From Mycolicibacterium tusciae JS617 (GTDB lineage Bacteria > Actinomycetota > Actinomycetes > Mycobacteriales > Mycobacteriaceae), in the NCBI RefSeq assembly GCF_000243415.2, contig NZ_KI912270.1, positions 496,001-560,000 of the forward strand: a stretch of 64,000 bases of DNA, read 5' to 3'. Under the pieces are notes generated by a model that was given only the letters and a program-made list of their open reading frames with translations, was not told where the DNA came from and did no database searches. Position 1 is the stretch's first letter, and each line of letters starts with the position of its first letter. Positions 1 to 64,000 of the stretch are shown one piece after another. Made by a program: the position numbers and the translations under genes.

Positions 1-332
1 TCCTGGTAGTCGGGGTGACGATCGCAGTCGTCGCCTCGGGACGCTTCGGGGGTGCGGTCAAGGGCGAACTGGGCGGCTACCGCCTGGTCGACGACGAGAC
101 CGTGGACGTCACGATCACGGTCACCCGGGAGGATCCCGCCCAGCCGGTGGTGTGCATCGTGCGGGCCCGTTCGATCGACGGCAGCGAAACCGGCCGTCGC
201 GAGGTGCTGGTGCCGCCGTCCACCCAGAAAACGGTGCAGGTGACAACTGCGGTCAAGTCCAGCAGGCCGCCGGTGGTCGGCGATGTGTACGGCTGCGGCA
301 CCGACGTACCCGCCTACCTAGTGACCCCTTAA
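1..332 (+). CDS. DUF4307 membrane protein, 3' part (Rv1081c-like)
   Basis: The reading frame is open from the window edge, so the gene is cut at its 5' end. The first visible residues (LVVGVTIAVVA) are the end of a hydrophobic segment. They are followed by a soluble domain of about 95 residues with a conserved-looking Cys in VVCIVRAR and another in VYGCGTD. The architecture, one N-terminal membrane helix and a small beta-rich extracytoplasmic domain, fits the actinobacterial DUF4307 family. A GTG at 15 could be mistaken for the start, but it lies inside the membrane helix. Its position directly before greA matches the M. tuberculosis order Rv1081c-Rv1080c. Function is unknown. Confidence 0.75.
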   Translation, partial: LVVGVTIAVVASGRFGGAVKGELGGYRLVDDETVDVTITVTREDPAQPVVCIVRARSIDGSETGRREVLVPPSTQKTVQVTTAVKSSRPPVVGDVYGCGTDVPAYLVTP

Positions 333-414
333 AACGCGCCGCGAGGCAAATACAACAAACGCCGAACTGCGAATACGTGAAAATCCGCTGTCCCCGCGGT
401 GCTACCATGGATCG

Positions 415-443
415 ATACACGGTTCCCCGCTGGGACCGTGTAT
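415..443. terminator. strong hairpin between the DUF4307 gene and greA
   Basis: Arms at 415-427 and 432-443 pair over 12 bp with a one-base bulge and a four-base loop (CGCT). There is no clear T-tract, which is common for mycobacterial terminators. It lies 83 bases after the upstream stop and 125 bases before greA, so it could end the first transcript or shape the greA leader. The rest of 333-567 shows no gene. Confidence 0.45.
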
Positions 444-567
444 TGCTGCATTTAGTGCGCTGATTAGGCGTCGACGACCGCGGCAATACACGTAGAGCTC
501 CCGGCGCCGAAACATGAGACTACTTACGCGAAAATGCGCGAGAGCAACGACGAAGGGGCGCGACATC

Positions 568-1062
568 ATGACCGACACGCAGGTCACGTGGCTGACGGAG
601 GAAGCACACGACCGGCTGAAGGCAGAGCTCGATCAGCTGATCGCCAACCGGCCCGTCATCGCCGCAGAGATCAATGACCGCCGCGAAGAAGGTGACCTTC
701 GCGAGAACGGCGGCTACCACGCCGCCCGCGACCAGCAGGGCCAAGAGGAAGCGCGCATCCGCCAGTTGCAGGAGCTGCTGAACAACGCCAAGGTCGGCGA
801 GGCCCCCAAACAGTCCGGCGTCGCACTGCCCGGCTCCGTGGTCAAGGTGCAGTACGGCGACGACAAGAGCGATACCGAGACGTTCCTGATCGCCACGCGT
901 CAAGAGGGTGTCAAGGACGGCAAGCTCGAGGTGTATTCGCCGAAGTCGCCGCTGGGCGAAGCGCTGATCGACGCCAAGGTCGGCGACGTCCGCACCTACC
1001 TCATTCCGAACGGCAACACCGTCAAGGTGACACTTCTCAGCGCTGAGCCGTACCACTCCTGA
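568..1062 (+). CDS. greA: transcription elongation factor GreA
   Basis: GreA enters the RNA polymerase secondary channel and stimulates cleavage of backtracked transcripts. The 164-aa length is typical. Residues 1 to about 80 form the coiled coil, whose tip carries [11 protein letters not shown] with acidic residues D43 and E46 that match the catalytic pair of E. coli GreA. The C-terminal half is the FKBP-like domain ([14 protein letters not shown]). ATG 568 is chosen because the protein then begins at the conserved [10 protein letters not shown] and an AAGGGG motif lies just upstream. An in-frame ATG at 514 would add 18 unrelated residues. It stands alone and probably has its own promoter. 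Confidence 0.95.
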
Positions 1063-1086
1063 GGCGGCTCCCTCCGGGGCGTCGCA

Positions 1087-1092
1087 TACAGT
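1087..1092 (+). promoter_or_regulatory. -10 element TACAGT, leaderless start
   Basis: TACAGT ends 7 bases before ATG 1100, the spacing expected if transcription begins at the start codon. No ribosome-binding sequence is seen. Confidence 0.5.
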
Positions 1093-1099
1093 CCGCACT

Positions 1100-1750
1100 A
1101 TGGCGCAGATCGCCGAGGAGCTCTTTCTGCTCCTGCTCGACAACGCGTCGGCCCAGCCCGCACTGGAACGTCACCGGCGCGGGCGTGTGCTGGCCGCCGC
1201 AGTGCTGCTGGATCTGGCATACGCATGCAGGATCCGGCCCTCAGTGGCCGAAGATGCCGTCGAGCCCGGTCGGCTGATCGCGCTGTCAACGCCCGTTCTG
1301 ATGGATCCCGTTTCCGAGTCGGCGTTCGCGTTACTGCAGCGACGGCCCCACCGACCGGTCGCGGCGGTGAAGAGGCTGTCCAAGCGCACCGAGAACGACC
1401 TCATTCACCATCTCGAGCAGACCGGCCAGATCCGACGTATTCGGTTGCAGTCCAAACAATTCGCCTGGCCGCTGGCCAACCGCGGCCGGGTAGGCCAGGC
1501 CCGTTCAGCGCTGCTGGCCGCCCTGTTCGACCGAAGGCCGCCGACGCCGTCGACCGCCGCGATCATCACCTTGCTCCATGCTGTCGACGGGTTGGGCGCG
1601 CTCCTGTCCCTCAACGATCGCGGATGGCGCTGGGTGCACGCCCGCGCCGGCGAAATCGCAAGCGGCGGTTGGGTTGACGAATATCCGACCGCGCTACCCG
1701 AGGTGAATCTGGCGGTCACCGCGTCGGCGCTGCGGCAGGCCCTAACCTAG
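1100..1750 (+). CDS. GOLPH3/VPS74 (GPP34) family protein
   Basis: A 216-aa protein beginning IAEELFLLLLDN, the signature opening of the bacterial branch of the GOLPH3/Vps74 family. In eukaryotes this family binds phosphatidylinositol-4-phosphate at the Golgi; the bacterial role is not established. Further family features are the LAAAVLLDLAYACRI helix, the KRLSKRTENDLIHHL segment and the C-terminal helical bundle. There is no signal peptide or membrane helix, so it is probably cytoplasmic or peripheral. A TACAGT box 7 bases before the ATG suggests a leaderless transcript. Its end overlaps the end of metB on the other strand by 9 bases. Confidence 0.8.
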   Translation: MAQIAEELFLLLLDNASAQPALERHRRGRVLAAAVLLDLAYACRIRPSVAEDAVEPGRLIALSTPVLMDPVSESAFALLQRRPHRPVAAVKRLSKRTENDLIHHLEQTGQIRRIRLQSKQFAWPLANRGRVGQARSALLAALFDRRPPTPSTAAIITLLHAVDGLGALLSLNDRGWRWVHARAGEIASGGWVDEYPTALPEVNLAVTASALRQALT

Positions 1751-2914
1751 CGCCTGCTCCAGATCGGCGAGCAGATCCGCCGAATCCTCGATGCCCACCG
1801 ACAGGCGCACAAGATCGTCGGGAACCTCCAACTGGGAACCCGCCGTCGAGGCGTGTGTCATCGCCCCGGGATGCTCGATCAGCGACTCCACTCCACCCAG
1901 CGACTCGGCGAGAATGAAAATCTCTGTGCCCGCGCACAGCTTGCGGGCAGCATCCGGGCCGCCCCGCATCCGCACCGAGACCATGCCACCAAATCCGCTC
2001 ATCTGCTTCGCGGCGATCCCGTGGCCGGGGTGGCTCGGCAGTCCGGGATAGAGCACAGTCGAGATCGCGGGGTGGTTCGCAAGGAACCCGGCGACCAGGG
2101 CGGCATTCTCGCTGTGCTGCCGCATGCGCAGCACCAGAGTCTTGAGGCCGCGCATGGTGAGGTAGGCGTCGAACGGGCCCGCGACTGCACCCGCACCGTT
2201 CTGCAGGAATGCGAACGCGGCGTCGAGTTCTTCATCGCTCGTCAGCAGCGCACCACCGACTACGTCCGAATGACCGCCGATGTATTTGGTCGTCGAATGC
2301 AGCACGATGTCCGCGCCGAGTGTCAGCGGCTGCTGCAGTGCGGGCGAGGCAAACGTATTGTCCACCAACACTTTTACTTTTTTGCCCGAAGTGTTCGAGG
2401 CCTCGGCTAGCTGCGCGACGCCGGCGATATCGGCGATCGACAGCAACGGATTGGTCGGCGTCTCCACCAAGATCAACTTGGTCTGCGGGGTGATCGCGCC
2501 ACGGACCGCGTCGAGGTCGGCCAATGAAACGGCGGTGTAGTCGATGCCCCACTGCGTGAACACCTTGTCGATCAGACGGAACGTGCCGCCATAGGCATCG
2601 TCGGGCATGACGACGTGATCGCCCGGCCGCAACACAGCGCGCAGCGCGCAATCGGTGGCCGCCATGCCCGAGGCGAACGCCCGCCCGTATCGGGCCTCCT
2701 CGACAGCGGCCAACGACGCTTCCAACGCGGTACGCGTCGGATTGCCGGTGCGGGCGTATTCGTATCCACCTCGCAGCCCTCCGACACCGTCCTGGGCGAA
2801 CGTCGAGCTGGCATAGATCGGCGCGTTGACGGCACCGGTCGCCGGGTCGGGCCGGAAACCTGCGTGGATGGCCTTGGTGGCGAGCCCCCGCGACCTGTGC
2901 TGTTCAGTCATCAC
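1742..2914 (-). CDS. metB: cystathionine gamma-synthase
   Basis: A PLP enzyme that condenses an activated homoserine (O-succinyl- or O-acetylhomoserine) with cysteine to cystathionine in the methionine branch. The 390 residues cover the whole Cys/Met metabolism PLP family. The PLP lysine is K210 in HSTTKYIGGHSD; YEYARTGNPTR and the substrate loop ETPTNPLL are also visible. It corresponds to Rv1079 (metB) by order. GTG 2914 and ATG 2911 are both possible starts, and a TACCCT box lies just upstream. With cbs about 2.8 kb further on, the neighbourhood carries both arms of transsulfuration. From sequence alone the enzyme could also act as a cystathionine gamma-lyase. Confidence 0.92.
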   Translation of the reverse strand: MMTEQHRSRGLATKAIHAGFRPDPATGAVNAPIYASSTFAQDGVGGLRGGYEYARTGNPTRTALEASLAAVEEARYGRAFASGMAATDCALRAVLRPGDHVVMPDDAYGGTFRLIDKVFTQWGIDYTAVSLADLDAVRGAITPQTKLILVETPTNPLLSIADIAGVAQLAEASNTSGKKVKVLVDNTFASPALQQPLTLGADIVLHSTTKYIGGHSDVVGGALLTSDEELDAAFAFLQNGAGAVAGPFDAYLTMRGLKTLVLRMRQHSENAALVAGFLANHPAISTVLYPGLPSHPGHGIAAKQMSGFGGMVSVRMRGGPDAARKLCAGTEIFILAESLGGVESLIEHPGAMTHASTAGSQLEVPDDLVRLSVGIEDSADLLADLEQALG

Positions 2915-2917
2915 CGA

Positions 2918-3457
2918 TCAGGGTAGCGGCGGATCCGGCGGCAAGGACCACTGCGGGGGCGGCGACGCCTGGACGTCCAACGGAACGCAGACGGAACCCA
3001 CCATCTTGTCGGCGAGCGTCTGACGCTTCTTGTCCCATAACGGCCACAGATAACCGACGTAGCAGAGGAGTTGGTCCACGTAGTGGGCAATTTGGCGGAC
3101 CAACGACATCCAGAAGCCGATGGGCTGCCAGGTCTTCTCGCTGACGACCGTGAACTTCATCGCCGATTTGCCGATGCTCTGCCCCGTTCTGCCCTGGCGA
3201 TAGCAGAAGTTCCAGACGAAGTAGACGGCCCCGGGCAGAACGGCGATGAACTGGACTGACGTCCAGAAGTCCGAGACGGCGGTCGAGCAGTAACTGTCAC
3301 CGCTGCCGTAGATGCTGTCGATGCACTCCACGTCGCCCGCGACCAGCAGGCCGACGAAAGGAATCAAGGCGATCACCCAGATCGGGGCCCAGTCGATGAG
3401 GCCGGCGGCCACCCGGGTCGTCCAGCGCGTATATGCCTGTTTCGGCAGCACGTACAC
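2918..3457 (-). CDS. RDD-family membrane protein 1
   Basis: A 179-aa RDD-fold protein with three or four membrane helices (LIDWAPIWVIALIPFVGLLVA, FIAVLPGAVYFVWNF and others). Family motifs are YRQGRTGQSIGKSAMKF and WDKKRQTLADKMVGSVCVP, and a short Pro-rich tail follows. It matches the C-terminal half of mycobacterial Pra (Rv1078) but lacks the long Pro-rich N-terminus. It starts at GTG 3457, four bases after the stop of the second RDD gene, so the two are co-transcribed. RDD proteins are linked to ion or small-molecule transport; no substrate can be given here. Confidence 0.8.
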   Translation of the reverse strand: MYVLPKQAYTRWTTRVAAGLIDWAPIWVIALIPFVGLLVAGDVECIDSIYGSGDSYCSTAVSDFWTSVQFIAVLPGAVYFVWNFCYRQGRTGQSIGKSAMKFTVVSEKTWQPIGFWMSLVRQIAHYVDQLLCYVGYLWPLWDKKRQTLADKMVGSVCVPLDVQASPPPQWSLPPDPPLP

Positions 3458-3461
3458 CTAT

Positions 3462-3977
3462 CTACAGCGGAACGCAGACGGTCTTCATGAGCTTGTCGGC
3501 AATAGTCTGCCGCTTGGCGTCCCAGAGCGGGAACAGGAACCCGACATAGCAAATGAGGGCGTCGATACCGTGCGCGAGCTGGCGCAGTAATGACCTGAAA
3601 ATCCCGATCGGCTCCTGCGTCTGCTCGCCGACGACCTTGAACTTCATCATCTGCTTGCCGATGCTCGAGCCGGTATTGCCTTGGCGCACCACGAAATTCC
3701 ACAACGAGAACACCATGGCGATCAGGACGCAGACCGAGAAAATGATCCATGCCGTCGTCGACGGACCGCTGCCTCCGGTGGCGCAGAATGCGCCGGACAC
3801 ACATGTCGTTTCCACCTGCCAGGCGGATAGGACGACGCCACCGATTATCGCGAGTAGGTATACCGGGATGCTGTCGATCACATACGCGAGCACGCGGGTG
3901 AACCACGGCGTGTAATGGCTAGCGTCCGCTGTCGACTCCCCGACGAAACCGATTCGCGGCGGCGGGTGACTGCTCAC
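3462..3977 (-). CDS. RDD-family membrane protein 2
   Basis: Tandem paralogue of the downstream gene with the same order of motifs: YTPWFTRVLAYVIDSIPVYL, VVRQGNTGSSIGKQMMKF and LFPLWDAKRQTIADKLM. It is very close to the RDD half of Pra. GTG 3977 is preferred because AAGGG lies 5 bases upstream; a TTG at 3995 would add six residues. The short N-terminus keeps only SHPPPR of the Pro-rich arm. Two RDD genes in tandem followed upstream by a separate Pro-rich protein suggest that the single Pra locus has been duplicated and rearranged in this lineage. Confidence 0.8.
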   Translation of the reverse strand: MSSHPPPRIGFVGESTADASHYTPWFTRVLAYVIDSIPVYLLAIIGGVVLSAWQVETTCVSGAFCATGGSGPSTTAWIIFSVCVLIAMVFSLWNFVVRQGNTGSSIGKQMMKFKVVGEQTQEPIGIFRSLLRQLAHGIDALICYVGFLFPLWDAKRQTIADKLMKTVCVPL

Positions 3978-4052
3978 GTATGCCCTTACTGTCAATCCCT
4001 CGCGACTGGTCGCAGCTTACGGATGTGATCGCAACGGCGCACGGACTCGCAG

Positions 4053-4087
4053 AGACCCGGTCTGCGCCAACCGCACAGACCGGGTCT
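4053..4087 (-). terminator. 12-bp perfect hairpin after the Pro-rich membrane gene
   Basis: Arms 4053-4064 and 4076-4087 are perfect inverted repeats of 12 bp (AGACCCGGTCTG) around an 11-base loop, 8 bases past the stop codon at 4095. There is no T-run on the minus strand. It separates the Pro-rich gene from the RDD pair. Confidence 0.6.
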
Positions 4088-4094
4088 TTCACGA

Positions 4095-5060
4095 TTACGG
4101 CGTCAGCGGCGCGAGGTGGCCACCTGTGAGCTTCCGGTAGGCGTACACCAGGAACAGCGAAGCGACTGGGATGGAGACGATCAAGCCAATACCGCAGAGC
4201 AGCGCACCGACCACTGCGATCACGCCGGCCACCAACCAGGTGAGGATCACCGGACCGATGTTGTTCTTGGTGATGTCGACGCTCTGCTTGATCGCATCGA
4301 TCGGCGAGGAGTTGCGGTCGACGATGATCACCGTGGTGAACAGTGTGAAGACACCGATCACGAGCCCGAGGATGAAGCAGAACGAGCCGATACCGGCTGC
4401 GATGCCGATGATCAGGGTCGCAATGATCACACTGCCGACGTTGCGTGGCTTGAAGAACGAACCGATCGTCACGGGCGCTCCGTTGGCGATATCCAAAAGA
4501 CCGCCCAGGAAGGCGGATTGGATCGCTGCTGCCACCACCATCAAAATGAGGTAGCCCAAGATGAGCACAAGGATGCTCGCGAAACCGAAGCTCGCCTCGT
4601 AGCTATAGCTGCTGCCGTAGGACTCGTAGGTCTGCGTCGGTGCGAGCGCGAACGCCAGCCCGTAAGTAATGCCGACGAGAACACCGATGACGATCCCGTA
4701 CACCAGCGCTGGGACGATCAGCGTGACGGCGTTCTTAGTGAACTTGTTCCACGCCCACGAGACCGCCTCACCGACGTTAAACGCCTGCGCGCCAGGGAAA
4801 CCCGGGCCTGCCGGCGGATAGCCACCAGGTGCGCCCTGCGGCGGATAGCCCGCGTGCTGGGGCGGCGGGTAGCCACCAGGCGCCCCAGGCGGCGGTGGCG
4901 GAGGTGCGTAACCCGGCGGCGGGGGCGGCAGGTAGTTGCCCCCCGGCGGGGGCGGCGGGTAGTTACCACCCGGAGGTGGGTAGTTGCCACCCGGCGGGGG
5001 CGGAGGCGGCGGTGGGTAGTTACCGCCCGGAGGCGGCGGAGGCGGCGGTTGATCACTCAT
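4095..5060 (-). CDS. proline-rich N-terminus, multi-pass membrane protein
   Basis: A 321-aa protein. Residues 1 to about 90 are almost only Pro, Gly, Asn and Tyr, built from repeats of PPPGGNYPPP. The remainder holds five or six hydrophobic segments (for example ASILVLILGYLILMVVAAA and the C-terminal CGIGLIVSIPVASLFLVYAY). The membrane part carries the helix KNNIGPVILTWLVAGV typical of actinobacterial multi-pass membrane proteins of unknown function. The Pro-rich arm is like that of mycobacterial Pra, but the membrane domain is not RDD. The arm is probably cytoplasmic. The repeats make this stretch prone to slippage and assembly error. Confidence 0.75.
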   Translation of the reverse strand: MSDQPPPPPPPGGNYPPPPPPPPGGNYPPPGGNYPPPPPGGNYLPPPPPGYAPPPPPPGAPGGYPPPQHAGYPPQGAPGGYPPAGPGFPGAQAFNVGEAVSWAWNKFTKNAVTLIVPALVYGIVIGVLVGITYGLAFALAPTQTYESYGSSYSYEASFGFASILVLILGYLILMVVAAAIQSAFLGGLLDIANGAPVTIGSFFKPRNVGSVIIATLIIGIAAGIGSFCFILGLVIGVFTLFTTVIIVDRNSSPIDAIKQSVDITKNNIGPVILTWLVAGVIAVVGALLCGIGLIVSIPVASLFLVYAYRKLTGGHLAPLTP

Positions 5061-5155
5061 GGTTTGGCCATTCCTTTCAATGACTGAAGATTGCGCGAGT
5101 TTGCTTTCAACGCGTCAAATCGCGACTGCCACAACGTCGGCGGAGGCTTATGACG

Positions 5156-5512
5156 TTAGGAGAAACTGGATGTCGCGCTGACCCCGACGACGATATTGAT
5201 GATCACGACGATCACGAAGACGATGACGCCTGCGATGGCGCCCCACATGGCGTACTTCTTGGCATCATCCGCCGCCTGCTGCGCTTCTGCGGCGCGCCCC
5301 TGTGCCCACAGACCGGAAACCTGAGTGGATTTCACAATCGACACGATTCCGAGCGGGAGACAGCACAACACCGTCACCAAGATGCCCCAAATCAGACTGT
5401 TGTTCGGTTGACCCGTGGGAGTTCCGCCCTGCGGAGGAGGCGGTGGCGTGCCGCCGCTCGGAGGTGGTGGAGGAGGGTAGTTCCCGGGGGGTGGTGGCGG
5501 TAGATCGGTCAT
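5156..5512 (-). CDS. CD225/dispanin-family small membrane protein with Pro-rich N-terminus
   Basis: A 118-aa protein. Residues 1-35 are Pro/Gly-rich. Then come two membrane helices (SLIWGILVTVLCCLPLGIVS and AIAGVIVFVIVVIINIVVG) joined by VKSTQVSGLWAQGRAAEAQQ, the signature loop of the CD225/dispanin (IFITM-like) superfamily. A CC pair lies in the first helix, the place where eukaryotic members are palmitoylated; the bacterial role is unknown. It is the third Pro-rich or Pra-related membrane protein in this stretch. Confidence 0.8.
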   Translation of the reverse strand: MTDLPPPPPGNYPPPPPPSGGTPPPPPQGGTPTGQPNNSLIWGILVTVLCCLPLGIVSIVKSTQVSGLWAQGRAAEAQQAADDAKKYAMWGAIAGVIVFVIVVIINIVVGVSATSSFS

Positions 5513-5689
5513 ATGCGCCTTCCGGTCACGTCTTAGCTGGCAACGAGCGTGCTTACCCTACCCGAGAAGCGGCTTCGTGCAGCGGTTTCTGTACGGAAGT
5601 TGATCATGTGGCGAAACGGCGAAACAGGCTGGTAACCGCCACATTGTGAGCCGCCGCCCCGGATAGTTTGGCGGGCTTTGCAAGCCTGG

Positions 5690-7090
5690 TTATCGACCGC
5701 GTCGGGTGCTGCCGTCCGACAGGAATCCGAGTAGGTCGTGACGAGTCAGAACGCCTACCGGCTTGCCCTCCTCGACGACCATCACGGCGTCGCACTCGCG
5801 CAGCATCTTGGCGGCGGTGCTGACGAGTTCACCCGCTCCAATCAACGGCAGCGGCGGACTCATGTGCAGAGCCACCGCGTCGGCCAGGTTGGCCCGGCCC
5901 TCGAAAACCGCGGACAGCAGTTCGCGCTCGCCGACACTGCCTGCGACTTCGCCCGCCATCACCGGCGGCTCCGCACCCACGACAGGCATCTGGGACACGC
6001 CGTACTCCCGCAGGATTCCGATCGCATCGCGCACCGTCTCGGACGGGTGGGTGTGTACCAGGTCGGGCAACGCGCCGGACTTGCCCCGCAGCACCTCGCC
6101 AACGGTCGTCTCCTGCACCGAACCGTCAAGCCGGCTCCGCAGAAATCCGTAGGAGGACATCCATCCGTCGTTGAAAACCTTTGACAGATAACCTCTTCCG
6201 CCGTCAGGAAGCAGCACGACGACGACTGAGTCGGGGCCGGCCTTCTCGGCGACCCGGATCGCGGCGACCACAGCCATGCCACACGATCCACCGACGAGCA
6301 GGGCTTCTTCGCGTGCCAGCCTGCGCGTCATCTCGAATGAGTCGGCATCCGACACCGCGATGATCTCGTCCGGAACCGCCGGGTCATACGCGGAGGGCCA
6401 AAAGTCCTCCCCCACACCTTCGACCAGGTACGGCCTGCCGGTGCCGCCGGAGTACACCGATCCTTCGGGATCGGCACCGATCACGCGTACCTGACCGCCC
6501 GACACCTCCTTGAGATAGCGGCCCGCGCCGGTGATCGTGCCGCCGGTGCCGACGCCTGCGACGAAATGGGTGACCTTGCCGTCGGTGTCGGCCCAGATCT
6601 CAGGGCCCGTCGTCTCGTAGTGACTGGCCGGCCCCATGGGGTTGGAGTACTGGTCGGGCTTCCACGCGCCGTCAATCTCCTCGACGAGTCGATTGGACAC
6701 GCTGTAATAGCTGTCCGGATCGTCCGGCGCCACGGCCGTCGGGCAGACCACGACATCGGCGCCGTATGCGCGCAACACGTTCTGCTTGTCCTCGCTGACC
6801 TTGTCGGGGCAGACGAAGATGCATTTATAGCCGCGCTGCTGCGCCACCAGCGCCAGTCCCACCCCGGTATTGCCGGAGGTCGGTTCGACGATGGTGCCGC
6901 CGGGTTTGAGTTCGCCGCTGGCCTCGGCGGCATCGATCATCTTGATCGCGATGCGGTCCTTGGAACTGCCGCCGGGGTTGAGGTACTCGATTTTGGCGGC
7001 AACGATGCCGGCACCTTCGGGGACAACGGAGTTCAGCTGTACCAGAGGGGTATTGCCGATGAGCTCACTGATGTGCCGTGCGATCCGCAT
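5690..7090 (-). CDS. cbs: cystathionine beta-synthase (Rv1077-type)
   Basis: A fold-type II PLP enzyme of 466 aa that makes cystathionine from homocysteine and serine. K44 in NPGGSSKDRIA is the PLP lysine, TSGNTG the phosphate-binding loop and GTGGTITG the glycine-rich loop. Residues from about 335 hold two CBS domains (TVRDAIGILREYGVSQMPVV and MLRECDAVMVVEEGKPVGVL), presumed regulatory. The heme-binding N-terminal extension of animal CBS is absent. It is Rv1077 by order, and lipU follows directly upstream. An O-acetylserine sulfhydrylase activity cannot be excluded by sequence, but the CBS domains favour the name. Confidence 0.93.
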   Translation of the reverse strand: MRIARHISELIGNTPLVQLNSVVPEGAGIVAAKIEYLNPGGSSKDRIAIKMIDAAEASGELKPGGTIVEPTSGNTGVGLALVAQQRGYKCIFVCPDKVSEDKQNVLRAYGADVVVCPTAVAPDDPDSYYSVSNRLVEEIDGAWKPDQYSNPMGPASHYETTGPEIWADTDGKVTHFVAGVGTGGTITGAGRYLKEVSGGQVRVIGADPEGSVYSGGTGRPYLVEGVGEDFWPSAYDPAVPDEIIAVSDADSFEMTRRLAREEALLVGGSCGMAVVAAIRVAEKAGPDSVVVVLLPDGGRGYLSKVFNDGWMSSYGFLRSRLDGSVQETTVGEVLRGKSGALPDLVHTHPSETVRDAIGILREYGVSQMPVVGAEPPVMAGEVAGSVGERELLSAVFEGRANLADAVALHMSPPLPLIGAGELVSTAAKMLRECDAVMVVEEGKPVGVLTRHDLLGFLSDGSTRRGR

Positions 7091-7134
7091 GACCCCATCG
7101 TGTCAGGCGGGGCTGCGGGGTACCAGCCGCGGGT

Positions 7135-8196
7135 TCACCAGGTGGCTTCCCGGATGTAGTCACCGATCTGGCGCAGCGACCGCGTCGCCTCGGGAACTGC
7201 GGGCGCCGCGAGCTGGAACACGTGCATTTGGCCCGGCCAGACGCGAACCTCTACGGGTACACCGGCAGCCGCCAGCCGACGGGCCGCCTTGCGGGCGTCA
7301 CTGACCAGCACCTCGGACCCCGACACATGGATCAGCGTGCGCGGCAGCCCGGGCTCGATGTGATCGAGCGGCTCGTAGACCTCTTCGGGCTTGCCGTCGA
7401 CCAGATGCCGGCCGGCGGCCTCGCGGACCAGGTCCACCAGCGCGAAGAACGCACGCGGCGGGAACATCGCATCGCTGTGAATGTTCGGATGGTTGGCGCG
7501 GGTCTCGTTGTCGACCTCGAACAACGGCGACATTGTCACCATCGCGGCGGGAATCTCGCCTTCCAGGCCTTCGCGCTGAAGCTTCTCGGCGAGCGCCAGA
7601 GCCAGATAGCCGCCGGCGGAGTCGCCGGCAAGCACGATCTGGTTCGGCTCGTAGCCCTTCAGCCGCAACCACTTATATGCGTCGTAGCAGTCGTCGACCG
7701 CTTCGCCGACCGAGTGCTTCGGGATCATCCGGTAGTTGACGACCAGCACCGGACAGTCCGCATAGCCCGACAGCGCGGTCACCAGCCTGCCGTGTGAATT
7801 CACGCCACAGGTGAGGAAGGCGCCACCGTGCATGTACAGAACCACGCCCCGCTTGCCGTCTGCAGGCAGCACGCCACCGGCCCTAACCAGCTGCGCGGTG
7901 CACTTCGGCAAAGAAATCGTGGCGCGCACCGTCCCGGGAGGGGGACGCATGACCCGCGCCGCGAAATCCACCAAACCCCAGGGCCACGGCAGGCGCGGAG
8001 CGTAACTTCCGATAGCTAGGGTTGGCCGAATTGTTAGCAGAGCCGCCAGAGAAGTGAGTCGTCCCGCGAGGCTTGGGCCGTCCTCGACCACCTCGACAGG
8101 GGCGCCGTCGCTAACTGGAAACTTGCGCGGTTTACGTGTTTTAGCAGGTATTTCGCCAACACGAGATGCTCTGGCTACTTTACTTGGTGCCGTCAT
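7135..8196 (-). CDS. lipU: hormone-sensitive-lipase-family esterase LipU
   Basis: An alpha/beta hydrolase that cleaves short- to medium-chain esters. It shows the HSL oxyanion motif HGGAF, the nucleophile elbow GDSAGG and a C-terminal catalytic His in QMHVF. The Asp is probably in VSGSEVLVSDARK. ATG 8196 is chosen because AGGAG lies 8 bases upstream, giving 353 aa. There is no signal peptide; the N-terminus is rich in Lys and Arg. It corresponds to Rv1076 by order. It is divergent from the SGNH esterase gene across a 195-base promoter region. Confidence 0.85.
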   Translation of the reverse strand: MTAPSKVARASRVGEIPAKTRKPRKFPVSDGAPVEVVEDGPSLAGRLTSLAALLTIRPTLAIGSYAPRLPWPWGLVDFAARVMRPPPGTVRATISLPKCTAQLVRAGGVLPADGKRGVVLYMHGGAFLTCGVNSHGRLVTALSGYADCPVLVVNYRMIPKHSVGEAVDDCYDAYKWLRLKGYEPNQIVLAGDSAGGYLALALAEKLQREGLEGEIPAAMVTMSPLFEVDNETRANHPNIHSDAMFPPRAFFALVDLVREAAGRHLVDGKPEEVYEPLDHIEPGLPRTLIHVSGSEVLVSDARKAARRLAAAGVPVEVRVWPGQMHVFQLAAPAVPEATRSLRQIGDYIREATW

Positions 8197-8378
8197 CGCC
8201 ACCACTCCTACGCCGTTGTAGAGCCCCGGCTCGCCGTTTGCTTCAGCGTTCCCGATACCTTAGCTTGACAGGCTCTGTTCGTTTCAACAATCAAAGATTC
8301 GATTTCGATACCGGACTTGATACCGCACTGTGATCCCCTGACGTCCGTCGCCACGCGGGTATCCCAGAAAATCCGACT

Positions 8379-8384
8379 TAAACT
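8379..8384 (+). promoter_or_regulatory. -10 element TAAACT, leaderless start
   Basis: TAAACT ends 7 bases before GTG 8392 with no Shine-Dalgarno in between. This supports GTG 8392 as the start rather than the in-frame GTG at 8317. Confidence 0.5.
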
Positions 8385-8391
8385 AATCCGC

Positions 8392-9360
8392 GTGGGCATA
8401 CGTGCACCGCGTCGGTCAACGACCGTCGCCCTTGCGGCCGCGGCCACGCTCGCATCGACGGGCTCCGCATACGTCGGGGCCCGCAATCTGCTGAGCGGGC
8501 AGGCCGACAGGGCCCGCAGCGTCATACCAAAGGCATGGGATGTCCCCCCGCGTGCCGACGGCGTGTATCAGCCCGGCTTCGGACCGCTGGAGCAGTGGCA
8601 CCGCGGTGTGCCCTTCGACCTGCATCTGATGGTCTTCGGGGACTCCACGGCGACCGGTTACGGGTGTGACGACGCTGAAGAAGTGCCGGGCGTGCTCATC
8701 GCGCGTGGGCTCGCCGAGGTGTCGGGTGAGCGAATCAGGCTGAGCACAAAAGCCATCATGGGCGCCACGTCCAAGGGCCTTTCCGGGCAGATCGACGCGA
8801 TGTTCGTCGCAGGCCCGCCGCCAGACGCTGCGGTGATCATGATCGGCGCAAACGACATCACGCGGCCCAACGGCATCGGACCGTCGGCGCGGCGACTGGG
8901 TCGGGCGGTCGGGAGATTGCGGGCCAGCGGGGCCGTCGTCGTGGTGGGCACCTGCCCGGACTTCGGCCTGATCACCGCGATCCCACAGCCGCTGCGATGG
9001 GTGGCACGCAGTCGCGGGTTGCGCCTGGCGCGGGCTCAGGCGTCGGCCGTGCGCGCCGCCGGTGGCGTCCCTGTTCCGTTCTCCGACCTTCTTCCGCCTG
9101 AGTTCCGCAAGGCCCCCGAGCAGCTCTTCAGTCAGGACATGTTCCACCCGTCGGCCGCCGGCTACGCGCTGGCGGCGCAGCAGCTACTTCCCGCGCTGTG
9201 TAATGCGTTGGGCGAGTACTTCGATGGCGCCCAGCCCGAAGACGCGCTCGAGGCTCGGAACGCTGAGGGCAGCTCGCTGCTGGCCCGGGTCGGCAACATC
9301 AGCCGGCTGTGGCGCCGCTCGACTGGGGTCCCCGCGCCCATCGTGGTGCCCACGAGTTAG
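8392..9360 (+). CDS. SGNH/GDSL esterase, probably exported (Rv1075c-like)
   Basis: A 322-aa SGNH hydrolase. Block I is FGDSTATGYG with the catalytic Ser. Block III is GANDI with the oxyanion Asn, and block V is DMFHPSAAGY with the Asp-His pair. The N-terminus is basic followed by an Ala-rich hydrophobic stretch (VALAAAATLASTGSAYVGA), so it is a signal peptide or anchor. Order matches Rv1075c, reported as a GDSL esterase. The start GTG 8392 is based on the leaderless -10 box; starting at 8317 would put 25 charged residues before the signal sequence. fadA3 follows after 42 bases. Confidence 0.85.
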   Translation: MGIRAPRRSTTVALAAAATLASTGSAYVGARNLLSGQADRARSVIPKAWDVPPRADGVYQPGFGPLEQWHRGVPFDLHLMVFGDSTATGYGCDDAEEVPGVLIARGLAEVSGERIRLSTKAIMGATSKGLSGQIDAMFVAGPPPDAAVIMIGANDITRPNGIGPSARRLGRAVGRLRASGAVVVVGTCPDFGLITAIPQPLRWVARSRGLRLARAQASAVRAAGGVPVPFSDLLPPEFRKAPEQLFSQDMFHPSAAGYALAAQQLLPALCNALGEYFDGAQPEDALEARNAEGSSLLARVGNISRLWRRSTGVPAPIVVPTS

Positions 9361-9402
9361 GTTTGCTCCAGTTTCGATATCGTTCGAATACAAGGAGTTC
9401 TC

Positions 9403-10620
9403 ATGGCTGAAGCCGTCATTGTCGCCACAGCACGATCGCCGATCGGGCGCGCCGTCAAAGGTTCGCTCGCCACGATGCGCCCCGATGACCTCGCCGCGCA
9501 GATGGTTCGGGCGGTATTGGACAAGGTTCCCTCGTTGGACCCGAAGGACATCGACGATCTGATGATGGGCTGCGCGCAGCCCGCCGGTGAGGCCGGCTAC
9601 AACATCGCCAGGGCGGTAGCCGTCGAACTCGGCTACGACTTCCTGCCCGGCACCACGGTCAACCGCTACTGCTCGTCGTCGCTGCAGACCACCCGGATGG
9701 CCTTCCACGCCATCAAGGCCGGTGAAGGTGACGTGTTCATCTCCGCGGGTGTCGAGACGGTGTCGCGCTTCGGCGTCGGCGCCGCCGATGGTGCCCCGAA
9801 CAGCAAGAACGCCATCTTCGACGAAGCTCAGGCCCGGACGGCCAAGCAGGCTGAGGGAGCCGACGAGTGGCATGACCCTCGCGACGACGGCAACATCCCC
9901 GATGTCTACATCGCGATGGGCCAGACGGCGGAGAACGTTTCGCTGTTCACCGGGATCAGCCGCGAGGACCAGGACCACTGGGGCGTGCGGTCGCAGAACC
10001 GCGCCGAGGACGCCATCAAGAGCGGGTTCTTCGAGCGGGAGATCGTGCCCGTGAAGCTGCCCGACGGTACGACGGTCACGACCGACGACGGCCCACGTGC
10101 GGGCACCACATACGAGAAGATCAGCCAGCTGAAGCCGGTGTTCCGCCCCAACGGCACCATCACCGCGGGCAATGCGTGTCCGCTCAACGATGGTGCAGCA
10201 GCCGTTGTCATCATGAGCGACACCAAGGCCAAGGAGTTGGGCCTGACCCCGTTGGCGCGCATCGTGTCGACGGGGGTGAGCGGTCTTTCGCCGGAGATCA
10301 TGGGCCTCGGCCCGATCGAGGCGATCAAGAAGGCGCTTGCCAAGGCGGGCAAGAAAATCTCCGACATCGATTTGGTCGAGATCAACGAGGCGTTCGCGGT
10401 GCAGGTGCTCGGCTCGGCGCGGGAACTCGGCATCGACGAGGACAAGCTCAATGTGTCGGGTGGCGCGATCGCGCTGGGGCATCCGTTCGGCATGACGGGT
10501 GCGCGTATCACCGCCACGCTGCTGAATAACCTTGCGACGTATGACAAGACGTTCGGCATCGAATCGATGTGCGTCGGCGGCGGCCAGGGCATGGCGATGG
10601 TGGTGGAACGCCTCAGCTGA
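9403..10620 (+). CDS. fadA3: acetyl-CoA acetyltransferase / 3-ketoacyl-CoA thiolase
   Basis: A 405-aa thiolase catalysing CoA-dependent cleavage of 3-ketoacyl-CoA in fatty acid degradation. C90 in NRYCSSSLQ is the nucleophile acylated in the reaction. NEAFA, the His of GGAIALGHPFGMTGAR and the last Cys in CVGGGQGM complete the active site. AAGGAG lies 5 bases before ATG 9403. It is Rv1074c (fadA3) by order and faces the same way as echA9 and echA8 further on, all beta-oxidation type enzymes. Confidence 0.92.
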   Translation: MAEAVIVATARSPIGRAVKGSLATMRPDDLAAQMVRAVLDKVPSLDPKDIDDLMMGCAQPAGEAGYNIARAVAVELGYDFLPGTTVNRYCSSSLQTTRMAFHAIKAGEGDVFISAGVETVSRFGVGAADGAPNSKNAIFDEAQARTAKQAEGADEWHDPRDDGNIPDVYIAMGQTAENVSLFTGISREDQDHWGVRSQNRAEDAIKSGFFEREIVPVKLPDGTTVTTDDGPRAGTTYEKISQLKPVFRPNGTITAGNACPLNDGAAAVVIMSDTKAKELGLTPLARIVSTGVSGLSPEIMGLGPIEAIKKALAKAGKKISDIDLVEINEAFAVQVLGSARELGIDEDKLNVSGGAIALGHPFGMTGARITATLLNNLATYDKTFGIESMCVGGGQGMAMVVERLS

Positions 10621-10636
10621 TTGGCCTCTTTGACCC

Positions 10637-10690
10637 GAGACTGCTGACAGATCGCGATTTCACGAGATATCGCGATCTGTCAGCAGTCTC
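10637..10690. repeat. 22-bp palindrome, copy 1, at the 3' end of the DUF559 gene
   Basis: Perfect inverted repeat: arms 10637-10658 and 10669-10690 around a 10-base loop. The arm core CTGCTGACAGATCGCGAT recurs in a second palindrome at 11554-11615. The stop codon of the DUF559 gene lies in the loop, and one arm encodes its last residues (LLTDRD). It can also act as the fadA3 terminator. Confidence 0.8.
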
Positions 10691-11529
10691 GATCGCCAGG
10701 CGCGGTCCAAACGCCGCAGCACTTCGGCTGAGCTGTTCGCCTTTACGACTCGCAGGCGCGTCCAGCCGACTTCGGCGATGTCCTCCGACCGCTTGATGTC
10801 GTCGGCGTAGACATCCGGGTCGTTGCGGTGCTGTTCGCCGTCGTACTCAAGAGCCAACATGAGGTCTTCCCAACCCATGTCGAGGTAGTACTGCCGCCGG
10901 CCGTCGGGGCTTCGCACCGGTATTTGCGTCCGCGGTCGCGGGTATCCCGCACGAATCACCAAGAGTCGCAACCACGTTTCCCTCGGCGATGCGGCTCCGG
11001 GGTCCATCAGGTCGAGAGCCGCGCCGAGCTGACGGAGATTACGGGCACCACGATGAACTCGAGCGACCGCAAAGACATCTTCAGCTGACACTCCCGTGGC
11101 TTCGGCCAAAGCATCCAAACGCGCGACCGCTTGATCAAGCCGGCCACGACGCGCTATATCGAACGCGGTGCGCTCGGGGGTGGTGACACGAAGTTCGCCT
11201 TGAACTGCGAACTCGTTCGGGCGAAGCCTCATGTCGTAGGTACGCAGCCCGCGCGGACGCCGAGCGTTTTGCCACACCAGCTCGATCGGATCCGTCACGT
11301 CAACCCACTTCGCGCCATGCAACGCAGATGCCGTCAACCCAGCGATCACTCCCTCTCGGTGTGACCACAACCATCCCGCAACTGCGCGTTGATGCAGGGT
11401 CGGCACAGCATCTTTAGGTACGTACACGTCAGGAAACTCTGCCCGGAATCCAGCCCGTAGTTCATGTTTCTTGAGTAGGCCTTTGGTGATGGCTTCGCTG
11501 CCTACGAACGGCCAGTTCAGTGTCGTCAT
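10660..11529 (-). CDS. DUF559 (Vsr-like nuclease fold) protein, Rv1073 position
   Basis: A 289-aa protein. The C-terminal part is a DUF559 domain of the PD-(D/E)XK/Vsr class: YYLDMGW, ALEYDGEQH and GWTRLRVVK give the expected Asp, Glu and downstream basic residues. The N-terminal 170 residues (TTLNWPFVGSEA, AGLTASALHG, TPERTAFDIARRG) resemble the AbiEi-type antitoxin fold found in front of this domain in actinobacteria. ATG 11529 is chosen; upstream codons come from the flanking palindrome. Its place and length match Rv1073 (about 283 aa, from memory). The gene is exactly bracketed by two related palindromes, and its last codons are palindrome sequence. Role unknown; nuclease activity is inferred. 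Confidence 0.7.
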   Translation of the reverse strand: MTTLNWPFVGSEAITKGLLKKHELRAGFRAEFPDVYVPKDAVPTLHQRAVAGWLWSHREGVIAGLTASALHGAKWVDVTDPIELVWQNARRPRGLRTYDMRLRPNEFAVQGELRVTTPERTAFDIARRGRLDQAVARLDALAEATGVSAEDVFAVARVHRGARNLRQLGAALDLMDPGAASPRETWLRLLVIRAGYPRPRTQIPVRSPDGRRQYYLDMGWEDLMLALEYDGEQHRNDPDVYADDIKRSEDIAEVGWTRLRVVKANSSAEVLRRLDRAWRSRLLTDRDIS

Positions 11530-11553
11530 ATTGCGACACTCGCCGCTCCGCGC

Positions 11554-11615
11554 CGCCGAAACTGCTGTCAGATCGCAAATTGTGGATGAATCGCGATCTG
11601 TGAGCAGTTTCGGCG
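11554..11615. repeat. palindrome copy 2, upstream of the DUF559 gene
   Basis: Arms 11554-11576 and 11593-11615 match at 21 of 23 positions around a 16-base loop. The core shared with copy 1 is ACTGCTCACAGATCGC. The two copies lie in the same relative orientation just outside the DUF559 coding region. Confidence 0.8.
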
Positions 11616-11656
11616 AAGGGGTTCCAGAGTCAACGAAAAGGGGTGGCACGAAAAAA

Positions 11657-11679
11657 GCCCGGCACATTTCGTGCCGGGC
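11657..11679 (-). terminator. intrinsic terminator of the YccA-like gene
   Basis: Nine-bp perfect stem GCCCGGCAC/GTGCCGGGC with a 5-base loop. On the minus strand it is followed by six T residues (plus-strand A-run 11651-11656). It lies 15 bases after the stop at 11695 and is one of the few canonical terminators in the window. Confidence 0.85.
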
Positions 11680-11694
11680 CTTTCGCGGTGACTG

Positions 11695-12543
11695 CTAGTC
11701 GCTGTTGAAGTACGACAGCAGCCGCAGAATTTCGAGGTAAAGCCAGACCAGCGTGACGGTCAGGCCGAGGGCGATGCCCCAGGCGGCCTTGGCCGGCGCA
11801 CCGGCGCGAATCAACTGGTCGGCCTGATCGAAGTCGATCAAGAACATGAATGCCGCCAGACCGATGCAGACCAGCGAGAAGATGATCGCCAGTGGACCAC
11901 CACTACGCAGGCCGAAGCCCTCGCCGCCGCCGACACCGAACATCGCGAGCACGAAGTTCAGCAGCGCGATAGCCACCACACCGAACAGGGCGGCGACCAT
12001 CATTCGCGTGAACTTCGGCGTCACCCGGATGGCTCCGGTCTTGTAGACGACGAGCATGCCGACGAACACGCCAACGGTTCCGAAGATCGCCTGCGCGATC
12101 ATCCCGGGACCACCGTTGGACACGAGGTTCGCGAACAAGAACGACGCGGCGCCAAGGAAGAGTCCCTCGAGCGCGGCGTAGCTCAGCACGATGCCCGGGT
12201 TGTCCTGCTTGCGTCCGAACGTCGCGATCAACACCATCGCGAGACCACCGAGCGCGCCCACAAGCACGAAGGGCATCATCAAGCCGACGTTCTGCGAGAC
12301 GAGGAAGTACGAGATGACGCCGACTACGGTCACCACGGCCAGCGTCATGCCGGTCTTGGTGACGACATCATCGATGGTCAGCGGCCGGTCGACGCCTGCC
12401 TGCTGCTGGTCGGGATACTGCGTGACATATGGATCGGCCTGTACGGCCTGCGCACCGTAGCCGGCGGCTCCGGTACCAAACTGCGCGTAACCGCCCTGAC
12501 CCTTGGGCAGGGAACGAAATACCGGGTTGCTGGACTCCCGCAC
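11695..12543 (-). CDS. Bax inhibitor-1/YccA-family membrane protein (Rv1072-like)
   Basis: A 282-aa protein with a soluble Gly/Gln/Tyr-rich N-terminus of about 55 residues, then seven hydrophobic segments in the arrangement of bacterial TMBIM/YccA proteins. The C-terminal signature is FMFLIDFDQADQLIRAGAP followed by WLYLEILRLL. The paired acidic residues IDFDQ are typical of the family, whose eukaryotic members leak Ca2+ or H+. The bacterial function is not settled. GTG start with GAGAGG upstream; single-gene transcript ending at the 11657-11679 terminator. Order matches Rv1072. Confidence 0.88.
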   Translation of the reverse strand: MRESSNPVFRSLPKGQGGYAQFGTGAAGYGAQAVQADPYVTQYPDQQQAGVDRPLTIDDVVTKTGMTLAVVTVVGVISYFLVSQNVGLMMPFVLVGALGGLAMVLIATFGRKQDNPGIVLSYAALEGLFLGAASFLFANLVSNGGPGMIAQAIFGTVGVFVGMLVVYKTGAIRVTPKFTRMMVAALFGVVAIALLNFVLAMFGVGGGEGFGLRSGGPLAIIFSLVCIGLAAFMFLIDFDQADQLIRAGAPAKAAWGIALGLTVTLVWLYLEILRLLSYFNSD

Positions 12544-12685
12544 CGTCGGTTCCTCTCTGATGCTTGATTCGACTCGTTGACGAACAATCGCTCAACGACT
12601 GGCGATCCTGAACGGTTCCCGTTCGAACCTCCCAGGGTCTTCACAGGAAACCCTACCCGGCGATGCTCGACGGCGGTTCACGATC

Positions 12686-12691
12686 TACATT
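12686..12691 (+). promoter_or_regulatory. -10 element TACATT, leaderless start of echA9
   Basis: TACATT ends 7 bases before GTG 12699. It supports that start over the in-frame ATG at 12663 and gives 345 aa, the length I remember for Rv1071c. Confidence 0.5.
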
Positions 12692-12698
12692 GCATTCC

Positions 12699-13736
12699 GT
12701 GGACGAAAACGAGGATGTCCTAGTAAACGTGAGCCAAGGCTTCGGCCTGATCACCCTCAATCGGCCCAAGGCCATCAATTCGCTGACGCACCCTATGGTC
12801 AACGTCATCTCGCTCGTGCTCACCGACTGGGCAGACAACGACGATGTCCACACCGTCATCGTCGACGGTGCCGGCGAACGTGGCCTGTGCGCCGGTGGCG
12901 ACCTCGTCGCGCTGTATCACAGCGCCCGCGCCGACGGGTCGGTCGCCAGGAGCTTCTGGTACGACGAATATCGCCTCAACGCCCAGATAGGCCGCTTCCC
13001 CAAGACCTATGTGGCACTGATGGACGGCATCGTCATGGGTGGAGGCGTCGGGGTCGCCGCGCACGGCAGCGTCCGCGTCGTCACCGACACCACCAAGATG
13101 GCGATGCCCGAAGTCGGTATCGGCTTCATTCCAGACGTCGGCGGCACACTCATACTGTCGCGGGCGCCCGGTCTGCTCGGCCTGCACGCCGCCCTCACCG
13201 GTATCACGTTCGGTGCTTCAGATGCGATCGCGATGGGCTTCGCCGATCACTTCGTGCCGCACGACGCGATCGCGGCCTTCAAGGAGACCGCGATCGCCGA
13301 CGGCGTCGACGCTGCCCTCGCCGCCCACGCCACCGAACCTCCTGCGAGTCAGTTTCTGGCGCAACGCGAATGGATCGATCGCTGCTACGCCGCCGAGACC
13401 GCGGTCGAAATCGTCGCCGCACTGCGCGGTCACGACGCGGAACCTGCGAACGACGCAGCCAATTTGATCGAGTCCAAATCCCCCATCTCGGTGTCGGTCG
13501 CACTCGAGGCAGTGCGACGAGCCGCCAAGCTCGGCACACTGGAAGACGTGTTGCGCCAGGAATATCGGACCACCTGCGGGGCGTTGCGCAGCCATGATTT
13601 CGAAGAGGGCATCCGCGCTCAGGTCATCGACAAGGACCGCAATCCGAAATGGTCGCCAGCATCGCTGGCGGCCGTCACCAGCGCCGACGTCGAGGCCTAC
13701 TTCGCGCCGGCCGACCGCGAATTGGAGTTCTCATGA
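12699..13736 (+). CDS. echA9: enoyl-CoA hydratase-family protein, probable 3-hydroxyisobutyryl-CoA hydrolase
   Basis: A 345-aa crotonase-fold enzyme. The longer C-terminal part ([22 protein letters not shown]) marks the 3-hydroxyisobutyryl-CoA hydrolase subgroup used in valine catabolism. The oxyanion motif is [11 protein letters not shown] and the acidic active-site motif [13 protein letters not shown]. Annotated as echA9 in M. tuberculosis (Rv1071c). GTG 12699 is chosen for the leaderless promoter. Its stop codon overlaps the echA8 start (ATGA), so the pair is translationally coupled. Confidence 0.9.
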
Positions 13737-14509
13737 GCTACGAAACCATTCTGGTCACGCGCGACAACCGCGTCGGCACCATCACACTGAACCGGCCCAA
13801 GGCCCTCAATGCGCTCAACAGCCAGGTGATGAACGAAGTTGTCGCCGCCGCAGCGGAATTCGACAGCGACCCGGGAATCGGTGCGATCATCATCACCGGC
13901 AGCGGCGAGAAGGCCTTCGCCGCGGGCGCGGACATCAAAGAGATGGCCGAGTTGTCGTTCGCAGATGTGTTCTCCTCGGACTTCTTCGCAGCCTGGGGCA
14001 AGTTCGCCGCGACACGGACCCCGACCATCGCCGCGGTCAACGGCTACGCACTTGGCGGCGGTTGCGAACTCGCGATGATGTGCGATCTGCTCATCGCCTC
14101 CGACACCGCGAAATTCGGTCAGCCCGAGATCAAGCTCGGTGTACTCCCCGGAATGGGCGGCTCACAGCGATTGACCCGCGCCATCGGCAAGGCCAAGGCG
14201 ATGGACCTGATCCTCACCGGGCGCAACATGGATGCCACCGAAGCCGAGCGCGCGGGCCTGGTCTCCCGCGTCGTGCCCGCCGACACCCTGCTCGACGAGG
14301 CGAATGCGGTCGCCAAGACAATCGCCGGAATGTCGCTTTCGGCGTCGCGGATGGCCAAGGAGGCCGTCAACCGTGCCTTCGAATCGACGCTGGCTGAGGG
14401 ACTCCTGTACGAGCGCAGGCTCTTCCATTCCGCATTCGCCACCGACGACCAGACCGAGGGCATGAGCGCGTTCACGGAGAAACGCCCACCGACCTTCCGT
14501 CACCGCTAA
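13733..14509 (+). CDS. echA8: enoyl-CoA hydratase
   Basis: A 258-aa crotonase hydrating trans-2-enoyl-CoA in beta-oxidation. The two catalytic glutamates are visible in GGGCELAM and [15 protein letters not shown], as in rat crotonase, and the oxyanion hole in [10 protein letters not shown]. The start ATG overlaps the echA9 stop by four bases (ATGA). Rv1070c by order. Its own stop codon TAA is the first half of a -10-like TAATCT for the next gene. Confidence 0.95.
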
Positions 14510-14512
14510 TCT
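14507..14512 (+). promoter_or_regulatory. -10 element TAATCT built on the echA8 stop codon
   Basis: TAATCT begins with the echA8 TAA and ends 6 bases before GTG 14519, consistent with an independent leaderless transcript for the next gene. Confidence 0.4.
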
Positions 14513-14518
14513 GCGTGG

Positions 14519-16216
14519 GTGACAGACACCGCTGAGGCCGTCGACGAAGCACCGCCGCAGGAGGAGCCGCCACCGAAGAAGCCGTGGTGGATCCGCCATT
14601 ACACGTTCACGGGGACGGCCCTCGGCCTGATCTTCATCTGGCTGTCGTTGACGCCGTCGCTGCTGCCGCGTGGGCCGCTCTTCCAAGGCATCGTGAGCGG
14701 CGCGGCGGGCGCCATCGGTTACGGGCTCGGCGTGTTCGCGGTATGGCTGGTGCGCTTCATGCTGTCGCGGGAATCCAGCCCCCGAGCGCCGCGTTGGGCG
14801 TGGCTCGCTCTCGCGGGCGTCGGCGTCATCGGCCAGATCCTGATGATCTTCTACTTCCACCGCTGGCAGGATGAAGTACGCGACCTCAACGGCGTACCGC
14901 GCCTCGAGTTCTGGGACTACCCCTGGTGCGCCTTCGTGTCCATCATCATGTTGTTCCTCTTCGTCGAGATCGGCCAGCTCATCGGCAGACTCGTGCGATT
15001 CCTGGTCCGTCAACTCAATCGTGTTGCACCGCCGCGCATTTCAACGGTTGTCGTGATCGTTCTGCTGCTCGTGCTGAGCATCGCCCTGCTCAACGGTGTG
15101 GTGGTGCGCTTCGGGATGAGCGCGTTGAACAAGACATTCGCCGCGGCCAACGACGAAACCGATCCCGAATTCGCCGCACCGACGTCTCCTTTGCGGTCAG
15201 GCGGCCCCGACTCCGAGGTGACGTGGGAATCGCTGGGTCATCAGGGCCGGGTGTTCGTCTCGGCCGGCCCCACGGTCGACGAGCTCTCGGAGTTCAACGG
15301 CAAACCCGCTGTCGAACCGATCCGGGCCTATGCCGGACTGCATTCGGCCGACGGCATCAAGGCCACCGCTGCATTGGCGGCGCAGGAACTACAGCGCAAG
15401 GGCGGCCTCGATCGTGCGGTGGTCGCCGTCGCGACCACGACAGGCACCGGCTGGATCAACGAGGCCGAGGCCTCGGCACTGGAGTACATGTTCAACGGCG
15501 ACACCGCGATCGTGTCCATGCAGTACTCCTTTTTGCCCAGCTGGCTGTCGTTCCTCGTGGACAACGAGAACGCGCGACAGGCCGGGCAGGCGCTGTTCGA
15601 GGCCGTGGACGCACTGATCCGCGAGATGCCCGAGGCGGCGCGGCCACAGCTGGTGGTGTTCGGTGAAAGTCTCGGATCGTTCGGCGGTGAAGCGCCATTC
15701 CTGGCTCTCAACAACCTCATCGCGCGCACCAACGGTGCGTTGTTCTCCGGTCCGACCTTCAACAACACCATCTGGACACAGCTCACCCGCGACCGCGACC
15801 AGGGCTCGCCGGAATGGCTGCCCATCTTCGACAAGGGTGAGAACGTCCGGTTCGCCGCGCGTTCGGACAACCTCAATCGGCCGAATGACCCATGGGGCCA
15901 TCCCCGGGTGGTGTACCTGCAGCACGCGTCGGACCCGATCGCGTGGTGGAACACGGATCTGCTGTTCACCGAGCCGGATTGGCTGAGAGAGCCACGCGGT
16001 TACGACCTCTCCGGACGCATGCAGTGGATTCCGATCGTCACCTTCCTGCAGGTGTCCGCGGACATGGCGGTGGCGGTGGACGTGCCTGACGGGCACGGCC
16101 ACGTGTACGTCAAGGACGTCGCCAACGCGTGGGCCGCGATTCTCGAGCCGCCGGGCTGGACGCCGGAGAAGACGGAAAAGCTCCGTCCGCTGCTGTCCAA
16201 CGACGAGAACGCCTAG
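14519..16216 (+). CDS. membrane-anchored alpha/beta-hydrolase family protein (Rv1069c-like)
   Basis: A 565-aa protein. Residues 1 to about 200 hold four membrane helices (for example WAWLALAGVGVIGQILMIFYF). The rest is the alpha/beta-hydrolase domain of this actinobacterial family, with the nucleophile elbow FGESLGSFGGE and a C-terminal DGHGHVYV that may supply the catalytic His. Substrate unknown; a cell-envelope lipid or ester is a guess. GTG start 9 bases after echA8, possibly from its own leaderless promoter. It ends overlapping the rhodanese gene tail to tail by 4 bases. Rv1069c by order. Confidence 0.8.
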   Translation: MTDTAEAVDEAPPQEEPPPKKPWWIRHYTFTGTALGLIFIWLSLTPSLLPRGPLFQGIVSGAAGAIGYGLGVFAVWLVRFMLSRESSPRAPRWAWLALAGVGVIGQILMIFYFHRWQDEVRDLNGVPRLEFWDYPWCAFVSIIMLFLFVEIGQLIGRLVRFLVRQLNRVAPPRISTVVVIVLLLVLSIALLNGVVVRFGMSALNKTFAAANDETDPEFAAPTSPLRSGGPDSEVTWESLGHQGRVFVSAGPTVDELSEFNGKPAVEPIRAYAGLHSADGIKATAALAAQELQRKGGLDRAVVAVATTTGTGWINEAEASALEYMFNGDTAIVSMQYSFLPSWLSFLVDNENARQAGQALFEAVDALIREMPEAARPQLVVFGESLGSFGGEAPFLALNNLIARTNGALFSGPTFNNTIWTQLTRDRDQGSPEWLPIFDKGENVRFAARSDNLNRPNDPWGHPRVVYLQHASDPIAWWNTDLLFTEPDWLREPRGYDLSGRMQWIPIVTFLQVSADMAVAVDVPDGHGHVYVKDVANAWAAILEPPGWTPEKTEKLRPLLSNDENA

Positions 16217-16599
16217 ACCACAACCCCTTCGGTCTTGAGCGCATGGAAACCGCCGATGACGTCGGTGGCGCGGTGCAGTCCCAGGTCGAGCAGGGCTGCT
16301 GCGGCGAGGCTGGAGGTGTAGCCCTCCGAGCACAGCACCACCCACTCGACGTCATCGCTCACTGCCTGCGGAAGCCGGGCGTCACTGGTCGGGTCGCAGC
16401 GCCACTCCAGGACATTGCGTTCGATAACCAGGGCCGCCGGGACATCGCCCTCACGGTCCCGCTGGGCCTGCGGCCGGATGTCGACCAGTATCGCGCCACG
16501 GGCCAGCGCCGCAGGCACGTCCTGCGCGCTCAATCTGGTCAGCCGGTTGCGGGCCTCGTCGAGGACACGGTCGATGCGGCTGGCCAAGATTGACGTCAT
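16213..16599 (-). CDS. rhodanese-like protein (Rv1066-like)
   Basis: A 128-aa single rhodanese domain. The active-site Cys is in WVVLCSEGYTSS, followed by the AAALLDLGLHRATDVIGGF helix-turn that ends the fold; ILVDIRP is the conserved second strand. Such proteins carry sulfane sulfur as a persulfide. The start overlaps the stop of the upstream cysteine dioxygenase-like gene (ATGA), so sulfur produced in thiol metabolism may be handled by a coupled pair. Confidence 0.88.
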   Translation of the reverse strand: MTSILASRIDRVLDEARNRLTRLSAQDVPAALARGAILVDIRPQAQRDREGDVPAALVIERNVLEWRCDPTSDARLPQAVSDDVEWVVLCSEGYTSSLAAAALLDLGLHRATDVIGGFHALKTEGVVV

Positions 16600-17123
16600 C
16601 CTTCCGGCTCATCGGTGAGTTCGGTGCGCTTGCGGCGCAGCGTGTTGCGGTCCGTGACCTCGTAGTACGACATCGCGGTCAACGGTGGTGAGTATGCGTG
16701 CACGCTCAGCGTCGGAGCAACCGGAGCAATCGGCGCCGCCGTGTGCCGATCGGGCGCCCACACCACGTCATGAACCCAGCCGAGCGGAAATGCGGCCTGG
16801 TCACCTGCCGTGAGACGTCGCCGCCTGAACGCCTGCCCATCCCATCGGGTTTCGACCAGCGCACCGGACACCACGGTCAGCGCGCCGAGTGAGCCCCCGT
16901 GGTCGTGGAGTTCGGTCGAGCGGTCCGGCACCCAACTGATCAGCCAGACGTCGAGTTCTTCATCGCCGTGCAGCCGGGTGAACCAGCGGTCATTCGCCGG
17001 CAGACCGCCGGCGGGCAGGAGGCCGTCATAGCGGCCTGAAAGCACGCCGTCGGCGTAGCGGTCGGTGGCGTGCAGTAAATCGGCGGGGCGCAGTCGAGTG
17101 GGGGCGGAGATGACGGAAACCAT
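16596..17123 (-). CDS. cysteine dioxygenase-type cupin (Rv1065-like)
   Basis: A 175-aa cupin of the cysteine dioxygenase type I family, which oxidises cysteine to cysteine sulfinate with Fe(II). The iron ligands are visible as TELHDHGGSLGA (HxH) and the later His in PLGWVHDV. The C-terminal LSVHAYSPPLTAMSYYE is typical of bacterial members. ATG 17123 has GGAG upstream; an open frame continues upstream but is not homologous. The cysteine-rich leader ORF at 17165-17212 and the coupled rhodanese support a role in cysteine or thiol oxidation. The exact thiol substrate is not certain. Confidence 0.82.
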   Translation of the reverse strand: MVSVISAPTRLRPADLLHATDRYADGVLSGRYDGLLPAGGLPANDRWFTRLHGDEELDVWLISWVPDRSTELHDHGGSLGALTVVSGALVETRWDGQAFRRRRLTAGDQAAFPLGWVHDVVWAPDRHTAAPIAPVAPTLSVHAYSPPLTAMSYYEVTDRNTLRRKRTELTDEPEG

Positions 17124-17164
17124 GCGGACTCCAGAAAAGTGACAGGCGGACAGGGACAAGCGCG

Positions 17165-17212
17165 TCAGGCGCAACAGTCCCCGCGGCGTACGCGCGGGTG
17201 TCCGGGTGTCAC
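17165..17212 (-). CDS. candidate cysteine leader peptide (15 aa, ends Cys-Cys-Ala)
   Basis: A GTG-initiated 15-codon ORF, VTPGHPRVRRGDCCA, ending 42 bases before the dioxygenase-like gene. CAGACT lies 7 bases before the GTG and could be the -10 of a leaderless transcript. Short ORFs ending in tandem Cys codons are known in mycobacteria as cysteine-responsive attenuators of sulfur genes. That this one works so is an inference from context and codons; it is too short for coding statistics. Confidence 0.4.
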   Translation of the reverse strand: MTPGHPRVRRGDCCA

Positions 17213-17377
17213 GGCCGCAAGTCTGGCATGTCAAACCGGCGCAAACGGCTGCGCTGAACCGACGGCGCATTAACGCGATGGTCAACAGCCTGGTCAATGG
17301 ACCGTCGGCAGCCTGTGCTGCAAGATTCACAGTGATCCGAAGTGGACAGCCGCCCACCGTGGGGCCGAGCCATTGCA

Positions 17378-17383
17378 TAGATT
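17378..17383 (+). promoter_or_regulatory. -10 element TAGATT, leaderless start of lpqV
   Basis: TAGATT ends 6 bases before ATG 17390 and there is no Shine-Dalgarno sequence. Confidence 0.45.
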
Positions 17384-17389
17384 GGCTGC

Positions 17390-17833
17390 ATGCGCAGGCA
17401 CTCTCGTCGGGCCGCCCACGCGGTCGCACTGGTGATCGTCGGCACGGCCGTGGGCACCGGGTGCTCGTCGGGATCCGACAGCGAGCCGGCCACGTCGACG
17501 CCGCAAACGACGGCGGCCTCAGAACGTTCGGAAACTCCGACGGCGGCGCCCGGCGAGGTCGGGGTGTCCCCTGACGGTGTCACGACCGCCGTCGGCGCTC
17601 CCGCGGACTCCACCGAGGACGAGTACTTCAAGGCGTGTCAGGCCGCGCGCGAGTGGATGGGACAGCAGGGCGGGGACGCCAAGTCGCAGCTCGAGCCGTA
17701 TCTGAAGAGCGTTCAGAGCTCCGACGCGCCAGGCCCGGGCACGTTCGGCGCTCCGTGGTCTGCGCTTCCCCCGCCGAGGCAGGCCGCAGTGATCGTGGCC
17801 GCGCAGGCCGCCGCCGACGCCCTCTGCGGATAG
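17390..17833 (+). CDS. lpqV: lipoprotein LpqV
   Basis: A 147-aa predicted lipoprotein. The signal peptide (RRHSRRAAHAVALVIVGTAV) ends in the lipobox VGTGC, so the mature protein begins at Cys25. A Ser/Thr/Pro linker follows, then a domain of about 75 residues with two Cys (FKACQAA and the C-terminal ADALCG) that may form a disulfide. Order and length match Rv1064c (lpqV). Function unknown. It is followed after 15 bases by the patatin gene. Confidence 0.85.
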   Translation: MRRHSRRAAHAVALVIVGTAVGTGCSSGSDSEPATSTPQTTAASERSETPTAAPGEVGVSPDGVTTAVGAPADSTEDEYFKACQAAREWMGQQGGDAKSQLEPYLKSVQSSDAPGPGTFGAPWSALPPPRQAAVIVAAQAAADALCG

Positions 17834-17848
17834 GCGCAGAATCACGCT

Positions 17849-18808
17849 ATGGCCGGCAAGCGAGTGGCACTCGCCCTCGGCAGCGGAGGGGCACGCGGTT
17901 ACGCCCACATCGGGGTGATCGACGAGCTGCACGAGCGTGGTTTCGAGATCGTCGGCATCGCAGGATCCTCAATGGGCGCCCTCGTCGGTGGTCTTGAGGC
18001 CGCGGGCAAGCTCGATGATTTCGCCGAATGGGCGAAGTCGCTGACGCAGCGCGCCATATTGCGCCTACTCGATCCGAAGATCACTGCTGCCGGCGTCCTG
18101 CGCGCCGAGAAGATCCTCGACGCCGTCCGCGACATCCTCGGCGAAGTCACGATCGAAGAGCTGCCGATCCCCTACACAGCGGTCAGTACCGACCTACTCA
18201 CCGGGAAGTCGGTGTGGCTGCAACGTGGGCCTGTCGACGCCGCGATCCGGGCGTCGATTGCAATCCCTGGCGTGATCGTGCCGCATGTGCTCGACGGCCG
18301 ACTGCTGGCCGACGGCGGCATTCTCGATCCGCTTCCCATGGCGCCGATAGCCGCGGTCAACGCCGATTTGACGATCGCGGTGAGCCTGTCCGGCAGTGAG
18401 GCAGGCGGCGACGAACCCGAAGATGACGGGCCAAGAGCGACCACGGAATGGCTGGGCCGGATGTGGCGCAGTACGACCGCGCTGTTCGACGCCGGTCAGC
18501 CCGAGGAGAGCGGGGGCAAACTCATCGACGCCGCCAAGGAAATGTCGGTGCCCCGCCTCGGCAGCTTCGAGGTGATGAACCGCACGATCGACATCGCGCA
18601 GGCCGCCCTGGCCCGCCACACATTGGCGGCCTATCCCCCCGATGTGCTGATCGAGATACCGCGGACCGCGTGTCGCAGCCTCGAATTCCACCGTGCCGCA
18701 GAGGTCATCGACGTCGGCCGCGCACTCGCGGCTGCTGTGCTCGACGGGCTCGAGAAGCCCAATCCCGTCTCCTCAGACCCGTCTCCTCAGACTACTGAAG
18801 AAGTCTGA
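17849..18808 (+). CDS. patatin-like phospholipase (Rv1063c-like)
   Basis: A 319-aa patatin-fold hydrolase. The oxyanion loop GSGGARGYAHIG, the nucleophile elbow GSSMGA and the catalytic Asp in LLADGGILDP are all present, so it should be an active Ser-Asp phospholipase or esterase. RssA-like architecture with no membrane helix or signal peptide. It forms a convergent pair with a second patatin gene, with one base between the stop codons. Confidence 0.88.
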   Translation: MAGKRVALALGSGGARGYAHIGVIDELHERGFEIVGIAGSSMGALVGGLEAAGKLDDFAEWAKSLTQRAILRLLDPKITAAGVLRAEKILDAVRDILGEVTIEELPIPYTAVSTDLLTGKSVWLQRGPVDAAIRASIAIPGVIVPHVLDGRLLADGGILDPLPMAPIAAVNADLTIAVSLSGSEAGGDEPEDDGPRATTEWLGRMWRSTTALFDAGQPEESGGKLIDAAKEMSVPRLGSFEVMNRTIDIAQAALARHTLAAYPPDVLIEIPRTACRSLEFHRAAEVIDVGRALAAAVLDGLEKPNPVSSDPSPQTTEEV

Positions 18809-18809
18809 T

Positions 18810-19661
18810 TCAGCGTCCGAGGAACTCGGCGACCTCGCGCGCGAGCCGCCTGCCCTGTTCGCGCCCGGCACGTGCGGATGGCGCGCGGCAGGCCGGATCC
18901 AGTGGGTTGCGACCAAACGCTTCCAGTGAGCCGTCGTCGGCGAACACGCCGAAAGCCGAACCGGGGAAGTTGTCGACCTCCTGGACCGCGCCGGTGCCGA
19001 AGGGTGACGGCGACGTGCGGCCCTGCGGCAGCAGCGCGACCACGACGTCGCAGTCGGCCGCCAGCTCGAGGTTGACGGTGCTGCCGACGCCGCCGTCCAT
19101 GTAGCGACGACCACCGATCGTGACTGGCGGCCAGACGCCGGGCACCGCACAACTGGCGGCAACGGCGTCGACCAGATTGACGCCGGAATTGCGATCAAGC
19201 GCCACCAATTCACCTGTGGCGGTGTCGATTGCGCTGATACGCAGTATGCGTTCGGGCCAGTCATGCTCGGGCAACCGGTGTTCGATCACCTGGCGCCGCA
19301 CGATCTCCGAGACGGTCTCCGTGGACAGTGCGACGCTGCCGATCCGCTGCAGCTTCTCGGCCTTCGAGCCGGGTTGCGTCATCGCGGTGAGAAACAGTTC
19401 GGTGATCTCCTCGACGCCGACATTCGGGTTCAGCTCGGTCGTCGACGCATCGATCTGCCGTTCGAACAGAGCATCGAGGTGCAGGCCGCTGATGAGCTGT
19501 GCGGCCACGGTTGATCCGGCAGATGTGCCGACCAGAACGTCCGACTCCCGCAACGCATCGGCCGTCGCCGGTGACGCGTCGGCAATGCCGCGCAGGATTC
19601 CGATCTCCCAGGCGATGCCCGCCACCCCGCCGCCGGCAAGCACCAGCCCTCGTTTCGTCAC
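18810..19661 (-). CDS. patatin-like phospholipase (Rv1062-like)
   Basis: A 283-aa patatin. The oxyanion loop is AGGGVAGIAWEIGI, the nucleophile elbow GTSAGS and the Asp motif YMDGGVGS. It is diverged from the neighbouring patatin (different loop lengths), so the pair is an old duplication or two families rather than a recent copy. GTG start at 19661. The tail-to-tail pair matches Rv1062/Rv1063c. Likely cytoplasmic or membrane-associated. Confidence 0.88.
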   Translation of the reverse strand: MTKRGLVLAGGGVAGIAWEIGILRGIADASPATADALRESDVLVGTSAGSTVAAQLISGLHLDALFERQIDASTTELNPNVGVEEITELFLTAMTQPGSKAEKLQRIGSVALSTETVSEIVRRQVIEHRLPEHDWPERILRISAIDTATGELVALDRNSGVNLVDAVAASCAVPGVWPPVTIGGRRYMDGGVGSTVNLELAADCDVVVALLPQGRTSPSPFGTGAVQEVDNFPGSAFGVFADDGSLEAFGRNPLDPACRAPSARAGREQGRRLAREVAEFLGR

Positions 19662-19749
19662 GGGGAGTGAGTCTGCCAGGCGACCGAAAGGGTGCGGCCG
19701 CTAAGGTCTGGCCATGGTCCGCGGTTCTACCACATCCCCTAGGAGTGAC

Positions 19750-20793
19750 ATGGTCGACACGATGAGGGCACAGCGTCTGTACACAGACTCGAAGACCATT
19801 GCCGTTGAAGATGTTCCGATACCAAAGCCTGGTCCCGGCGAGGTACTGGTCAAGGTCGCGTTCTGCGGTATCTGCCACTCCGACCTCAGCCTGATCAACG
19901 GCACGTTCCCCGCATTCCTGCCGGTGGTGACGCAGGGACACGAAACGTCGGGAACCATCGCCGAGCTCGGTCCGGACGTCACCGGCTGGAAAGAGGGCGA
20001 CCGGGTTGTCGTCGCGGCAGGCCGGCCGTGCATGACATGTGCGAACTGCCGGCGCGGTGACGTCACGAACTGCCTGGCCATCCAGCTGATGGCGTTCGCC
20101 TACGACGGCGGGTGGGCCGAGTACACCGTCGCGCAGGCTGCCGGCCTCACTCGCGTACCCGACAATGTCCCGCTGGAGCAGGCGGCGATCCTGGCCGACG
20201 CGGTATCGACGCCGTTCGGCGCCGTTGTGCGCACCGGCAAGGTCGGCATCGGCGAATCGGTCGGAGTGTGGGGTGTGGGCGGCGTCGGAACCCACATCGT
20301 GCAACTGGCGCGGCTGGTCGGCGCGGTACCTGTCATTGCCGTCGACATCAAGCCGGAGGTTCTGCAGCGCGCGACGGAACTGGGCGCCGACTACGCGTTC
20401 GACGCCCGCGACGAAGAGCTGGCGCAGAAGATCGCCGACGTCACCGGCGGGCGCCGACTCGATGTCGCGTTCGACGCGGTGGGCCTCAAGTCGACGTTCG
20501 AACAGGCGCTCGACAATCTGACGGTGGGCGGTCGTCTTGTTGCGGTTGGAATGAGCGCCGAGTCGCCGAGCCTTGGACCTACGAGCATGTTCGGACTCAC
20601 ACAGAAACATGTCCTGGGCCATCTTGGGTACCAGAACGTCGACATCGAAACACTGGCCACGCTGGTATCCCTTGGGCGGCTGAATATCTCACGCTCGATC
20701 AGCGAAATCGTCGCCCTGGAGGACGTCGCACTGGGTATCGAGAAGCTGGACCGCCAGGACGGCAACCCGATCCGCATCCTGGTCCAGCCGTGA
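19750..20793 (+). CDS. zinc-dependent alcohol dehydrogenase (MDR family)
   Basis: A 347-aa medium-chain dehydrogenase. Catalytic zinc ligands are Cys in FCGICHSD, His-Glu in GHET and a further Cys or Asp. The structural zinc is bound by the four Cys of PCMTCANCRRGDVTNC. The NAD(P) site is GVWGVGGVGTHIVQLARL followed by an acidic VDIK, which favours NAD. ATG 19750 has AGGAG 4 bases upstream; 19714 is an in-frame alternative. Substrate not determinable. It ends in front of a palindrome shared with the convergent oxidoreductase gene. Confidence 0.85.
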   Translation: MVDTMRAQRLYTDSKTIAVEDVPIPKPGPGEVLVKVAFCGICHSDLSLINGTFPAFLPVVTQGHETSGTIAELGPDVTGWKEGDRVVVAAGRPCMTCANCRRGDVTNCLAIQLMAFAYDGGWAEYTVAQAAGLTRVPDNVPLEQAAILADAVSTPFGAVVRTGKVGIGESVGVWGVGGVGTHIVQLARLVGAVPVIAVDIKPEVLQRATELGADYAFDARDEELAQKIADVTGGRRLDVAFDAVGLKSTFEQALDNLTVGGRLVAVGMSAESPSLGPTSMFGLTQKHVLGHLGYQNVDIETLATLVSLGRLNISRSISEIVALEDVALGIEKLDRQDGNPIRILVQP

Positions 20794-20883
20794 CCGGTGA
20801 CCTGACCGGTCGGGTGGCGCCCTACGGGCGCCTGCCGCGCGACTAGACGCCAAGGGATCGAGACCGTAGGTCCTGCCGGCAGT

Positions 20884-20951
20884 CCTATGGTCGAGATTGA
20901 AACCATGGCTGCGGTTGGCTGAACAACCCTGTCGTCAATCTCGACCGTAGG
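20884..20951. repeat. inverted repeat between convergent genes
   Basis: Arms 20884-20900 and 20935-20951 match at 16 of 17 positions (CCTACGGTCGAGATTGA) with a 34-base centre holding a smaller GGTTG/CAACC hairpin. It lies between two stop codons, so a bidirectional terminator is possible. The long conserved arms and the extra half-copy ATCGAGACCGTAGG just before (from about 20858) look more like a dispersed intergenic element. Confidence 0.6.
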
Positions 20952-20970
20952 GCCCACAGTCGGTAGTCGA

Positions 20971-22020
20971 CTAGCTCAATCGGGGCGCGGCTTTGCCGCT
21001 GATCAGCGGCAGATCGAGATAGGTGGCTATGCCCGGTTCGGCGGCGCACACCGCTGGCACCGAGTTGACGCAGTGTGCGGCGGTGCCGACGATTCCGTAC
21101 TCCGGACCCTCACCGCCCACCGCGGACTGGAACCCCTTCACCGAGATCGAGATGTCGGGATTACCGCGAACCTCCATCTCGTAGCGCTGACCTTCGGAGC
21201 CGAATGTCCATGCCGGATCTAGCTTTTCCTCACCCATCAACCAGTTCACCGTGACGCGCACCACGACCTCGTCTCCGACCAGCGCCTCCCAGTGGAACTT
21301 TCGGCCGGCGACCTGACCGGGCTCGATCACGCCGATCGGCGACTCAATGGGAGCGGTGGCGACCGCAATCTCCTGCGATGACCGCACTTTCGGGTCCGCG
21401 TTGAAGCCCGCCTTGTCGACGATCATCCTGACCGCTTGGATGAAGCCCCCGTCGAGCAGCTTCTGCATCGGTCCGCTCAGGGCCGTGTCGGGCACCTCGC
21501 CGAACCCCATCACATGGCGTACGACATCAGGCGCTTCATAGGTGCGCAGGTCCGAATACTCCTCGGCCCTAACGAATGTCACGCCAGTCGAGAAGGCCGA
21601 GAACAGCAGTGGGAACTTCTCGCTGATGCCGCCCGGCGCGATGCCGGTGCCGTGCAGCGTGGCGTTTCCCTCGACCGCGGCGTCCCGCAGGGCCGCGGAC
21701 TGCCGCTCACTGGGATAAACCCAGCCGACCGGGGTCACCACGTTTTTCCCGGACCGCAACAGCGCCGCGACCTCGTCGGGGTTGGGCAGCAACGGTGAGT
21801 AGATGACCGCGTCGGCGTCGAGCGCCAAAATCTCCTCGACGTTGTTGGTCGCGGTGACGCCGATGGTCTCTTCTCCGATGAGCTCGCCGACGTCCTTGCC
21901 GTCCTTGTCGGCGGAGTGCACCCAGCAGCCCGCGAGTTCGAGTTCAGGGTGCTCCAGCACGCCCTTGATGGCGGCGACTCCGACGCCTCCCGTCGCCCAC
22001 TGCACGACCTTCAGTGCCAT
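20971..22020 (-). CDS. NAD(P)-dependent oxidoreductase of the dihydrodipicolinate-reductase-like family (Rv1059-like)
   Basis: A 349-aa protein with a Rossmann N-terminus (VVQWATGGVGVAAIKGVLEHP) and the family motif LHGTGIAPGG near residue 130. It belongs to the actinobacterial group related to dihydrodipicolinate reductase and amine dehydrogenases, which act on NAD(P)H with varied substrates. GAGGAGG sits 6 bases before ATG 22020. A perfect KstR-type operator lies 17-30 bases upstream of the start, linking it to sterol catabolism. I recall the M. tuberculosis relative Rv1059 as a KstR regulon member. Confidence 0.78.
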   Translation of the reverse strand: MALKVVQWATGGVGVAAIKGVLEHPELELAGCWVHSADKDGKDVGELIGEETIGVTATNNVEEILALDADAVIYSPLLPNPDEVAALLRSGKNVVTPVGWVYPSERQSAALRDAAVEGNATLHGTGIAPGGISEKFPLLFSAFSTGVTFVRAEEYSDLRTYEAPDVVRHVMGFGEVPDTALSGPMQKLLDGGFIQAVRMIVDKAGFNADPKVRSSQEIAVATAPIESPIGVIEPGQVAGRKFHWEALVGDEVVVRVTVNWLMGEEKLDPAWTFGSEGQRYEMEVRGNPDISISVKGFQSAVGGEGPEYGIVGTAAHCVNSVPAVCAAEPGIATYLDLPLISGKAAPRLS

Positions 22021-22036
22021 ACCGCCTCCTCGTAAC

Positions 22037-22050
22037 TAGAACACGTTCTA
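22037..22050 (-). promoter_or_regulatory. KstR-type operator
   Basis: TAGAACACGTTCTA is a perfect 14-bp palindrome fitting the KstR consensus TNNAACNNGTTNNA. It lies just upstream of the oxidoreductase gene at 20971-22020, where a bound TetR-type repressor would block its promoter. Confidence 0.75.
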
Positions 22051-22162
22051 CTTAGGTCTACACGACTGCGACTTCGTGCGTGGCGATCTGATCGAGGACG
22101 GCCCGAGCCGTTTTCGGGTCATGTGTGCGCATGGCGCGCCGGTTCGCGATAGAACTTCTGTA

Positions 22163-23302
22163 ATGGCCTCGATCAAGATCGGTTTTGGCGTGCTCGGACC
22201 GCTGGAGATGACGGTTGACGGCGCGCCGGTGACGCTGGGCACGCCGAAGCTGCGCGCCGTGCTGGCGATGTTGGTGATGAACCGCAACCGGCCGGTATCC
22301 ATCGAATCGCTGATCACCGCGGCGTGGGAGGAAGGCCCGCCCGCGGAGGCCAGGGCCAGCCTGCACTCCTACATCTCCAACCTGCGCAAGCTGATCGGCG
22401 GCGCGGGCGCAGATCCGAAGTCGGTATTGGTCAACGCGCCGCCGGGGTACCGGCTCAACGCCGCCGACACCGCGTGCGATATCGGCCGATTCGTGGTCGA
22501 GAAGGCTGCCGGCGTACACGCCGCCGCTGCCGGCCGCTTCGAGGAGGCCAGTCGACACCTGACCGACGCACTGGCCGAATGGCGTGGACCCGTCCTCGAC
22601 GACCTGCGCACCTTCCAGTTCGTCGATGTGTTCGCCACGGCGCTCACCGAAGACAAGGTGGTTGCCCACACCGCCCTGGCGAGCGCCGAAATCGCTTGTG
22701 GGCGTGCCTATGCCGTCATCGGCGAGCTGGAAAGCCTGACTGTCCAGCACCCGTATCGCGAACCGCTGTGGGCGCAGTTGATCACCGCCTACTACTCCGC
22801 CGAACGCCAGTCCGAGGCGCTGGACGCCTACCAGCGGCTGAAGTCGACGTTGGCCGAGGACCTTGGCATCGATCCGGGGCCGACGGTGCGCGCGCTGCAC
22901 GAAAAGATCCTTCGGCAGGAGTCGTTGGACGTGCGCAAGGCCGCGAAGACCACAGCCGTGCACCAGGTCAACGACATCGACATGCGGACTGCGGTCAATG
23001 CGACGGCGGCGCTGGCGACCCTGCGCTCCTCAGCCGGGCACGGCTATCCGCTGACGGCGACGGCGACCAGGATCGGGCGGCTGTCCGACAACGACATCGT
23101 GCTCGACGACAACAGTGTCAGCAGGCACCACGCGGTGATCATCGACACCGGGACCAGCTTCGTGATCACCGATCTGCGCTCGGCCAACGGCATCGACGTG
23201 CAGGGAGAGCGGATCAGGGGCACCGCGACACTGGCCGACGGCGACGCGATCCGCATCTGCGATCACGAGTTCACGTTCGAGATCGAGCCGCGCCCGGCGT
23301 AG
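22163..23302 (+). CDS. EmbR-like SARP regulator with FHA domain
   Basis: A 379-aa protein with three domains in order. First is an OmpR-type winged helix DNA-binding domain (FGVLGPLEMTVDG, LHSYISNLRKLIGG). Second is a BTAD helical domain (EPLWAQLITAYYSAERQSEALDAY). Third is a C-terminal FHA domain (RIGRLSDNDIVLDDNSVSRHHAVI, FITDLRSANGI-type) that binds phosphothreonine. The architecture equals EmbR of M. tuberculosis. The adjacent Ser/Thr kinase mirrors embR-pknH, so the kinase probably phosphorylates this regulator. ATG 22163 gives the standard start before FGVLGPL. Confidence 0.85.
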   Translation: MASIKIGFGVLGPLEMTVDGAPVTLGTPKLRAVLAMLVMNRNRPVSIESLITAAWEEGPPAEARASLHSYISNLRKLIGGAGADPKSVLVNAPPGYRLNAADTACDIGRFVVEKAAGVHAAAAGRFEEASRHLTDALAEWRGPVLDDLRTFQFVDVFATALTEDKVVAHTALASAEIACGRAYAVIGELESLTVQHPYREPLWAQLITAYYSAERQSEALDAYQRLKSTLAEDLGIDPGPTVRALHEKILRQESLDVRKAAKTTAVHQVNDIDMRTAVNATAALATLRSSAGHGYPLTATATRIGRLSDNDIVLDDNSVSRHHAVIIDTGTSFVITDLRSANGIDVQGERIRGTATLADGDAIRICDHEFTFEIEPRPA

Positions 23303-23312
23303 CGCGGCATTA

Positions 23313-23337
23313 GGGTGTGTTTGCCGGCAAAACACCC
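23313..23337 (+). promoter_or_regulatory. hairpin just before the kinase ribosome site
   Basis: GGGTGTGTTTGCC and GGCAAAACACCC pair over 12 bp with one bulged G and practically no loop. It lies 10 bases after the regulator stop and 3 bases before AGGAG of the kinase. It may be a partial terminator or control read-through or translation. Confidence 0.45.
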
Positions 23338-23352
23338 CTTAGGAGAAGACCG

Positions 23353-25080
23353 ATGAGCGACCCCGAAAAGGAGTCACGCGTTGGTTCCCAGATTGGCCCC
23401 TACAAATTGCGGAGGCTGCTGGGTAAGGGCGGTATGGGCGAGGTCTACGAGGCCGAGGACACCGTCAAAGATCGCATCGTCGCGCTGAAGCTGTTGCCGG
23501 AGTCGGCGTCGAACGACCCGGTGTTCCGCAAGCGACTGCAGCGTGAGGCGCATGCCGCCGGCCGGCTGCAGGAGCCGCACGTCGTGCCGATTCACGATTA
23601 CGGCGAGGTCGACGGCTTCCTGTTCGTCGATATGCGCATGATCGAGGGCACCGACCTGCGCAAGGTGTTGAAGAGCTACGGGCCGATGACGCCCGCGCGA
23701 GCGGTCGCCGTCGTGAAGCAGATCGCCTCGGCGCTCGACGCCGCACACGAAGCCGGCATCACGCACCGCGACGTCAAACCCGAGAACATCATCCTCAACC
23801 GTGAGGACTTCGCCTATCTGGTCGATTTCGGCATCGCCAACGCGGTCACCGACGAGAAACTGACACAGCTCGGCACCGCGGTCGGGACCTACGCCTACAT
23901 GGCGCCGGAACGGTTCACCAATGACGAAGTCACCTACCGCGCCGACGTGTATGCGCTCGCGTGTGTTCTGCACGAATGCCTGACGGGGGCACAGCCGTTC
24001 ACGGGTGACAGCGTCGGCACCATCATCACCGCGCACCTGATGCACCCGACTCCGCGCCCGAGCGGACAGCGGCCGGGGATCCCCCCTGCCTTCGATCAGG
24101 TGATCGCCCGTGGCATGGCCAAGAAGCCGGCCGACCGCTACCCCAGCGCCGGCGACCTCGCGACGGCCGCGACCGAAGCGCTGACCCACCGCGAACAGGA
24201 TCAGGCCGCCACGATCCTGCAGCGCAGCGAGGCCGCGACCAGACCCGTGCCTCCGGCACCGCCGTCCCAGCCGCGGATGTACGCGTCACAACCGACGCCG
24301 CCGCCCTACCCGACGCAGCCCCCGCCGCCCACTGGCCCTCGGCCCGCGGCGTTCCATACGGGCCCCCCGGCGGGCGGGCCACCGAGCGGACCGATGTGGT
24401 CGACGTCCCCGCCACCGCCCGGTCCGCCGCAGCAGCCGCCGTCAGGGGGCTCGAAGGTCCCGTGGATTCCCATTGCGGCCGCCGCTGCGGTGTTCGTGCT
24501 GATCCTCGGCGGCCTGGGCATCTGGTTGATCGCCAAGCCGGACGACTCATCGACGTCGACCGCGTCGGATACCTCGGAAACCTCGGAGCCATCGGAGACG
24601 ACCGAGACCAGTGAACGGACCAGAACGTCGCGCACGCCGCCGCCGACGGAGAACCCGGATTCGTTCGAGGCCAAGCTTCTGTCGATCCTGCCGCGCGGCT
24701 ATGACGACGGCGTGTGCACGCCGGCGAGCCCGCCGGCCACCGGCGCCCTGGCCACAGTCGACTGCGGCCCGGCATCACCGGAGGGCGGCCCTGAGAACGC
24801 CCGGTATTCGCTGTTCGCCGACCAGGCGGCCCTCGACCGGGCCTTCGACGATTCGATGGGGGCGAATTCGGAACTGTTTGCCTGCCCGAACGCCAACGCC
24901 GATTCGCCGACGACGTGGCACTTCACCGAAACGCCTGACAAGGTCGAAGGCAGGATCGCCTGCGGTGTCTTCAACGGCAATCAGGACATCACGTGGACCT
25001 TCAACACGAACCTTCTGATCGGCGACGCGCAGAGTTCCGATATCGAGGCTCTGCACAGCTGGTGGTTGAAGTTCGCCTGA
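23353..25080 (+). CDS. receptor-type Ser/Thr protein kinase (PknH-like arrangement)
   Basis: A 575-aa Hanks-type kinase. Residues 15-275 form the kinase domain: Gly loop LGKGGMGEVYEAED, Lys in VALKLL, catalytic loop HRDVKPENI, DFGIA and MAPERF. A Pro-rich juxtamembrane region (about 295-365), one membrane helix (about 372-393), a Ser/Thr linker and an extracytoplasmic domain (about 433-575) with four Cys follow. AGGAG lies 7 bases before ATG 23353. It sits directly after an EmbR-like FHA regulator, the natural substrate candidate. The sensor domain recalls those of mycobacterial kinases, but I cannot assign its ligand. Confidence 0.9.
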   Translation: MSDPEKESRVGSQIGPYKLRRLLGKGGMGEVYEAEDTVKDRIVALKLLPESASNDPVFRKRLQREAHAAGRLQEPHVVPIHDYGEVDGFLFVDMRMIEGTDLRKVLKSYGPMTPARAVAVVKQIASALDAAHEAGITHRDVKPENIILNREDFAYLVDFGIANAVTDEKLTQLGTAVGTYAYMAPERFTNDEVTYRADVYALACVLHECLTGAQPFTGDSVGTIITAHLMHPTPRPSGQRPGIPPAFDQVIARGMAKKPADRYPSAGDLATAATEALTHREQDQAATILQRSEAATRPVPPAPPSQPRMYASQPTPPPYPTQPPPPTGPRPAAFHTGPPAGGPPSGPMWSTSPPPPGPPQQPPSGGSKVPWIPIAAAAAVFVLILGGLGIWLIAKPDDSSTSTASDTSETSEPSETTETSERTRTSRTPPPTENPDSFEAKLLSILPRGYDDGVCTPASPPATGALATVDCGPASPEGGPENARYSLFADQAALDRAFDDSMGANSELFACPNANADSPTTWHFTETPDKVEGRIACGVFNGNQDITWTFNTNLLIGDAQSSDIEALHSWWLKFA

Positions 25081-25146
25081 CCCGCTGAGCTGGCGAATTC
25101 GGCCCCAAGAATCTGTCAAGGATCCATCAAGGGCGCTGTCCGACTC

Positions 25147-25186
25147 TGATGTCGACCCGGAAAACAACCGGACCGAATCGACATCA
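25147..25186 (+). promoter_or_regulatory. leader hairpin abutting the DUF732 gene ribosome site
   Basis: Nine-bp perfect arms TGATGTCGA/TCGACATCA enclose a nested CCGG/CCGG pair, and the last base is the first base of AGGAG (25186-25190). In RNA it would stack next to the Shine-Dalgarno sequence. Confidence 0.45.
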
Positions 25187-25195
25187 GGAGTCCAC

Positions 25196-25537
25196 ATGTT
25201 CGTTCGCAACGGAGTCACCAAGTTCGCCGGCACCGCGATCGTCGCGGGCTCGCTCGGACTGGCCGCGTTCGCCAGCACAGGCACCGCTGCCGCGATGAGC
25301 TCGGCTGACGACAACTTCCTTTCCGACCTCAGCGCGGAGGGCATCGCCTATGACAGCCCCCAAGGCGCCATCTACGCCGGACACGACGTCTGTGTGGCCA
25401 TCGAGGGCGGCGCCGACCCCGTCGACCTCGGAATGGAAATCATGGACGAGACCGACCTGACCACCGACCAGGTCGCCACCTTCGTCGTCTCGGCCGTCGG
25501 CAACTTCTGCCCCGAGCACAGCGTGCTCTTCGGATAG
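25196..25537 (+). CDS. DUF732 secreted protein
   Basis: A 113-aa protein with a signal peptide (KFAGTAIVAGSLGLAAFASTGTAAA) and a mature DUF732 domain: DDNFLSDLSAEGIAYDS, AIYAGHDVCVAI and VGNFCPEH, with the two Cys expected to form a disulfide. DUF732 proteins are small exported proteins abundant in mycobacteria with no known function. AGGAG lies 5 bases before the ATG. It stands alone between the kinase and ltp1 and has a structured leader. Confidence 0.88.
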   Translation: MFVRNGVTKFAGTAIVAGSLGLAAFASTGTAAAMSSADDNFLSDLSAEGIAYDSPQGAIYAGHDVCVAIEGGADPVDLGMEIMDETDLTTDQVATFVVSAVGNFCPEHSVLFG

Positions 25538-25627
25538 CCCCCTTGGCCCCCTTGACGATAGACGGGCTAGACAGTTTCGCCGCTTTGTGTTTCTGTCCTT
25601 GCAGGAAAAGCGAAGGGACTTAAGGAC

Positions 25628-26830
25628 ATGGGAACCGCCGGAAAGAATAAGGTGTTCGTCGTCGGCGTCGGGATGACGAAATTCGAGAAGCCAGGTCGGC
25701 GAGAGGGCTGGGACTATCCGGACATGGCCCGTGAGTCGGGGACCAAGGCGCTCGAAGACGCCGGCGTCGACTTCTCCGAAGTGCAGCAGGGCTATGTCGG
25801 CTACTGCTCGGGCGACTCGACATCAGGTAACCGGGCCCTCTATGAACTGGGCATGACGGGCATCCCGATCGTCAACGTGAACAACAACTGCTCCACGGGT
25901 TCCACGGCGTTGTTCCTTGCCGCGCAAACGATTCGCGGTGGCCTGGCCGACTGCACCATCGCGCTCGGCTTCGAGAAGATGCAGCCCGGTGCGCTGAAGG
26001 GTGGCGCCGAGGATCGCGAGTCACCCCTGGGACGTCACATCAAGGCGCTCGCGGAGATCGAGGAATTCGCCTTCCCGGTGGCGCCGTGGATGTTCGCCGC
26101 AGCGGGCCGCGAGCACATGCGCGAATACGGCACCACCGCAGAGCATTTCGCGAAGATCGGCTACAAGAACCACAAGCACTCGGTCAATAATCCTTACGCG
26201 CAGTTCCAGGAGGAGTACACGCTCGACGACATCCTGGCGGCGAAGATGATCTCCGACCCGGTGACCAAGCTGCAGTGCTCACCGACGTCGGACGGCTCCG
26301 GCGCGGCGATCCTGGCCAGCGAGGAGTTCGTCGACAAGCACGGACTGGCCGCGCAGGCGGTCGAGATCGTCGGTCAGGCGATGACCACCGACTTCGACTC
26401 CACGTTCGACGGCAGCGCCAAGAATGTCATTGGATACGACATGAATGTGCAAGCCGCACAGCAGGTTTACGATCAGTCAGGTCTCGGTCCGTCAGACTTC
26501 CAGGTGATCGAACTACACGACTGCTTCTCCGCCAACGAGCTGCTTCTGTACGAGGCGTTGGGGCTGTGCGGTGAGGGTGAGGCACCCAAGCTGATCGACA
26601 ACAACGACACCACCTACGGCGGCCGTTGGGTCGTCAACCCGTCGGGCGGCCTGATCTCCAAGGGTCATCCGCTGGGTGCCACCGGTCTGGCGCAGTGTGC
26701 CGAGCTGACGTGGCAACTGCGGGGCACCGCCGACAAGCGCCAGGTCGACGGCGTCACCGCCGCACTGCAACACAACATCGGTTTGGGTGGCGCGGCAGTT
26801 GTGACCGCTTACCAGCGCGCCGAACGCTGA
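25628..26830 (+). CDS. ltp1: lipid-transfer protein / SCP2-type thiolase (Ltp1-like)
   Basis: A 400-aa thiolase-fold protein nearly colinear with M. tuberculosis Ltp1 (Rv2790c): [21 protein letters not shown] and [12 protein letters not shown] with the first Cys. The third thiolase motif lacks the usual CxG Cys ([12 protein letters not shown]), as in SCP2-type thiolases. The His in GHPLGATG is kept. These enzymes act on CoA-linked sterol or fatty acyl chains, and some are aldol lyases in steroid side-chain degradation. An IS3-family element begins 6 bases after the stop codon without damaging the gene. Confidence 0.88.
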
Positions 26831-26892
26831 CACCGTTGTGATTTCGGTGCGCATACAGTCGCGCACGCTCTTTGCCACGCTGGTTGTGAGTC

Positions 26893-27357
26893 ATGTTGAC
26901 GACCAGAGTGGGGAGTTGGGTTGTGTCGATCAGTCCGGGGTTCACGGCTGCGGAGATTCATGATTTCGTCGTTGAGTATCACTTGCAGCCTTATGGCCAG
27001 AAGGAGGCCTGGCGTGCTGCTCAGGGGGTTTCTGTCCGCCAGTTGAGGCGCTGGGAAGCCACGGTGTTCGCCGGTGATCTCGACCGGGGCCTGATTCCGC
27101 GAGAGGGTAGTGGTATGACAGGTCCCCCTGGGAGACGAGCGGCGTTCGTTCAGGCGAAGACGGCAAAGCAGGAACGCGAGGCGGCCGAACTGGCTGGGTT
27201 GCGGGCGCGGGTCCGCGAGCTCGAGGCGACCAACGAGGCGTTGGGAAAAGCTATCGGGCTCTTGCACGAATTGAACGTGCCAGGGCCCGACTCCACCCCG
27301 ACGATCCGCAATCTCGACGATTCCTCGACGCCGAGAACGGACTCGTCGCCGAGCTGA
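26893..27357 (+). CDS. IS3-family transposase OrfA
   Basis: A 154-aa protein with an N-terminal helix-turn-helix (EIHDFVVEYHLQPYGQKEAW, VSVRQLRRWEATV) and a C-terminal leucine-zipper-like helix (EREAAELAGLRARVRELEATNEALGKAIGLL), the usual OrfA layout for DNA binding and multimerisation. Made alone it would regulate transposition; with a -1 shift at 27243-27249 it gives the OrfAB transposase. An internal GTG near 26922 is an alternative start. Confidence 0.85.
   Translation: MLTTRVGSWVVSISPGFTAAEIHDFVVEYHLQPYGQKEAWRAAQGVSVRQLRRWEATVFAGDLDRGLIPREGSGMTGPPGRRAAFVQAKTAKQEREAAELAGLRARVRELEATNEALGKAIGLLHELNVPGPDSTPTIRNLDDSSTPRTDSSPS
27243..27249 (+). promoter_or_regulatory. programmed -1 frameshift heptamer GGGAAAA
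   Basis: In the OrfA frame the codons read G-GGA-AAA, the X-XXY-YYZ pattern for -1 slippage. The -1 frame is open from here through OrfB, so a fused OrfAB would be made. Confidence 0.65.
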
Positions 27358-28358
27358 CCGCGGCGACCGGTTCGCAACGGCAAGCGCTGGCGATGATCGA
27401 TCTGTCGCGCTCGAGCTGGCACTACCGATCGCACCCGCGCCCGCGCGTGGCCGACCCGGTGCCGCACAAGGATCGGGCCTACCCCTCGCGTATCGGCGTC
27501 TCCGACCGTGCGGCGATCGCCGAACATATCCTCGCCGGCTGGCTGACGGGGATGTCGGTGGATCAGTCCTTCGCCGAGATGTGGGATGCCGGTGTGGTGT
27601 TGGCGTCGCGGCGGTCGTGGTGGCGCATCGCGGCCGCGATCGAGGATCAAAGTGCGCGGCCGGTCGCGCCGACCCGTTCGAATAACAAGGCGCTACGGTC
27701 GGCGCCGGTGCTCAAAGCGACCGGACCGCAACAGATCTGGAGTTGGGATATCACCGACTTGCGGAGCCCGTGGCGTGGTGTGGCGTTCAAGGCGTACTCG
27801 ATCATCGACATCTACTCCCGCAAGATCGTGGGCTGGCGGGTCGAGGAACGCGAGTGCGACGACATGGCCGTGGAGATGTTCGAGACCGCGTTCACCGAAC
27901 ACGGACCACCCTTGGTGGTGCACGCCGATTCCGGGCCGGCGATGCGCTCCACCGTGCTCAAGGACCTCCTCGCCGATCTCGGAATCGGCCGGACCCACAA
28001 CCGGCCCCACGTCAGCAACGACAACCCGTATTCCGAATCGGAGTTCCGCACGATGAAGTACCGACCGAACTACCCGGGCGTCTTCGACGATCTCGACGCC
28101 GCCCGCGCCTGGGTGAGCGCCTACGTGCCTTGGTACAACCAGCACCACCGCCACAGCGGCATCGCGCTGTTCACTCCGGACGAGGTTCACAGCGGAACGT
28201 GGACGCGGCAATGGGATCGCCGCGACCACGCCCTACAGGCCTACTACGACGCCCACCCCGAACGCTTCCGCAACCGTCCACACACCAAGAGTCCCAGCCC
28301 CGTCGTCGGCATCAACCTCCCCGCCGAAACCGACCCCAACCGACTCCACGCAGCTTGA
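27246..28358 (+). CDS. IS3-family transposase OrfB (DDE integrase), expressed by -1 frameshift
   Basis: rve-type catalytic protein. The DDE residues appear in order: WDITDL, VVHADSGP and NPYSESEFRTMKY with the glutamate. Downstream AWVSAYVPWYNQHHRHSGI is the typical IS3 C-terminal motif. The open frame runs from the slippery site; ATG 27393 is an internal start that would lose the link to OrfA. No internal stop, so the transposase looks functional. Confidence 0.85.
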   Translation, partial: KSYRALARIERARARLHPDDPQSRRFLDAENGLVAELTAATGSQRQALAMIDLSRSSWHYRSHPRPRVADPVPHKDRAYPSRIGVSDRAAIAEHILAGWLTGMSVDQSFAEMWDAGVVLASRRSWWRIAAAIEDQSARPVAPTRSNNKALRSAPVLKATGPQQIWSWDITDLRSPWRGVAFKAYSIIDIYSRKIVGWRVEERECDDMAVEMFETAFTEHGPPLVVHADSGPAMRSTVLKDLLADLGIGRTHNRPHVSNDNPYSESEFRTMKYRPNYPGVFDDLDAARAWVSAYVPWYNQHHRHSGIALFTPDEVHSGTWTRQWDRRDHALQAYYDAHPERFRNRPHTKSPSPVVGINLPAETDPNRLHAA

Positions 28359-28398
28359 CAACGCCCGGCAGCGATCGTGCGCGCACCGAAATCACAGA

Positions 28399-28695
28399 TT
28401 AGCGTCGTGAGCAATCGGCGGTGACGGTGATGTTGCGTGCCGTGACGACCTCGATCAGGTCGTTGCCCCGGCGACGCAATTCGGTTCGGTCCCTGGCATT
28501 GCGGATATCGGTCACGACGCACTCGTCGAGCGGTGCGCTGCCGAACCGGTTGACCTTCACATCGAATCCCTGCGCCTCGAGTGTCGCGATGGTCAGTTGT
28601 GCGGACTGCTGGGCCGACGCAATGGCGGCCGGCAGGATGATAAGTCCGCATGCCGCAGCGGCGATTCCGATCAGGATCAAAAGTGTTGCGCGCAT
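28399..28695 (-). CDS. small secreted protein of unknown function
   Basis: A 98-aa protein with a signal peptide (RATLLILIGIAAAACGLIILPAAIASA) and a mature domain QLTIATLEAQGFDVKVNRFG... with two Cys (LDECVVTDIRN and the C-terminal ADCSRR). It resembles the small exported mycobacterial proteins that couple a LEAQG-type motif to one disulfide. ATG 28695 is chosen as the start of the signal sequence. The IS element ends two bases before its stop codon, so the last residues should be compared with relatives lacking the IS. Confidence 0.65.
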   Translation of the reverse strand: MRATLLILIGIAAAACGLIILPAAIASAQQSAQLTIATLEAQGFDVKVNRFGSAPLDECVVTDIRNARDRTELRRRGNDLIEVVTARNITVTADCSRR

Positions 28696-28794
28696 GACCC
28701 GCGCCTCCCTTCGTCTTTCGTGTAGGCCCCGGTGGCCTTCACGCGGTACGACGGGACACCCGCGCAAGAGGTTCAACGCAATTTCGGAAAGTTT

Positions 28795-30171
28795 TCACGA
28801 CGCAGCCGGGACGCGCTCCTCACGTTTCGCGTGATCGTCGTCGACCATCGTCAACTCATCGAACGGATCGTCGCCACGCAGGACGGCGTCCACACGCTGG
28901 CGGTCGATGGTCTTCGTCCACGAGCCGACGAGGATCGTCGCGACGGCGTTGCCGGAGAAGTTGGTCACCGCGCGAGCCTCGGACATGAACCGGTCGATCC
29001 CGACGATCAGTCCGACGCCGTCGAGCAGGTCGGGACGGTGACTCTGCAGGCCTGCGGCGAGTGTGGCCAGGCCGGCACCGGTGACGCCTGCGGCACCCTT
29101 GGACGCGACGATCATGAACACCAGCAGGCCGATCTGCTCCGGCACCGACAGCGGGTCGCCGAGCGCGCCTGCAATGAACAACGACGCCATGGTCAGGTAG
29201 ATCGCCGTGCCGTCCAGGTTGAAGGAGTAGCCGGTCGGCACGACGACGCCAACGGTGCTCCGGTCGACGCCGAGGTGCTCCATCTTGGCGATCAGGCGCG
29301 GCAGTGCGGATTCCGAGGACGAGGTGGACACGATCAGCAGGTATTCACGCGCCAGGTAGCGCACCAGCTTGAAGATCGACACCCCGGAAACCACGCGCAG
29401 GATCGTGCCCAGCACACCGAAGACGAACAGCAGGCAGGTCACGTAGAAGCCGAGCATCAAACCGAGCAGTTGGGTCACTGCGGTCCACCCGGTCTGGCCG
29501 ACGACGTTGGCGATTGCGCCGAACGCTCCGATCGGGGCCAGCCACAGGATCATCACGAGGACCTTGAAGACGAGCTTCTGCAGGTGCTCGATACCACGCA
29601 GAATCGGCTCGCCCGACGCGCCCATGGCCTGCAGCGCGAACCCGACGAGCAACGCGACGAACAGCGCCTGCAGGACGCTGCCCGCGGTCAGCGAAGCGAA
29701 CAGGGTCTCCGGGATGATTCCACGGACGAAATCCATGAGACCGCCTGCCTCGTGGGCGGTTTCGGCCAGCTCGGCACCCTTGCCCGCGGCGCTCTCGGTC
29801 AGGTTCATACCGGTGCCGGGATGCAGGATGTTGCCGACCACCAAGCCGATGGCGAGCGCGAAGGTGGACATGACGAGGAAGTAGACGAATGCCAGGCCGC
29901 CGACCTTGCCGACGGTCGCGGCCTTGCGTACCGATCCGATGCCCAACACGATCGTGCAGAAGATGACCGGCGCGATCATCATTTTGATCAGGTCGACGAA
30001 CATCGTGCCGAGGACGCCGACGCTCTTGCCCACCTCGGGGGCTCCGATGCCGACCGCCACGCCTGCGAAGACCGCGACGATGACGGCGATGTAGAGCCAG
30101 TGGGTACGGTCACGCTTGCGCGGTTTGTCCGGCGGTTCGGCTGCCGATGGCTGACGGTCAAGGATGGCCAT
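28795..30171 (-). CDS. dctA: C4-dicarboxylate/amino acid:cation symporter DctA
   Basis: A 458-aa SDF-family carrier for uptake of succinate, fumarate, malate or related acids. Eight membrane helices and two re-entrant loops are indicated by STSSSESALPRLI (the serine-rich hairpin) and YSFNLDGTAIYLTMASLFIA (NLDGT motif). The basic N-terminus RKRDRTHWLYIAVIVAVFAGV begins helix 1. GGAGG is 5 bases before the ATG and is enclosed in a hairpin. A CitA/DcuS-type two-component system lies divergently 1 kb away and probably controls it. Confidence 0.92.
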   Translation of the reverse strand: MAILDRQPSAAEPPDKPRKRDRTHWLYIAVIVAVFAGVAVGIGAPEVGKSVGVLGTMFVDLIKMMIAPVIFCTIVLGIGSVRKAATVGKVGGLAFVYFLVMSTFALAIGLVVGNILHPGTGMNLTESAAGKGAELAETAHEAGGLMDFVRGIIPETLFASLTAGSVLQALFVALLVGFALQAMGASGEPILRGIEHLQKLVFKVLVMILWLAPIGAFGAIANVVGQTGWTAVTQLLGLMLGFYVTCLLFVFGVLGTILRVVSGVSIFKLVRYLAREYLLIVSTSSSESALPRLIAKMEHLGVDRSTVGVVVPTGYSFNLDGTAIYLTMASLFIAGALGDPLSVPEQIGLLVFMIVASKGAAGVTGAGLATLAAGLQSHRPDLLDGVGLIVGIDRFMSEARAVTNFSGNAVATILVGSWTKTIDRQRVDAVLRGDDPFDELTMVDDDHAKREERVPAAS

Positions 30172-30174
30172 AGT

Positions 30175-30207
30175 TACCTCCAGGTCTGCGAAATTGATCT
30201 GGAGGTA
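30175..30207 (-). promoter_or_regulatory. hairpin that sequesters the dctA ribosome-binding site
   Basis: Perfect 9-bp arms TACCTCCAG (30175-30183) and CTGGAGGTA (30199-30207) with a 15-base loop. Read on the minus strand, the arm nearest the dctA ATG is CTGGAGGTA, which contains the Shine-Dalgarno GGAGG; the other arm is its exact anti-Shine-Dalgarno. It could be an RNA switch or a DNA operator for the neighbouring response regulator. Confidence 0.6.
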
Positions 30208-30341
30208 GCGTCGAGCAGAAGGTGAGCCAGGTCACGCTTTAGTTCATTTAGTTCTGCGTGCCTCGTCGATGTGCATGGAGAGAAGTCAACATCTCCGGCT
30301 GCCGCGCCGAACGCGCAGTCGACTACCTGTTCTGCGGGGGT

Positions 30342-31244
30342 ATGTTCACGACCATGGCCGACGAAGGGGTGGCTCAGGTCACGGCCGCGGACGGCCGACA
30401 CCTGGCATATCTGGAAGTCGGCGATCCCGACGGTCCGCTGGTCATCCACAACCACGGTGGCCCGAGTAGCCGGCTCGAGGCGCGGCTACTGGCGGACTCC
30501 GCGACCAAGAACCGGATACGGCTCGTCGGCGTCGACCGGCCCGGCCAGGGTCAGTCCACCCGACAGAAGACCCGCACCTACTCCGGCTGGGCCGACGACA
30601 TCGTCGCCGTCGCCGACGCACTCGGGTACCCGGAATTCGGGGTGACCGGCTGGTCGGAGGGCGGCCCGTGGGCGCTCGCCGCGGCCGCATACATCGACCC
30701 CGACCGCCTGCGTCACGTCAGCAGCATCGCGCCGGGAAGTTACGGCGCATTCGGCGACAACTCAGCGGCGCAATATCTTTCGAAGATCGACGCGCTTGGG
30801 GGAACGCTGTCCCTGCGCTTCAAGCCGGCATTCCGGCTGATGTACGCCACCCTCGGCTTCACCGCCAAACACTTCCCCGCATCCTTCGTCAAACAGGTGC
30901 GCGGCAGCGTCAGCGACTACGACCAACAGATCCTGCGTCGACCCGCCGTTGCAAGGGAATTCGGCGATGCGTGCGCCGAATGCTTCGCCCACGGTTCCGA
31001 CGGACTGGTCCGCGACGCCGAACTGCTCTATCGGCATTGGGCTTTCGACGTCGCGAAGATCGAGCGACCGGTCCACATGTGGCAGGGTCTGGACGACAAG
31101 CTGGTTCCGGACCCCATCAACAAGGCCGTCTCCCACGCCATGCCCGGTTCGGTCTGGCACCCCGTCGACGGCGCCGGGCACTTCATCGCCGTCGGCGGGG
31201 GAGACGACATATTCGCCATTGCCGCTGAGGAACTGGGCGCTTGA
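30342..31244 (+). CDS. alpha/beta-fold hydrolase, first gene of the two-component operon
   Basis: A 300-aa alpha/beta hydrolase. The oxyanion region is HNHGGPSSR, the nucleophile elbow GWSEGG, the acidic residue in GLDDKLVPD and the His in DGAGHFIAVG. No signal peptide. ATG 30342 is used with GGGGG close by; ATG 30354 is an alternative. Its stop overlaps the sensor kinase start (TTGA), so it is co-translated with the dicarboxylate sensor, an unusual partner. A role in releasing an acid or ester related to the signal is speculation. Confidence 0.78.
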   Translation: MFTTMADEGVAQVTAADGRHLAYLEVGDPDGPLVIHNHGGPSSRLEARLLADSATKNRIRLVGVDRPGQGQSTRQKTRTYSGWADDIVAVADALGYPEFGVTGWSEGGPWALAAAAYIDPDRLRHVSSIAPGSYGAFGDNSAAQYLSKIDALGGTLSLRFKPAFRLMYATLGFTAKHFPASFVKQVRGSVSDYDQQILRRPAVAREFGDACAECFAHGSDGLVRDAELLYRHWAFDVAKIERPVHMWQGLDDKLVPDPINKAVSHAMPGSVWHPVDGAGHFIAVGGGDDIFAIAAEELGA

Positions 31245-32791
31245 CCCGCCTATGGCCCCGCTCGCTCGCCGGTCAGGCGATCGCACTGCAGATCCTCGTG
31301 GTCGCAGTGGTGGTACTGGCAGGCAGCGCGCTGGCATTGCTCGATGCCCGGCGCGACGCCGACGAGGCCGCACGCCAGCAGGTCGTGGGTATCGCCACCG
31401 CCATCGCCGACTCGCCTTCGACGGCAGATGCCATCGAATCCGGCAGAGCCACTGAGATTCTGCAGCCGGTCACCGAAGCCGTCCGCAGGCATACCGACAT
31501 CGCCTTCATCACCATCATGTCGCCCGACCGCATACGATTCACCCACACCGACCCGACGCAGATCGGCGGCCAATACATCGGCACCATCGAGCCCGCGCTT
31601 CGCGGCGAGACGATCAGCGAGGTCTACACCGGCACATTGGGCCCCTCGATTCGCGCGGTCGCACCGGTGCGCAACGAATCGGGAACCATCGTCGGCCTGG
31701 TTTCGGCGGGCATCCTGCAGGACAACCTGGCCGATCGATGGCGCTCGCAGTGGCCGACCATCGCCGCGGTAGGCGTTGCCGCACTGGCTGTTTCACTAGC
31801 CGGTGTCTGGCTGATCCGCCGGCGGCTACTGCGGCAGACGCATGGGCTGAGGCCCGACGAGCTGCGGGTGATGTACGAGCACCACGACGCGATCCTGCAT
31901 TCGGTGTCGGAGGGCCTGATCGTGGTGGACCGCACGGGCGTCGCCCTGGTCAATGACGAGGCACGCCGTCTGCTCGCCCTCCCACCGGGCCCGGTCGACC
32001 GCACCGAGCTGCCGGAGTTCCTGCGGACGTTCAACCCGGGTGCCCGCGACGAGGTGCACGTGACCGCCGATCGTGTCCTGGTGGTCAACCGGTCCCCGGT
32101 CGCCGACGCGCGCACGTCAGAGGTCGTCACGATCCGCGACCGCACGGAATTACAGGGCGCGCTAGGTGAACTCGGTTCGCTGAAGGTGCTCACCGACACC
32201 CTTCGGTCGCAGGCGCACGAGGCGGCCAACAAGCTGCACACGATCGTCACGATGGTCGAGATGGGCCGGCCCGAGGACGCGGTGCAGTTCGCCACCGAGG
32301 AGCTAGCCCTCTCCCAGCAGCTTGTCGACAGATTGTCCAGTGCCGTAGGCGAGCCCGCACTGGTCGCACTGCTGCTGGGCAAGGCCGCGCAGGCTGACGA
32401 ACGCGGCATTGAGCTGACTGTCACCGAAGACACCCGCCTGCCATCGAACTCAGACGAAGTGCCGCTGACCGGTCAGGAGATGGTCACCGTGCTCGGCAAC
32501 CTCATAGACAACGCGATGGATGCCTGCGACCGCGACGATCCGTGGGTGGAGGTCACTGTGCAGATGGTGGACGACACGCTCACTTTGCGCGTCGCCGACA
32601 GCGGAGAAGGCATGGACGCCGATGCTTTTGAGAAAGCGATGCAGCGTGGATATTCCACGAAGGGCGACGCTGATCATCACGGCCTCGGGCTGGCGTTGGT
32701 CAGCCAGATCGTCAAGCGCCACAAGGGTATTCTCACCACCGATGTCTCCTACGGGTCTGTCGTCACCGTGACGGTCGAGGCGGGCTCATGA
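31241..32791 (+). CDS. CitA/DcuS-type sensor histidine kinase
   Basis: A 516-aa membrane sensor. Two helices (about 9-35 and 171-192) enclose a periplasmic Cache/PDC domain with the RFTHTDPTQIGG and PVRNESGTIVGLVSAGIL signatures of di- and tricarboxylate sensors. A cytoplasmic PAS domain (HSVSEGLIVVDRTG), a Spo0B-type dimerisation helix with the phospho-accepting His in RSQAHEAANKLH (about residue 325) and the HATPase domain (NLIDNAMDACD, DSGEGM, HHGLGLAL) follow. It starts at a TTG overlapping the upstream stop. It probably senses C4-dicarboxylates and signals to the next gene. Confidence 0.9.
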   Translation: MTRLWPRSLAGQAIALQILVVAVVVLAGSALALLDARRDADEAARQQVVGIATAIADSPSTADAIESGRATEILQPVTEAVRRHTDIAFITIMSPDRIRFTHTDPTQIGGQYIGTIEPALRGETISEVYTGTLGPSIRAVAPVRNESGTIVGLVSAGILQDNLADRWRSQWPTIAAVGVAALAVSLAGVWLIRRRLLRQTHGLRPDELRVMYEHHDAILHSVSEGLIVVDRTGVALVNDEARRLLALPPGPVDRTELPEFLRTFNPGARDEVHVTADRVLVVNRSPVADARTSEVVTIRDRTELQGALGELGSLKVLTDTLRSQAHEAANKLHTIVTMVEMGRPEDAVQFATEELALSQQLVDRLSSAVGEPALVALLLGKAAQADERGIELTVTEDTRLPSNSDEVPLTGQEMVTVLGNLIDNAMDACDRDDPWVEVTVQMVDDTLTLRVADSGEGMDADAFEKAMQRGYSTKGDADHHGLGLALVSQIVKRHKGILTTDVSYGSVVTVTVEAGS

Positions 32792-33474
32792 TCAGCGTGC
32801 TGATCGTCGAGGACGAACCGCTGATCGCCGAGGCACACCGGACCTATCTTGGCCGGCTCGAAGGGTTCTCGGTGGCCGGTATCGCCCACACCGCCCGCGA
32901 TGCCATGCGGGCCGCCTCGGAGGCCGCCACCACCGAGACGCCGATCGATCTGGTGTTGTTGGACATCGGACTGCCCGACGCCAGCGGGATCGCCCTGGCA
33001 TCGGGGTTGTCCGGTCTACGGCCGATTCCGGACATCATCGCGATCACCTCCGAGCGCGACTTGGAGATGGTCCGCGCGGCGGTCGGTCACGGCGCGTTGG
33101 CGTATCTGTTGAAGCCCTTCACGTTCGCCGCGTTCCGCGATCGACTGGATCGCTACCGCCGCTACCGCGAAGCCCTGCCCGCGGGCACCGATGCCGCCAG
33201 TCAGGCCGAGGTCGACCGCGCGCTGGCCGAACTACGGGTTAGCGACAAGGCCGTGGCACCCAAGGGTGCGTCGCCGACTACCAATGATGAAATCGCCCGC
33301 GCGGTAAGGGATTCTGATGAGGGCGTCACTGCCGACGAGGTGGCCAAGCGGGTGGGTGTGTCACGGGTGACCGCGTGGCGATATCTCGAACGGCTCGCCG
33401 ATGAGGCCACGGTCACCCGTCACACGGACTACGGCAGGGCAGGCCGCCCCAAGATCCGCTACCAGTGGCGCTGA
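32788..33474 (+). CDS. CitB/DcuR-type response regulator
   Basis: A 228-aa regulator with a receiver domain (acidic E8-D9-E10, phospho-acceptor D59 in LLDIGLPD, Lys in YLLKPF) and a C-terminal helix-turn-helix (VTADEVAKRVGVSRVTAWRYLERL). Start overlaps the kinase stop (ATGA). By analogy with CitB, DcuR and DctR systems it should activate dctA; the inverted repeats upstream of dctA are candidate sites. Confidence 0.9.
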   Translation: MISVLIVEDEPLIAEAHRTYLGRLEGFSVAGIAHTARDAMRAASEAATTETPIDLVLLDIGLPDASGIALASGLSGLRPIPDIIAITSERDLEMVRAAVGHGALAYLLKPFTFAAFRDRLDRYRRYREALPAGTDAASQAEVDRALAELRVSDKAVAPKGASPTTNDEIARAVRDSDEGVTADEVAKRVGVSRVTAWRYLERLADEATVTRHTDYGRAGRPKIRYQWR

Positions 33475-33499
33475 TTCTAGCGCGCGCGGTTAAAAGGGG

Positions 33500-34564
33500 T
33501 CAGGCGGTAACCGGCTCCAATTCAAGGCCTTGGGGCACGTAGATGGGGTCGGTCGCCACGAACTGCGAGTACAGTAGAGGCTTGGCCGACTCCACGGACA
33601 ACTCCGTCACCCCGCCCGCATAATCGGCCACGTAGAGCCGTTCCGTGTCGGAATCGACTGCGACACAAGATGGCCGGGCGTCGACCTTCACCCTGTTGAC
33701 GATTTTCAGCGTGAGAGTGCACAGCACGGTGACGTTGTCGTAGTCGACGATGTAGGCACGCGTCTTGTCTGCGCTGACGGTCATCTGTGTCGGAGCGCCG
33801 ATTCCGAGATGGGCGGTGCCGGTGACTCGGCCGTTGGACAGGTCGATCACCTTGACCGCGCCACCGCTGGCTCGGTCCGAGGTCAGGACGTAGGCGACGT
33901 CGTCGGCGATCGCGATGTCACGGATTGGAGAACCGACCGACACCGTGCCCTGAACCTGCGCGGTCTCGGTATTGACGACAACAAGCGCGCTGCCCCGATC
34001 ATCGGTGGTCGCTACGTACAGCCGCTTACCGGTCGGGTCAACCTGGACGGCGTCGATGCCGATTCCCGCGCCGGTGGCAATATCGATGGTGCCCACTCGC
34101 TCGGCCGTCGTGTCAAGGACGACGACGTCCGCGTGGCCGTCCCCGGTCCGGCCCGCATACACGCGCTTGGCGTCGGGGCTGGCGGCCAGGGCCGTCACGC
34201 TGAACGCCAATGAGTAGGTGGCGACGACCGTCTGCGTGACGGTGTCGATCACCGAGATGGCGTCACAACTCGATGACGTGGTGCTGACGTAGGCGCGACC
34301 GTCAGCGACAACGACCGCGAACGGCTCGCCGGGGACCGCGACAACGCCCGCGACGGCCAGCGTGTCGGCACGCAGCAGCGAAACGGTGTCGTCGCCGTGG
34401 TTGGTGACCACGACCATGCCGTCATCGGTGGCAGCGATATCACCAATGGCGCCACGTTGCACGTCGACAGCACCCACCTGGGTGACATCCGCGCTCAGGT
34501 GCGTCCCGTCAGTCACTTCTGCCACGGGAGCGTTCTTTCGCATCAAAAAGTTAGCCATTTTCAT
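33500..34564 (-). CDS. YVTN/YncE-type beta-propeller protein
   Basis: A 354-aa protein made of about seven repeats such as GDIAATDDGMVVVTNHGDDTVSLL and VAVDSDTERLYVADYAGGV, each about 45 residues, the pattern of a seven-bladed propeller. There is no clear signal peptide, so it may be cytoplasmic. ATG 34564 is used because GGAGG lies 5 bases upstream. Proteins of this type include stress-regulated Rv1057 of M. tuberculosis, but I cannot show orthology. Convergent with the response regulator gene. Confidence 0.8.
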   Translation of the reverse strand: MKMANFLMRKNAPVAEVTDGTHLSADVTQVGAVDVQRGAIGDIAATDDGMVVVTNHGDDTVSLLRADTLAVAGVVAVPGEPFAVVVADGRAYVSTTSSSCDAISVIDTVTQTVVATYSLAFSVTALAASPDAKRVYAGRTGDGHADVVVLDTTAERVGTIDIATGAGIGIDAVQVDPTGKRLYVATTDDRGSALVVVNTETAQVQGTVSVGSPIRDIAIADDVAYVLTSDRASGGAVKVIDLSNGRVTGTAHLGIGAPTQMTVSADKTRAYIVDYDNVTVLCTLTLKIVNRVKVDARPSCVAVDSDTERLYVADYAGGVTELSVESAKPLLYSQFVATDPIYVPQGLELEPVTA

Positions 34565-35006
34565 CGGTACCTCCGCCGGTTTGGCGTTCGCCGGCCCTAG
34601 ATTCCACATCTACATGCGCTCGTCCGAGCGCGATCTGTGTCAATTCTAGCGACGAAAATCAGTGGTCCGAGGTGACGGAAACGTCGATTCAAGACATTGC
34701 ACCGCAACCTCTCAGACGCCGCTTAGAAAACAATTCGTTATGAATTCGTTATGAATGATGGGCAATTAGTTTTTGGGGACTGAACAGCACGAACGGAGAA
34801 ATGGCTACCGCAATCTCGGCACTCGGGAACTTCGCATGAGTAACGACTTCTTAGGTTTCTGATCGAAATTGAGCCCTAAATCACAGGCCGACACGGCAGC
34901 AAACTCGGTCCGGACCGCAACAACACCGATTGTCGCCACGGGCGGTCAGCATGAGTCAGGCCGAAGAGCATCCGAGCGCCGGGCTTGGAGTTCGCTGAGC
35001 CGCACG
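34565..35006. other. non-coding stretch between propeller and anti-sigma genes
   Basis: No convincing gene in 442 bases; GC is lower than around it. A direct repeat of ATTCGTTATGA lies near 34733-34755 (two copies). It must contain the propeller promoter on the minus strand. Confidence 0.5.
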
Positions 35007-35507
35007 TCACACGTACGCGAAGGCCTCCGCGCGGACTCCGGCTGCGCAATTATCGAACCGCATCTGCACACAGGTGCCGTCCGATGTCCACGAGATCGAC
35101 ATCCAATCGGACAAGGCGCGCATCAGGGGCAGGCCGCGACCCCGGGTGTTCGGTTGGGCGGCAGGATCCACATGCCGCCATCTCCCGCGGTCGGAGACAT
35201 TGAGAAGCAGAGTGCCGTCGGCGCCGTCGTAATGGACATCCAGCGTCATCGTTCCGTGGGCTTCGCCGCGGTAGGCGTACTCAGCGGAGTTGGTCAGCGC
35301 CTCATTCACCACCAGTAATACGTCGTCGAGACGTTCGCGATCGAGCGTCAAATGTGCGTGCAGCCACTCCGAAAGCTCGCGCCTCAACCGGGCAACGGAT
35401 AGCGCATCCGCAGTCTCGGTACGCGCGAAGTCAGCGTCCGCAGCGCTCGCAGAGAAATTCGAGTCGATCATGATGTCCAACGGATACCCCGTCGGACCCG
35501 CAGTCAT
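35007..35507 (-). CDS. RsbW-like anti-sigma factor (HATPase_c_2 Ser kinase)
   Basis: A 166-aa GHKL ATPase of the anti-sigma kinase type. The N box is VVNEALTNSAEYAY, the G1 box VSDRGRWRHVD and the G2 box GRGLPLMRALSD. Such proteins hold a sigma factor and phosphorylate a STAS antagonist. The ATG overlaps the stop of the STAS gene (ATGA), so the partner pair is made together. No sigma factor gene lies next to it, so the target sigma (SigF-like in mycobacteria) must be elsewhere. Confidence 0.85.
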   Translation of the reverse strand: MTAGPTGYPLDIMIDSNFSASAADADFARTETADALSVARLRRELSEWLHAHLTLDRERLDDVLLVVNEALTNSAEYAYRGEAHGTMTLDVHYDGADGTLLLNVSDRGRWRHVDPAAQPNTRGRGLPLMRALSDWMSISWTSDGTCVQMRFDNCAAGVRAEAFAYV

Positions 35508-35851
35508 GCAGTGAAATTGTCCACAGCATCGTCCAGCGAGGAGAACAGGTCGATCAGGTCGGCAATGCCGGTGATCTTCAGTGGCCGGCTCGTCGCTGAA
35601 CCCTCGGCGACCACGGCGAACCGCGTCTCCGTGCCGCCCGTCTGGTTGTGCGCCTCCATCAGCACCTGCATGCCGGCCGACCCCAAGAAGTCGACGCTCG
35701 TGAGGTCCACGATCAATCCGGTGGGGTTCTTGCTCAACGCGGACTGGACGGCGTCCCTCAGCTGGGGTGCCGTGAGCATGTCGAGTTCTCCAGATGCCGA
35801 GACGATCGCGACACGTTCGACCCACTTCTCAGTGCAAAGCTGCTCGTCCAA
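35504..35851 (-). CDS. STAS-domain anti-anti-sigma factor
   Basis: A 115-aa STAS protein. The phosphorylatable Ser lies in VDFLGSAGMQVLMEA, the canonical DFLGSAG site; VAIVSASGELDMLTAPQL is the first beta-alpha unit. It should release a sigma factor from the adjacent RsbW-like kinase when unphosphorylated. The start is a TTG at 35851 with AGGTGAGG just upstream, since no ATG or GTG precedes the conserved strand. Confidence 0.85.
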   Translation of the reverse strand: MDEQLCTEKWVERVAIVSASGELDMLTAPQLRDAVQSALSKNPTGLIVDLTSVDFLGSAGMQVLMEAHNQTGGTETRFAVVAEGSATSRPLKITGIADLIDLFSSLDDAVDNFTA

Positions 35852-36100
35852 GCCTCACCTCTTGTTAAGCGACCGGTATCGGTCAGCGCTGATCTCACGA
35901 GGCTGCAGTCTGAACCCGCGCGACAGGTTAGCGAGAAAATAACACCGACGCATCGGGCACACTGCTTGTCCTGGTCAGGGCAACAGGATATATGACATGC
36001 GGGTAAGACCCGCAACTTGCCTGCTCCTCCCGTGTCCGGGCCGTCCTTCGCGGTTAGGCAACGATGCTCCACATTTGCCAGAATCGGCAGGCTTGCTGAC

Positions 36101-36613
36101 CTAAGCGTCAAATCGCGGTGCGCCTGCTACCCGACGGTCACCGCCGTTTCGGTCCTGCCACATCCGGTATACGTCGACAGCGTCCTCGCGCGGCTCGTAG
36201 CGCATCGGAAGACGACGCTGCTCGGCCGGCTTCGCGAACTCCTGATAAAAGGTATCGAGTTCGAAGTACTTGCGGTCGTCAACGTAGTGGGGCTCATAGG
36301 CGTCACGTGTGGTCAGGAAGACGACCTCGTCCGGCGAGCAGTAGTAAAGCGCGCCAAGACACATCGGGCACGGATGGGCCAGCACGTAGATGGTGGCGCC
36401 GACCAGATGCTCGGTGCCCAATCGTTGACACGCATCCCGGATCGCAAGAATCTCGGCGTGCGCGGTCGGGTCGTTGCTCTGCGCCACGAGATTCGGGCTC
36501 TCGGCGAGGATCTCGCCGTCCCTGACGATGACCGTGGCGAATGGTCTGCCGCCCTCGGTGACATTGTTTCGTGCGATGTCTATCGTGCGCTGAACGAAAT
36601 CGGCCACGATCAC
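36101..36613 (-). CDS. nucleoside/guanine deaminase (CMP/dCMP deaminase fold)
   Basis: A 170-aa zinc deaminase. The motif pair is THAEILAIRD (HAE) and HPCPMCLGALYY (PCxxC). The C-terminal part EVVFLTTRDAYEPHYVDDR is like the guanine deaminase (GuaD) subgroup, so guanine or another purine is a reasonable substrate. It begins at GTG 36613, overlapping the ClC stop (GTGA), with AGAAGG upstream. Being coupled to an anion channel is odd. Confidence 0.85.
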   Translation of the reverse strand: MIVADFVQRTIDIARNNVTEGGRPFATVIVRDGEILAESPNLVAQSNDPTAHAEILAIRDACQRLGTEHLVGATIYVLAHPCPMCLGALYYCSPDEVVFLTTRDAYEPHYVDDRKYFELDTFYQEFAKPAEQRRLPMRYEPREDAVDVYRMWQDRNGGDRRVAGAPRFDA

Positions 36614-37923
36614 TGAGGATAGCCTTCTGGAGGATCTGATCGGCGCCGCAAATCGGGCGACATCCGTTCTCTCAGCGAGTCGTAGATGGGCGGCGACTTC
36701 GTGAGCTCGGCGACGAGCACCGCTGCGGCGGTTCCGGCGATCATCGGGATGCCCACCGCCGTCGTCGCGGTCATCTCCATGACGAGGACGATGGCGGTCA
36801 CGGGCGCCCGCACTGTCGCACCGAAGAACGACGCCATGCCGACCAGCGCCATCGGGACGGCCAGGAACCCCACGTCGCCGGGCCACAGGGCACCGAAGAC
36901 GCCGACAAACAGCAGCCCCCACAGCGCACCGACCGCCAGCAGCGGCGCGAACAGTCCACCCGGCACAGCGGCCGAATATGACAGCGGGCCCGCCACGAAG
37001 CGCACCAGCAGGACTCCGACGACGACCGGGAGGACGATGTCCTGCCCGCTCAGAATCAACTGCGTCAGAGTGTCGCCGCCACCCACTGACTCCGGGTAGA
37101 TGAACATCGCCAGCCCGATGGTCGCGCCGATCAGTGCCGCCTTGGCAACGGTCGGTATTCGCCGGATCCCACCGACATGGTCGAGGAACCACAGCAGCAG
37201 CCGGTTGTACACGGCGCCCAGACATCCGGTGAGCAGACCGAAAACCACGAACAGTGGCAACCACGCCAGCGCCGGCGCGCCGATCGATTCGACGAAGAAG
37301 TCCGGATCGTTGCCAAGGAGGAGACGCATACAGCCGACCGCGGCGGCAGCCGCGAACAAGGTCGCCAGAACCGTCTGCAGCCGGAAGGATTTCGTCACTT
37401 CCTCGAGCGCAAACAGCGTGCCCCCGATCGGCGCGTTGAATGCGACCGCGAGCCCGGCCCCACCGACGGCGGTCTGCATCATCCTGACGTCGGATTCCGG
37501 GAGCCGGGCACGTCGCGCTGATTCCGCTCCGATCACCGAGCCCATGTGAACGGTCGGGCCCTCACGGCCGAGCACCAGCCCGGCCCCCATCGACAGGAGG
37601 CCGCCGATGAACTTGGCGGGCAGCAGCAGGAGCAGCGGCGGTTCAGCGTCACCTCGGTAGACAGCCTCCACGTGCTGGATCCCGCTGCCGGCAGCCAGGG
37701 GCACCCACCGAACGATCAGTGCGGCGAGCGTCGCACCGAGCGCCGCGGCGGCCATGGGCACCAACCACCCCGGACCTGGCAGCCCATGCGCCCAGTCGAC
37801 GAGGTCTATCCGCAACCGGTCCGCGGTTTCCAGGCACCAGCGAAAGGCGCCGCCGATGAATCCGATCGCGACACCGGCCACCGTGGCCGTCACGCAGACG
37901 AGGACCGATCCGCGCATGGGCAC
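36610..37923 (-). CDS. ClC-family chloride channel/antiporter
   Basis: A 437-aa membrane protein of the ClC family. Selectivity-filter segments are GSGIQ (GSGIP in the prototype), GREGP with the gating glutamate, and GGLFAPLLAVGAL. The coding frame is open far upstream, but GTG 37923 has AAGGAGG 9 bases before it and leads straight into helix 1. There are no C-terminal CBS domains. Probably a Cl-/H+ exchanger as in E. coli ClcA. Coupled to the deaminase gene downstream. Confidence 0.88.
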   Translation of the reverse strand: MPMRGSVLVCVTATVAGVAIGFIGGAFRWCLETADRLRIDLVDWAHGLPGPGWLVPMAAAALGATLAALIVRWVPLAAGSGIQHVEAVYRGDAEPPLLLLLPAKFIGGLLSMGAGLVLGREGPTVHMGSVIGAESARRARLPESDVRMMQTAVGGAGLAVAFNAPIGGTLFALEEVTKSFRLQTVLATLFAAAAAVGCMRLLLGNDPDFFVESIGAPALAWLPLFVVFGLLTGCLGAVYNRLLLWFLDHVGGIRRIPTVAKAALIGATIGLAMFIYPESVGGGDTLTQLILSGQDIVLPVVVGVLLVRFVAGPLSYSAAVPGGLFAPLLAVGALWGLLFVGVFGALWPGDVGFLAVPMALVGMASFFGATVRAPVTAIVLVMEMTATTAVGIPMIAGTAAAVLVAELTKSPPIYDSLRERMSPDLRRRSDPPEGYPQ

Positions 37924-38029
37924 GACCGGGAACCTCCTTGCGCGCTGGACCACATCGACAGAAATTTCAGTGTCGCAGATCGCATATCGTGATGCTGGGC
38001 TGACGGGCACTTCGACGATGGGATAACTG

Positions 38030-39295
38030 ATGCGGGTAACGGCGTTGAGACGGTTGGGTGTTCTCGCGATGGCGACAGCGCTGACGTTGGTCTCCGGGTG
38101 TGGCGAGGATTCGACGCCCGAGGCCACATCGCCCACATCGCCCACCGCGACCACCGACGCGTCGGGCGCACCGACGGCCAAGGAAATCGACGCCGCCATC
38201 GCTGCGCGGCTCGATGAGGCGATCGACAAGGCGATGGACCAAGCCGGAGTGCCGGGCGCAATCATCGGGATATGGGGCCCTGACGGGGATTACGTGCGTG
38301 CGGTCGGCGTCGCCGATCAGGCCGGCGGCGAACAGATGAGTACGGACTTCTACCACCGAATCGGTAGCCAGACAAAGACATTCACGATCACCGGCCTGCT
38401 GCAGCTGGCCGATCAGGGCAAGCTCGGGCTCGACGATCCGGTCGCCAAGTTCATCGACGGTGTTCCCGAGGGGGACACGATCACGCTGCGACAGTTGGCG
38501 CGCATGCAGAGCGGACTGGCCAACTACACCGATAGCGACGGGTTCCAGCAGGCATTTTTCGCTGACCCGTTCCGCAACTTCACGCCACAGCAACTCCTCG
38601 ATTATGCGTTTGCCGAGCCCATGAAGTTCCAGCCCGGCGAGGATTTCCTGTACTGCAACACCAACACTGTGCTGTTGGGTCTCGTTGTGGAAAAGATCAG
38701 CGGGCAATCGCTGCCGGATTACATCCGTGATCACATCACGACCCCATTGGGCATGAACCACACCAGTTTTCCGACGACGAACGCGTTTCCGAAGCCGCAT
38801 GCACAGGGTTACACGACCCAGAACGCCGACAACTCCGAAACGACGGCCACCGACTGGAACCCCTCCTGGGCGTGGGCCGCAGGCGCGATGATCTCCACCC
38901 TCGACGACATGGGCATCTGGGCTCCCGCGCTGGCGACCGGAAAGCTGCTGACACCGGAGATGCAGGCGCAGCGACTGCAGACCGTCAGCACGCCGGGCAT
39001 GCCGGCCGAGGACGGATACGGCGTTGGATTGTTCAACCTCGGCGGCTGGATCGGACACAACGGCAGCCTGCCGGGCTACCAGACCGTCTCGGTCTACCTC
39101 CCAGAGAAGGAAACGTCGATGGTGATTTTCACCAACACCGATATTGCTTTCGAGGGCCAGGAGCCCAGCACGGTGGTGGCCAAGGCCATCACCGAGATCA
39201 TCAGCCCCGAGAACGTCTACGCGATGGGTGAGGCAGTCCAGCCACCCGATATCACCGCACCGCCCGCGCCGACCACCACCACCAAGCCGCGGTAA
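38030..39295 (+). CDS. serine beta-lactamase-fold lipoprotein (class C / DD-peptidase-like)
   Basis: A 421-aa lipoprotein: signal peptide with lipobox LVSGC, a Thr/Ser/Pro linker, then a penicillin-binding-protein-like hydrolase. The three catalytic motifs are SQTK, YCN and HNG. The family includes D-alanyl-D-alanine carboxypeptidases, esterases and class C beta-lactamases, and many mycobacterial relatives (LpqK/LpqF type) have no assigned substrate. The short C-terminal TTTTKPR tail is unusual. Likely anchored outside the membrane. A hairpin terminator follows. Confidence 0.85.
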   Translation: MRVTALRRLGVLAMATALTLVSGCGEDSTPEATSPTSPTATTDASGAPTAKEIDAAIAARLDEAIDKAMDQAGVPGAIIGIWGPDGDYVRAVGVADQAGGEQMSTDFYHRIGSQTKTFTITGLLQLADQGKLGLDDPVAKFIDGVPEGDTITLRQLARMQSGLANYTDSDGFQQAFFADPFRNFTPQQLLDYAFAEPMKFQPGEDFLYCNTNTVLLGLVVEKISGQSLPDYIRDHITTPLGMNHTSFPTTNAFPKPHAQGYTTQNADNSETTATDWNPSWAWAAGAMISTLDDMGIWAPALATGKLLTPEMQAQRLQTVSTPGMPAEDGYGVGLFNLGGWIGHNGSLPGYQTVSVYLPEKETSMVIFTNTDIAFEGQEPSTVVAKAITEIISPENVYAMGEAVQPPDITAPPAPTTTTKPR

Positions 39296-39338
39296 GCCTC
39301 CAAGAAACTTCCAAGATCCGTCCCCCAACCTGGTGTCA

Positions 39339-39379
39339 GCAAGTGCGGGGGCCTTACCCGACGAGGCCTCCGCACTTGC
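39339..39379. terminator. bidirectional terminator-like hairpin
   Basis: Arms 39339-39353 and 39365-39379 pair over 15 bp with one G-T wobble and an 11-base loop, lying between the convergent lipoprotein and TetR genes. There is no T-tract. Confidence 0.65.
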
Positions 39380-39392
39380 GCCAACTTCAGGG

Positions 39393-40028
39393 CTATCGGA
39401 TCAGCGTGACGTCCGCCGGCATCGGCGCAGTCAGCATCGCGGCCAGCATGGCGATGATCTCTTCGGCGGTCCCGGCCTCCTCACCGGCCTGAGCCGAACG
39501 CTCCCGTTCGGCGAGAAGGGTGAACATCGTCGTGGCAATTGCCTTGACCCGCCGCGCGCGTGCCGCACGATCGACGGTGGGGATGGCCTTGGCCAACCGC
39601 TCGAGGACCTGCGGCCACACCGATCCCTGTGACTCGCCGACATCCGCATGCAGGTACGACGATGCAGCTTGAAGGAAGCGCGCGTAGTGGGGGCTGCCGA
39701 CGGTGGTGAAGGGCAGCACCATGATCCGCAACCAGGCGCGGACGTCGTCGCGGGCGTCTTCTCGGGTGTCGTCACGGGCATGGTCGCGGGCATCGTCGCG
39801 GAGCCCCTCGACCATCTCCGCGCGCTCTTGCTCCATCGGCCCGAGTCGGCGCGCGACGATCGCGTCGATGAGGTCCTGGCGATTCCGGAAGTGGTAGTTG
39901 ACCGCAGAGTTGTTGCGCTGGCCGGCCGCAACCGCGATGTCGCGCAGTGGCACCTGGATGCCGCGCTCGGCGATCAGCCGTTCGGCCGCGTCAAGAATGT
40001 CGGACCTCGCTCTTTCACCGCGGTTCAC
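39393..40028 (-). CDS. TetR-family regulator adjacent to kshA
   Basis: A 211-aa TetR protein. The helix-turn-helix is VPLRDIAVAAGQRNNSAVNYHFRNRQDL. A run of charged repeats (RDDARDHARDDTREDARDD) lies in the ligand domain and is unusual. It is divergent from kshA with 80 bases between the starts, and a palindrome lies in the gap, so it very likely represses kshA and itself. The inducer may be a steroid or CoA ester. Confidence 0.85.
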   Translation of the reverse strand: MNRGERARSDILDAAERLIAERGIQVPLRDIAVAAGQRNNSAVNYHFRNRQDLIDAIVARRLGPMEQERAEMVEGLRDDARDHARDDTREDARDDVRAWLRIMVLPFTTVGSPHYARFLQAASSYLHADVGESQGSVWPQVLERLAKAIPTVDRAARARRVKAIATTMFTLLAERERSAQAGEEAGTAEEIIAMLAAMLTAPMPADVTLIR

Positions 40029-40056
40029 CCCGACGATGATAGGAAACTGGCCTCGA

Positions 40057-40074
40057 TTAAGCGAATATGCTTAA
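40057..40074. promoter_or_regulatory. candidate TetR operator TTAAGC-N6-GCTTAA
   Basis: An 18-bp palindrome, 6-bp perfect arms with the centre GAATAT, between the divergent TetR and kshA starts. Its AT-richness stands out in a GC-rich region. Confidence 0.6.
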
Positions 40075-40108
40075 ATTTGTGTGGCCTGCAGCCAGGAGAG
40101 GTGACTCG

Positions 40109-41245
40109 ATGACAAGCCCGCACGAGATTCGCGAGATCGACATCGGCAAGCCCATGCAGCGTTTTGCTCGCGGGTGGCACTGCGTCGGGTTGGCCGAGGA
40201 CTTCCGTGATGGAAAGCCCCACGCCGTCAACGCTTTCGGTACCCGGCTGGTCGTATTCGCCGACTCCCAGGGCGATCTGCAGGTGCTGGACGGCTACTGC
40301 AGGCACATGGGCGGCGACCTCTCCCAGGGGACGATCAAGGGCGATTCGGTGGCCTGCCCCTTCCATGACTGGCGCTGGCAGGGGTCGACCGGCAAGTGCT
40401 CGCTGGTGCCTTACGCCAAGCGCACGCCGCGGCTGGCCAGGACCCGACGCTGGCTGACCGGCGAGGTCAACGGCCAGCTGCTGGTCTGGCACGACCCGGA
40501 GGGTTCGACGCCGCCGGCCGAGTTGTTCCCGCCCACGATCGACGGGTACGACGACGGGCAGTGGTCACCGTGGTCATGGAACTCGATTCACATCGAGGGG
40601 TCGCACTGCCGCGAGATCGTCGACAACAACGTCGACATGGCGCACTTCTTCTACATCCACCACGCCTACCCCACGTTCTTCAAGAACGTCATCGAGGGTC
40701 ACACCGCGTCGCAGTTCATGGAGTCCAAGGCCCGCCCCGACTTCACCAAGAACTACGAGAAGCTCTGGGAGGGAACCAAACTCCGTTCGGAAGCGACGTA
40801 TTTCGGCCCCGCGTACATGATCAACTGGCTGCACAACGATGTGGCACCGGACTTCACCATCGAGGTGGCGCTGATCAACTGCCACTATCCGGTGACCCAC
40901 GATTCGTTCGTGCTGCAGTGGGGCGTCGCCGTGCAAGCGGTACCTGGGTTGCCCGCCGATAAAGCCACGAAACTGGCTGCGGCAATGAGCCGTTCGTTCG
41001 GTGAGGGTTTCCTCGAGGATGTCGAGATCTGGAAGCACAAGACGCGGATCGAGAACCCGCTGCTGACCGAGGAGGACGGTGCGGTCTACCAGCATCGTCG
41101 GTGGTACGAACAGTTTTACGTCGACCTTGGCGATGTCACGCCCGATATGACGGATCGATTCGAGATCGAGGTGGACACCACGCACGCCAACGACATTTGG
41201 CAACGCGAGGTTGCCGCCAACCTCAGCGCCGTGGCGCCTGGCTGA
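40109..41245 (+). CDS. kshA: 3-ketosteroid 9-alpha-hydroxylase oxygenase, KshA type
   Basis: A 378-aa Rieske non-heme iron oxygenase. The Rieske cluster ligands are YCRHMGG and CPFHDWRW; the iron site is NNVDMAHFFYIHHAYP. Motifs such as RFARGWHCVGL and NAFGTRLVVFAD match KshA, which hydroxylates C-9 of androst-4-ene-3,17-dione in steroid ring opening. It needs a KshB reductase, not present here. GTG-free start: ATG 40109 with AGGAGAGG upstream; an ATG at 40067 is a weaker alternative. A paralogue with another steroid substrate is possible, since many actinobacteria carry several KshA copies. Confidence 0.85.
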   Translation: MTSPHEIREIDIGKPMQRFARGWHCVGLAEDFRDGKPHAVNAFGTRLVVFADSQGDLQVLDGYCRHMGGDLSQGTIKGDSVACPFHDWRWQGSTGKCSLVPYAKRTPRLARTRRWLTGEVNGQLLVWHDPEGSTPPAELFPPTIDGYDDGQWSPWSWNSIHIEGSHCREIVDNNVDMAHFFYIHHAYPTFFKNVIEGHTASQFMESKARPDFTKNYEKLWEGTKLRSEATYFGPAYMINWLHNDVAPDFTIEVALINCHYPVTHDSFVLQWGVAVQAVPGLPADKATKLAAAMSRSFGEGFLEDVEIWKHKTRIENPLLTEEDGAVYQHRRWYEQFYVDLGDVTPDMTDRFEIEVDTTHANDIWQREVAANLSAVAPG

Positions 41246-41257
41246 CGGCCGGTCCCG

Positions 41258-41680
41258 TTATTCGACGACGAAAACGGGGATCAGCCGCGACGTCTTGGTC
41301 TGGTACTCGGCGTAGGGCGGATAGGCCTCCACGGCCAGCTTCCACCAATGATCGCGTTCAGCGCCCTCGACCTCGCGTGCGGTCATGATGGCGACCTTGT
41401 CGCCGTCCTGGACCGTCACCTCGGGGTTCGCTTTGACATTGAAGTACCAGAACGGGTGTGCCGGATCGCCGCCCTTCGACGCAACCATGGCGTATCGGCC
41501 GCCCTCTTCGACACGCATCAGCGGTACATAGCGCTTCGCGCCGGACTTGGCGCCGGTCGTGGTGAACAGGACGATCGGACGGTCGAGAACCTCGACGCCG
41601 TCGGTGGTGCCCTGTTTCAGGATGCGCTCGGTCTGCTCACGGACCCAGTCGGTGGGGCTCAGCTTCGCTTGCTCTGTCAC
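41258..41680 (-). CDS. DDN-type F420-dependent nitroreductase/quinone reductase
   Basis: A 140-aa split-barrel flavin/deazaflavin protein of the Ddn family: FTTTGAKSGAKRYVPLMRV, GGDPAHPFWYFNVKANPEV and PPYAEYQTKTSR are the conserved blocks. Such enzymes use F420H2 to reduce quinones or nitroimidazoles. GTG 41680 begins the conserved NLTEQ-like N-terminus. It follows an LLM-type F420 oxidoreductase in the same direction after an 82-base gap and converges with kshA. Confidence 0.85.
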   Translation of the reverse strand: MTEQAKLSPTDWVREQTERILKQGTTDGVEVLDRPIVLFTTTGAKSGAKRYVPLMRVEEGGRYAMVASKGGDPAHPFWYFNVKANPEVTVQDGDKVAIMTAREVEGAERDHWWKLAVEAYPPYAEYQTKTSRLIPVFVVE

Positions 41681-41762
41681 GAGCGGTTTCAACGCTGTGG
41701 CGACACAGAAATTCCCGACCCGCGACGGGCGACGCATTCGCGGGTTACACAATCACGTGCAC

Positions 41763-42785
41763 TTACGCGTTGAACGCGCTGAGGATCTCCTGACCGGCCG
41801 TATGAAGGTAGTCCGAGCTGGCGACGTCCGGGATCGTGAACAGAAACGAGTCGATGCCAGCTTCGCGGTATGCATTGATTCGCTCGATGCATTTCTGCGG
41901 TGAGCCGACGATCAGCCCGGTCTCGGGTATGGAGGCGAATTCCTGCCGGACCCGCGCCTCCTGCTCGGCGGATTCGGTGGGCGCGAGAAGCGTAGTGACC
42001 GAGAGCCTCAGCGTGGCGGGGTCTCGCCCCACCTCAGCGCAAGCATCGGCCAGATACTGCCTTCGATCCATGACCTTCTCGGGTGACCACCAGCGGATGT
42101 TGATGCCCTGGGCGGAGTGGGCCGCGATCCGCTGCACGCGGTCGCCTTCGCCGCCCACCCACAGCGGCGGATGCGGCTTCTGCACCGGCGGCGGGTCGCA
42201 GATGGCGCCGTCCAATGTGTAGAACCGGCCCGCGTATACGGGATTTGACTCCGTCCAGATGACTTTTATGACCTCGAGCGCCTCGCCCAGCGCCGAAACC
42301 CGTTCTCCGGCCGGCGGAAACGGGATACCGTATGCCTCGAATTCACGCTTGAACCAGCCGGCGCCCAAACCCAGGTCGAGTCGTCCCTCGGAGATGACGT
42401 CCAATGTGGCTGCCATCTTGGCCAGCACCGAGGGGTGGCGGTAGGAGTTGCACAACACGCTGGTGCCCAGGCGGATGCGTGTGGTGTCACGAGCCAGCGC
42501 CGCGAGTGCCGTCCACCCTTCCAAGAGAGCCATGGATGCAGGGGGCGCTCCGGTTGCGCTCTGCGGAACGCCGCCCGCGGACGTGATGCCTGCGTCCTGG
42601 ACGTAGTCCTCGGGACTCGTGGTCAGGAAATGGTCGCACAGCCAAATCGATTGGAAACCATAGTCTTCGGCGAGGTTGGACACCCGGACCATATCGGGAT
42701 ACCGACTGACCGCCAGGCCATTGATCGTGAGCGCCAGAATCAATCCGAACTTCGGGTCATCGGCGGCGACACCGGGCACCATCAT
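41763..42785 (-). CDS. LLM-class F420-dependent oxidoreductase
   Basis: A 340-aa luciferase-like monooxygenase fold protein with the F420 group markers SIWLCDHFLTT, IRLGTSVLCNSYRHP and LGLGAGWFKREFEAYGI. It probably moves a hydride from F420H2 to or from an organic substrate. It follows the MFS carrier gene by only 9 bases and precedes the DDN gene, so the three form an operon for uptake and conversion of an unknown compound. Confidence 0.85.
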   Translation of the reverse strand: MMVPGVAADDPKFGLILALTINGLAVSRYPDMVRVSNLAEDYGFQSIWLCDHFLTTSPEDYVQDAGITSAGGVPQSATGAPPASMALLEGWTALAALARDTTRIRLGTSVLCNSYRHPSVLAKMAATLDVISEGRLDLGLGAGWFKREFEAYGIPFPPAGERVSALGEALEVIKVIWTESNPVYAGRFYTLDGAICDPPPVQKPHPPLWVGGEGDRVQRIAAHSAQGINIRWWSPEKVMDRRQYLADACAEVGRDPATLRLSVTTLLAPTESAEQEARVRQEFASIPETGLIVGSPQKCIERINAYREAGIDSFLFTIPDVASSDYLHTAGQEILSAFNA

Positions 42786-42794
42786 GGTCTCAAC

Positions 42795-44114
42795 CTACAG
42801 CTGGTGCAGTGGAGTGGGTTTCAACGCAAGTGTGGCAACGACGCTGATGATCGCCGTGGCGACAAGGTAGCCGCAGGCTAGCCATGGCGATCCGCCCGAT
42901 GCGCCGATCAGCGCGGTGAGGATGAGCGGCGTCAGACCCGATGAGTAGACCCCTGACAGCTGATAGACCGTCGACAGTCCCGTATAGCGGACCCGGGCCG
43001 GATACAGCGACGCATACAACGTGCCCTGCGCTCCGTAGAACACCGCGTGGATGACGCCGAAGACCAGAATGATCGCGATCGAGTAGAGCACGATGTCTTT
43101 GGTGCCGAACAGTGCGAACACCGGGAAGACCGCGACGCCGTAGGCCGCGATGCCGATGGTGTAGACCCGCTTCGGTCCGAAGCGATCGGTCAGCAGCCCC
43201 GAAACCGGCAGAAGCGCCGCCATCAACAAGGCGGCGATCGTGACCGCGACCAGCACCGGGACCTTTTCGAGCTTGAGGGTTCCGATGGCGTAGGAGATTG
43301 CGAAGACACCCCAGGTGTTGAAGGCCGCACCCTCAGCCCATCGCGAAAGCATGCCCAGCACAGTCGATTTAAGGAAGGGTGGTCGGAACACCTCGCGAAG
43401 GGGCACTGTCGCACGATCGTTGCTGTCACGTACCTTCTCGAACGCCGGTGTCTCGCTGGCCTTCAGCCGCACCACGACGCCGAAGATCACCAGCACGATG
43501 CTGAACAGGAACGCGATTCGCCACCCATATGCGAGGAATGCCTCGTCGGGAAGGACAACCTGTAGCAGCGCGAAGACCCCCGTGCCCAGCGCAAGTCCGA
43601 GCGCCAGGCCCATCTGCGGGACGCTGCCGAATAGTCCGCGTCTACGTGTAGGGCTGTGTTCGACGGCCAACAGCACTGCGCCGGCCCATTCTCCGCCGAG
43701 CGCGAAGCCCTGCACAATTCGCAGGAGCAGCAATAGGATCGGCGCCAGAACGCCAATTTGCGCGGCAGTCGGCAGGACGCCCATCAGGGCGGTCGCACCA
43801 CCCATCAACAACATGGTGAATGCCAGCGTCTTCTTGCGCCCGATGCGGTCTCCGATATGGCCGAAGACGAAGCCGCCGATCGGTCGCACCACGAACCCGA
43901 CCGCGAACGTCGCAAACGACAGCAATGTGCCGACATACGTGGACTGGTCGGGGAAGAACGCCCGATTGAAAACCAGGCTCGCCGCGGTGGCGTAGAGGAA
44001 GAAGTCGTACCACTCGATTGTCGTGCCGACCAGGCTGGCCCAGAGCGCCGTGCGAGCCTGCGGGGTCACGGTCTGGGGGTCGTGCGCCTCGGCGGGTGCG
44101 TTGGTGATGCTCAC
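42795..44114 (-). CDS. MFS metabolite:H+ symporter (MHS family)
   Basis: A 439-aa MFS carrier with 12 predicted helices. Hallmarks of the MHS group (proline, shikimate, alpha-ketoglutarate) are GTTIEWYDFFLYATAA in helix 1, GHIGDRIGRKKTL in the first loop and RIVQGFALGGEWAGAVLL. Substrate not assignable. GTG start at 44114; the next gene (LLM oxidoreductase) starts 9 bases after its stop, so substrate uptake feeds the F420 enzymes. Confidence 0.88.
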   Translation of the reverse strand: MSITNAPAEAHDPQTVTPQARTALWASLVGTTIEWYDFFLYATAASLVFNRAFFPDQSTYVGTLLSFATFAVGFVVRPIGGFVFGHIGDRIGRKKTLAFTMLLMGGATALMGVLPTAAQIGVLAPILLLLLRIVQGFALGGEWAGAVLLAVEHSPTRRRGLFGSVPQMGLALGLALGTGVFALLQVVLPDEAFLAYGWRIAFLFSIVLVIFGVVVRLKASETPAFEKVRDSNDRATVPLREVFRPPFLKSTVLGMLSRWAEGAAFNTWGVFAISYAIGTLKLEKVPVLVAVTIAALLMAALLPVSGLLTDRFGPKRVYTIGIAAYGVAVFPVFALFGTKDIVLYSIAIILVFGVIHAVFYGAQGTLYASLYPARVRYTGLSTVYQLSGVYSSGLTPLILTALIGASGGSPWLACGYLVATAIISVVATLALKPTPLHQL

Positions 44115-44597
44115 GAGAATCCATCAGTCCAAGATCACAGTGACTTGGCCACCTTTGTGCGCGTGGTGATCGCAATATTTCGGTGGCGCGGGCCATGCCA
44201 TCACAACGCCGCCCCCGCTTTCACCGACACCCCGAGCTGGAAACCTAGTCGCTCGCAGCTGCACGTAGAACTTTCCTGTCGTCAGCCCCGCGCGTAACAA
44301 TTAGCGGCCGCAGACGCTAGCCACGCGCTCGACTGCTAAGGCATCGGCGGTTCCGAGATGTATCAGCAATTCATCTACGTTGCACATTCGGCGACCCTTG
44401 ACCGAGTAAGCCCACGGCAATGGGTCGGTCCCAAATCTGGAACACCATTCCTGCTATTGACAGCAACTTCTGTCGATCGGCGAGTTGACGTCTGCGTGAA
44501 CGCATGACGGGAGGATGGAAAAGTTTGCCACAAGGTATTGCCGACTGTTATGTTCCGAGCACTTTGCTGTGACGCATTTGGACGAGGGACATAGGCA
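44115..44597 (+). promoter_or_regulatory. non-coding region with a candidate promoter (44525-44554)
   Basis: 483 bases without a supported gene. Near its end TTGCCA (44525-44530) and TATGTT (44549-44554) are spaced by 18 bases and would drive the secreted protein gene at 44598, which also has GAGGGAC upstream of its ATG. Confidence 0.45.
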
Positions 44598-46675
44598 ATG
44601 GCTAAGCCCAGGTCGAACCACACGTCCAAGCGGGCGCACAAATTCGTCAAGAAAGCGTCGGCGGCAGGGGGCGCAGCCGTGACTGCGACGGCAATGACGC
44701 TGGGCCTTGCGCCGCCGGCTTCCGCCGCATTGCTCGACGATCAACTCGACGTCCTCGGCCTGTCCTCGCCGGCGGAGTCGATCCCGGATATCCCAGGGGT
44801 CAACGTCATCACGACCGGGTCGCCGTTCGGCCTGCTCGGCATCATCGGCGTCGACCCGTTCTGGGTGCCGGCCCTGCCGTCCAGCATCGCCGACGAGATC
44901 AACGGCACGCCTTACATACCGGGCGGCGACATAGATATCCCCGTCACGGTCCCCAACCCGGCATATATCCCAAGCTGCACCGACACGAGAATCTGCCCAC
45001 CGAAGACCATCACGGGCAGTCTCGACCTCGATCTGGTCAGTCTCCGTCTCCCGGTGGTGATTGCGTTCGGCATGGGCGCGCTGGCCACGGGCATGGCCTA
45101 CGAGCAGGTCCAGGACGACCTTCCCAATCAACCGGGCGGCACGGGGCTGACGCCGCGCCGGGATCAAGCGTCACGATCGTGCCCATGCTGTTGGCGCTGA
45201 ACCCGGGCCGTAACGACGGCGGTGTCGCCGCCAGATTCGCGTTCCTCTTCGAGCGGTTTGGAATCGATACTGCCACCGATGATTTCGAGGTCCAGACCGA
45301 CGGCAACGCAGTGCTGGTTCCGGTCAAGGTCGACGTCGGCTTGCAGAACGATCCGCTATCCGACTTCGCGGCGTGGCCGAACCCGGTCACGTTGCTCAAC
45401 AACGCGTCAGCGTTCGCCTTCCCGACGTACATCGTGCGCGGCTCCGATCTCAGCGGGGTCGGACTACAAACTCTCAATCCGCTGGTAGCCAACATGGTCG
45501 GGAACTTCGGGTCCGCACTTATCGGCGACGGCCTCACCGTCGACCTTCCGGGCGCGCTCCCGAACATCGATCTGTCCAGGGCTGAATCGATCCTCACACT
45601 GGACCCGGTCCTCACCAGCCTGCTGGGTGACACGTTCCCGGGAATCGATATCGATATCCCCAACGGGCCGGAGTTGGAGGACAGGTACGAGGCACTCAAT
45701 CAGTACTTCACGATCGAGAACGGCGCGCAGCCCATGCTCGAGCCATTCCGCTATCCGACTGACGTGTTGAGCGTCCTGACCGGGCAGACGATCACCAACC
45801 CGTTTGCAGATGCTGTTGAGCCGGCGATCACCATGCTAGGAAACCTCGGCTACACCAACGTCGTTCAGTACGGCGCCGACCCGGACGACTTCCGCGATGA
45901 TTACCAGCGGGACTTCGGTGCCAATTTCGGTGGCAACGGCGGAGAAGCCATGCCATTCTTCAGCTTCCCGGAGAACATCAAATGGGAAGCGGTTCCGACA
46001 GACCTCGCCAGAGCTCTAGTCGGCGGAACCCAGGACGCGTTCTTCCACGGCGGGATTCCAGGTCTCAACAATCCGTCGCCGTCGTACCGCGACAATCCGC
46101 TCGGCCTCGTTGTCGATCTCCTCGAACAACTCGTCGGGTCAATCAACTTGGGCAGCCTTACCGCTTTGGGACCCCTCAATGATGCGGGCGATGTGCTGGC
46201 CGCGATCGAGGCCGCCGGGGACAGTCCAGGTTTGCGCGAACTAAGTTCGGCGACTCCGCCCCCCGCGAACGCGGTGCCCGATCAGAACGCCAAAAAGACG
46301 ACTGTCAACGCTGTTGCGCCGACAGTGTCACCCACCTCGCCGCACGGTGCCACCCTCGAGGATGGCGCGCTGACCGATACGCCGGCCACCCCAGCCGCAG
46401 ACGACATGACGGACACGCCACGTCCGCGGTTCAGGTTCCGGCGAGGCAGCGTGAATCCGTCGACGGACAGCGACGAATCCGGCCCCAACATCGATTCGCC
46501 CGGCATTGGCTCGATACGACGGACAATCTCCGATACCCGTCAACACATTCGCGACTCCATCGGCGACATCACCAAGGGTGTCAGCGATGCCACCGGGCGC
46601 ATAACGAAGGCCACGGTCGGCGGTGGGACTCGCGGCGAGAACACCGACGCGTCCGGTGATGGGGATTCGGGATAG
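44598..46675 (+). pseudogene. secreted PE-PPE-like alpha/beta-hydrolase-fold protein, interrupted by a frameshift
   Basis: Two overlapping frames (44598-45200 and 45179-46675) join into one protein if one base is restored near 45149: ...PNQPGGTGL then DAAPGSSVTIVPMLLALNPG. The first part has a signal peptide (about residues 1-44). The body resembles the PE-PPE (serine hydrolase-like) domain: NPGRNDGGVAARF and YDPLSDF-like LQNDPLSDFAAWPNP. The expected nucleophile motif GxSxG appears as FGMGALATG, so the catalytic Ser may be missing. The C-terminal 110 residues are a low-complexity Thr/Asp tail. It is a real lesion or a sequencing error; no slippery heptamer is obvious. Confidence 0.65.
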
Positions 46676-46709
46676 ATCGAGCGTCAGCACCCGCTAGCGC
46701 GCGCTGAAA

Positions 46710-46892
46710 TTACTTGCGAGCTCGCCATAATGCGATCAATACGCTGAGGCCAACACCTAGCGCGAAGATCGCGAGCACGAGATGGCGTGGCCCATTCTCA
46801 GTCGCTACAAACGCGGCGAGCTGAAGCGCTCCCGCGATGAGAGCGATCACCGCGAAGAGCAGGGCAGCAATCCGCAGTCTCTTGGTCGACAC
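46710..46892 (-). CDS. small two-helix membrane protein
   Basis: A 60-aa protein consisting of two hydrophobic helices (IAALLFAVIALIAGALQLAAFV and LVLAIFALGVGLSVLIALW) with a basic end RARK. It starts at GTG 46892. No family recognised. A TACGCT box lies 5 bases before the GTG. Likely a real small membrane protein; the coding evidence is the clean amphipathic pattern. Confidence 0.55.
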   Translation of the reverse strand: MSTKRLRIAALLFAVIALIAGALQLAAFVATENGPRHLVLAIFALGVGLSVLIALWRARK

Positions 46893-46922
46893 CTACCAGC
46901 GTACGACGGATCTGCGCAATGC

Positions 46923-47720
46923 CTACGAAGCCGTCGCGAGTCGGTTCTGGGCGCAACGCCTTCCGGACAGCGCGCGATTGATTGCGGTGCTGACGAACTG
47001 CGGTGTCTCTTGCAGACGCATGTGCCCGGCGGACGGGGTGTGCATGTGCAGGGAAATCCTGCTGCAGTCTTCAACGAGTTCTTCGGCAGCGCTGTCAGTC
47101 CAGTCCGCGCGCCTGCATCGAGGCCCGGCATCGCCAACATGGCTTCGCTTAGTGATCGTGCCACCGCCTTGATCGCCCGCTACGTGACGAACCTCGGCGC
47201 ACGCTCGACCATGTCGTACAACAGTTCGGTCGCAGGTGTGGAGATCAGGCGGCCGATTCCTCGCTCGGCGAGCTTGCCCGCCGCGGTCGCGATCAGGACG
47301 AGCCCGCTCGGGTCGACCGGTCGATCATCGGCGGGACGTCCCATTTCAGAGCCGCATGCCACCCATCGAATGACCGGCGATCGTCACCGGTCCGGCCACG
47401 TTCAGCGCGGAAAGCACGTCGGCCAGGTCGGCGGCGAACCGGTCGATCCGTTAAAAGCGCATGGGCGTCGACGACGAGTTGCCGTGTCCGCGGTGGTCGT
47501 AGGTGACGATACGTATCGAGTTGCCCCACCGTTGGACAAGATCGCGGATCTGGGCTGCCCAGCTGTCTTGCGTCAGGCAGAGGCCGTGCAGCAGGACGAC
47601 GGTGCGCTCCACGTTCGCGCCGGAGCCGAAGTCACGAACCGCCAGCCGCACGCCGTCGCTCGTGATGACCGTCCGCTCGAGATAACCCACTGTCGGCACT
47701 GCTTCCAAAGTCGCGAACAT
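46923..47720 (-). pseudogene. decayed alpha/beta-hydrolase gene
   Basis: The reading can be followed on the minus strand from ATG 47720 (RBS AGGGAGAC) through VVLLHGLCLTQDSW and YDHRGHGNSSST. A TAA follows at 47451-47453, then in the same frame the nucleophile elbow AGHSMGGM. A frameshift near 47360, an in-frame TAG near 47180 and a further frameshift after LKTAAGF near 47050 precede a last recognisable block HTPSAGHMRLQETPQFV ending with a stop at 46923. At least four lesions; no function left. Confidence 0.85.
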
Positions 47721-47885
47721 GTTGTCTCCCTGCCAATGTCGTTGCGTTCCGGCGTCGAGGTGAACCTCGACCGGATCACGCCTTGAAAGTTATTGGAGGG
47801 TGCATCCGACGTCGCGCTTGTGCGCACAAGCCACGCAACGCGCAATGTCGTACTTCTGCACATTCTGCTCAAGACACTGGCAGAC

Positions 47886-48521
47886 TCACTGCGGGAGTTC
47901 TTCACCTGATTGCTCACGCACGATGTATTCGGCGTACCAGTCCGCCCAGTTCTCGTCGTACTGACCGCCGTTGCGCTCCTCATGTTTTCCATGCGCGACC
48001 CCGGCCCGACGAAGCGCGCCAGCAAGGTCGGCGGCGGAGGCGAAGGTGGTCTCGGTGTCGATGCGCCCGGGCGCACGCGTCGTCACCTCCTGAAGCAGCC
48101 AGCCGTTGCCGTCGGGATCACCGAACGACGCGAAGGAGTGGTAGCTTTCGGCCGCCGGACCACCGACGCGAAGCCGCCCGAACAGGTAGGGCTCGTCCGG
48201 ACCGGCGTACTCCCCGGCGGAGTCGTGGAACACCTCGCTGATATCGGCGCCCCTGTCCAGCAGCTCGGCGCGGGCGGCCTGGATATCGGAGACGACCAGA
48301 TACAGGCCCTGTGCCGAACCGGGCGGCGCGGCGGTGACGTTGCGGCCGAAGATGATCGAACAGCCCGAGCCCGGTGGCGTGAACTGGATGACGCGAAAGT
48401 CGTTGCCGCTGTCGAAATCGGCATCGAGGCGCCAGCCGAGCTGCGCGTAGAACTCCTTGGCGCGGTCCACGTCCGAGACGGGAATGACGACGATCTCGAG
48501 CTTCAGGTCGATGTTGGCCAT
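47886..48521 (-). CDS. VOC-superfamily (glyoxalase/bleomycin-resistance fold) protein
   Basis: A 211-aa protein. Residues 1-130 form paired beta-alpha-beta-beta-beta modules: LEIVVIPVSDVDRAKEFYAQLGW, GLYLVVSDIQAARAELLDRGADISEVF and SFGDPDGNGWLLQEV. The last part (from about 150) is an extra helical region ADLAGALRRAGVAHGKHEER. VOC proteins bind a metal and act as lyases, dioxygenases or binding proteins; the type here is not clear. AAGGGGG lies just before the ATG. Confidence 0.82.
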   Translation of the reverse strand: MANIDLKLEIVVIPVSDVDRAKEFYAQLGWRLDADFDSGNDFRVIQFTPPGSGCSIIFGRNVTAAPPGSAQGLYLVVSDIQAARAELLDRGADISEVFHDSAGEYAGPDEPYLFGRLRVGGPAAESYHSFASFGDPDGNGWLLQEVTTRAPGRIDTETTFASAADLAGALRRAGVAHGKHEERNGGQYDENWADWYAEYIVREQSGEELPQ

Positions 48522-48655
48522 GGTGGCCCCCTTTTCATGTCTCGGAGAATGTGATCACTCTCAGAGCGAAAAGTCGACCGTTACGGCCGCTGAGCGACAC
48601 CGGACGACTTAGTAACGGACGGCCGCTGCCACCTGTTGTGTTGTGCTGCTGAAGT

Positions 48656-48910
48656 TCACCCAGTCGTGAAGTGGTTCGTCGCCGTCATGATCGTCTGCGC
48701 GCCGAAACCGAAACTAGAGGGCCTCTTGCTTGGCGAAGGAGCAGGAGCCGGCTTGGGCCGCTGATCGGCGTGTTCCGCGGGCGGTGCCGTCGCTGACGAA
48801 GGAGTGTTAGCCACAGCCGCCTCGTCGGCTGACGCCACTCCGGTGGCAGTTCCCAGGCCGATCGCGATGGCGGACACACTGACTAGAAGTCCAAGGTGAA
48901 GGGTCCTCAT
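48656..48910 (-). CDS. small secreted Pro-rich protein
   Basis: An 84-aa protein with a signal peptide (RTLHLGLLVSVSAIAIGLGTATGVASA) and a Pro/Ala/Ser-rich mature chain (RPKPAPAPSPSKRPSSFGFG). GGGAGACC lies before the ATG. No family recognised; such low-complexity exported proteins are common in mycobacteria. Confidence 0.6.
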   Translation of the reverse strand: MRTLHLGLLVSVSAIAIGLGTATGVASADEAAVANTPSSATAPPAEHADQRPKPAPAPSPSKRPSSFGFGAQTIMTATNHFTTG

Positions 48911-49053
48911 GGTGGTCTCCCGTTGGTTTGTCGTTGTTTGGGGGTCGAACCTGTCTCAAGGAATAGTCGCGGCCACGTAGCGATGACGTAATCCCCGGCG
49001 AGCCAGATTGCACCTCCGCCTCGGGAAGACTTTCCTATCCTCCCGGCAAGAAC

Positions 49054-50706
49054 TCAGGCTTCGACATCCATTTCAACCAGGACCCGGCGCAGCAGCTTTC
49101 CGGTGGCGTTTCGGGGTAGCTCGTCGATGAAAACCACATCGCGAGGCACCTTGTGCCGGGCTAGGTTGTCTTTCACGAACTGCTTGACCTCTGCCGCGTC
49201 CAATGCAACACCCGGCTCGGAGACAACGAAGGCGCGCAACCGCTTTCCGAACTCGACGTCATCGACACCGACGACGGCCACCTCGGCCACGTCGTCGCGT
49301 TCTTCGAGCAGATTCTCCACTTCCTGCGGAAAGACGTTCTCGCCGCCGGACACGATCATGTCGTCGTCGCGGCCATCCACGAACAACAGCCCGTTATCGT
49401 CGAAATGACCCATGTCGCCGCTGGCCATGTAGCCGTCGACAATCTGCTTGTTGCGACCGTCGGTGTATCCGGAAAACGGTGCGCCGTTGCGGATGAAGAT
49501 CCGACCGCGACGGTTCGCGCCCTCGACCCGTTGATCGTGCTCGTCGTACAGCACCACCTCGCAGGTCACCGGAGCACGCCCGGCGGTACCGGGTGCGGCG
49601 CGCAGCTCAGCGGGGGTTGCGACGGTGGCGATAGCGCATTCGGTGGAGCCGTACATGTTGTACAGAACATCGCCGAATGTGTCCTGCACCCGGTTGGAAA
49701 GGTCGGGGCTCAGGGCCGACCCGGCGATCAGGATCACCTTCAGCGACGACGTGTCGTACTTGGCTATGACGTCGGGCGGCAGCTCGACCATCCGGTGCAG
49801 CATCGTCGGGACCGCGACCAGCATGTCGGCCTTGTGGTCGGCGATCAGCTTCAACGCGCCCTCTGCCTTGAACCGTCTGGCGGTCACGACCTTGTTGCCC
49901 AAAGCTGCGCCGACCGTGTAGGTGGCCCACCCGGTGCTGTGGAAGATGGGCGAAACAATGACCATGGTTCCCTTGCGCGGGAACGGGATTCGGTCGACGA
50001 TCTGCGCCGTGGCGAGTGGGGACACCGTATCCCGCGGCGCTCCCTTGGGGAGGCCGGTCGTGCCGCTCGTGAGGATGACTGACCCACCCGCTTTATTCGG
50101 CGGGGGAAGCGGCTCGGTGGAGTTCGTCGCGATGATGTCGTCGAGCGTCCGAACACCTGCGGGCGGCTCAACTCCGTCGTCCACCCAGGTCAGCACACGC
50201 GGCAGGTCGGCGGGCAGCGCGTCGAGCAGACCGAGGAACTCGCTGTCGTGCAGTACCACGGTCACCTTCTCGCGCTCGCACACCTGCGCGAACTGAGGTT
50301 TGGCGAAACCGGTGTTCATCAACACCATCCGGGCGCCGACCTTGCCGCAGGCGGCCATGGTGATGACGAGACCGCGGTGGTCGCGGCACAGCACCCCGAC
50401 GACCGAGCCCGCCGTGACACCGAGTTGCTGCAGGCCGCGTGCCAACGCCCACGACTGGTCATCGACCTGCTTGTACGTCAACGTCCCACGCTCGTCGACG
50501 ACGGCGGGCAGCGTCGCGTACTTGCGACCACCCTGGATCGCCATCGTGGCCTGCGGTCCGTAGACGCGTGCGAGCTTGGCGGTCTGAACACCGGAACCAA
50601 GGTCCTTCAGGTCGATGATTCCGGTGTCGACGAGTCGTTTGGCCGCGCGCCCCGACTCGGATACCTGCTGCAACTTCTGGCGAATGCCGGCCAGCACATC
50701 AGCCAT
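49054..50706 (-). CDS. fatty-acid CoA ligase / acyl-CoA synthetase (FadD12-like)
   Basis: A 550-aa ANL-superfamily ligase that forms an acyl-adenylate and then acyl-CoA. The P-loop motif is VILTSGTTGLPKGAP, the core YGSTECA, the hinge GRDDDMIVSGGENVFPQEVE and the catalytic Lys in PRNATGKLLRR. N-terminal LTYKQVDDQSWALARGLQQLG is typical of FadD proteins; the overall architecture is like FadD12. GAGGAG precedes the ATG. Chain-length preference cannot be read. Confidence 0.88.
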   Translation of the reverse strand: MADVLAGIRQKLQQVSESGRAAKRLVDTGIIDLKDLGSGVQTAKLARVYGPQATMAIQGGRKYATLPAVVDERGTLTYKQVDDQSWALARGLQQLGVTAGSVVGVLCRDHRGLVITMAACGKVGARMVLMNTGFAKPQFAQVCEREKVTVVLHDSEFLGLLDALPADLPRVLTWVDDGVEPPAGVRTLDDIIATNSTEPLPPPNKAGGSVILTSGTTGLPKGAPRDTVSPLATAQIVDRIPFPRKGTMVIVSPIFHSTGWATYTVGAALGNKVVTARRFKAEGALKLIADHKADMLVAVPTMLHRMVELPPDVIAKYDTSSLKVILIAGSALSPDLSNRVQDTFGDVLYNMYGSTECAIATVATPAELRAAPGTAGRAPVTCEVVLYDEHDQRVEGANRRGRIFIRNGAPFSGYTDGRNKQIVDGYMASGDMGHFDDNGLLFVDGRDDDMIVSGGENVFPQEVENLLEERDDVAEVAVVGVDDVEFGKRLRAFVVSEPGVALDAAEVKQFVKDNLARHKVPRDVVFIDELPRNATGKLLRRVLVEMDVEA

Positions 50707-50794
50707 CGGGGCTCCTCACCACGGAATTTGCGATGCACAGTAGCAGTCGCCAAGGAGTCTCGGTCCCGATCCGGCGGCGGCGCCGAATGTGAAG

Positions 50795-51025
50795 TTAGCG
50801 CGGCTCACTCTCGCGTGTGCTGACCAGGCCCGCCGACTCCGCTTTGGCCACGACGTGCTCCCAACCGATCAGCGCCACTCCGACGACCGCGATGGTGGTC
50901 GCGAAGGCGGCCATTGAGGCGACGGGGTGCACGATTTCACTGCTGATGGACAGCGCGCCAAGCAGGATGGCGCCAAACACCGTGGCGAGCGCACTTCGCC
51001 AGGCTCCTATCGAGGCGGTCATCAC
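50795..51025 (-). CDS. small two-helix membrane protein, holin-like
   Basis: A 76-aa protein with two hydrophobic helices (ATVFGAILLGALSISSEIV and FATTIAVVGVALIGW) and a charged C-terminus, the size and plan of a class II holin. GTG 51025 and ATG 51022 overlap the stop of the PG-binding gene (GTGATGA). Its place after a peptidoglycan-binding protein and an amidase fits a lysis-cassette-like group, but holin activity is only an inference. Confidence 0.6.
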   Translation of the reverse strand: MMTASIGAWRSALATVFGAILLGALSISSEIVHPVASMAAFATTIAVVGVALIGWEHVVAKAESAGLVSTRESEPR

Positions 51026-51222
51026 CCCACTGTGCGTTCGCCACCTGAGGAAATCCGAAGCGTTGTCTGGGGAAATGCTCTGAAAAAGACCACCGCGGTG
51101 GTGGCCGGCCCGTAGATACCGTCGACGACCAGTTGGGAATAGCGTGGGTAGTCGCGGTTCAGCCGGGCTTGGAGCTGCCGAACAAGATCGTTGTCCTCGC
51201 CGGGTCTCAGTATCACAGCCAT
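51022..51222 (-). CDS. peptidoglycan-binding-domain protein
   Basis: A 66-aa protein that is one PG_binding_1 domain: RPGEDNDLVRQLQARLN and DGIYGPATTAVVFF (the GPATxxAV motif). ATG 51222 has AAGGGA upstream. Being only the domain, it may be a split-off part of the upstream amidase, which also ends with a similar DGIVGPATAAAL motif. Confidence 0.7.
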   Translation of the reverse strand: MAVILRPGEDNDLVRQLQARLNRDYPRYSQLVVDGIYGPATTAVVFFRAFPQTTLRISSGGERTVG

Positions 51223-51314
51223 CACGAATCCCTTTGTCCGACAGATGATGTAGAGGATTCTACCGCCGATCGATCCGGGCTCGGCGCGATGCACTCGCGA
51301 CGGTCGCCGGGACC

Positions 51315-51974
51315 TCAGTCCGTTTCATGGTCGGTCGCGAGTAACAGCTCTGCGGGTGGCACCACCCTCAGATTCAAGGCGGCAGCGGTGGCAGGGCCGA
51401 CGATGCCGTCGATGCGGGCTTGAATGTCGGCGCGCAAGATGTTCATGTCGATGGCACCGGGATCCCACTTGCCTTGCGCGCGGCCCGCATACTCCTTGTG
51501 CCCGATCGTGCGACTGGCGTTCTGCCCGAGGCGCCGGTTGATCGCGGCGCAGCTTTGAACGAGCGCGTCATACTGCGCCGCGGGCCAGTTCGTCCGGTGC
51601 GGCGCTGTCGGGCTGGTTCCGCTGCTGACGCACTCGATTCCGATCATCTGCCAGTTGCCCATGTTGGTCGGCAGCCACGGATACATACCGGCGCCGGCAT
51701 GCCAGGCGACCCCGACCGCCACCACGGTCACGGTGCCGTCCCTCGCGATGTGCAGTTGCGACAGCGGACCGGCCAAATCGGGCCTGCCCTCCGCGATGGA
51801 GGCGGCGCTGGCGGTGTCCGATCCGGTGTGGTGCACCATCACCCCGCGGATGTCCTTGAAATCTCCGTGGCCGCGGTCGCGCCAGCCGGGGTATTCGACG
51901 AGCCTGACACCCTCGGCCCGTAAGACGTCGGAGAGCCAGACAGGGTCGCCAGTCCACGGTCGTGTCTCGACCAC
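51315..51974 (-). CDS. N-acetylmuramoyl-L-alanine amidase (Amidase_2), endolysin-like
   Basis: A 219-aa zinc amidase cutting the lactyl bond between muramic acid and peptide. Ligands and catalytic motifs are VMVHHTG, AWHAGAGMY and IGHKEYAGRAQGKWDPG, as in mycobacteriophage LysA and T7 lysozyme-type amidases. The C-terminus carries DGIVGPATAAALN, a partial peptidoglycan-binding motif. GTG 51974 has GAGGGAAATCC upstream. No signal peptide is seen, which suits a phage-type endolysin needing a holin. Confidence 0.85.
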   Translation of the reverse strand: MVETRPWTGDPVWLSDVLRAEGVRLVEYPGWRDRGHGDFKDIRGVMVHHTGSDTASAASIAEGRPDLAGPLSQLHIARDGTVTVVAVGVAWHAGAGMYPWLPTNMGNWQMIGIECVSSGTSPTAPHRTNWPAAQYDALVQSCAAINRRLGQNASRTIGHKEYAGRAQGKWDPGAIDMNILRADIQARIDGIVGPATAAALNLRVVPPAELLLATDHETD

Positions 51975-51998
51975 GGATTTCCCTCGGGATGGCAGGAG

Positions 51999-52871
51999 CT
52001 ACGGTGCGATCGGCGCCGGGCCGGGTAACACGGGTGCCGCCTGTGCGGGACCGGGCGACCGGGGCGCCGGACCCCCGCCATGGGACGGCCGGGTTTCGCC
52101 TGTGACGGGCACAGACAGCAGCGCGGGTGCCGGAGGCTGAGCCGGAGCCGGAGCCGGGCTAGCGGGCGCGTCCGTTGCCGCATCAGCCGCCCAACTCGCC
52201 TGTAGCTTCTGCGCGGCTAGCGTCGCGCCCTCGTTCGCCATCCCGACCTCGGGGTAGCGGCTGTGCACGCCGAAACTCCTGCCATCGGGGTCACACACCA
52301 GGTCGTCGTCGACACACAGGTCGATGGTCTTGTCGACGTAGTTCGGGCCGATCACGATCTGCGGGTCATTGATCGCACGCATGAAGCGCGCCGACGGCTT
52401 CCCGAACAGCGCCACAGCTGCGACTTTGTCGGCGACGTCGAGTGGCATCGGCGCCGGCACGGTCGAAGCCGAAACCCCGTCGGGCACAGCATCAGCCGTG
52501 ACAAACCCCATGACCGCTGCGCCCTGCGAGAATCCGCCGAGCACCATCTTGGTGTCAGGACAGGAGGCGGCCGTGGCGAGGATGCGTGCGCGGGCGTCGT
52601 TGATTCCGTCGACGGCGGTTCTAAAGTCAGTGGTGGCGGGGTAATTCACCGGGTACACCTCAACCGACTTCGCGCCGACTTGTGAGCGCAGTGAGTTGAC
52701 GAATGCATCCCCCGTCGGACCGACGCCAGGCAGCTCGGTCGTGCCACGCGCGAATATCACCTCGGCGTCGGGGCATGGTGCCGCGTGTGCGGCCGCCAGA
52801 GCAGCGCTTTGCAGCAGCGCAGATAGCGCTGCTACAGCACTGACAACACCAACGATTCGAAAAGCCCCCAT
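51999..52871 (-). CDS. cutinase-family serine esterase, secreted
   Basis: A 290-aa cutinase: signal peptide (FRIVGVVSAVAALSALLQSAALAAAHA), nucleophile motif GGFSQGAAV and the Asp-His pair in VCDPDGRSFGVHSRYPE. Four Cys are positioned as in Culp proteins. The last 70 residues are a Pro/Ala-rich tail. Such enzymes cleave lipid esters or, in phages, mycolyl-arabinogalactan esters (LysB). It precedes the amidase gene by 24 bases in the same direction, so the two are probably co-transcribed. Confidence 0.87.
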   Translation of the reverse strand: MGAFRIVGVVSAVAALSALLQSAALAAAHAAPCPDAEVIFARGTTELPGVGPTGDAFVNSLRSQVGAKSVEVYPVNYPATTDFRTAVDGINDARARILATAASCPDTKMVLGGFSQGAAVMGFVTADAVPDGVSASTVPAPMPLDVADKVAAVALFGKPSARFMRAINDPQIVIGPNYVDKTIDLCVDDDLVCDPDGRSFGVHSRYPEVGMANEGATLAAQKLQASWAADAATDAPASPAPAPAQPPAPALLSVPVTGETRPSHGGGPAPRSPGPAQAAPVLPGPAPIAP

Positions 52872-53008
52872 GGCTTAATGCTGACACGGTGCAACGTAAT
52901 ACGCCGGTCGAACCATTGAATACACAGAGAACAGCCAATTATTGAACGCCCGATAAAGAATGCATAAGTAACGCGTCCGTCAGTGGCCCACATCGCCGAC
53001 CGTCGACA

Positions 53009-54049
53009 CTAGCTCGAGTGATTGACCAAATCGGCCAGCTGTTGGGCGGTGTAACCACCCGGACTCATGCCACCGCTGGCCGCCGCACGAGCCGTCCGAG
53101 TCAACGCGGCATTCACCGGAGCCGAGGTCCCCGCACGATGTGCCAGTCGCACGATCTCACCGTTGAGGTAGTCAGTCTCGACATTGCCCGTACGGCGACG
53201 CAGCGACTGCGATGTGGAATCGCCTGGTGTACTGCTGAATCCGGGCACCGGCCGTGGTGTTGGGCCGTCGACACGTGCGGCGGTGGACGTCTCGAACGGC
53301 ACGAATTCGATTCCCAGACGTCGCAATGCGTCCTCGCCCTCACGAATCACCGCGTCACGCAGCCAGTCCACGTCGGCTCCCGGCTGGGCCAGCGCGCGGA
53401 TGACGTTGTTGAGGTTGAGTAATAGCTTGTTGTACTTCCATGGAGCCACGTCTTCAGGCAGCCGTACGTTGATGCCCGCCTGGCACCACGATGTCTGCAG
53501 TGCCGCTAGGAAGTCGGCGTCCTGCGCCGTGCTGATGGACGCGGGCCAGCGCGAGATGTGGAACTGACCGACGACCGGCCAGGAGCGCACGATCACCTCG
53601 CCGGGCTCTATGTGCGCGGCCGGGCACCAGATGCAGACTCCGTAGACGCGGGCGAAATAGCGCAGCGCGAGCTCCTCTGCGGCAACACCATTGAGCGCGG
53701 TCAATACCGGCAGGCACTCCCCCGCAGTGGCGACGGTGCCGTCCGCGGCGGCGACCGGGCGGTCGACCCATTCGCGCAGCGCGGCATCGAGTTGCTGGGT
53801 CTTCGTCGTAAAGACCAGTACGTCAGCCTGGGTCAACCGCACCTCCTTGATTGAGGCGACCGCAACCGGCACGTGAAAGGTCCCGTCGGGCGTGTGCAGC
53901 GTCAGCCCATCGGCTGCAAGTACTTCGGCGTTGCGGCCGCGGGCCACAAGGAGCACAGAAGCATTGGCGCGGGCCAACACCCCTCCGATGGTCCCCCCGA
54001 TCGCCCCGGCTCCGATCACGACATACCTATGCTGAACCTCCGAGGGCAC
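53009..54049 (-). CDS. ketopantoate reductase (PanE/ApbA) family protein
   Basis: A 346-aa oxidoreductase: Rossmann motif VVIGAGAIGGTIGGVLAR, NADP-favouring VARGRN and the catalytic Lys region VAPWKYNKLLLNLNNVIRAL. It should reduce 2-dehydropantoate to pantoate or a related 2-oxo acid. GTG 54049 with GGAGG 6 bases upstream. The chain is longer than typical (about 300) with an extra loop TSTAARVDGPTPRP. Not next to pan genes, so a paralogue with another substrate is possible. Confidence 0.82.
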   Translation of the reverse strand: MPSEVQHRYVVIGAGAIGGTIGGVLARANASVLLVARGRNAEVLAADGLTLHTPDGTFHVPVAVASIKEVRLTQADVLVFTTKTQQLDAALREWVDRPVAAADGTVATAGECLPVLTALNGVAAEELALRYFARVYGVCIWCPAAHIEPGEVIVRSWPVVGQFHISRWPASISTAQDADFLAALQTSWCQAGINVRLPEDVAPWKYNKLLLNLNNVIRALAQPGADVDWLRDAVIREGEDALRRLGIEFVPFETSTAARVDGPTPRPVPGFSSTPGDSTSQSLRRRTGNVETDYLNGEIVRLAHRAGTSAPVNAALTRTARAAASGGMSPGGYTAQQLADLVNHSS

Positions 54050-54211
54050 GCATCGCCTCCTGACGCATCTGACGAACGGTCGCCCTCGACGCTAGGCGCC
54101 GTTCCTTGGGGGTGCACGGCCATGTCACCGACAGGAGAAACGTCGCGAATTACACCGATGTTGTTTGGTACTGCCGATTTCGGGGAACCAATATCACCGG
54201 AGGAAATGGCA

Positions 54212-54517
54212 ATGACAGTTATTGAACCCCGGGACGCTCGACGACACGGATATTCCGCAGTGCACGCATGTGCGGTCGCAGTTGCATTTGTATCGGGCAC
54301 TTTGGCTTTGGTCGCAATGCTCGTAGGGACGCCACTGCAGTTCGGTGCTGCGCTGGCCTTATGCGGTGCGGGCTGGATTGTCACTCATTTCGTAGAGCGA
54401 CTCGCTGAGCAGGATCTCGCCCAACGCAGACGGCTAGCCCCAGCGGCAGACCTCGTGCACGGTTACGTGCGTTTCAGTGCGCTGGTGCAGTCACATCGCC
54501 GCATGGCCCACAGCTGA
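54212..54517 (+). CDS. small membrane protein of unknown function
   Basis: A 101-aa protein with two hydrophobic helices (HACAVAVAFVSGTLALVAMLVG and FGAALALCGAGWIVTHFV) and a basic C-terminal third. ATG 54212 is used because GGAGG lies 8 bases upstream, whereas ATG 54206 is too near. No family recognised. Confidence 0.6.
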   Translation: MTVIEPRDARRHGYSAVHACAVAVAFVSGTLALVAMLVGTPLQFGAALALCGAGWIVTHFVERLAEQDLAQRRRLAPAADLVHGYVRFSALVQSHRRMAHS

Positions 54518-54588
54518 CACACCGTATCCGTGGCCTGACCCCCGCCGTGCCGGTGGGTGCCGTTCTGCGGTTGTCAACTAGTCGAAAC

Positions 54589-54888
54589 ATGACAACGACG
54601 GCAGCAGGTGAGCTACTGTTCGCGGCCGTGGGCAAATTGACAGTACTGACAATTGGTTTTGCCGTGGGGCTGGCCTTCGCTCCGGCAGCCAACGCCGCGC
54701 CACTTCGTGAGCAAGGATCCAACTGCGACTCTAACTATTCGGGTGCCTGCGTACCGATCGCCAGTGACGTCGACTGCGCCAGCGGTAGCGGCAACGGTCC
54801 GGCCTACGTTGATGGCCCGGTCACTGTCGCCGGCAATGACATCTACGGTCTCGACAACAACAACGACGGAATCGGGTGCGAGTCTTGA
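54589..54888 (+). CDS. secreted Excalibur-domain protein
   Basis: A 99-aa exported protein. Signal peptide (KLTVLTIGFAVGLAFAPAANAA), then one Excalibur Ca2+-binding domain: NCDSNYSGACVPI, DVDCASGSGNGP and the loop LDNNNDGIGCE. It has four Cys for two disulfides. The domain is found in surface nucleases and extracellular proteins; it is alone here. ATG 54589 is chosen; no ribosome site is obvious. Confidence 0.82.
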   Translation: MTTTAAGELLFAAVGKLTVLTIGFAVGLAFAPAANAAPLREQGSNCDSNYSGACVPIASDVDCASGSGNGPAYVDGPVTVAGNDIYGLDNNNDGIGCES

Positions 54889-55079
54889 CGGGCGAAGTCG
54901 AGCGAACGGCAACGGTAGCGAGGGAGGGAAACTCGCGAATTTGTCGATGCACTATCGCCGCGGAGATCAACTGCTGATGTCGCCCCAAACCGGAGGATGG
55001 CCCAATCCCCCGCTTACCGGGACCAAGTAGACGAGTCTGGATTTCTCAGCCCCGCCCGGCCCATGGAATGGAGTCATCG

Positions 55080-56093
55080 ATGCGACGTAGGCGAACCGCC
55101 CTTCTCAGCGCGGTAGGCGTGACGGTCACGCTGATTGCCGGGCCGACCACCACCGCCGACACGTCTCCGGACCCGACGGACATGACGATGGTGAACGTCG
55201 TCAAGATCGAAGGAATCCCCTGGTTCAATCGGATGGCCGTGGGCGACCAGAACTTCGCGAAACGCACCGGAGTCCAGACGAGCCAGGAGGGCGGCGACGA
55301 CACCAGCCCGGAGAAGCAGGTTCAAATCGTGGCGGACCTGATCCCGCGTCGCCCGACCGCCATCACCGTGGTGCCCAACTCACTGGACTCGCTGGAGGAC
55401 GTCCTGGGTCAGGCCCGCGCCCAGGGCATCAAAGTTGTCTCGCACGAAGCCACCGGAATTCAGAACGTCGACGTCGACATCGAGGCCTTTGACAACGCAG
55501 CCTTCGGTAGGCAGATCGTCCAGAGCCTCGCCCAATGCATGAGTGGGCAGGGAACCTACGTCCAGTTCGTCCAGAGCCTGTCCGCGACGACCCACATGCA
55601 GTGGGTGGACGCCGCATACGACATGCAGGTCGACCAGTTCCCCGGCATGACCCGTGTAGAAGGCCCGATCGAAAGCTTCAACAACGAGCAGACCGCCTAC
55701 GAAAACGCCAAGATGGTTCTGTCGAAGTACCCGAATATCAAGGGCTTTCAGGGGTCGGGCAGCACCGATACACCGGGCATCGCACGTGCCGTGCGGGAGG
55801 CGGGGTTGGCGAACGAGATCTGCGTGATGGGTACGGCGGTACCGGCCGTGGCAGCCCAGTACCTCGCCGACGGAGCGATCGACAGGATCTTCTTTTGGGA
55901 TCCGGCGATGGCAGGCGAAGCGGCGCTTCAGATCGCTCTGATGCTCGCACAGGGACAACCGATCGAGGCCGGCACCAACCTGAACGTCCCAGGCTACGAG
56001 TCGCTGACCAAGCTCGACGGCTACGACAACGTCTTCGTCGGGAACGCCGCACTGGAAGCGGATGCCAGCACCGTCTCTCAGTACCCTTTCTGA
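55080..56093 (+). CDS. periplasmic substrate-binding protein (sugar/AI-2 type, orphan)
   Basis: A 337-aa periplasmic-binding-protein I fold with an N-terminal signal peptide (RRRTALLSAVGVTVTLIAG). The motifs IPWFNRMAVGDQNFAKRTG, AFDNAAFGRQIVQSL and GFQGSGSTDTPGIARAVREA match RbsB/LsrB-like sugar-binding proteins. GGAG lies 6 bases before ATG 55080. No permease or ATPase gene is near, so it either works with an ABC transporter elsewhere or is a chemosensory or storage protein. It is the last host gene before the tRNA-borne element. Confidence 0.82.
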   Translation: MRRRRTALLSAVGVTVTLIAGPTTTADTSPDPTDMTMVNVVKIEGIPWFNRMAVGDQNFAKRTGVQTSQEGGDDTSPEKQVQIVADLIPRRPTAITVVPNSLDSLEDVLGQARAQGIKVVSHEATGIQNVDVDIEAFDNAAFGRQIVQSLAQCMSGQGTYVQFVQSLSATTHMQWVDAAYDMQVDQFPGMTRVEGPIESFNNEQTAYENAKMVLSKYPNIKGFQGSGSTDTPGIARAVREAGLANEICVMGTAVPAVAAQYLADGAIDRIFFWDPAMAGEAALQIALMLAQGQPIEAGTNLNVPGYESLTKLDGYDNVFVGNAALEADASTVSQYPF

Positions 56094-56146
56094 GGCGGGC
56101 ACTCGATCACGACGGTGACGCTTTCCGCTACGAAGTCCTTGGCGAG

Positions 56147-56192
56147 TGCCCCCAGTGAGACTCGAACTCACACTGTGCGGATTTTAAGTCCG
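56147..56192 (-). other. attachment site: orphan 3' part of a tRNA gene
   Basis: Reading the minus strand: anticodon arm with loop CTTAAAA, T arm GTGAGTTCGAGTCTCAC and acceptor strand TGGGGGC with discriminator A at 56147. No 5' half or D arm follows to the right, so the gene is cut there. This is what remains at one border when an element integrates into the 3' part of a tRNA gene; the complete tRNA should lie beyond the far end. The bases at the anticodon position are TAA and the variable loop is short (class I), so the isotype is uncertain (some likeness to tRNA-Lys). Confidence 0.7.
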
Positions 56193-56297
56193 GACGGCCC
56201 GCCGCTCAGCAAACTCCCGCGACCTGTGCATATTCCGCTCGCGGGCCGCATTCTTTGCAACTCTCCCTGCAAATCTCGTGCGTTTACAGTACGTCAC

Positions 56298-56377
56298 CGG
56301 TACGGGTGCGGTACGGCTCAGCAACGCCCCCGGTCGCCGGATTCTCGCCGGATTCCTCGTGTTTGCTCGCGGTACGG
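56298..56377. repeat. three copies of CGGTACGG near the att site
   Basis: Copies at 56298, 56309 and 56370. They lie between the tRNA fragment and the first element gene, in the place where tyrosine integrases have arm-binding sites. Too short to be sure. Confidence 0.3.
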
Positions 56378-56473
56378 CGCGGGAGGACATATGCGTCGGC
56401 GAACAGTGCGACGATTGAGCCCGTGATTGGGCGGCGGATACCGATTCCTGATAACACGTTGCAAGTCGAGATC

Positions 56474-57283
56474 ATGAACCAAACCGACTGGTGGCAGCCG
56501 TATGTGCCACCGCTCGTCGGTTTGGTTGCCTCGGTAATAGTCGCGGCAGTGGCGTTTATCGGCGTGCGGATGAGCAATGGCACCAACGAAAAGGCCATCA
56601 CCGCGGCCGACGAACGCGAACGCGACAAATGGCATCGCGACAACCTGCTGCGGATCTGTTCCGAAGCAGTACGGGTCTCACGGGAGATCGCTCACTACTA
56701 CAACGAGGCCGCCGGAGTGAGCCGCAAGCTGCTCAACCCGGAAGACTTTGACGACGCTTTTGATGAGCACATGCGCGCGGCCCAAGCTGCAGTTGACAAA
56801 GTTGCTCCGCTCGCCTACGACCTGCAATTGCTTGGTGAGACTGAGCTGTATATGGAGTTACAGGAAGTCCGCCAAGCCGGGGAGTTCGTTGAGCCGGCAT
56901 TCGTCCAGTACCACCGGTACCTTGTCGCCAACTACGACCGAATAGAGCGCGGGAAAGGCGAGGACGGCTTGGCAGAGGCAGAGTTTTACGCGAGTCTCGC
57001 TTACAAAAGATATTGCAAGGCAACAACGCACCTCAGCACGACCCAACTCCAGTTTCAGTTCGCTGCACAGAGAAAGATCAGCCCACACTCTCTACCCGAG
57101 CGCACACCCAAAACGTTTGAGCCTGTAATCACTCCTGAGAAGCATCCCGACCTTTTCTACGCGCCCCCTCATGTGTCCCAAAACCCGTATCGCCGCCCAA
57201 GCCCATTCGATTGGAACGCCGGGGATACCGCTGACCCACGGCCCGAACCGGAACCAGACCAGGAACCGGAACCCAAGGGCTAA
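56474..57283 (+). CDS. membrane-anchored protein of unknown function, element cargo
   Basis: A 269-aa protein. One N-terminal membrane helix (PLVGLVASVIVAAVAFIGV), then a long cytoplasmic helical domain (AADERERDKWHRDNLLRICSE and VSREIAHYYNEAA), ending in a Pro/Glu tail (PEPEPDQEPEPKG). It is the only gene of the element on this strand, converging with the integrase, so it is under separate control. Genes in this slot are often cargo (superinfection exclusion or defence), but no family is recognised here. ATG 56474 has no clear ribosome site; an upstream GTG near 56420 is possible. Confidence 0.55.
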   Translation: MNQTDWWQPYVPPLVGLVASVIVAAVAFIGVRMSNGTNEKAITAADERERDKWHRDNLLRICSEAVRVSREIAHYYNEAAGVSRKLLNPEDFDDAFDEHMRAAQAAVDKVAPLAYDLQLLGETELYMELQEVRQAGEFVEPAFVQYHRYLVANYDRIERGKGEDGLAEAEFYASLAYKRYCKATTHLSTTQLQFQFAAQRKISPHSLPERTPKTFEPVITPEKHPDLFYAPPHVSQNPYRRPSPFDWNAGDTADPRPEPEPDQEPEPKG

Positions 57284-58704
57284 CTAGACTTCCGACCGAA
57301 CAGCTGCACGACGTTGTCCGGCGTCACCGTTGGCTCAACCGGGGCGGGTGGCTCTGGGAGGTCATCGGCATACTGCTCTGCCGGGATCCAATCGCCGTAC
57401 GTGTCGAGGGTGAGCGTGTAGGTCGCGTGCCCAAGCAGCTGGCTCACCCGCATGAAGTGCGTTCCCTCGCTGAGATGCATCACCGCGAATGTGTGCCGGA
57501 GGTCGTGCAGCCGGGTACCCCGCACGGCGGGTTTCGTCGCTGTAGCGGGCCGACTAGCGGGCAATCCGACAGCTTCTAGTGCGGGCTTGAAGATGGTGTC
57601 GTAGAACGCGCCCATCGCCAACGGCTGGGACCAATCCAGCGGCACCGCGTACCGCTGTCCCTTCGCCCGGTACCCGCCGCCGTTCTTCCGGGATGGCCAA
57701 AGTGGCGCGGTCGGCTCGTCGCTGCGCGGGTGTGTCTTCTGCACGTAGTCAACAAACTTCGCCGACAACCAAGGCGGCAGCTTCACATCTCGGCGGGATC
57801 GCTTGCTCTTGAGCGTGCCCGTAACCCACTGTCCCGCTTTGCGTTCCTTGGTTCGGCGCACTCGCACCGTGCACCGGCTATCCCCCGCACCGGGTAACAC
57901 GACGTCGCCAACTTCCAGGCCGCTAACCTCCGCTGCGCGCAGACCTGAGTAGGCCATGAACTCGACCATGAGCCCGTACACCGGGTAAGCGGGCAGACCG
58001 GGCACTTCACCCGCGATTGCGGCGGACAGCTGGCCAACCTGTTCGGCGGTGAGTGGGTTGTGCTCGAAGCCGTCAAGGTCACCGGTCGCGCGGGTCGTTG
58101 AGAAGTCCACCGCCTCGCACGGGTTCGCCGCTATCGCGCCGTGCTGGCGGGCGTACTTAAACACCCGCCGCGTTACGTCCCAGATGTGCTTAACGGTGCC
58201 AGGGGTCAACGGTTTACGGTCGCCCTGGCGGGAGGTCTGCCGCACGAGGGCCGCTAGTAGTTCCTCCACGCGGGCCGGGCTGATGCTCGCTGTCGCCATC
58301 CCGCCGAGCATCGGCAACACGTACGTCCGCAGCTGCCGCGCGTACTCGTCCACGGTGTCGCGCTTGAGCTTTCCACTCGCCGCCTTGACCTCTTGCTGCT
58401 GCAACCAGCCCTTCGCGTAGAAGCCGAACGGCTGCTCACCCTTCGCCTTCGTGTCCGCTAGCGCCGACGTACCCGTGGTGTGTTTCGCCGCGTTCAACTC
58501 ATCGACCCGTGCCTGCGCGATCGCGCGGACGGCATAGGTCTCCTGTCGGGGGCGCATCCGCTTCGGGCCGTTCGGACGGTCGGGGTTCTCCGGTACCGGC
58601 ACCCCGAAGTGGTCGCGAACTGGCTCAGTCCATACAACATCGTAGGCGAGCACCGGCTTGCCTTTGTTGCGCCGCTTGGTCTCTCGTACTCGCATATGCG
58701 CCAT
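57280..58704 (-). CDS. int: tyrosine recombinase / phage integrase
   Basis: A 474-aa integrase. N-terminal arm-binding region, core-binding SAM-like domain (RDTVDEYARQLRTYVLPMLGG) and catalytic domain with the R-H-R-H-Y set: first Arg in YSGLRAAEVSGLE, HDLRHTFAVMHL, LGHATYTLTLDTYGDW with the final Tyr. All residues are present. It starts one base after the upstream HTH gene and ends against the plus-strand cargo gene. It is the enzyme that most likely used the tRNA site 1.1 kb away. Confidence 0.92.
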   Translation of the reverse strand: MAHMRVRETKRRNKGKPVLAYDVVWTEPVRDHFGVPVPENPDRPNGPKRMRPRQETYAVRAIAQARVDELNAAKHTTGTSALADTKAKGEQPFGFYAKGWLQQQEVKAASGKLKRDTVDEYARQLRTYVLPMLGGMATASISPARVEELLAALVRQTSRQGDRKPLTPGTVKHIWDVTRRVFKYARQHGAIAANPCEAVDFSTTRATGDLDGFEHNPLTAEQVGQLSAAIAGEVPGLPAYPVYGLMVEFMAYSGLRAAEVSGLEVGDVVLPGAGDSRCTVRVRRTKERKAGQWVTGTLKSKRSRRDVKLPPWLSAKFVDYVQKTHPRSDEPTAPLWPSRKNGGGYRAKGQRYAVPLDWSQPLAMGAFYDTIFKPALEAVGLPASRPATATKPAVRGTRLHDLRHTFAVMHLSEGTHFMRVSQLLGHATYTLTLDTYGDWIPAEQYADDLPEPPAPVEPTVTPDNVVQLFGRKSS

Positions 58705-58705
58705 T

Positions 58706-59044
58706 TTATGTCGCCTCCGTTGTAGTTTCGTCCTCCACGTGGGTGTAGCTGTTGCCGTTCAAGACGTTGCCGATTACGCACGGGCTCACGCCGTAGATGT
58801 AGGCCAAGTCCTTCCGGCCCCACTTACCCGCCGCGAAGTCGGCGCGAATTTTGCGCACCTCGTCGTCGGTGAGCTTGGCCCTGCCCCGGCCTTGACCCCG
58901 GCGATGCGGGGGTGTGGGTTCCGGCCCGCCGTCGTGGCCGTCCGTGGCCTGCTGGGGCGGGGGCGCGCCGTTGTGCCGTGGGGCAGGCGGCACGGCGACC
59001 TTGCGCCCGTCCGGTGTGCGCACGATTAGGGGTCGTGGGCTCAT
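58706..59044 (-). CDS. small HTH protein (possible recombination regulator)
   Basis: A 112-aa protein: a Pro/Gly/Arg-rich N-terminal half and a C-terminal helix-turn-helix KLTDDEVRKIRADFAAGKWG then DLAYIYGVSPCVIGNVLNG. The HTH resembles that at the C-terminus of serine resolvases and phage regulators. It overlaps the serine recombinase stop (ATGA) and touches the integrase start, so it is made between two recombinases. Possibly a directionality factor or repressor. Confidence 0.65.
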   Translation of the reverse strand: MSPRPLIVRTPDGRKVAVPPAPRHNGAPPPQQATDGHDGGPEPTPPHRRGQGRGRAKLTDDEVRKIRADFAAGKWGRKDLAYIYGVSPCVIGNVLNGNSYTHVEDETTTEAT

Positions 59045-59775
59045 GCGGCGGTACCTCGCGTGTTGGCGCGGGCCAGAATCCGTGCGACGACGGGGCTAGT
59101 CCACCTACCGCCGCGCTTGGTCGGGTGGCCCTCATCAGCGAGCAAGCGGGCAATCTCGCGGGTCGAGTAGCCCGCGGCCTGTAGCGCTCGCATACGGGCC
59201 AACGCGGCCTGCTCGACGGGCACCGGGACAAGCGCGCCGTGTGGATTCGCCGGGTTGGGCTTGTCGACCCGCCAGCCGTAAGGTGGTGAGCCGGTGGCAT
59301 GCCCACCGTTCGCCGCCTTGGCGTTGCGGCCGTCGCGGAGTCGCTTGGCGATGAGTCGCCGGTCCAACTCGTGGAACACCCCACGCATCTGGCGCATGGC
59401 CGTCCGCATCGGGTCGTCGGGGTCGTCGCGCGGAACTTCCTGCGGCGGAACAGAAGTAAACACCCCGCCCGAATCGCTGGCCCAGACTTCCGCCAGTACG
59501 GCCTCCTGCACGCTCACCGCACGGGCCAACCGGTCGAGGTCGCGCACGATCAGCCCGTCCGCTCTGCCGTCGCGGATGAGCGCCAGGGCGGTGAGTAGGC
59601 CGGGGCGGTCGGCCGCATCGAGCGCGCCACTCTTGCCCTCATCAGCCGGCCAGGCCACGACCTTAGCGGCCAGAGACTTCGCCGCCTTGCGGATGGCCTC
59701 ACGCTGAACATCGAGCCCATAGCCCTTGTCGGCTTGCTCTATGGTCGAGACACGCAGATAGGCAACCAGTTTCAT
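59041..59775 (-). CDS. serine recombinase (resolvase/invertase)
   Basis: A 244-aa serine recombinase. The catalytic Ser is in YLRVSTIEQ, the Arg in DLDRLARAVS and the following motifs are ELDRRLIAKRLRDGR and GWRVDKPNPANPHG. The C-terminus has a short DNA-binding helix set (GYSTREIARLLADEGHPTKRGG). ATG 59775 is chosen as it begins MKLVAYLRVST; it overlaps the stop of the upstream 85-aa gene. Two different recombinases in one element are notable; this could be an inversion switch or resolvase. Confidence 0.88.
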   Translation of the reverse strand: MKLVAYLRVSTIEQADKGYGLDVQREAIRKAAKSLAAKVVAWPADEGKSGALDAADRPGLLTALALIRDGRADGLIVRDLDRLARAVSVQEAVLAEVWASDSGGVFTSVPPQEVPRDDPDDPMRTAMRQMRGVFHELDRRLIAKRLRDGRNAKAANGGHATGSPPYGWRVDKPNPANPHGALVPVPVEQAALARMRALQAAGYSTREIARLLADEGHPTKRGGRWTSPVVARILARANTRGTAA

Positions 59776-60029
59776 GACTTCGCGGCCTTCTGCTCGGCGT
59801 GCTCCACGTGCCACGCGTAGGTCGCTAGATACTCCATGATGCTGTCGTAGTCAGCCTCAGCGAGCACTGTGTTGGACTCTCCGGCAACAACTTTCCACGC
59901 ACCGCCGTCGCGGACGAGGGTGATCGCGGCGTAGTCATCTAGCGGGGCGGGTAGCTGGCGCAGCCCCAGTGACTCGAATGGTGGCCCGCCCTCAGCGAGC
60001 CAATCGGCGGGATATTGCACGTTCTCCAC
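59772..60029 (-). CDS. 85-aa protein of unknown function
   Basis: Begins at GTG 60029 with GAGGAA upstream and ends overlapping the serine recombinase start (ATGA). Acidic, with an Ala/Glu/Tyr-rich C-terminus (ADYDSIMEYLATYAWHVEHAEQ). No family recognised; the tight coupling makes it a real gene. Confidence 0.6.
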   Translation of the reverse strand: MENVQYPADWLAEGGPPFESLGLRQLPAPLDDYAAITLVRDGGAWKVVAGESNTVLAEADYDSIMEYLATYAWHVEHAEQKAAKS

Positions 60030-60116
60030 ATCGGTTCCTCTCGTCGGCGTTCGCCCGCAGGCCCGCGACCAGGTAGGCCGCTGAACCCTTAGGTCTAGCG
60101 GCGAGGGTACGCCACC

Positions 60117-60842
60117 TCAGCTACCCCGTCTGCCTCTCTCACCAGGCCGTTTACTTCCACGGTTAACCGCTGCGGCCCGGTTCGCTGCGGCCGCGTCGGC
60201 GGCTGCGGCCTCTGCTGTGGTTAGCGCACGTTGCGGCGGCTCGCCTGTGTCCTCGGCCCAGAACGGGGCTTCCCGCCCGCGAGGCGTGGAATCCGGTGGG
60301 CGCTCGTGTGCGTCCTCCACGACCTCGGCGTCCAAGATCCCGTCGTCGGCGGGCGGCAAGGCCTGCTGTGGCGCCGGGGCGGGGGTGAACTCCCCGCGCT
60401 TCCAAGCCTCGTGCTGTTGCTTGGTCACATGAGCTACGTGATCTAGCAGTTCTTCGTATGGTTGCTTGACCTCCACGGCCACCTCGGTTTTCGCCGATAG
60501 GCCTGCGCGGTCGAGAAGGTCGCGATTGGCGTTGAGCCGTACCTGCTCGTTCTGTGCAGAATCCGCCAGTTCTTGTTCGTTGCGGTAATTGTGGTACGCC
60601 GCAAGGGCCATCGCTTCCCGTGTTTTCGCGAGAACCTGTGGGGCGACGCCACCGTGGTGCCGACAGACCGTGCCTCCGAATGCGGCGGGACGTTGGCACC
60701 GCTGGCCGCTCTGGTCCGTCTTGTGCGCGGTACACCGTGGTGCCCCGCTCTCGCGGGCAGCCCACCATTCTTCGCTGTAAGGCCGCACGCGCAAGTTGCT
60801 ATAGGTCAAATTGCGGTCGCGGCTGCTATCGGTTTCATTCAT
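60117..60842 (-). CDS. HGG-motif zinc-binding protein
   Basis: A 241-aa protein. The N-terminal domain is CTAHKTDQSGQRCQRPAA and GTVCRHHGGVAPQVLAKTRE, a Cys/His zinc motif with HGG seen in phage proteins encoded near small terminases and in satellite proteins. The rest is helical (NEQVRLNANRDLLDRAGL, YEELLDHVAHVTKQQHEAW) with a Pro/Ala-rich tail. RBS GGAGGAAAC precedes ATG 60842. Function unknown; packaging or DNA-binding is a guess. Confidence 0.65.
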   Translation of the reverse strand: MNETDSSRDRNLTYSNLRVRPYSEEWWAARESGAPRCTAHKTDQSGQRCQRPAAFGGTVCRHHGGVAPQVLAKTREAMALAAYHNYRNEQELADSAQNEQVRLNANRDLLDRAGLSAKTEVAVEVKQPYEELLDHVAHVTKQQHEAWKRGEFTPAPAPQQALPPADDGILDAEVVEDAHERPPDSTPRGREAPFWAEDTGEPPQRALTTAEAAAADAAAANRAAAVNRGSKRPGERGRRGS

Positions 60843-60855
60843 TCTCGTTTCCTCC

Positions 60856-61005
60856 TCATCGTTCGCCCGGTCGCCAACCGGCCTCGGGCGGGCAAGGCAA
60901 GCCCCGGTTGGGATTTCGCGGTGGCCGCGTTGGGTGGCCCCGCCGACTTCGCCTCTGCGGCTGCAAAAAGTACGGTGTTTCGGTCGGGGTGTAGACGGTG
61001 CTCAT
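60856..61005 (-). CDS. 49-aa basic Pro-rich protein, very short ORF
   Basis: ATG 61005 overlaps the stop of the 67-aa ORF (ATGA). The frame reads MSTVYTPTETPYFLQPQRRS and continues basic and Pro-rich to the stop at 60856-60858. GGAGG for the next gene follows at once. No family; the only support is operon geometry. Confidence 0.45.
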   Translation of the reverse strand: MSTVYTPTETPYFLQPQRRSRRGHPTRPPRNPNRGLPCPPEAGWRPGER

Positions 61006-61205
61006 GAGTCGGCTCCCTTCGACCGCTCGACTGCGCGGTGTTCGTCTCGTTCAGAAGGTCCGCGCCGACCCGACCGCGCGACCGCGCGACTGAGCGACTG
61101 CGCCCCTACGGGGGCCGCGCAGTCCGCGCAGTCGTTCGCGTAGTCGCTCGCCCTCTGCGCCGTCCGCGCGGTTTCGCGCAGTCGTCGCGCAGTCCGCGCA
61201 GTCAC
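61002..61205 (-). CDS. 67-aa ORF made of the CGCGCAGTC repeat array
   Basis: GTG 61205 overlaps the prim-pol stop (GTGA) and its stop overlaps the next ORF (ATGA). Most of the sequence (TARTARRLRETARTAQRAS) is the translation of GACTGCGCG repeats, giving a Thr/Ala/Arg-rich peptide. Whether it is a true protein or a coding shadow of a repeat with another role is open. Confidence 0.45.
   Translation of the reverse strand: MTARTARRLRETARTAQRASDYANDCADCAAPVGAQSLSRAVARSGRRGPSERDEHRAVERSKGADS
61020..61205. repeat. CGCGCAGTC repeat cluster, possible origin of replication
   Basis: Five exact copies of CGCGCAGTC at 61116, 61125, 61175, 61186 and 61195, one CGCGTAGTC at 61137 and inverted variants further left, around a GCCCC/GGGGC hairpin at 61102-61115. 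They lie immediately downstream of the prim-pol gene, the usual place for replication iterons in integrating elements. Evidence is positional only. Confidence 0.5.
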
Positions 61206-63604
61206 GATTCCTCCCCCGATTCGGCGCTCTCGGCGTCGCTTAACTTGTGTCGCCAGTTGTGCACTCCGACTGCAGCCGCGTCGGAATACTCGTCGCTCAA
61301 CGGGTCTTCAATTTGTCGATACGGCTTCACAACGACATGAATCTCACTGTCGCGCGCACCGGTTTCTGTCTTCGCAAACCCTTCGTCAATCAATGCTTTA
61401 ACTGCCGATCGCCATAGATCACGATGCTGGGTCTTGCCTTGCTCCTTGCGCTCTCGGCACATCGCGTTGACGGTCTTGTTGCTGGTCCGTTCGTCGGGCT
61501 CGTCCGTCTCTTCCCAGTAGCGACTGATCTGCTCCATGAACCACGTCGGCCGGAAGTTGGCCCGCTTCTTCGCGGTCTTGCCGTCCTCAACCTCGGTCGC
61601 TTGCCCGGCGTCACCCGGTGCGTCCAACGACCAGATCGCTTGGCTCGCGTCCGTCGAATCCAAGTGCAAATCGGCGACGTGCTGGGTGCGGTCGGTCTTT
61701 CGCCACCGACCACCAAGGCCGCGAACCAATCCGGGCCGGTCCTTCCCCACACGCACGCTGGCACGGCCTGCCTGGCCCACCGCGAAGGGCCGCTCCATCT
61801 CCACGAGGTATGCCGCGCCGCTGAGACCGGCCATCTTGTGTTGGCCGCCCAGAGCGAACCGGCCCCGGCTGTCGGAGTCCTTGGTCACGTGATCCACGCA
61901 CACCACCGCTGCGCCGGTGAGTCGAGCTATCGCTTTGGGTAGTGCCCGCTGCCATTGCGCAACGTCGTCGTTGTCCTTTGTTGACAGGCCGAACACACCC
62001 ATCGAATCGGTAACTCCGTCGATGACCGCCAATGCATACCTGCGGCTCAAGAGTCCGTCGAATGCCGCCCGTTCCGCATCGGTCGTCGGCGGTTCCTCGG
62101 GGTGGACATACACGAACTTTGTGGCGTCCTCGACCACTTCGGCGGGCACGCCGAGCAAGACCAACCGTTCCGCGACTGCCCCGGCCTCGTCCTCAAAGTC
62201 GATGTAGAGCACATCCTCGCCCGCCAGCAGACGCTCCGCTGCGGCGCATTGAACCAGCCATGACTTGCCTGACTCGGACTCACCGTGCACGGAATGCGTC
62301 TTGCCGGGATAGAACAGGCTCGCGCCGTCAGAACGCTTGAGAATTGTTGGCGGCGTGGCACCGACGCCGCGGCGGGCATCACCGACGTTCACCGGGGCCC
62401 ACGACGGCGAGCCATCCGCCTCCAACTCGGCTTCGGCTGCACGGTCCTCGTCGTCTAGCCGGTTAGCCCACCCATCGACATCACACTTGCTCGTGTCCAC
62501 CGCGCATCGGTCGTCCGGTACGCCCAGCGGCTGGCCGTCCTCGTTCACATAGCGCGGCTGGATCTTGCTGAGCGCGCCGGTGATGCTGCGACCCATCTCT
62601 GAGTTCAGCGTTTCCGGGCTGTCGCGCTTGGCTAGTGCGTCGGCCCACCCTGCCCCGCCGATAGCTTTCAGCGCGGCATGCAGACCAGAGTGCCCCTCGG
62701 CGGCCAAGCAAAATACCCGCCACTGGGCATCCCGCAGCACATCGTGGCTACTCGTGCTGGCCTCAATCTCGGCTACCCACTTGTCCACGGCGCGCTGCAT
62801 CTCTCGGCACATGTCAGCGCCGAACCCAGGGCGGCCACCCAACCACTCCATGAGTTGGTCGTCGGTGAGGTCGCTAATGGGGTCGTCGCTCTCCAGCTGC
62901 CCGCCGCGACTCAAGTAGGCGAACCAATCCTCTGGCAGAACTACTATGTCGTCACTGCTGCCTACGTCCGGTATGCCGTCGAAGAACTCAATGTCATCGA
63001 GTTCGGTATTTGCGTCGCCCCAGCCCCATTCGTACGCCGCACCATCCGCGTCAGGGTTGGTGCTCGGGTGGACGACCATGAACCTGTGCCGCTTCTGGAT
63101 GATCTCAATGCTCGGGCTAGCTTTGCCCTTGAACCGATAGCCCTTGGGTACCAAAAACACCCGTATGCCGGTACGGTGTTCGCCCCAGCCATCCCACCGT
63201 GCCGTGCTCGTTCCGGTGGCGGGTAGTGCACCGTGCTTGGCTTCCAAATCCTTCAGTTCCGCGCGGCCTGTCTTCTCGCCGTAGTCGTCAACGTCGATGC
63301 CAATAGCTTCCCAGCCGTCTACGTTGTTGCCGGCATAAATCTGCGGTAGTTTGCGGCCCTTGAGGAACTCAGGCGGTACTTCGGCCAAGCGCAGGCCAAT
63401 ATTGCTGTGGGCGTCGGTTCTTCGCCACGTTGATACTTGTTTGTCATCGGGATGGCGCCGCCCACTACCGGTGAAACCTTTTGGGGGTGGATGCTTTTCA
63501 CCAGGCGGAAGGGGCAGGGTACCTAGCCAACCGGCTTCGCGGTACTGCCTAGCCGCGCTGCCGAATGGCCCTAGCGGGCGGGCGCCTTTCGCGGGTATAC
63601 TCAC
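61202..63604 (-). CDS. bifunctional primase-polymerase / AAA (RepA-like) replication protein
   Basis: An 800-aa protein. Residues about 10-230 are an AEP prim-pol domain: ARQYREAGWLGTLPLPPGEK, IGIDVDDYGEK with the metal-binding Asp residues, and SIEIIQKRHRFMVVHP. Residues about 435-640 are a RecA-like ATPase: Walker A GESESGKSW, Walker B YALAVIDGVTD and an arginine-finger region SRGRFALGGQHK. A C-terminal helical domain (FMEQISRYWEE) follows. GTG 63604 is chosen because it precedes the conserved part; an upstream frame exists. It should start autonomous replication after excision. Confidence 0.82.
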   Translation of the reverse strand: MSIPAKGARPLGPFGSAARQYREAGWLGTLPLPPGEKHPPPKGFTGSGRRHPDDKQVSTWRRTDAHSNIGLRLAEVPPEFLKGRKLPQIYAGNNVDGWEAIGIDVDDYGEKTGRAELKDLEAKHGALPATGTSTARWDGWGEHRTGIRVFLVPKGYRFKGKASPSIEIIQKRHRFMVVHPSTNPDADGAAYEWGWGDANTELDDIEFFDGIPDVGSSDDIVVLPEDWFAYLSRGGQLESDDPISDLTDDQLMEWLGGRPGFGADMCREMQRAVDKWVAEIEASTSSHDVLRDAQWRVFCLAAEGHSGLHAALKAIGGAGWADALAKRDSPETLNSEMGRSITGALSKIQPRYVNEDGQPLGVPDDRCAVDTSKCDVDGWANRLDDEDRAAEAELEADGSPSWAPVNVGDARRGVGATPPTILKRSDGASLFYPGKTHSVHGESESGKSWLVQCAAAERLLAGEDVLYIDFEDEAGAVAERLVLLGVPAEVVEDATKFVYVHPEEPPTTDAERAAFDGLLSRRYALAVIDGVTDSMGVFGLSTKDNDDVAQWQRALPKAIARLTGAAVVCVDHVTKDSDSRGRFALGGQHKMAGLSGAAYLVEMERPFAVGQAGRASVRVGKDRPGLVRGLGGRWRKTDRTQHVADLHLDSTDASQAIWSLDAPGDAGQATEVEDGKTAKKRANFRPTWFMEQISRYWEETDEPDERTSNKTVNAMCRERKEQGKTQHRDLWRSAVKALIDEGFAKTETGARDSEIHVVVKPYRQIEDPLSDEYSDAAAVGVHNWRHKLSDAESAESGEES

Positions 63605-63644
63605 TACAGATTCTTTCTTGTTGAAGCAGGTTTGGGGTCTACGG

Positions 63645-63689
63645 TCATCCCGGTTCGCGCGCCCGCCAAGGTAAGTGAAACCGGGATGA
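63645..63689. promoter_or_regulatory. 11-bp inverted repeat upstream of prim-pol
   Basis: Arms 63645-63655 and 63679-63689 (TCATCCCGGTT / AACCGGGATGA), perfect over 11 bp with 23 bases between, located in the 124-base gap between the excisionase-like gene and prim-pol. Either a terminator of the first or an operator of the second. Confidence 0.5.
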
Positions 63690-63728
63690 ATCATGTTTAC
63701 GACTGGATCCCTGCAGATTTGGCGCCGC

Positions 63729-63965
63729 TCACTTCGCGCCAGCGAATGTCACGAGCGATTCAAACCACTCGTCAATCAGCGCAGGGGTTGTGTATCGCTT
63801 TTTGCCCACTTGGTAGAACTTTAATTGCCCACGGCGAAGCGCATTCTCGATTGCGCGCGGGGCTACATCAAAATCGGGGTACTGAGATTCGACGTAATCT
63901 TTGATTTCGTCGGTGTAATTAAGTCGGCAGCGGATGCCGCGCCGTCGATCGGCGTTGTGGTCCAC
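63729..63965 (-). CDS. excisionase-like helix-turn-helix protein
   Basis: A 78-aa protein with a winged helix as in MerR/Xis-type excisionases: DFDVAPRAIENALRRGQLKFYQVGKKRYTTPALIDEWF. GTG 63965 has GGAGG 5 bases upstream. Acts as DNA-binding recombination directionality factor or transcription regulator. It is the first gene seen here and its promoter lies at or beyond the window edge. Confidence 0.72.
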   Translation of the reverse strand: MDHNADRRRGIRCRLNYTDEIKDYVESQYPDFDVAPRAIENALRRGQLKFYQVGKKRYTTPALIDEWFESLVTFAGAK

Positions 63966-64000
63966 GGATTCCTCCAGGGTCAGGGGTCTCCGGTGCTCAC

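Follow-up and report, generated by a model that had tools for sequence, protein, structure and literature searches.

The 64,000-nt stretch of Mycolicibacterium tusciae JS617 DNA analyzed here (the window) contains a nuclease-like gene with a palindrome at each end (Table 1). A preliminary description had likened the arrangement to REP repeats around RAYT transposases, and had suggested that the nuclease might maintain or spread its own repeat or that the whole might be a toxin-antitoxin-like unit. Both palindromes were present where it had placed them to within 1 nt, and the final codons of the gene (SRLLTDRDIS-stop) were indeed encoded inside the downstream palindrome, as it had claimed for LLTDRD. 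The two palindromes share 79% identity over 57 nt and are spaced 862 nt apart. KLLTDRDSSTICDL is also an in-frame reading upstream of the gene start, and this upstream LLTDRD, located 5' of the likely start at position 11529, is probably not translated.

Table 1. Coordinates of the nuclease gene and its flanking palindromes in the window
Feature	Position	Strand	Description
Nuclease gene, 289 aa	10660-11529	-	AbiEi-like domains fused to a Vsr/I-Bth0305I-like nuclease fold
Downstream palindrome	10636-10691	.	Overlaps the 3' end of the nuclease gene; 26-nt arms, 96% complementary
Upstream palindrome	11554-11615	.	Same family as the downstream palindrome; 23-nt arms, 91% complementary
TCATCCACAA	11580-11589	-	Within the loop of the upstream palindrome

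Seven hairpins in the window had a score of at least 11 and a span of at least 44 nt, and the two flanking the gene ranked at the top (scores of 23 and 17; the next was 14). The 15-nt core, with 3 mismatches allowed, was found 8 times in the window versus 5.7 expected and is not rare there, so that the evidence comes from the pairing of the arms and from the set of copies across the genome. An Rfam search returned two matches (E values up to 1), both far below their gathering scores, and an RNA family was therefore rejected. A solo hairpin was observed at window positions 20884-20951, with ends (GTCGAGATTG at its beginning and CAATCTCGACCGTAGG at its end) resembling the palindrome beside the own-genome paralog L007; from this sequence likeness it is probably a copy of another palindrome family.

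Fold comparison of the predicted structure (AF2 model, mean pLDDT of 91.7) showed that residues ~1-176 of the window protein are AbiEi-like and residues ~177-283 have a Vsr/I-Bth0305I-like nuclease fold, in which acidic and histidine residues are conserved (E184, D217, E228, D230, and H234). Among Pfam profiles, AbiEi_1 scored over its cut-off and MTES_1575 and DUF559 under theirs; a Y1 transposase (HUH, IS200/IS605-type) was absent from the profile matches. In an analysis of which part may read DNA, performed on a non-redundant set of 133 of 146 genes, residues 1-44 carried the greatest weight (0.25 versus 0.16 to 0.18), which is only suggestive of these residues being the DNA-reading part.

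The gene lies alone between a thiolase gene (Thiolase) and a gene for a Bax-inhibitor-like protein (BaxI_1). The protein shares with AbiEi antitoxins of type IV toxin-antitoxin systems, including Rv2827c, the fold of residues 1-176 and the AbiEi profile matches; it differs from them in its fusion to a nuclease fold, in the palindromes on both sides, and in having no nucleotidyltransferase toxin gene adjacent at the window locus, the only locus examined for one. Because the neighbors include no such toxin, and since the AbiEi likeness is to the DNA-binding antitoxin, the earlier toxin-antitoxin-like reading was unsupported and was rejected. Plasmid or phage cargo was likewise rejected, since the comparison gave only seven distant plasmid matches and one phage match, none above 37% identity.

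The flanks of 116 related loci were then compared, comprising 10 own-genome paralogs, 26 loci from genomes of the same genus, and 80 on named contigs (mostly Mycobacterium or Mycolicibacterium). At a threshold score of 11 or more, and without the truncated loci L047, L059, and L067, a hairpin was found just upstream of the gene in 57 of 114 loci, some of these being the terminator of a neighboring gene, and just downstream in 70 of 113. Control positions ~1 kb away had hairpins in 1/110 and 1/110 loci, and 3/116 had one within the gene. When only spans of 44 to 95 nt were counted, 56 loci had an upstream hairpin, 77 a downstream hairpin, and 40 both, and the downstream hairpin started 5' of the reading-frame end, as set by the analysis script, in 53 of the 77. 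The upstream and downstream copies had a similarity of 0.66 inside a locus versus 0.25 across loci, and none of 10,000 shuffles was as high. In the non-redundant set used for this comparison and for the loop motifs (108 of 116 genes), palindrome similarity also climbed with protein identity (r of 0.54 and 0.56; 0 of 2,000 shuffles). The genomes are not independent and this correlation is partly shared descent, which, in contrast, does not explain the match of the two copies within a locus. The motif TCCACA was present in 15/56 upstream and 0/77 downstream hairpins of the related loci. An ACTCGnACTT motif was also seen in the middle of otherwise unlike palindromes (11 upstream and 16 downstream; L089, L099, L101, L119, L126, L133, and others).

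Within the order, the gene profile matched 110 of 121 genomes, in 41 of 49 genera. Outside the genus, 20 loci, a set without a control and in which some hairpins may be terminators, included 4 with similar hairpins on both sides (clear at L227 and L239, weaker at L236 and L240), 12 with a hairpin on one side, and 4 with none. Bracketing by matched palindromes is real and general in mycobacteria, the gene often lying between two ~60-base copies, and related palindromes do accompany orthologous nuclease genes.

The own genome has 13 detected paralogs with at most 45% identity to the window protein, and the multiple near-identical gene copies that would mark an insertion sequence were thus not found among them. 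Four paralogs (L001, L002, L008, and L011) each have a matching hairpin pair, in four different sequences, and another five (L005, L007, L009, L010, and L012) each have a single flanking hairpin. The other four, which count against pairing of nuclease and palindrome, have no bracket-like hairpin: none was found at L003 and L006, the one at L004 lies inside its open frame, and L013 has a 38-nt G+C-rich hairpin of another type. At L008, the gene lies between two identical 57-nt palindromes (locus positions 1359-1415 and 2313-2369), an identity that suggests recent homogenization or formation. Nuclease residues have been lost in L006, L007, and L010, and the hairpin retained at the latter two is the upstream one.

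As the preliminary description had proposed checking, the core is scattered in the own genome and in some relatives. With up to 2 mismatches it matched 106 times in the own genome, versus 20 for the reversed pattern, and the matches listed included at least nine arm pairs with starts 31 nt apart. Seventeen aligned copies of the window family, including the two at the gene, have common ends over ~62 nt. The solo copies viewed lie in short gaps, several of them between convergent frames as judged by open frames and codon composition. With up to 1 mismatch across 118 genomes, G081 had 46 matches, the own genome (G000) 31, G107 16, G065 14, G070 10, and the others at most 9, while control matches numbered at most 2 per strand. 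The window palindrome is commonest in genomes carrying close orthologs (79% identity in G081, from a partial match; 70% in G107; 69% in G065; 66% in G070). Two observations count against the pairing: G019 and G013 have orthologs of 64% and 63% yet just 6 and 5 matches, and G081 has the most matches despite a split reading frame in its nuclease gene. In a looser BLAST search of 20 genomes with one solo copy, many relatives were found in G055, G042, G013, G019, and G068 among the matches listed.

Other palindrome types were also dispersed. The core of the G011/G040/G079 type had 17 matches in G016, 12 in G022, 11 each in G039 and G079, 10 in G040, 3 in G011, and 1 in G000, many of them adjoining a nuclease gene. 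The GACTCTGCGTCCAGGGCGC core flanks the G011 gene on both sides, but 2 of the mere 3 matches in that genome are those at the gene, which again counts against the pairing. The L002-type motif, whose matches are arms with a variable gap such that some places count twice, occurred in 31 of 118 genomes (maximum of 79, in G037) with no control matches. The bracket contained this motif at 10 of 30 L002-like loci, and 9 of those genomes held at least 10 further matches; for the 20 loci without a motif bracket, only the G068 genome had 4 or more (31 matches). This association gave a Fisher P value of 6.7e-6, for genomes that are not independent. A genome in which the gene carries one palindrome version tends to have that version dispersed elsewhere in it. 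The own genome has four L002-type matches, three in the gene's own brackets and one elsewhere, so own-genome dispersal is seen for the window family alone. Among 16 genomes having four or more L002-type matches, six (G011, G052, G068, G079, G102, and G114; all but G052 examined) yielded no motif-bracketed gene. A gene matching the GAAATAGCATTCCGGG variant seen in G068, G081, and others was not found either, 15 further stretches (L243 to L257) being without GAAATnGCATTCC. Selection for pairing in the dispersed copies was rejected, since pairing was 85.1% versus 84.7% in shuffles; the lack of compensatory excess suggests decay after insertion.

Orthologous sites differ in whether they carry a palindrome, which is gained or lost as a whole ~62-bp element. 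Nineteen genomes were compared by eye at the site of solo L019. G000 and G107 carried the window family; G081, G068, G079, and G011 carried a GAAATAGCATTCC-type palindrome; G040, G027, and G099 carried a related variant; and G065, G013, G098, G082, G055, G019, and G029 had no palindrome. G042, G058, and G060 gave no clear call. The L030 solo, viewed at 19 of 20 loci (L307 left out; ten one-sided), was present in G000, degenerate in G081, and absent from G107, G065, G011, G040, G099, G027, and G070. For L018, at 7 of 20 loci picked for left-flank matches, it was present in G000 and G081 and absent from G065, G107, G079, and G058, with a different hairpin in G029.

The gene's own site was compared in 24 of 28 genomes, leaving out G115, G075, G089, and G032, which have only distant thiolases. 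The gene was present in G081, G104, G073, G019, G068, G107, and G105, with one palindrome in G104 and G019 and two in the other five; the two copies in G068 differ. Its frame is split in G081 (L255 and L258) and G105 (L279), as separate-frame matches, and the palindromes persist. A solo palindrome without the gene was found in G020, G049, G061, G080, and G083, and by eye in G059 and G117. One palindrome with another intervening gene was found in G050, G088, and G092, and that gene without a detected palindrome in G056. Neither gene nor palindrome was present in G102, G002, G111, and G106; G100 was degenerate and G065 rearranged. The site therefore occurs as empty, as a solo palindrome, or as palindrome-gene-palindrome, and the empty sites that the preliminary description had asked about do exist.

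The best explanation of these data, and on balance a probable one, is that nuclease and palindrome form a duo working like RAYT and REP. It is based on the bracketing, the matched copies, the gene-specific palindromes, their dispersal and lineage-specific abundance, the presence or absence at sites, and the conserved nuclease residues; binding, cleavage, a transposition step, and autoregulation are the parts that we infer. The fusion protein would recognize its own cognate palindrome of ~57 to 62 bp, with the AbiEi half proposed, by analogy, as a natural reader of inverted repeats. It would then nick or cut this palindrome, perhaps when the hairpin is extruded or single-stranded. Palindrome copies could thereby vanish and re-insert in short gaps outside genes, and the gene would remain low-copy with a palindrome on each side. 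Because its loop is distinctive, the upstream copy may also act as an operator for self-control by the protein. That the nuclease maintains or spreads its own repeat, as suggested earlier, is the reading best supported by the dispersal, bracketing, and empty sites, with enzyme activity as the inferred part. Against the duo, no target-site duplication could be defined for the palindromes. Also counting against it are the scarcity of L002-type matches in the own genome, the six genomes with such matches for which no motif-bracketed gene was found, the absence of excess pairing in dispersed copies, and the share of common descent in the protein-palindrome correlation.

Homing, or loss through recombination, would also be compatible with the occurrence of solo and palindrome-gene-palindrome sites. 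In a homing-like unit, the nuclease would cut a solo palindrome, repair from a palindrome-gene-palindrome copy would proceed via palindrome homology, and recombination of the copies would restore solos. The solo palindromes at 5 of 24 orthologous own sites, plus the two seen by eye, agree with this, as does the catalytic-domain fold shared with the Vsr-like homing endonuclease I-Bth0305I, a member of the EDxHD family. In canonical homing, the gene-bearing copy is protected from cleavage. Both palindromes flanking the window gene are complete, so the gene-bearing copy would lack that protection if the palindrome is the recognition site, and the higher-copy part is the palindrome, not the gene. 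The arrangement also differs from that of I-Bth0305I in that the gene stands alone between two genes, with two complete palindromes around it rather than an interrupted target. We consider homing unlikely. Still less likely is a DNA-binding regulator, for which the palindromes would be operators for autoregulation and a dispersed regulon and the nuclease half would serve something else. AbiEi and Rv2827c do bind promoter inverted repeats (PMC7319586), an upstream loop motif exists in some loci, and L007 and L010 kept only the upstream hairpin; however, the downstream copy overlaps the gene end, the solos viewed occupy short gaps and several of them separate convergent open frames, entire elements are gained and lost, and the nuclease residues are conserved. 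Ordinary terminator-like or chance hairpins can be set aside almost entirely: some upstream matches are a neighbor's terminator and several solos lie between convergent frames, but a simple scan of positions 10550-11750, which also overlooked the neighbor's likely terminator, gave no terminator-like pattern. Chance would not be expected to produce arms of shared sequence, matching pairs, or lineage-specific dispersal, and the flank excess over controls, the matched pairs, and the L002 bracket-dispersal association contradict this reading.

The nuclease duo is arranged like the REP/REPIN-RAYT (TnpA-REP) duo and, by analogy, probably works like one. In both, a low-copy gene has palindromes on either side, and these palindromes are also scattered through extragenic DNA (here the window family, and the L002 type in other genomes), and palindrome variants follow the gene. 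The analogy drawn earlier thus holds for the dispersed core, the orthologous loci, and the empty sites. RAYTs are described as occurring in single copy and differing among themselves (PMC3116915), and as HUH enzymes related to IS200/IS605 transposases that co-evolved with their REPs (PMC8266576). The window enzyme is instead an AbiEi-Vsr-like fusion, and the duo is therefore not a RAYT family member; its palindromes of ~57 to 62 bp are also longer than REPs of 20 to 40 bp (PMC3733652). CGTC-tagged REPs are likewise dispersed without a tie to a RAYT, but have stems of 8 to 9 bp and are described as lacking a dedicated transposase and from five phyla not including Actinobacteria (PMC3733652), whereas the palindromes here are paired with a nuclease gene.

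Among the titles and abstract openings of the literature matches listed, with most subscription papers and all of bioRxiv outside this scope, no nuclease-palindrome pairing was described, and the pair looks like an unreported counterpart of REP palindromes and RAYT enzymes. Structured families described from M. tuberculosis, including Myt-1 (72 nt, 75 copies), could overlap with the nuclease palindromes (PMC2267715). With slightly less than even confidence, we suggest that a genome may hold several sequence-specific nuclease-palindrome duos, forming a non-HUH class of mobile palindromes that reaches beyond Mycobacterium within the order and is convergent with REP/RAYT. A single genome can house several diverged pairs, and each of them is therefore a natural test of specificity between protein and palindrome. 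If the duo is real, the dispersed palindromes of mycobacteria would have a likely driver, REP-like parasitism could arise with an enzyme unrelated to RAYTs, and a testable role would be available for genes scoring as "DUF559" in this order.
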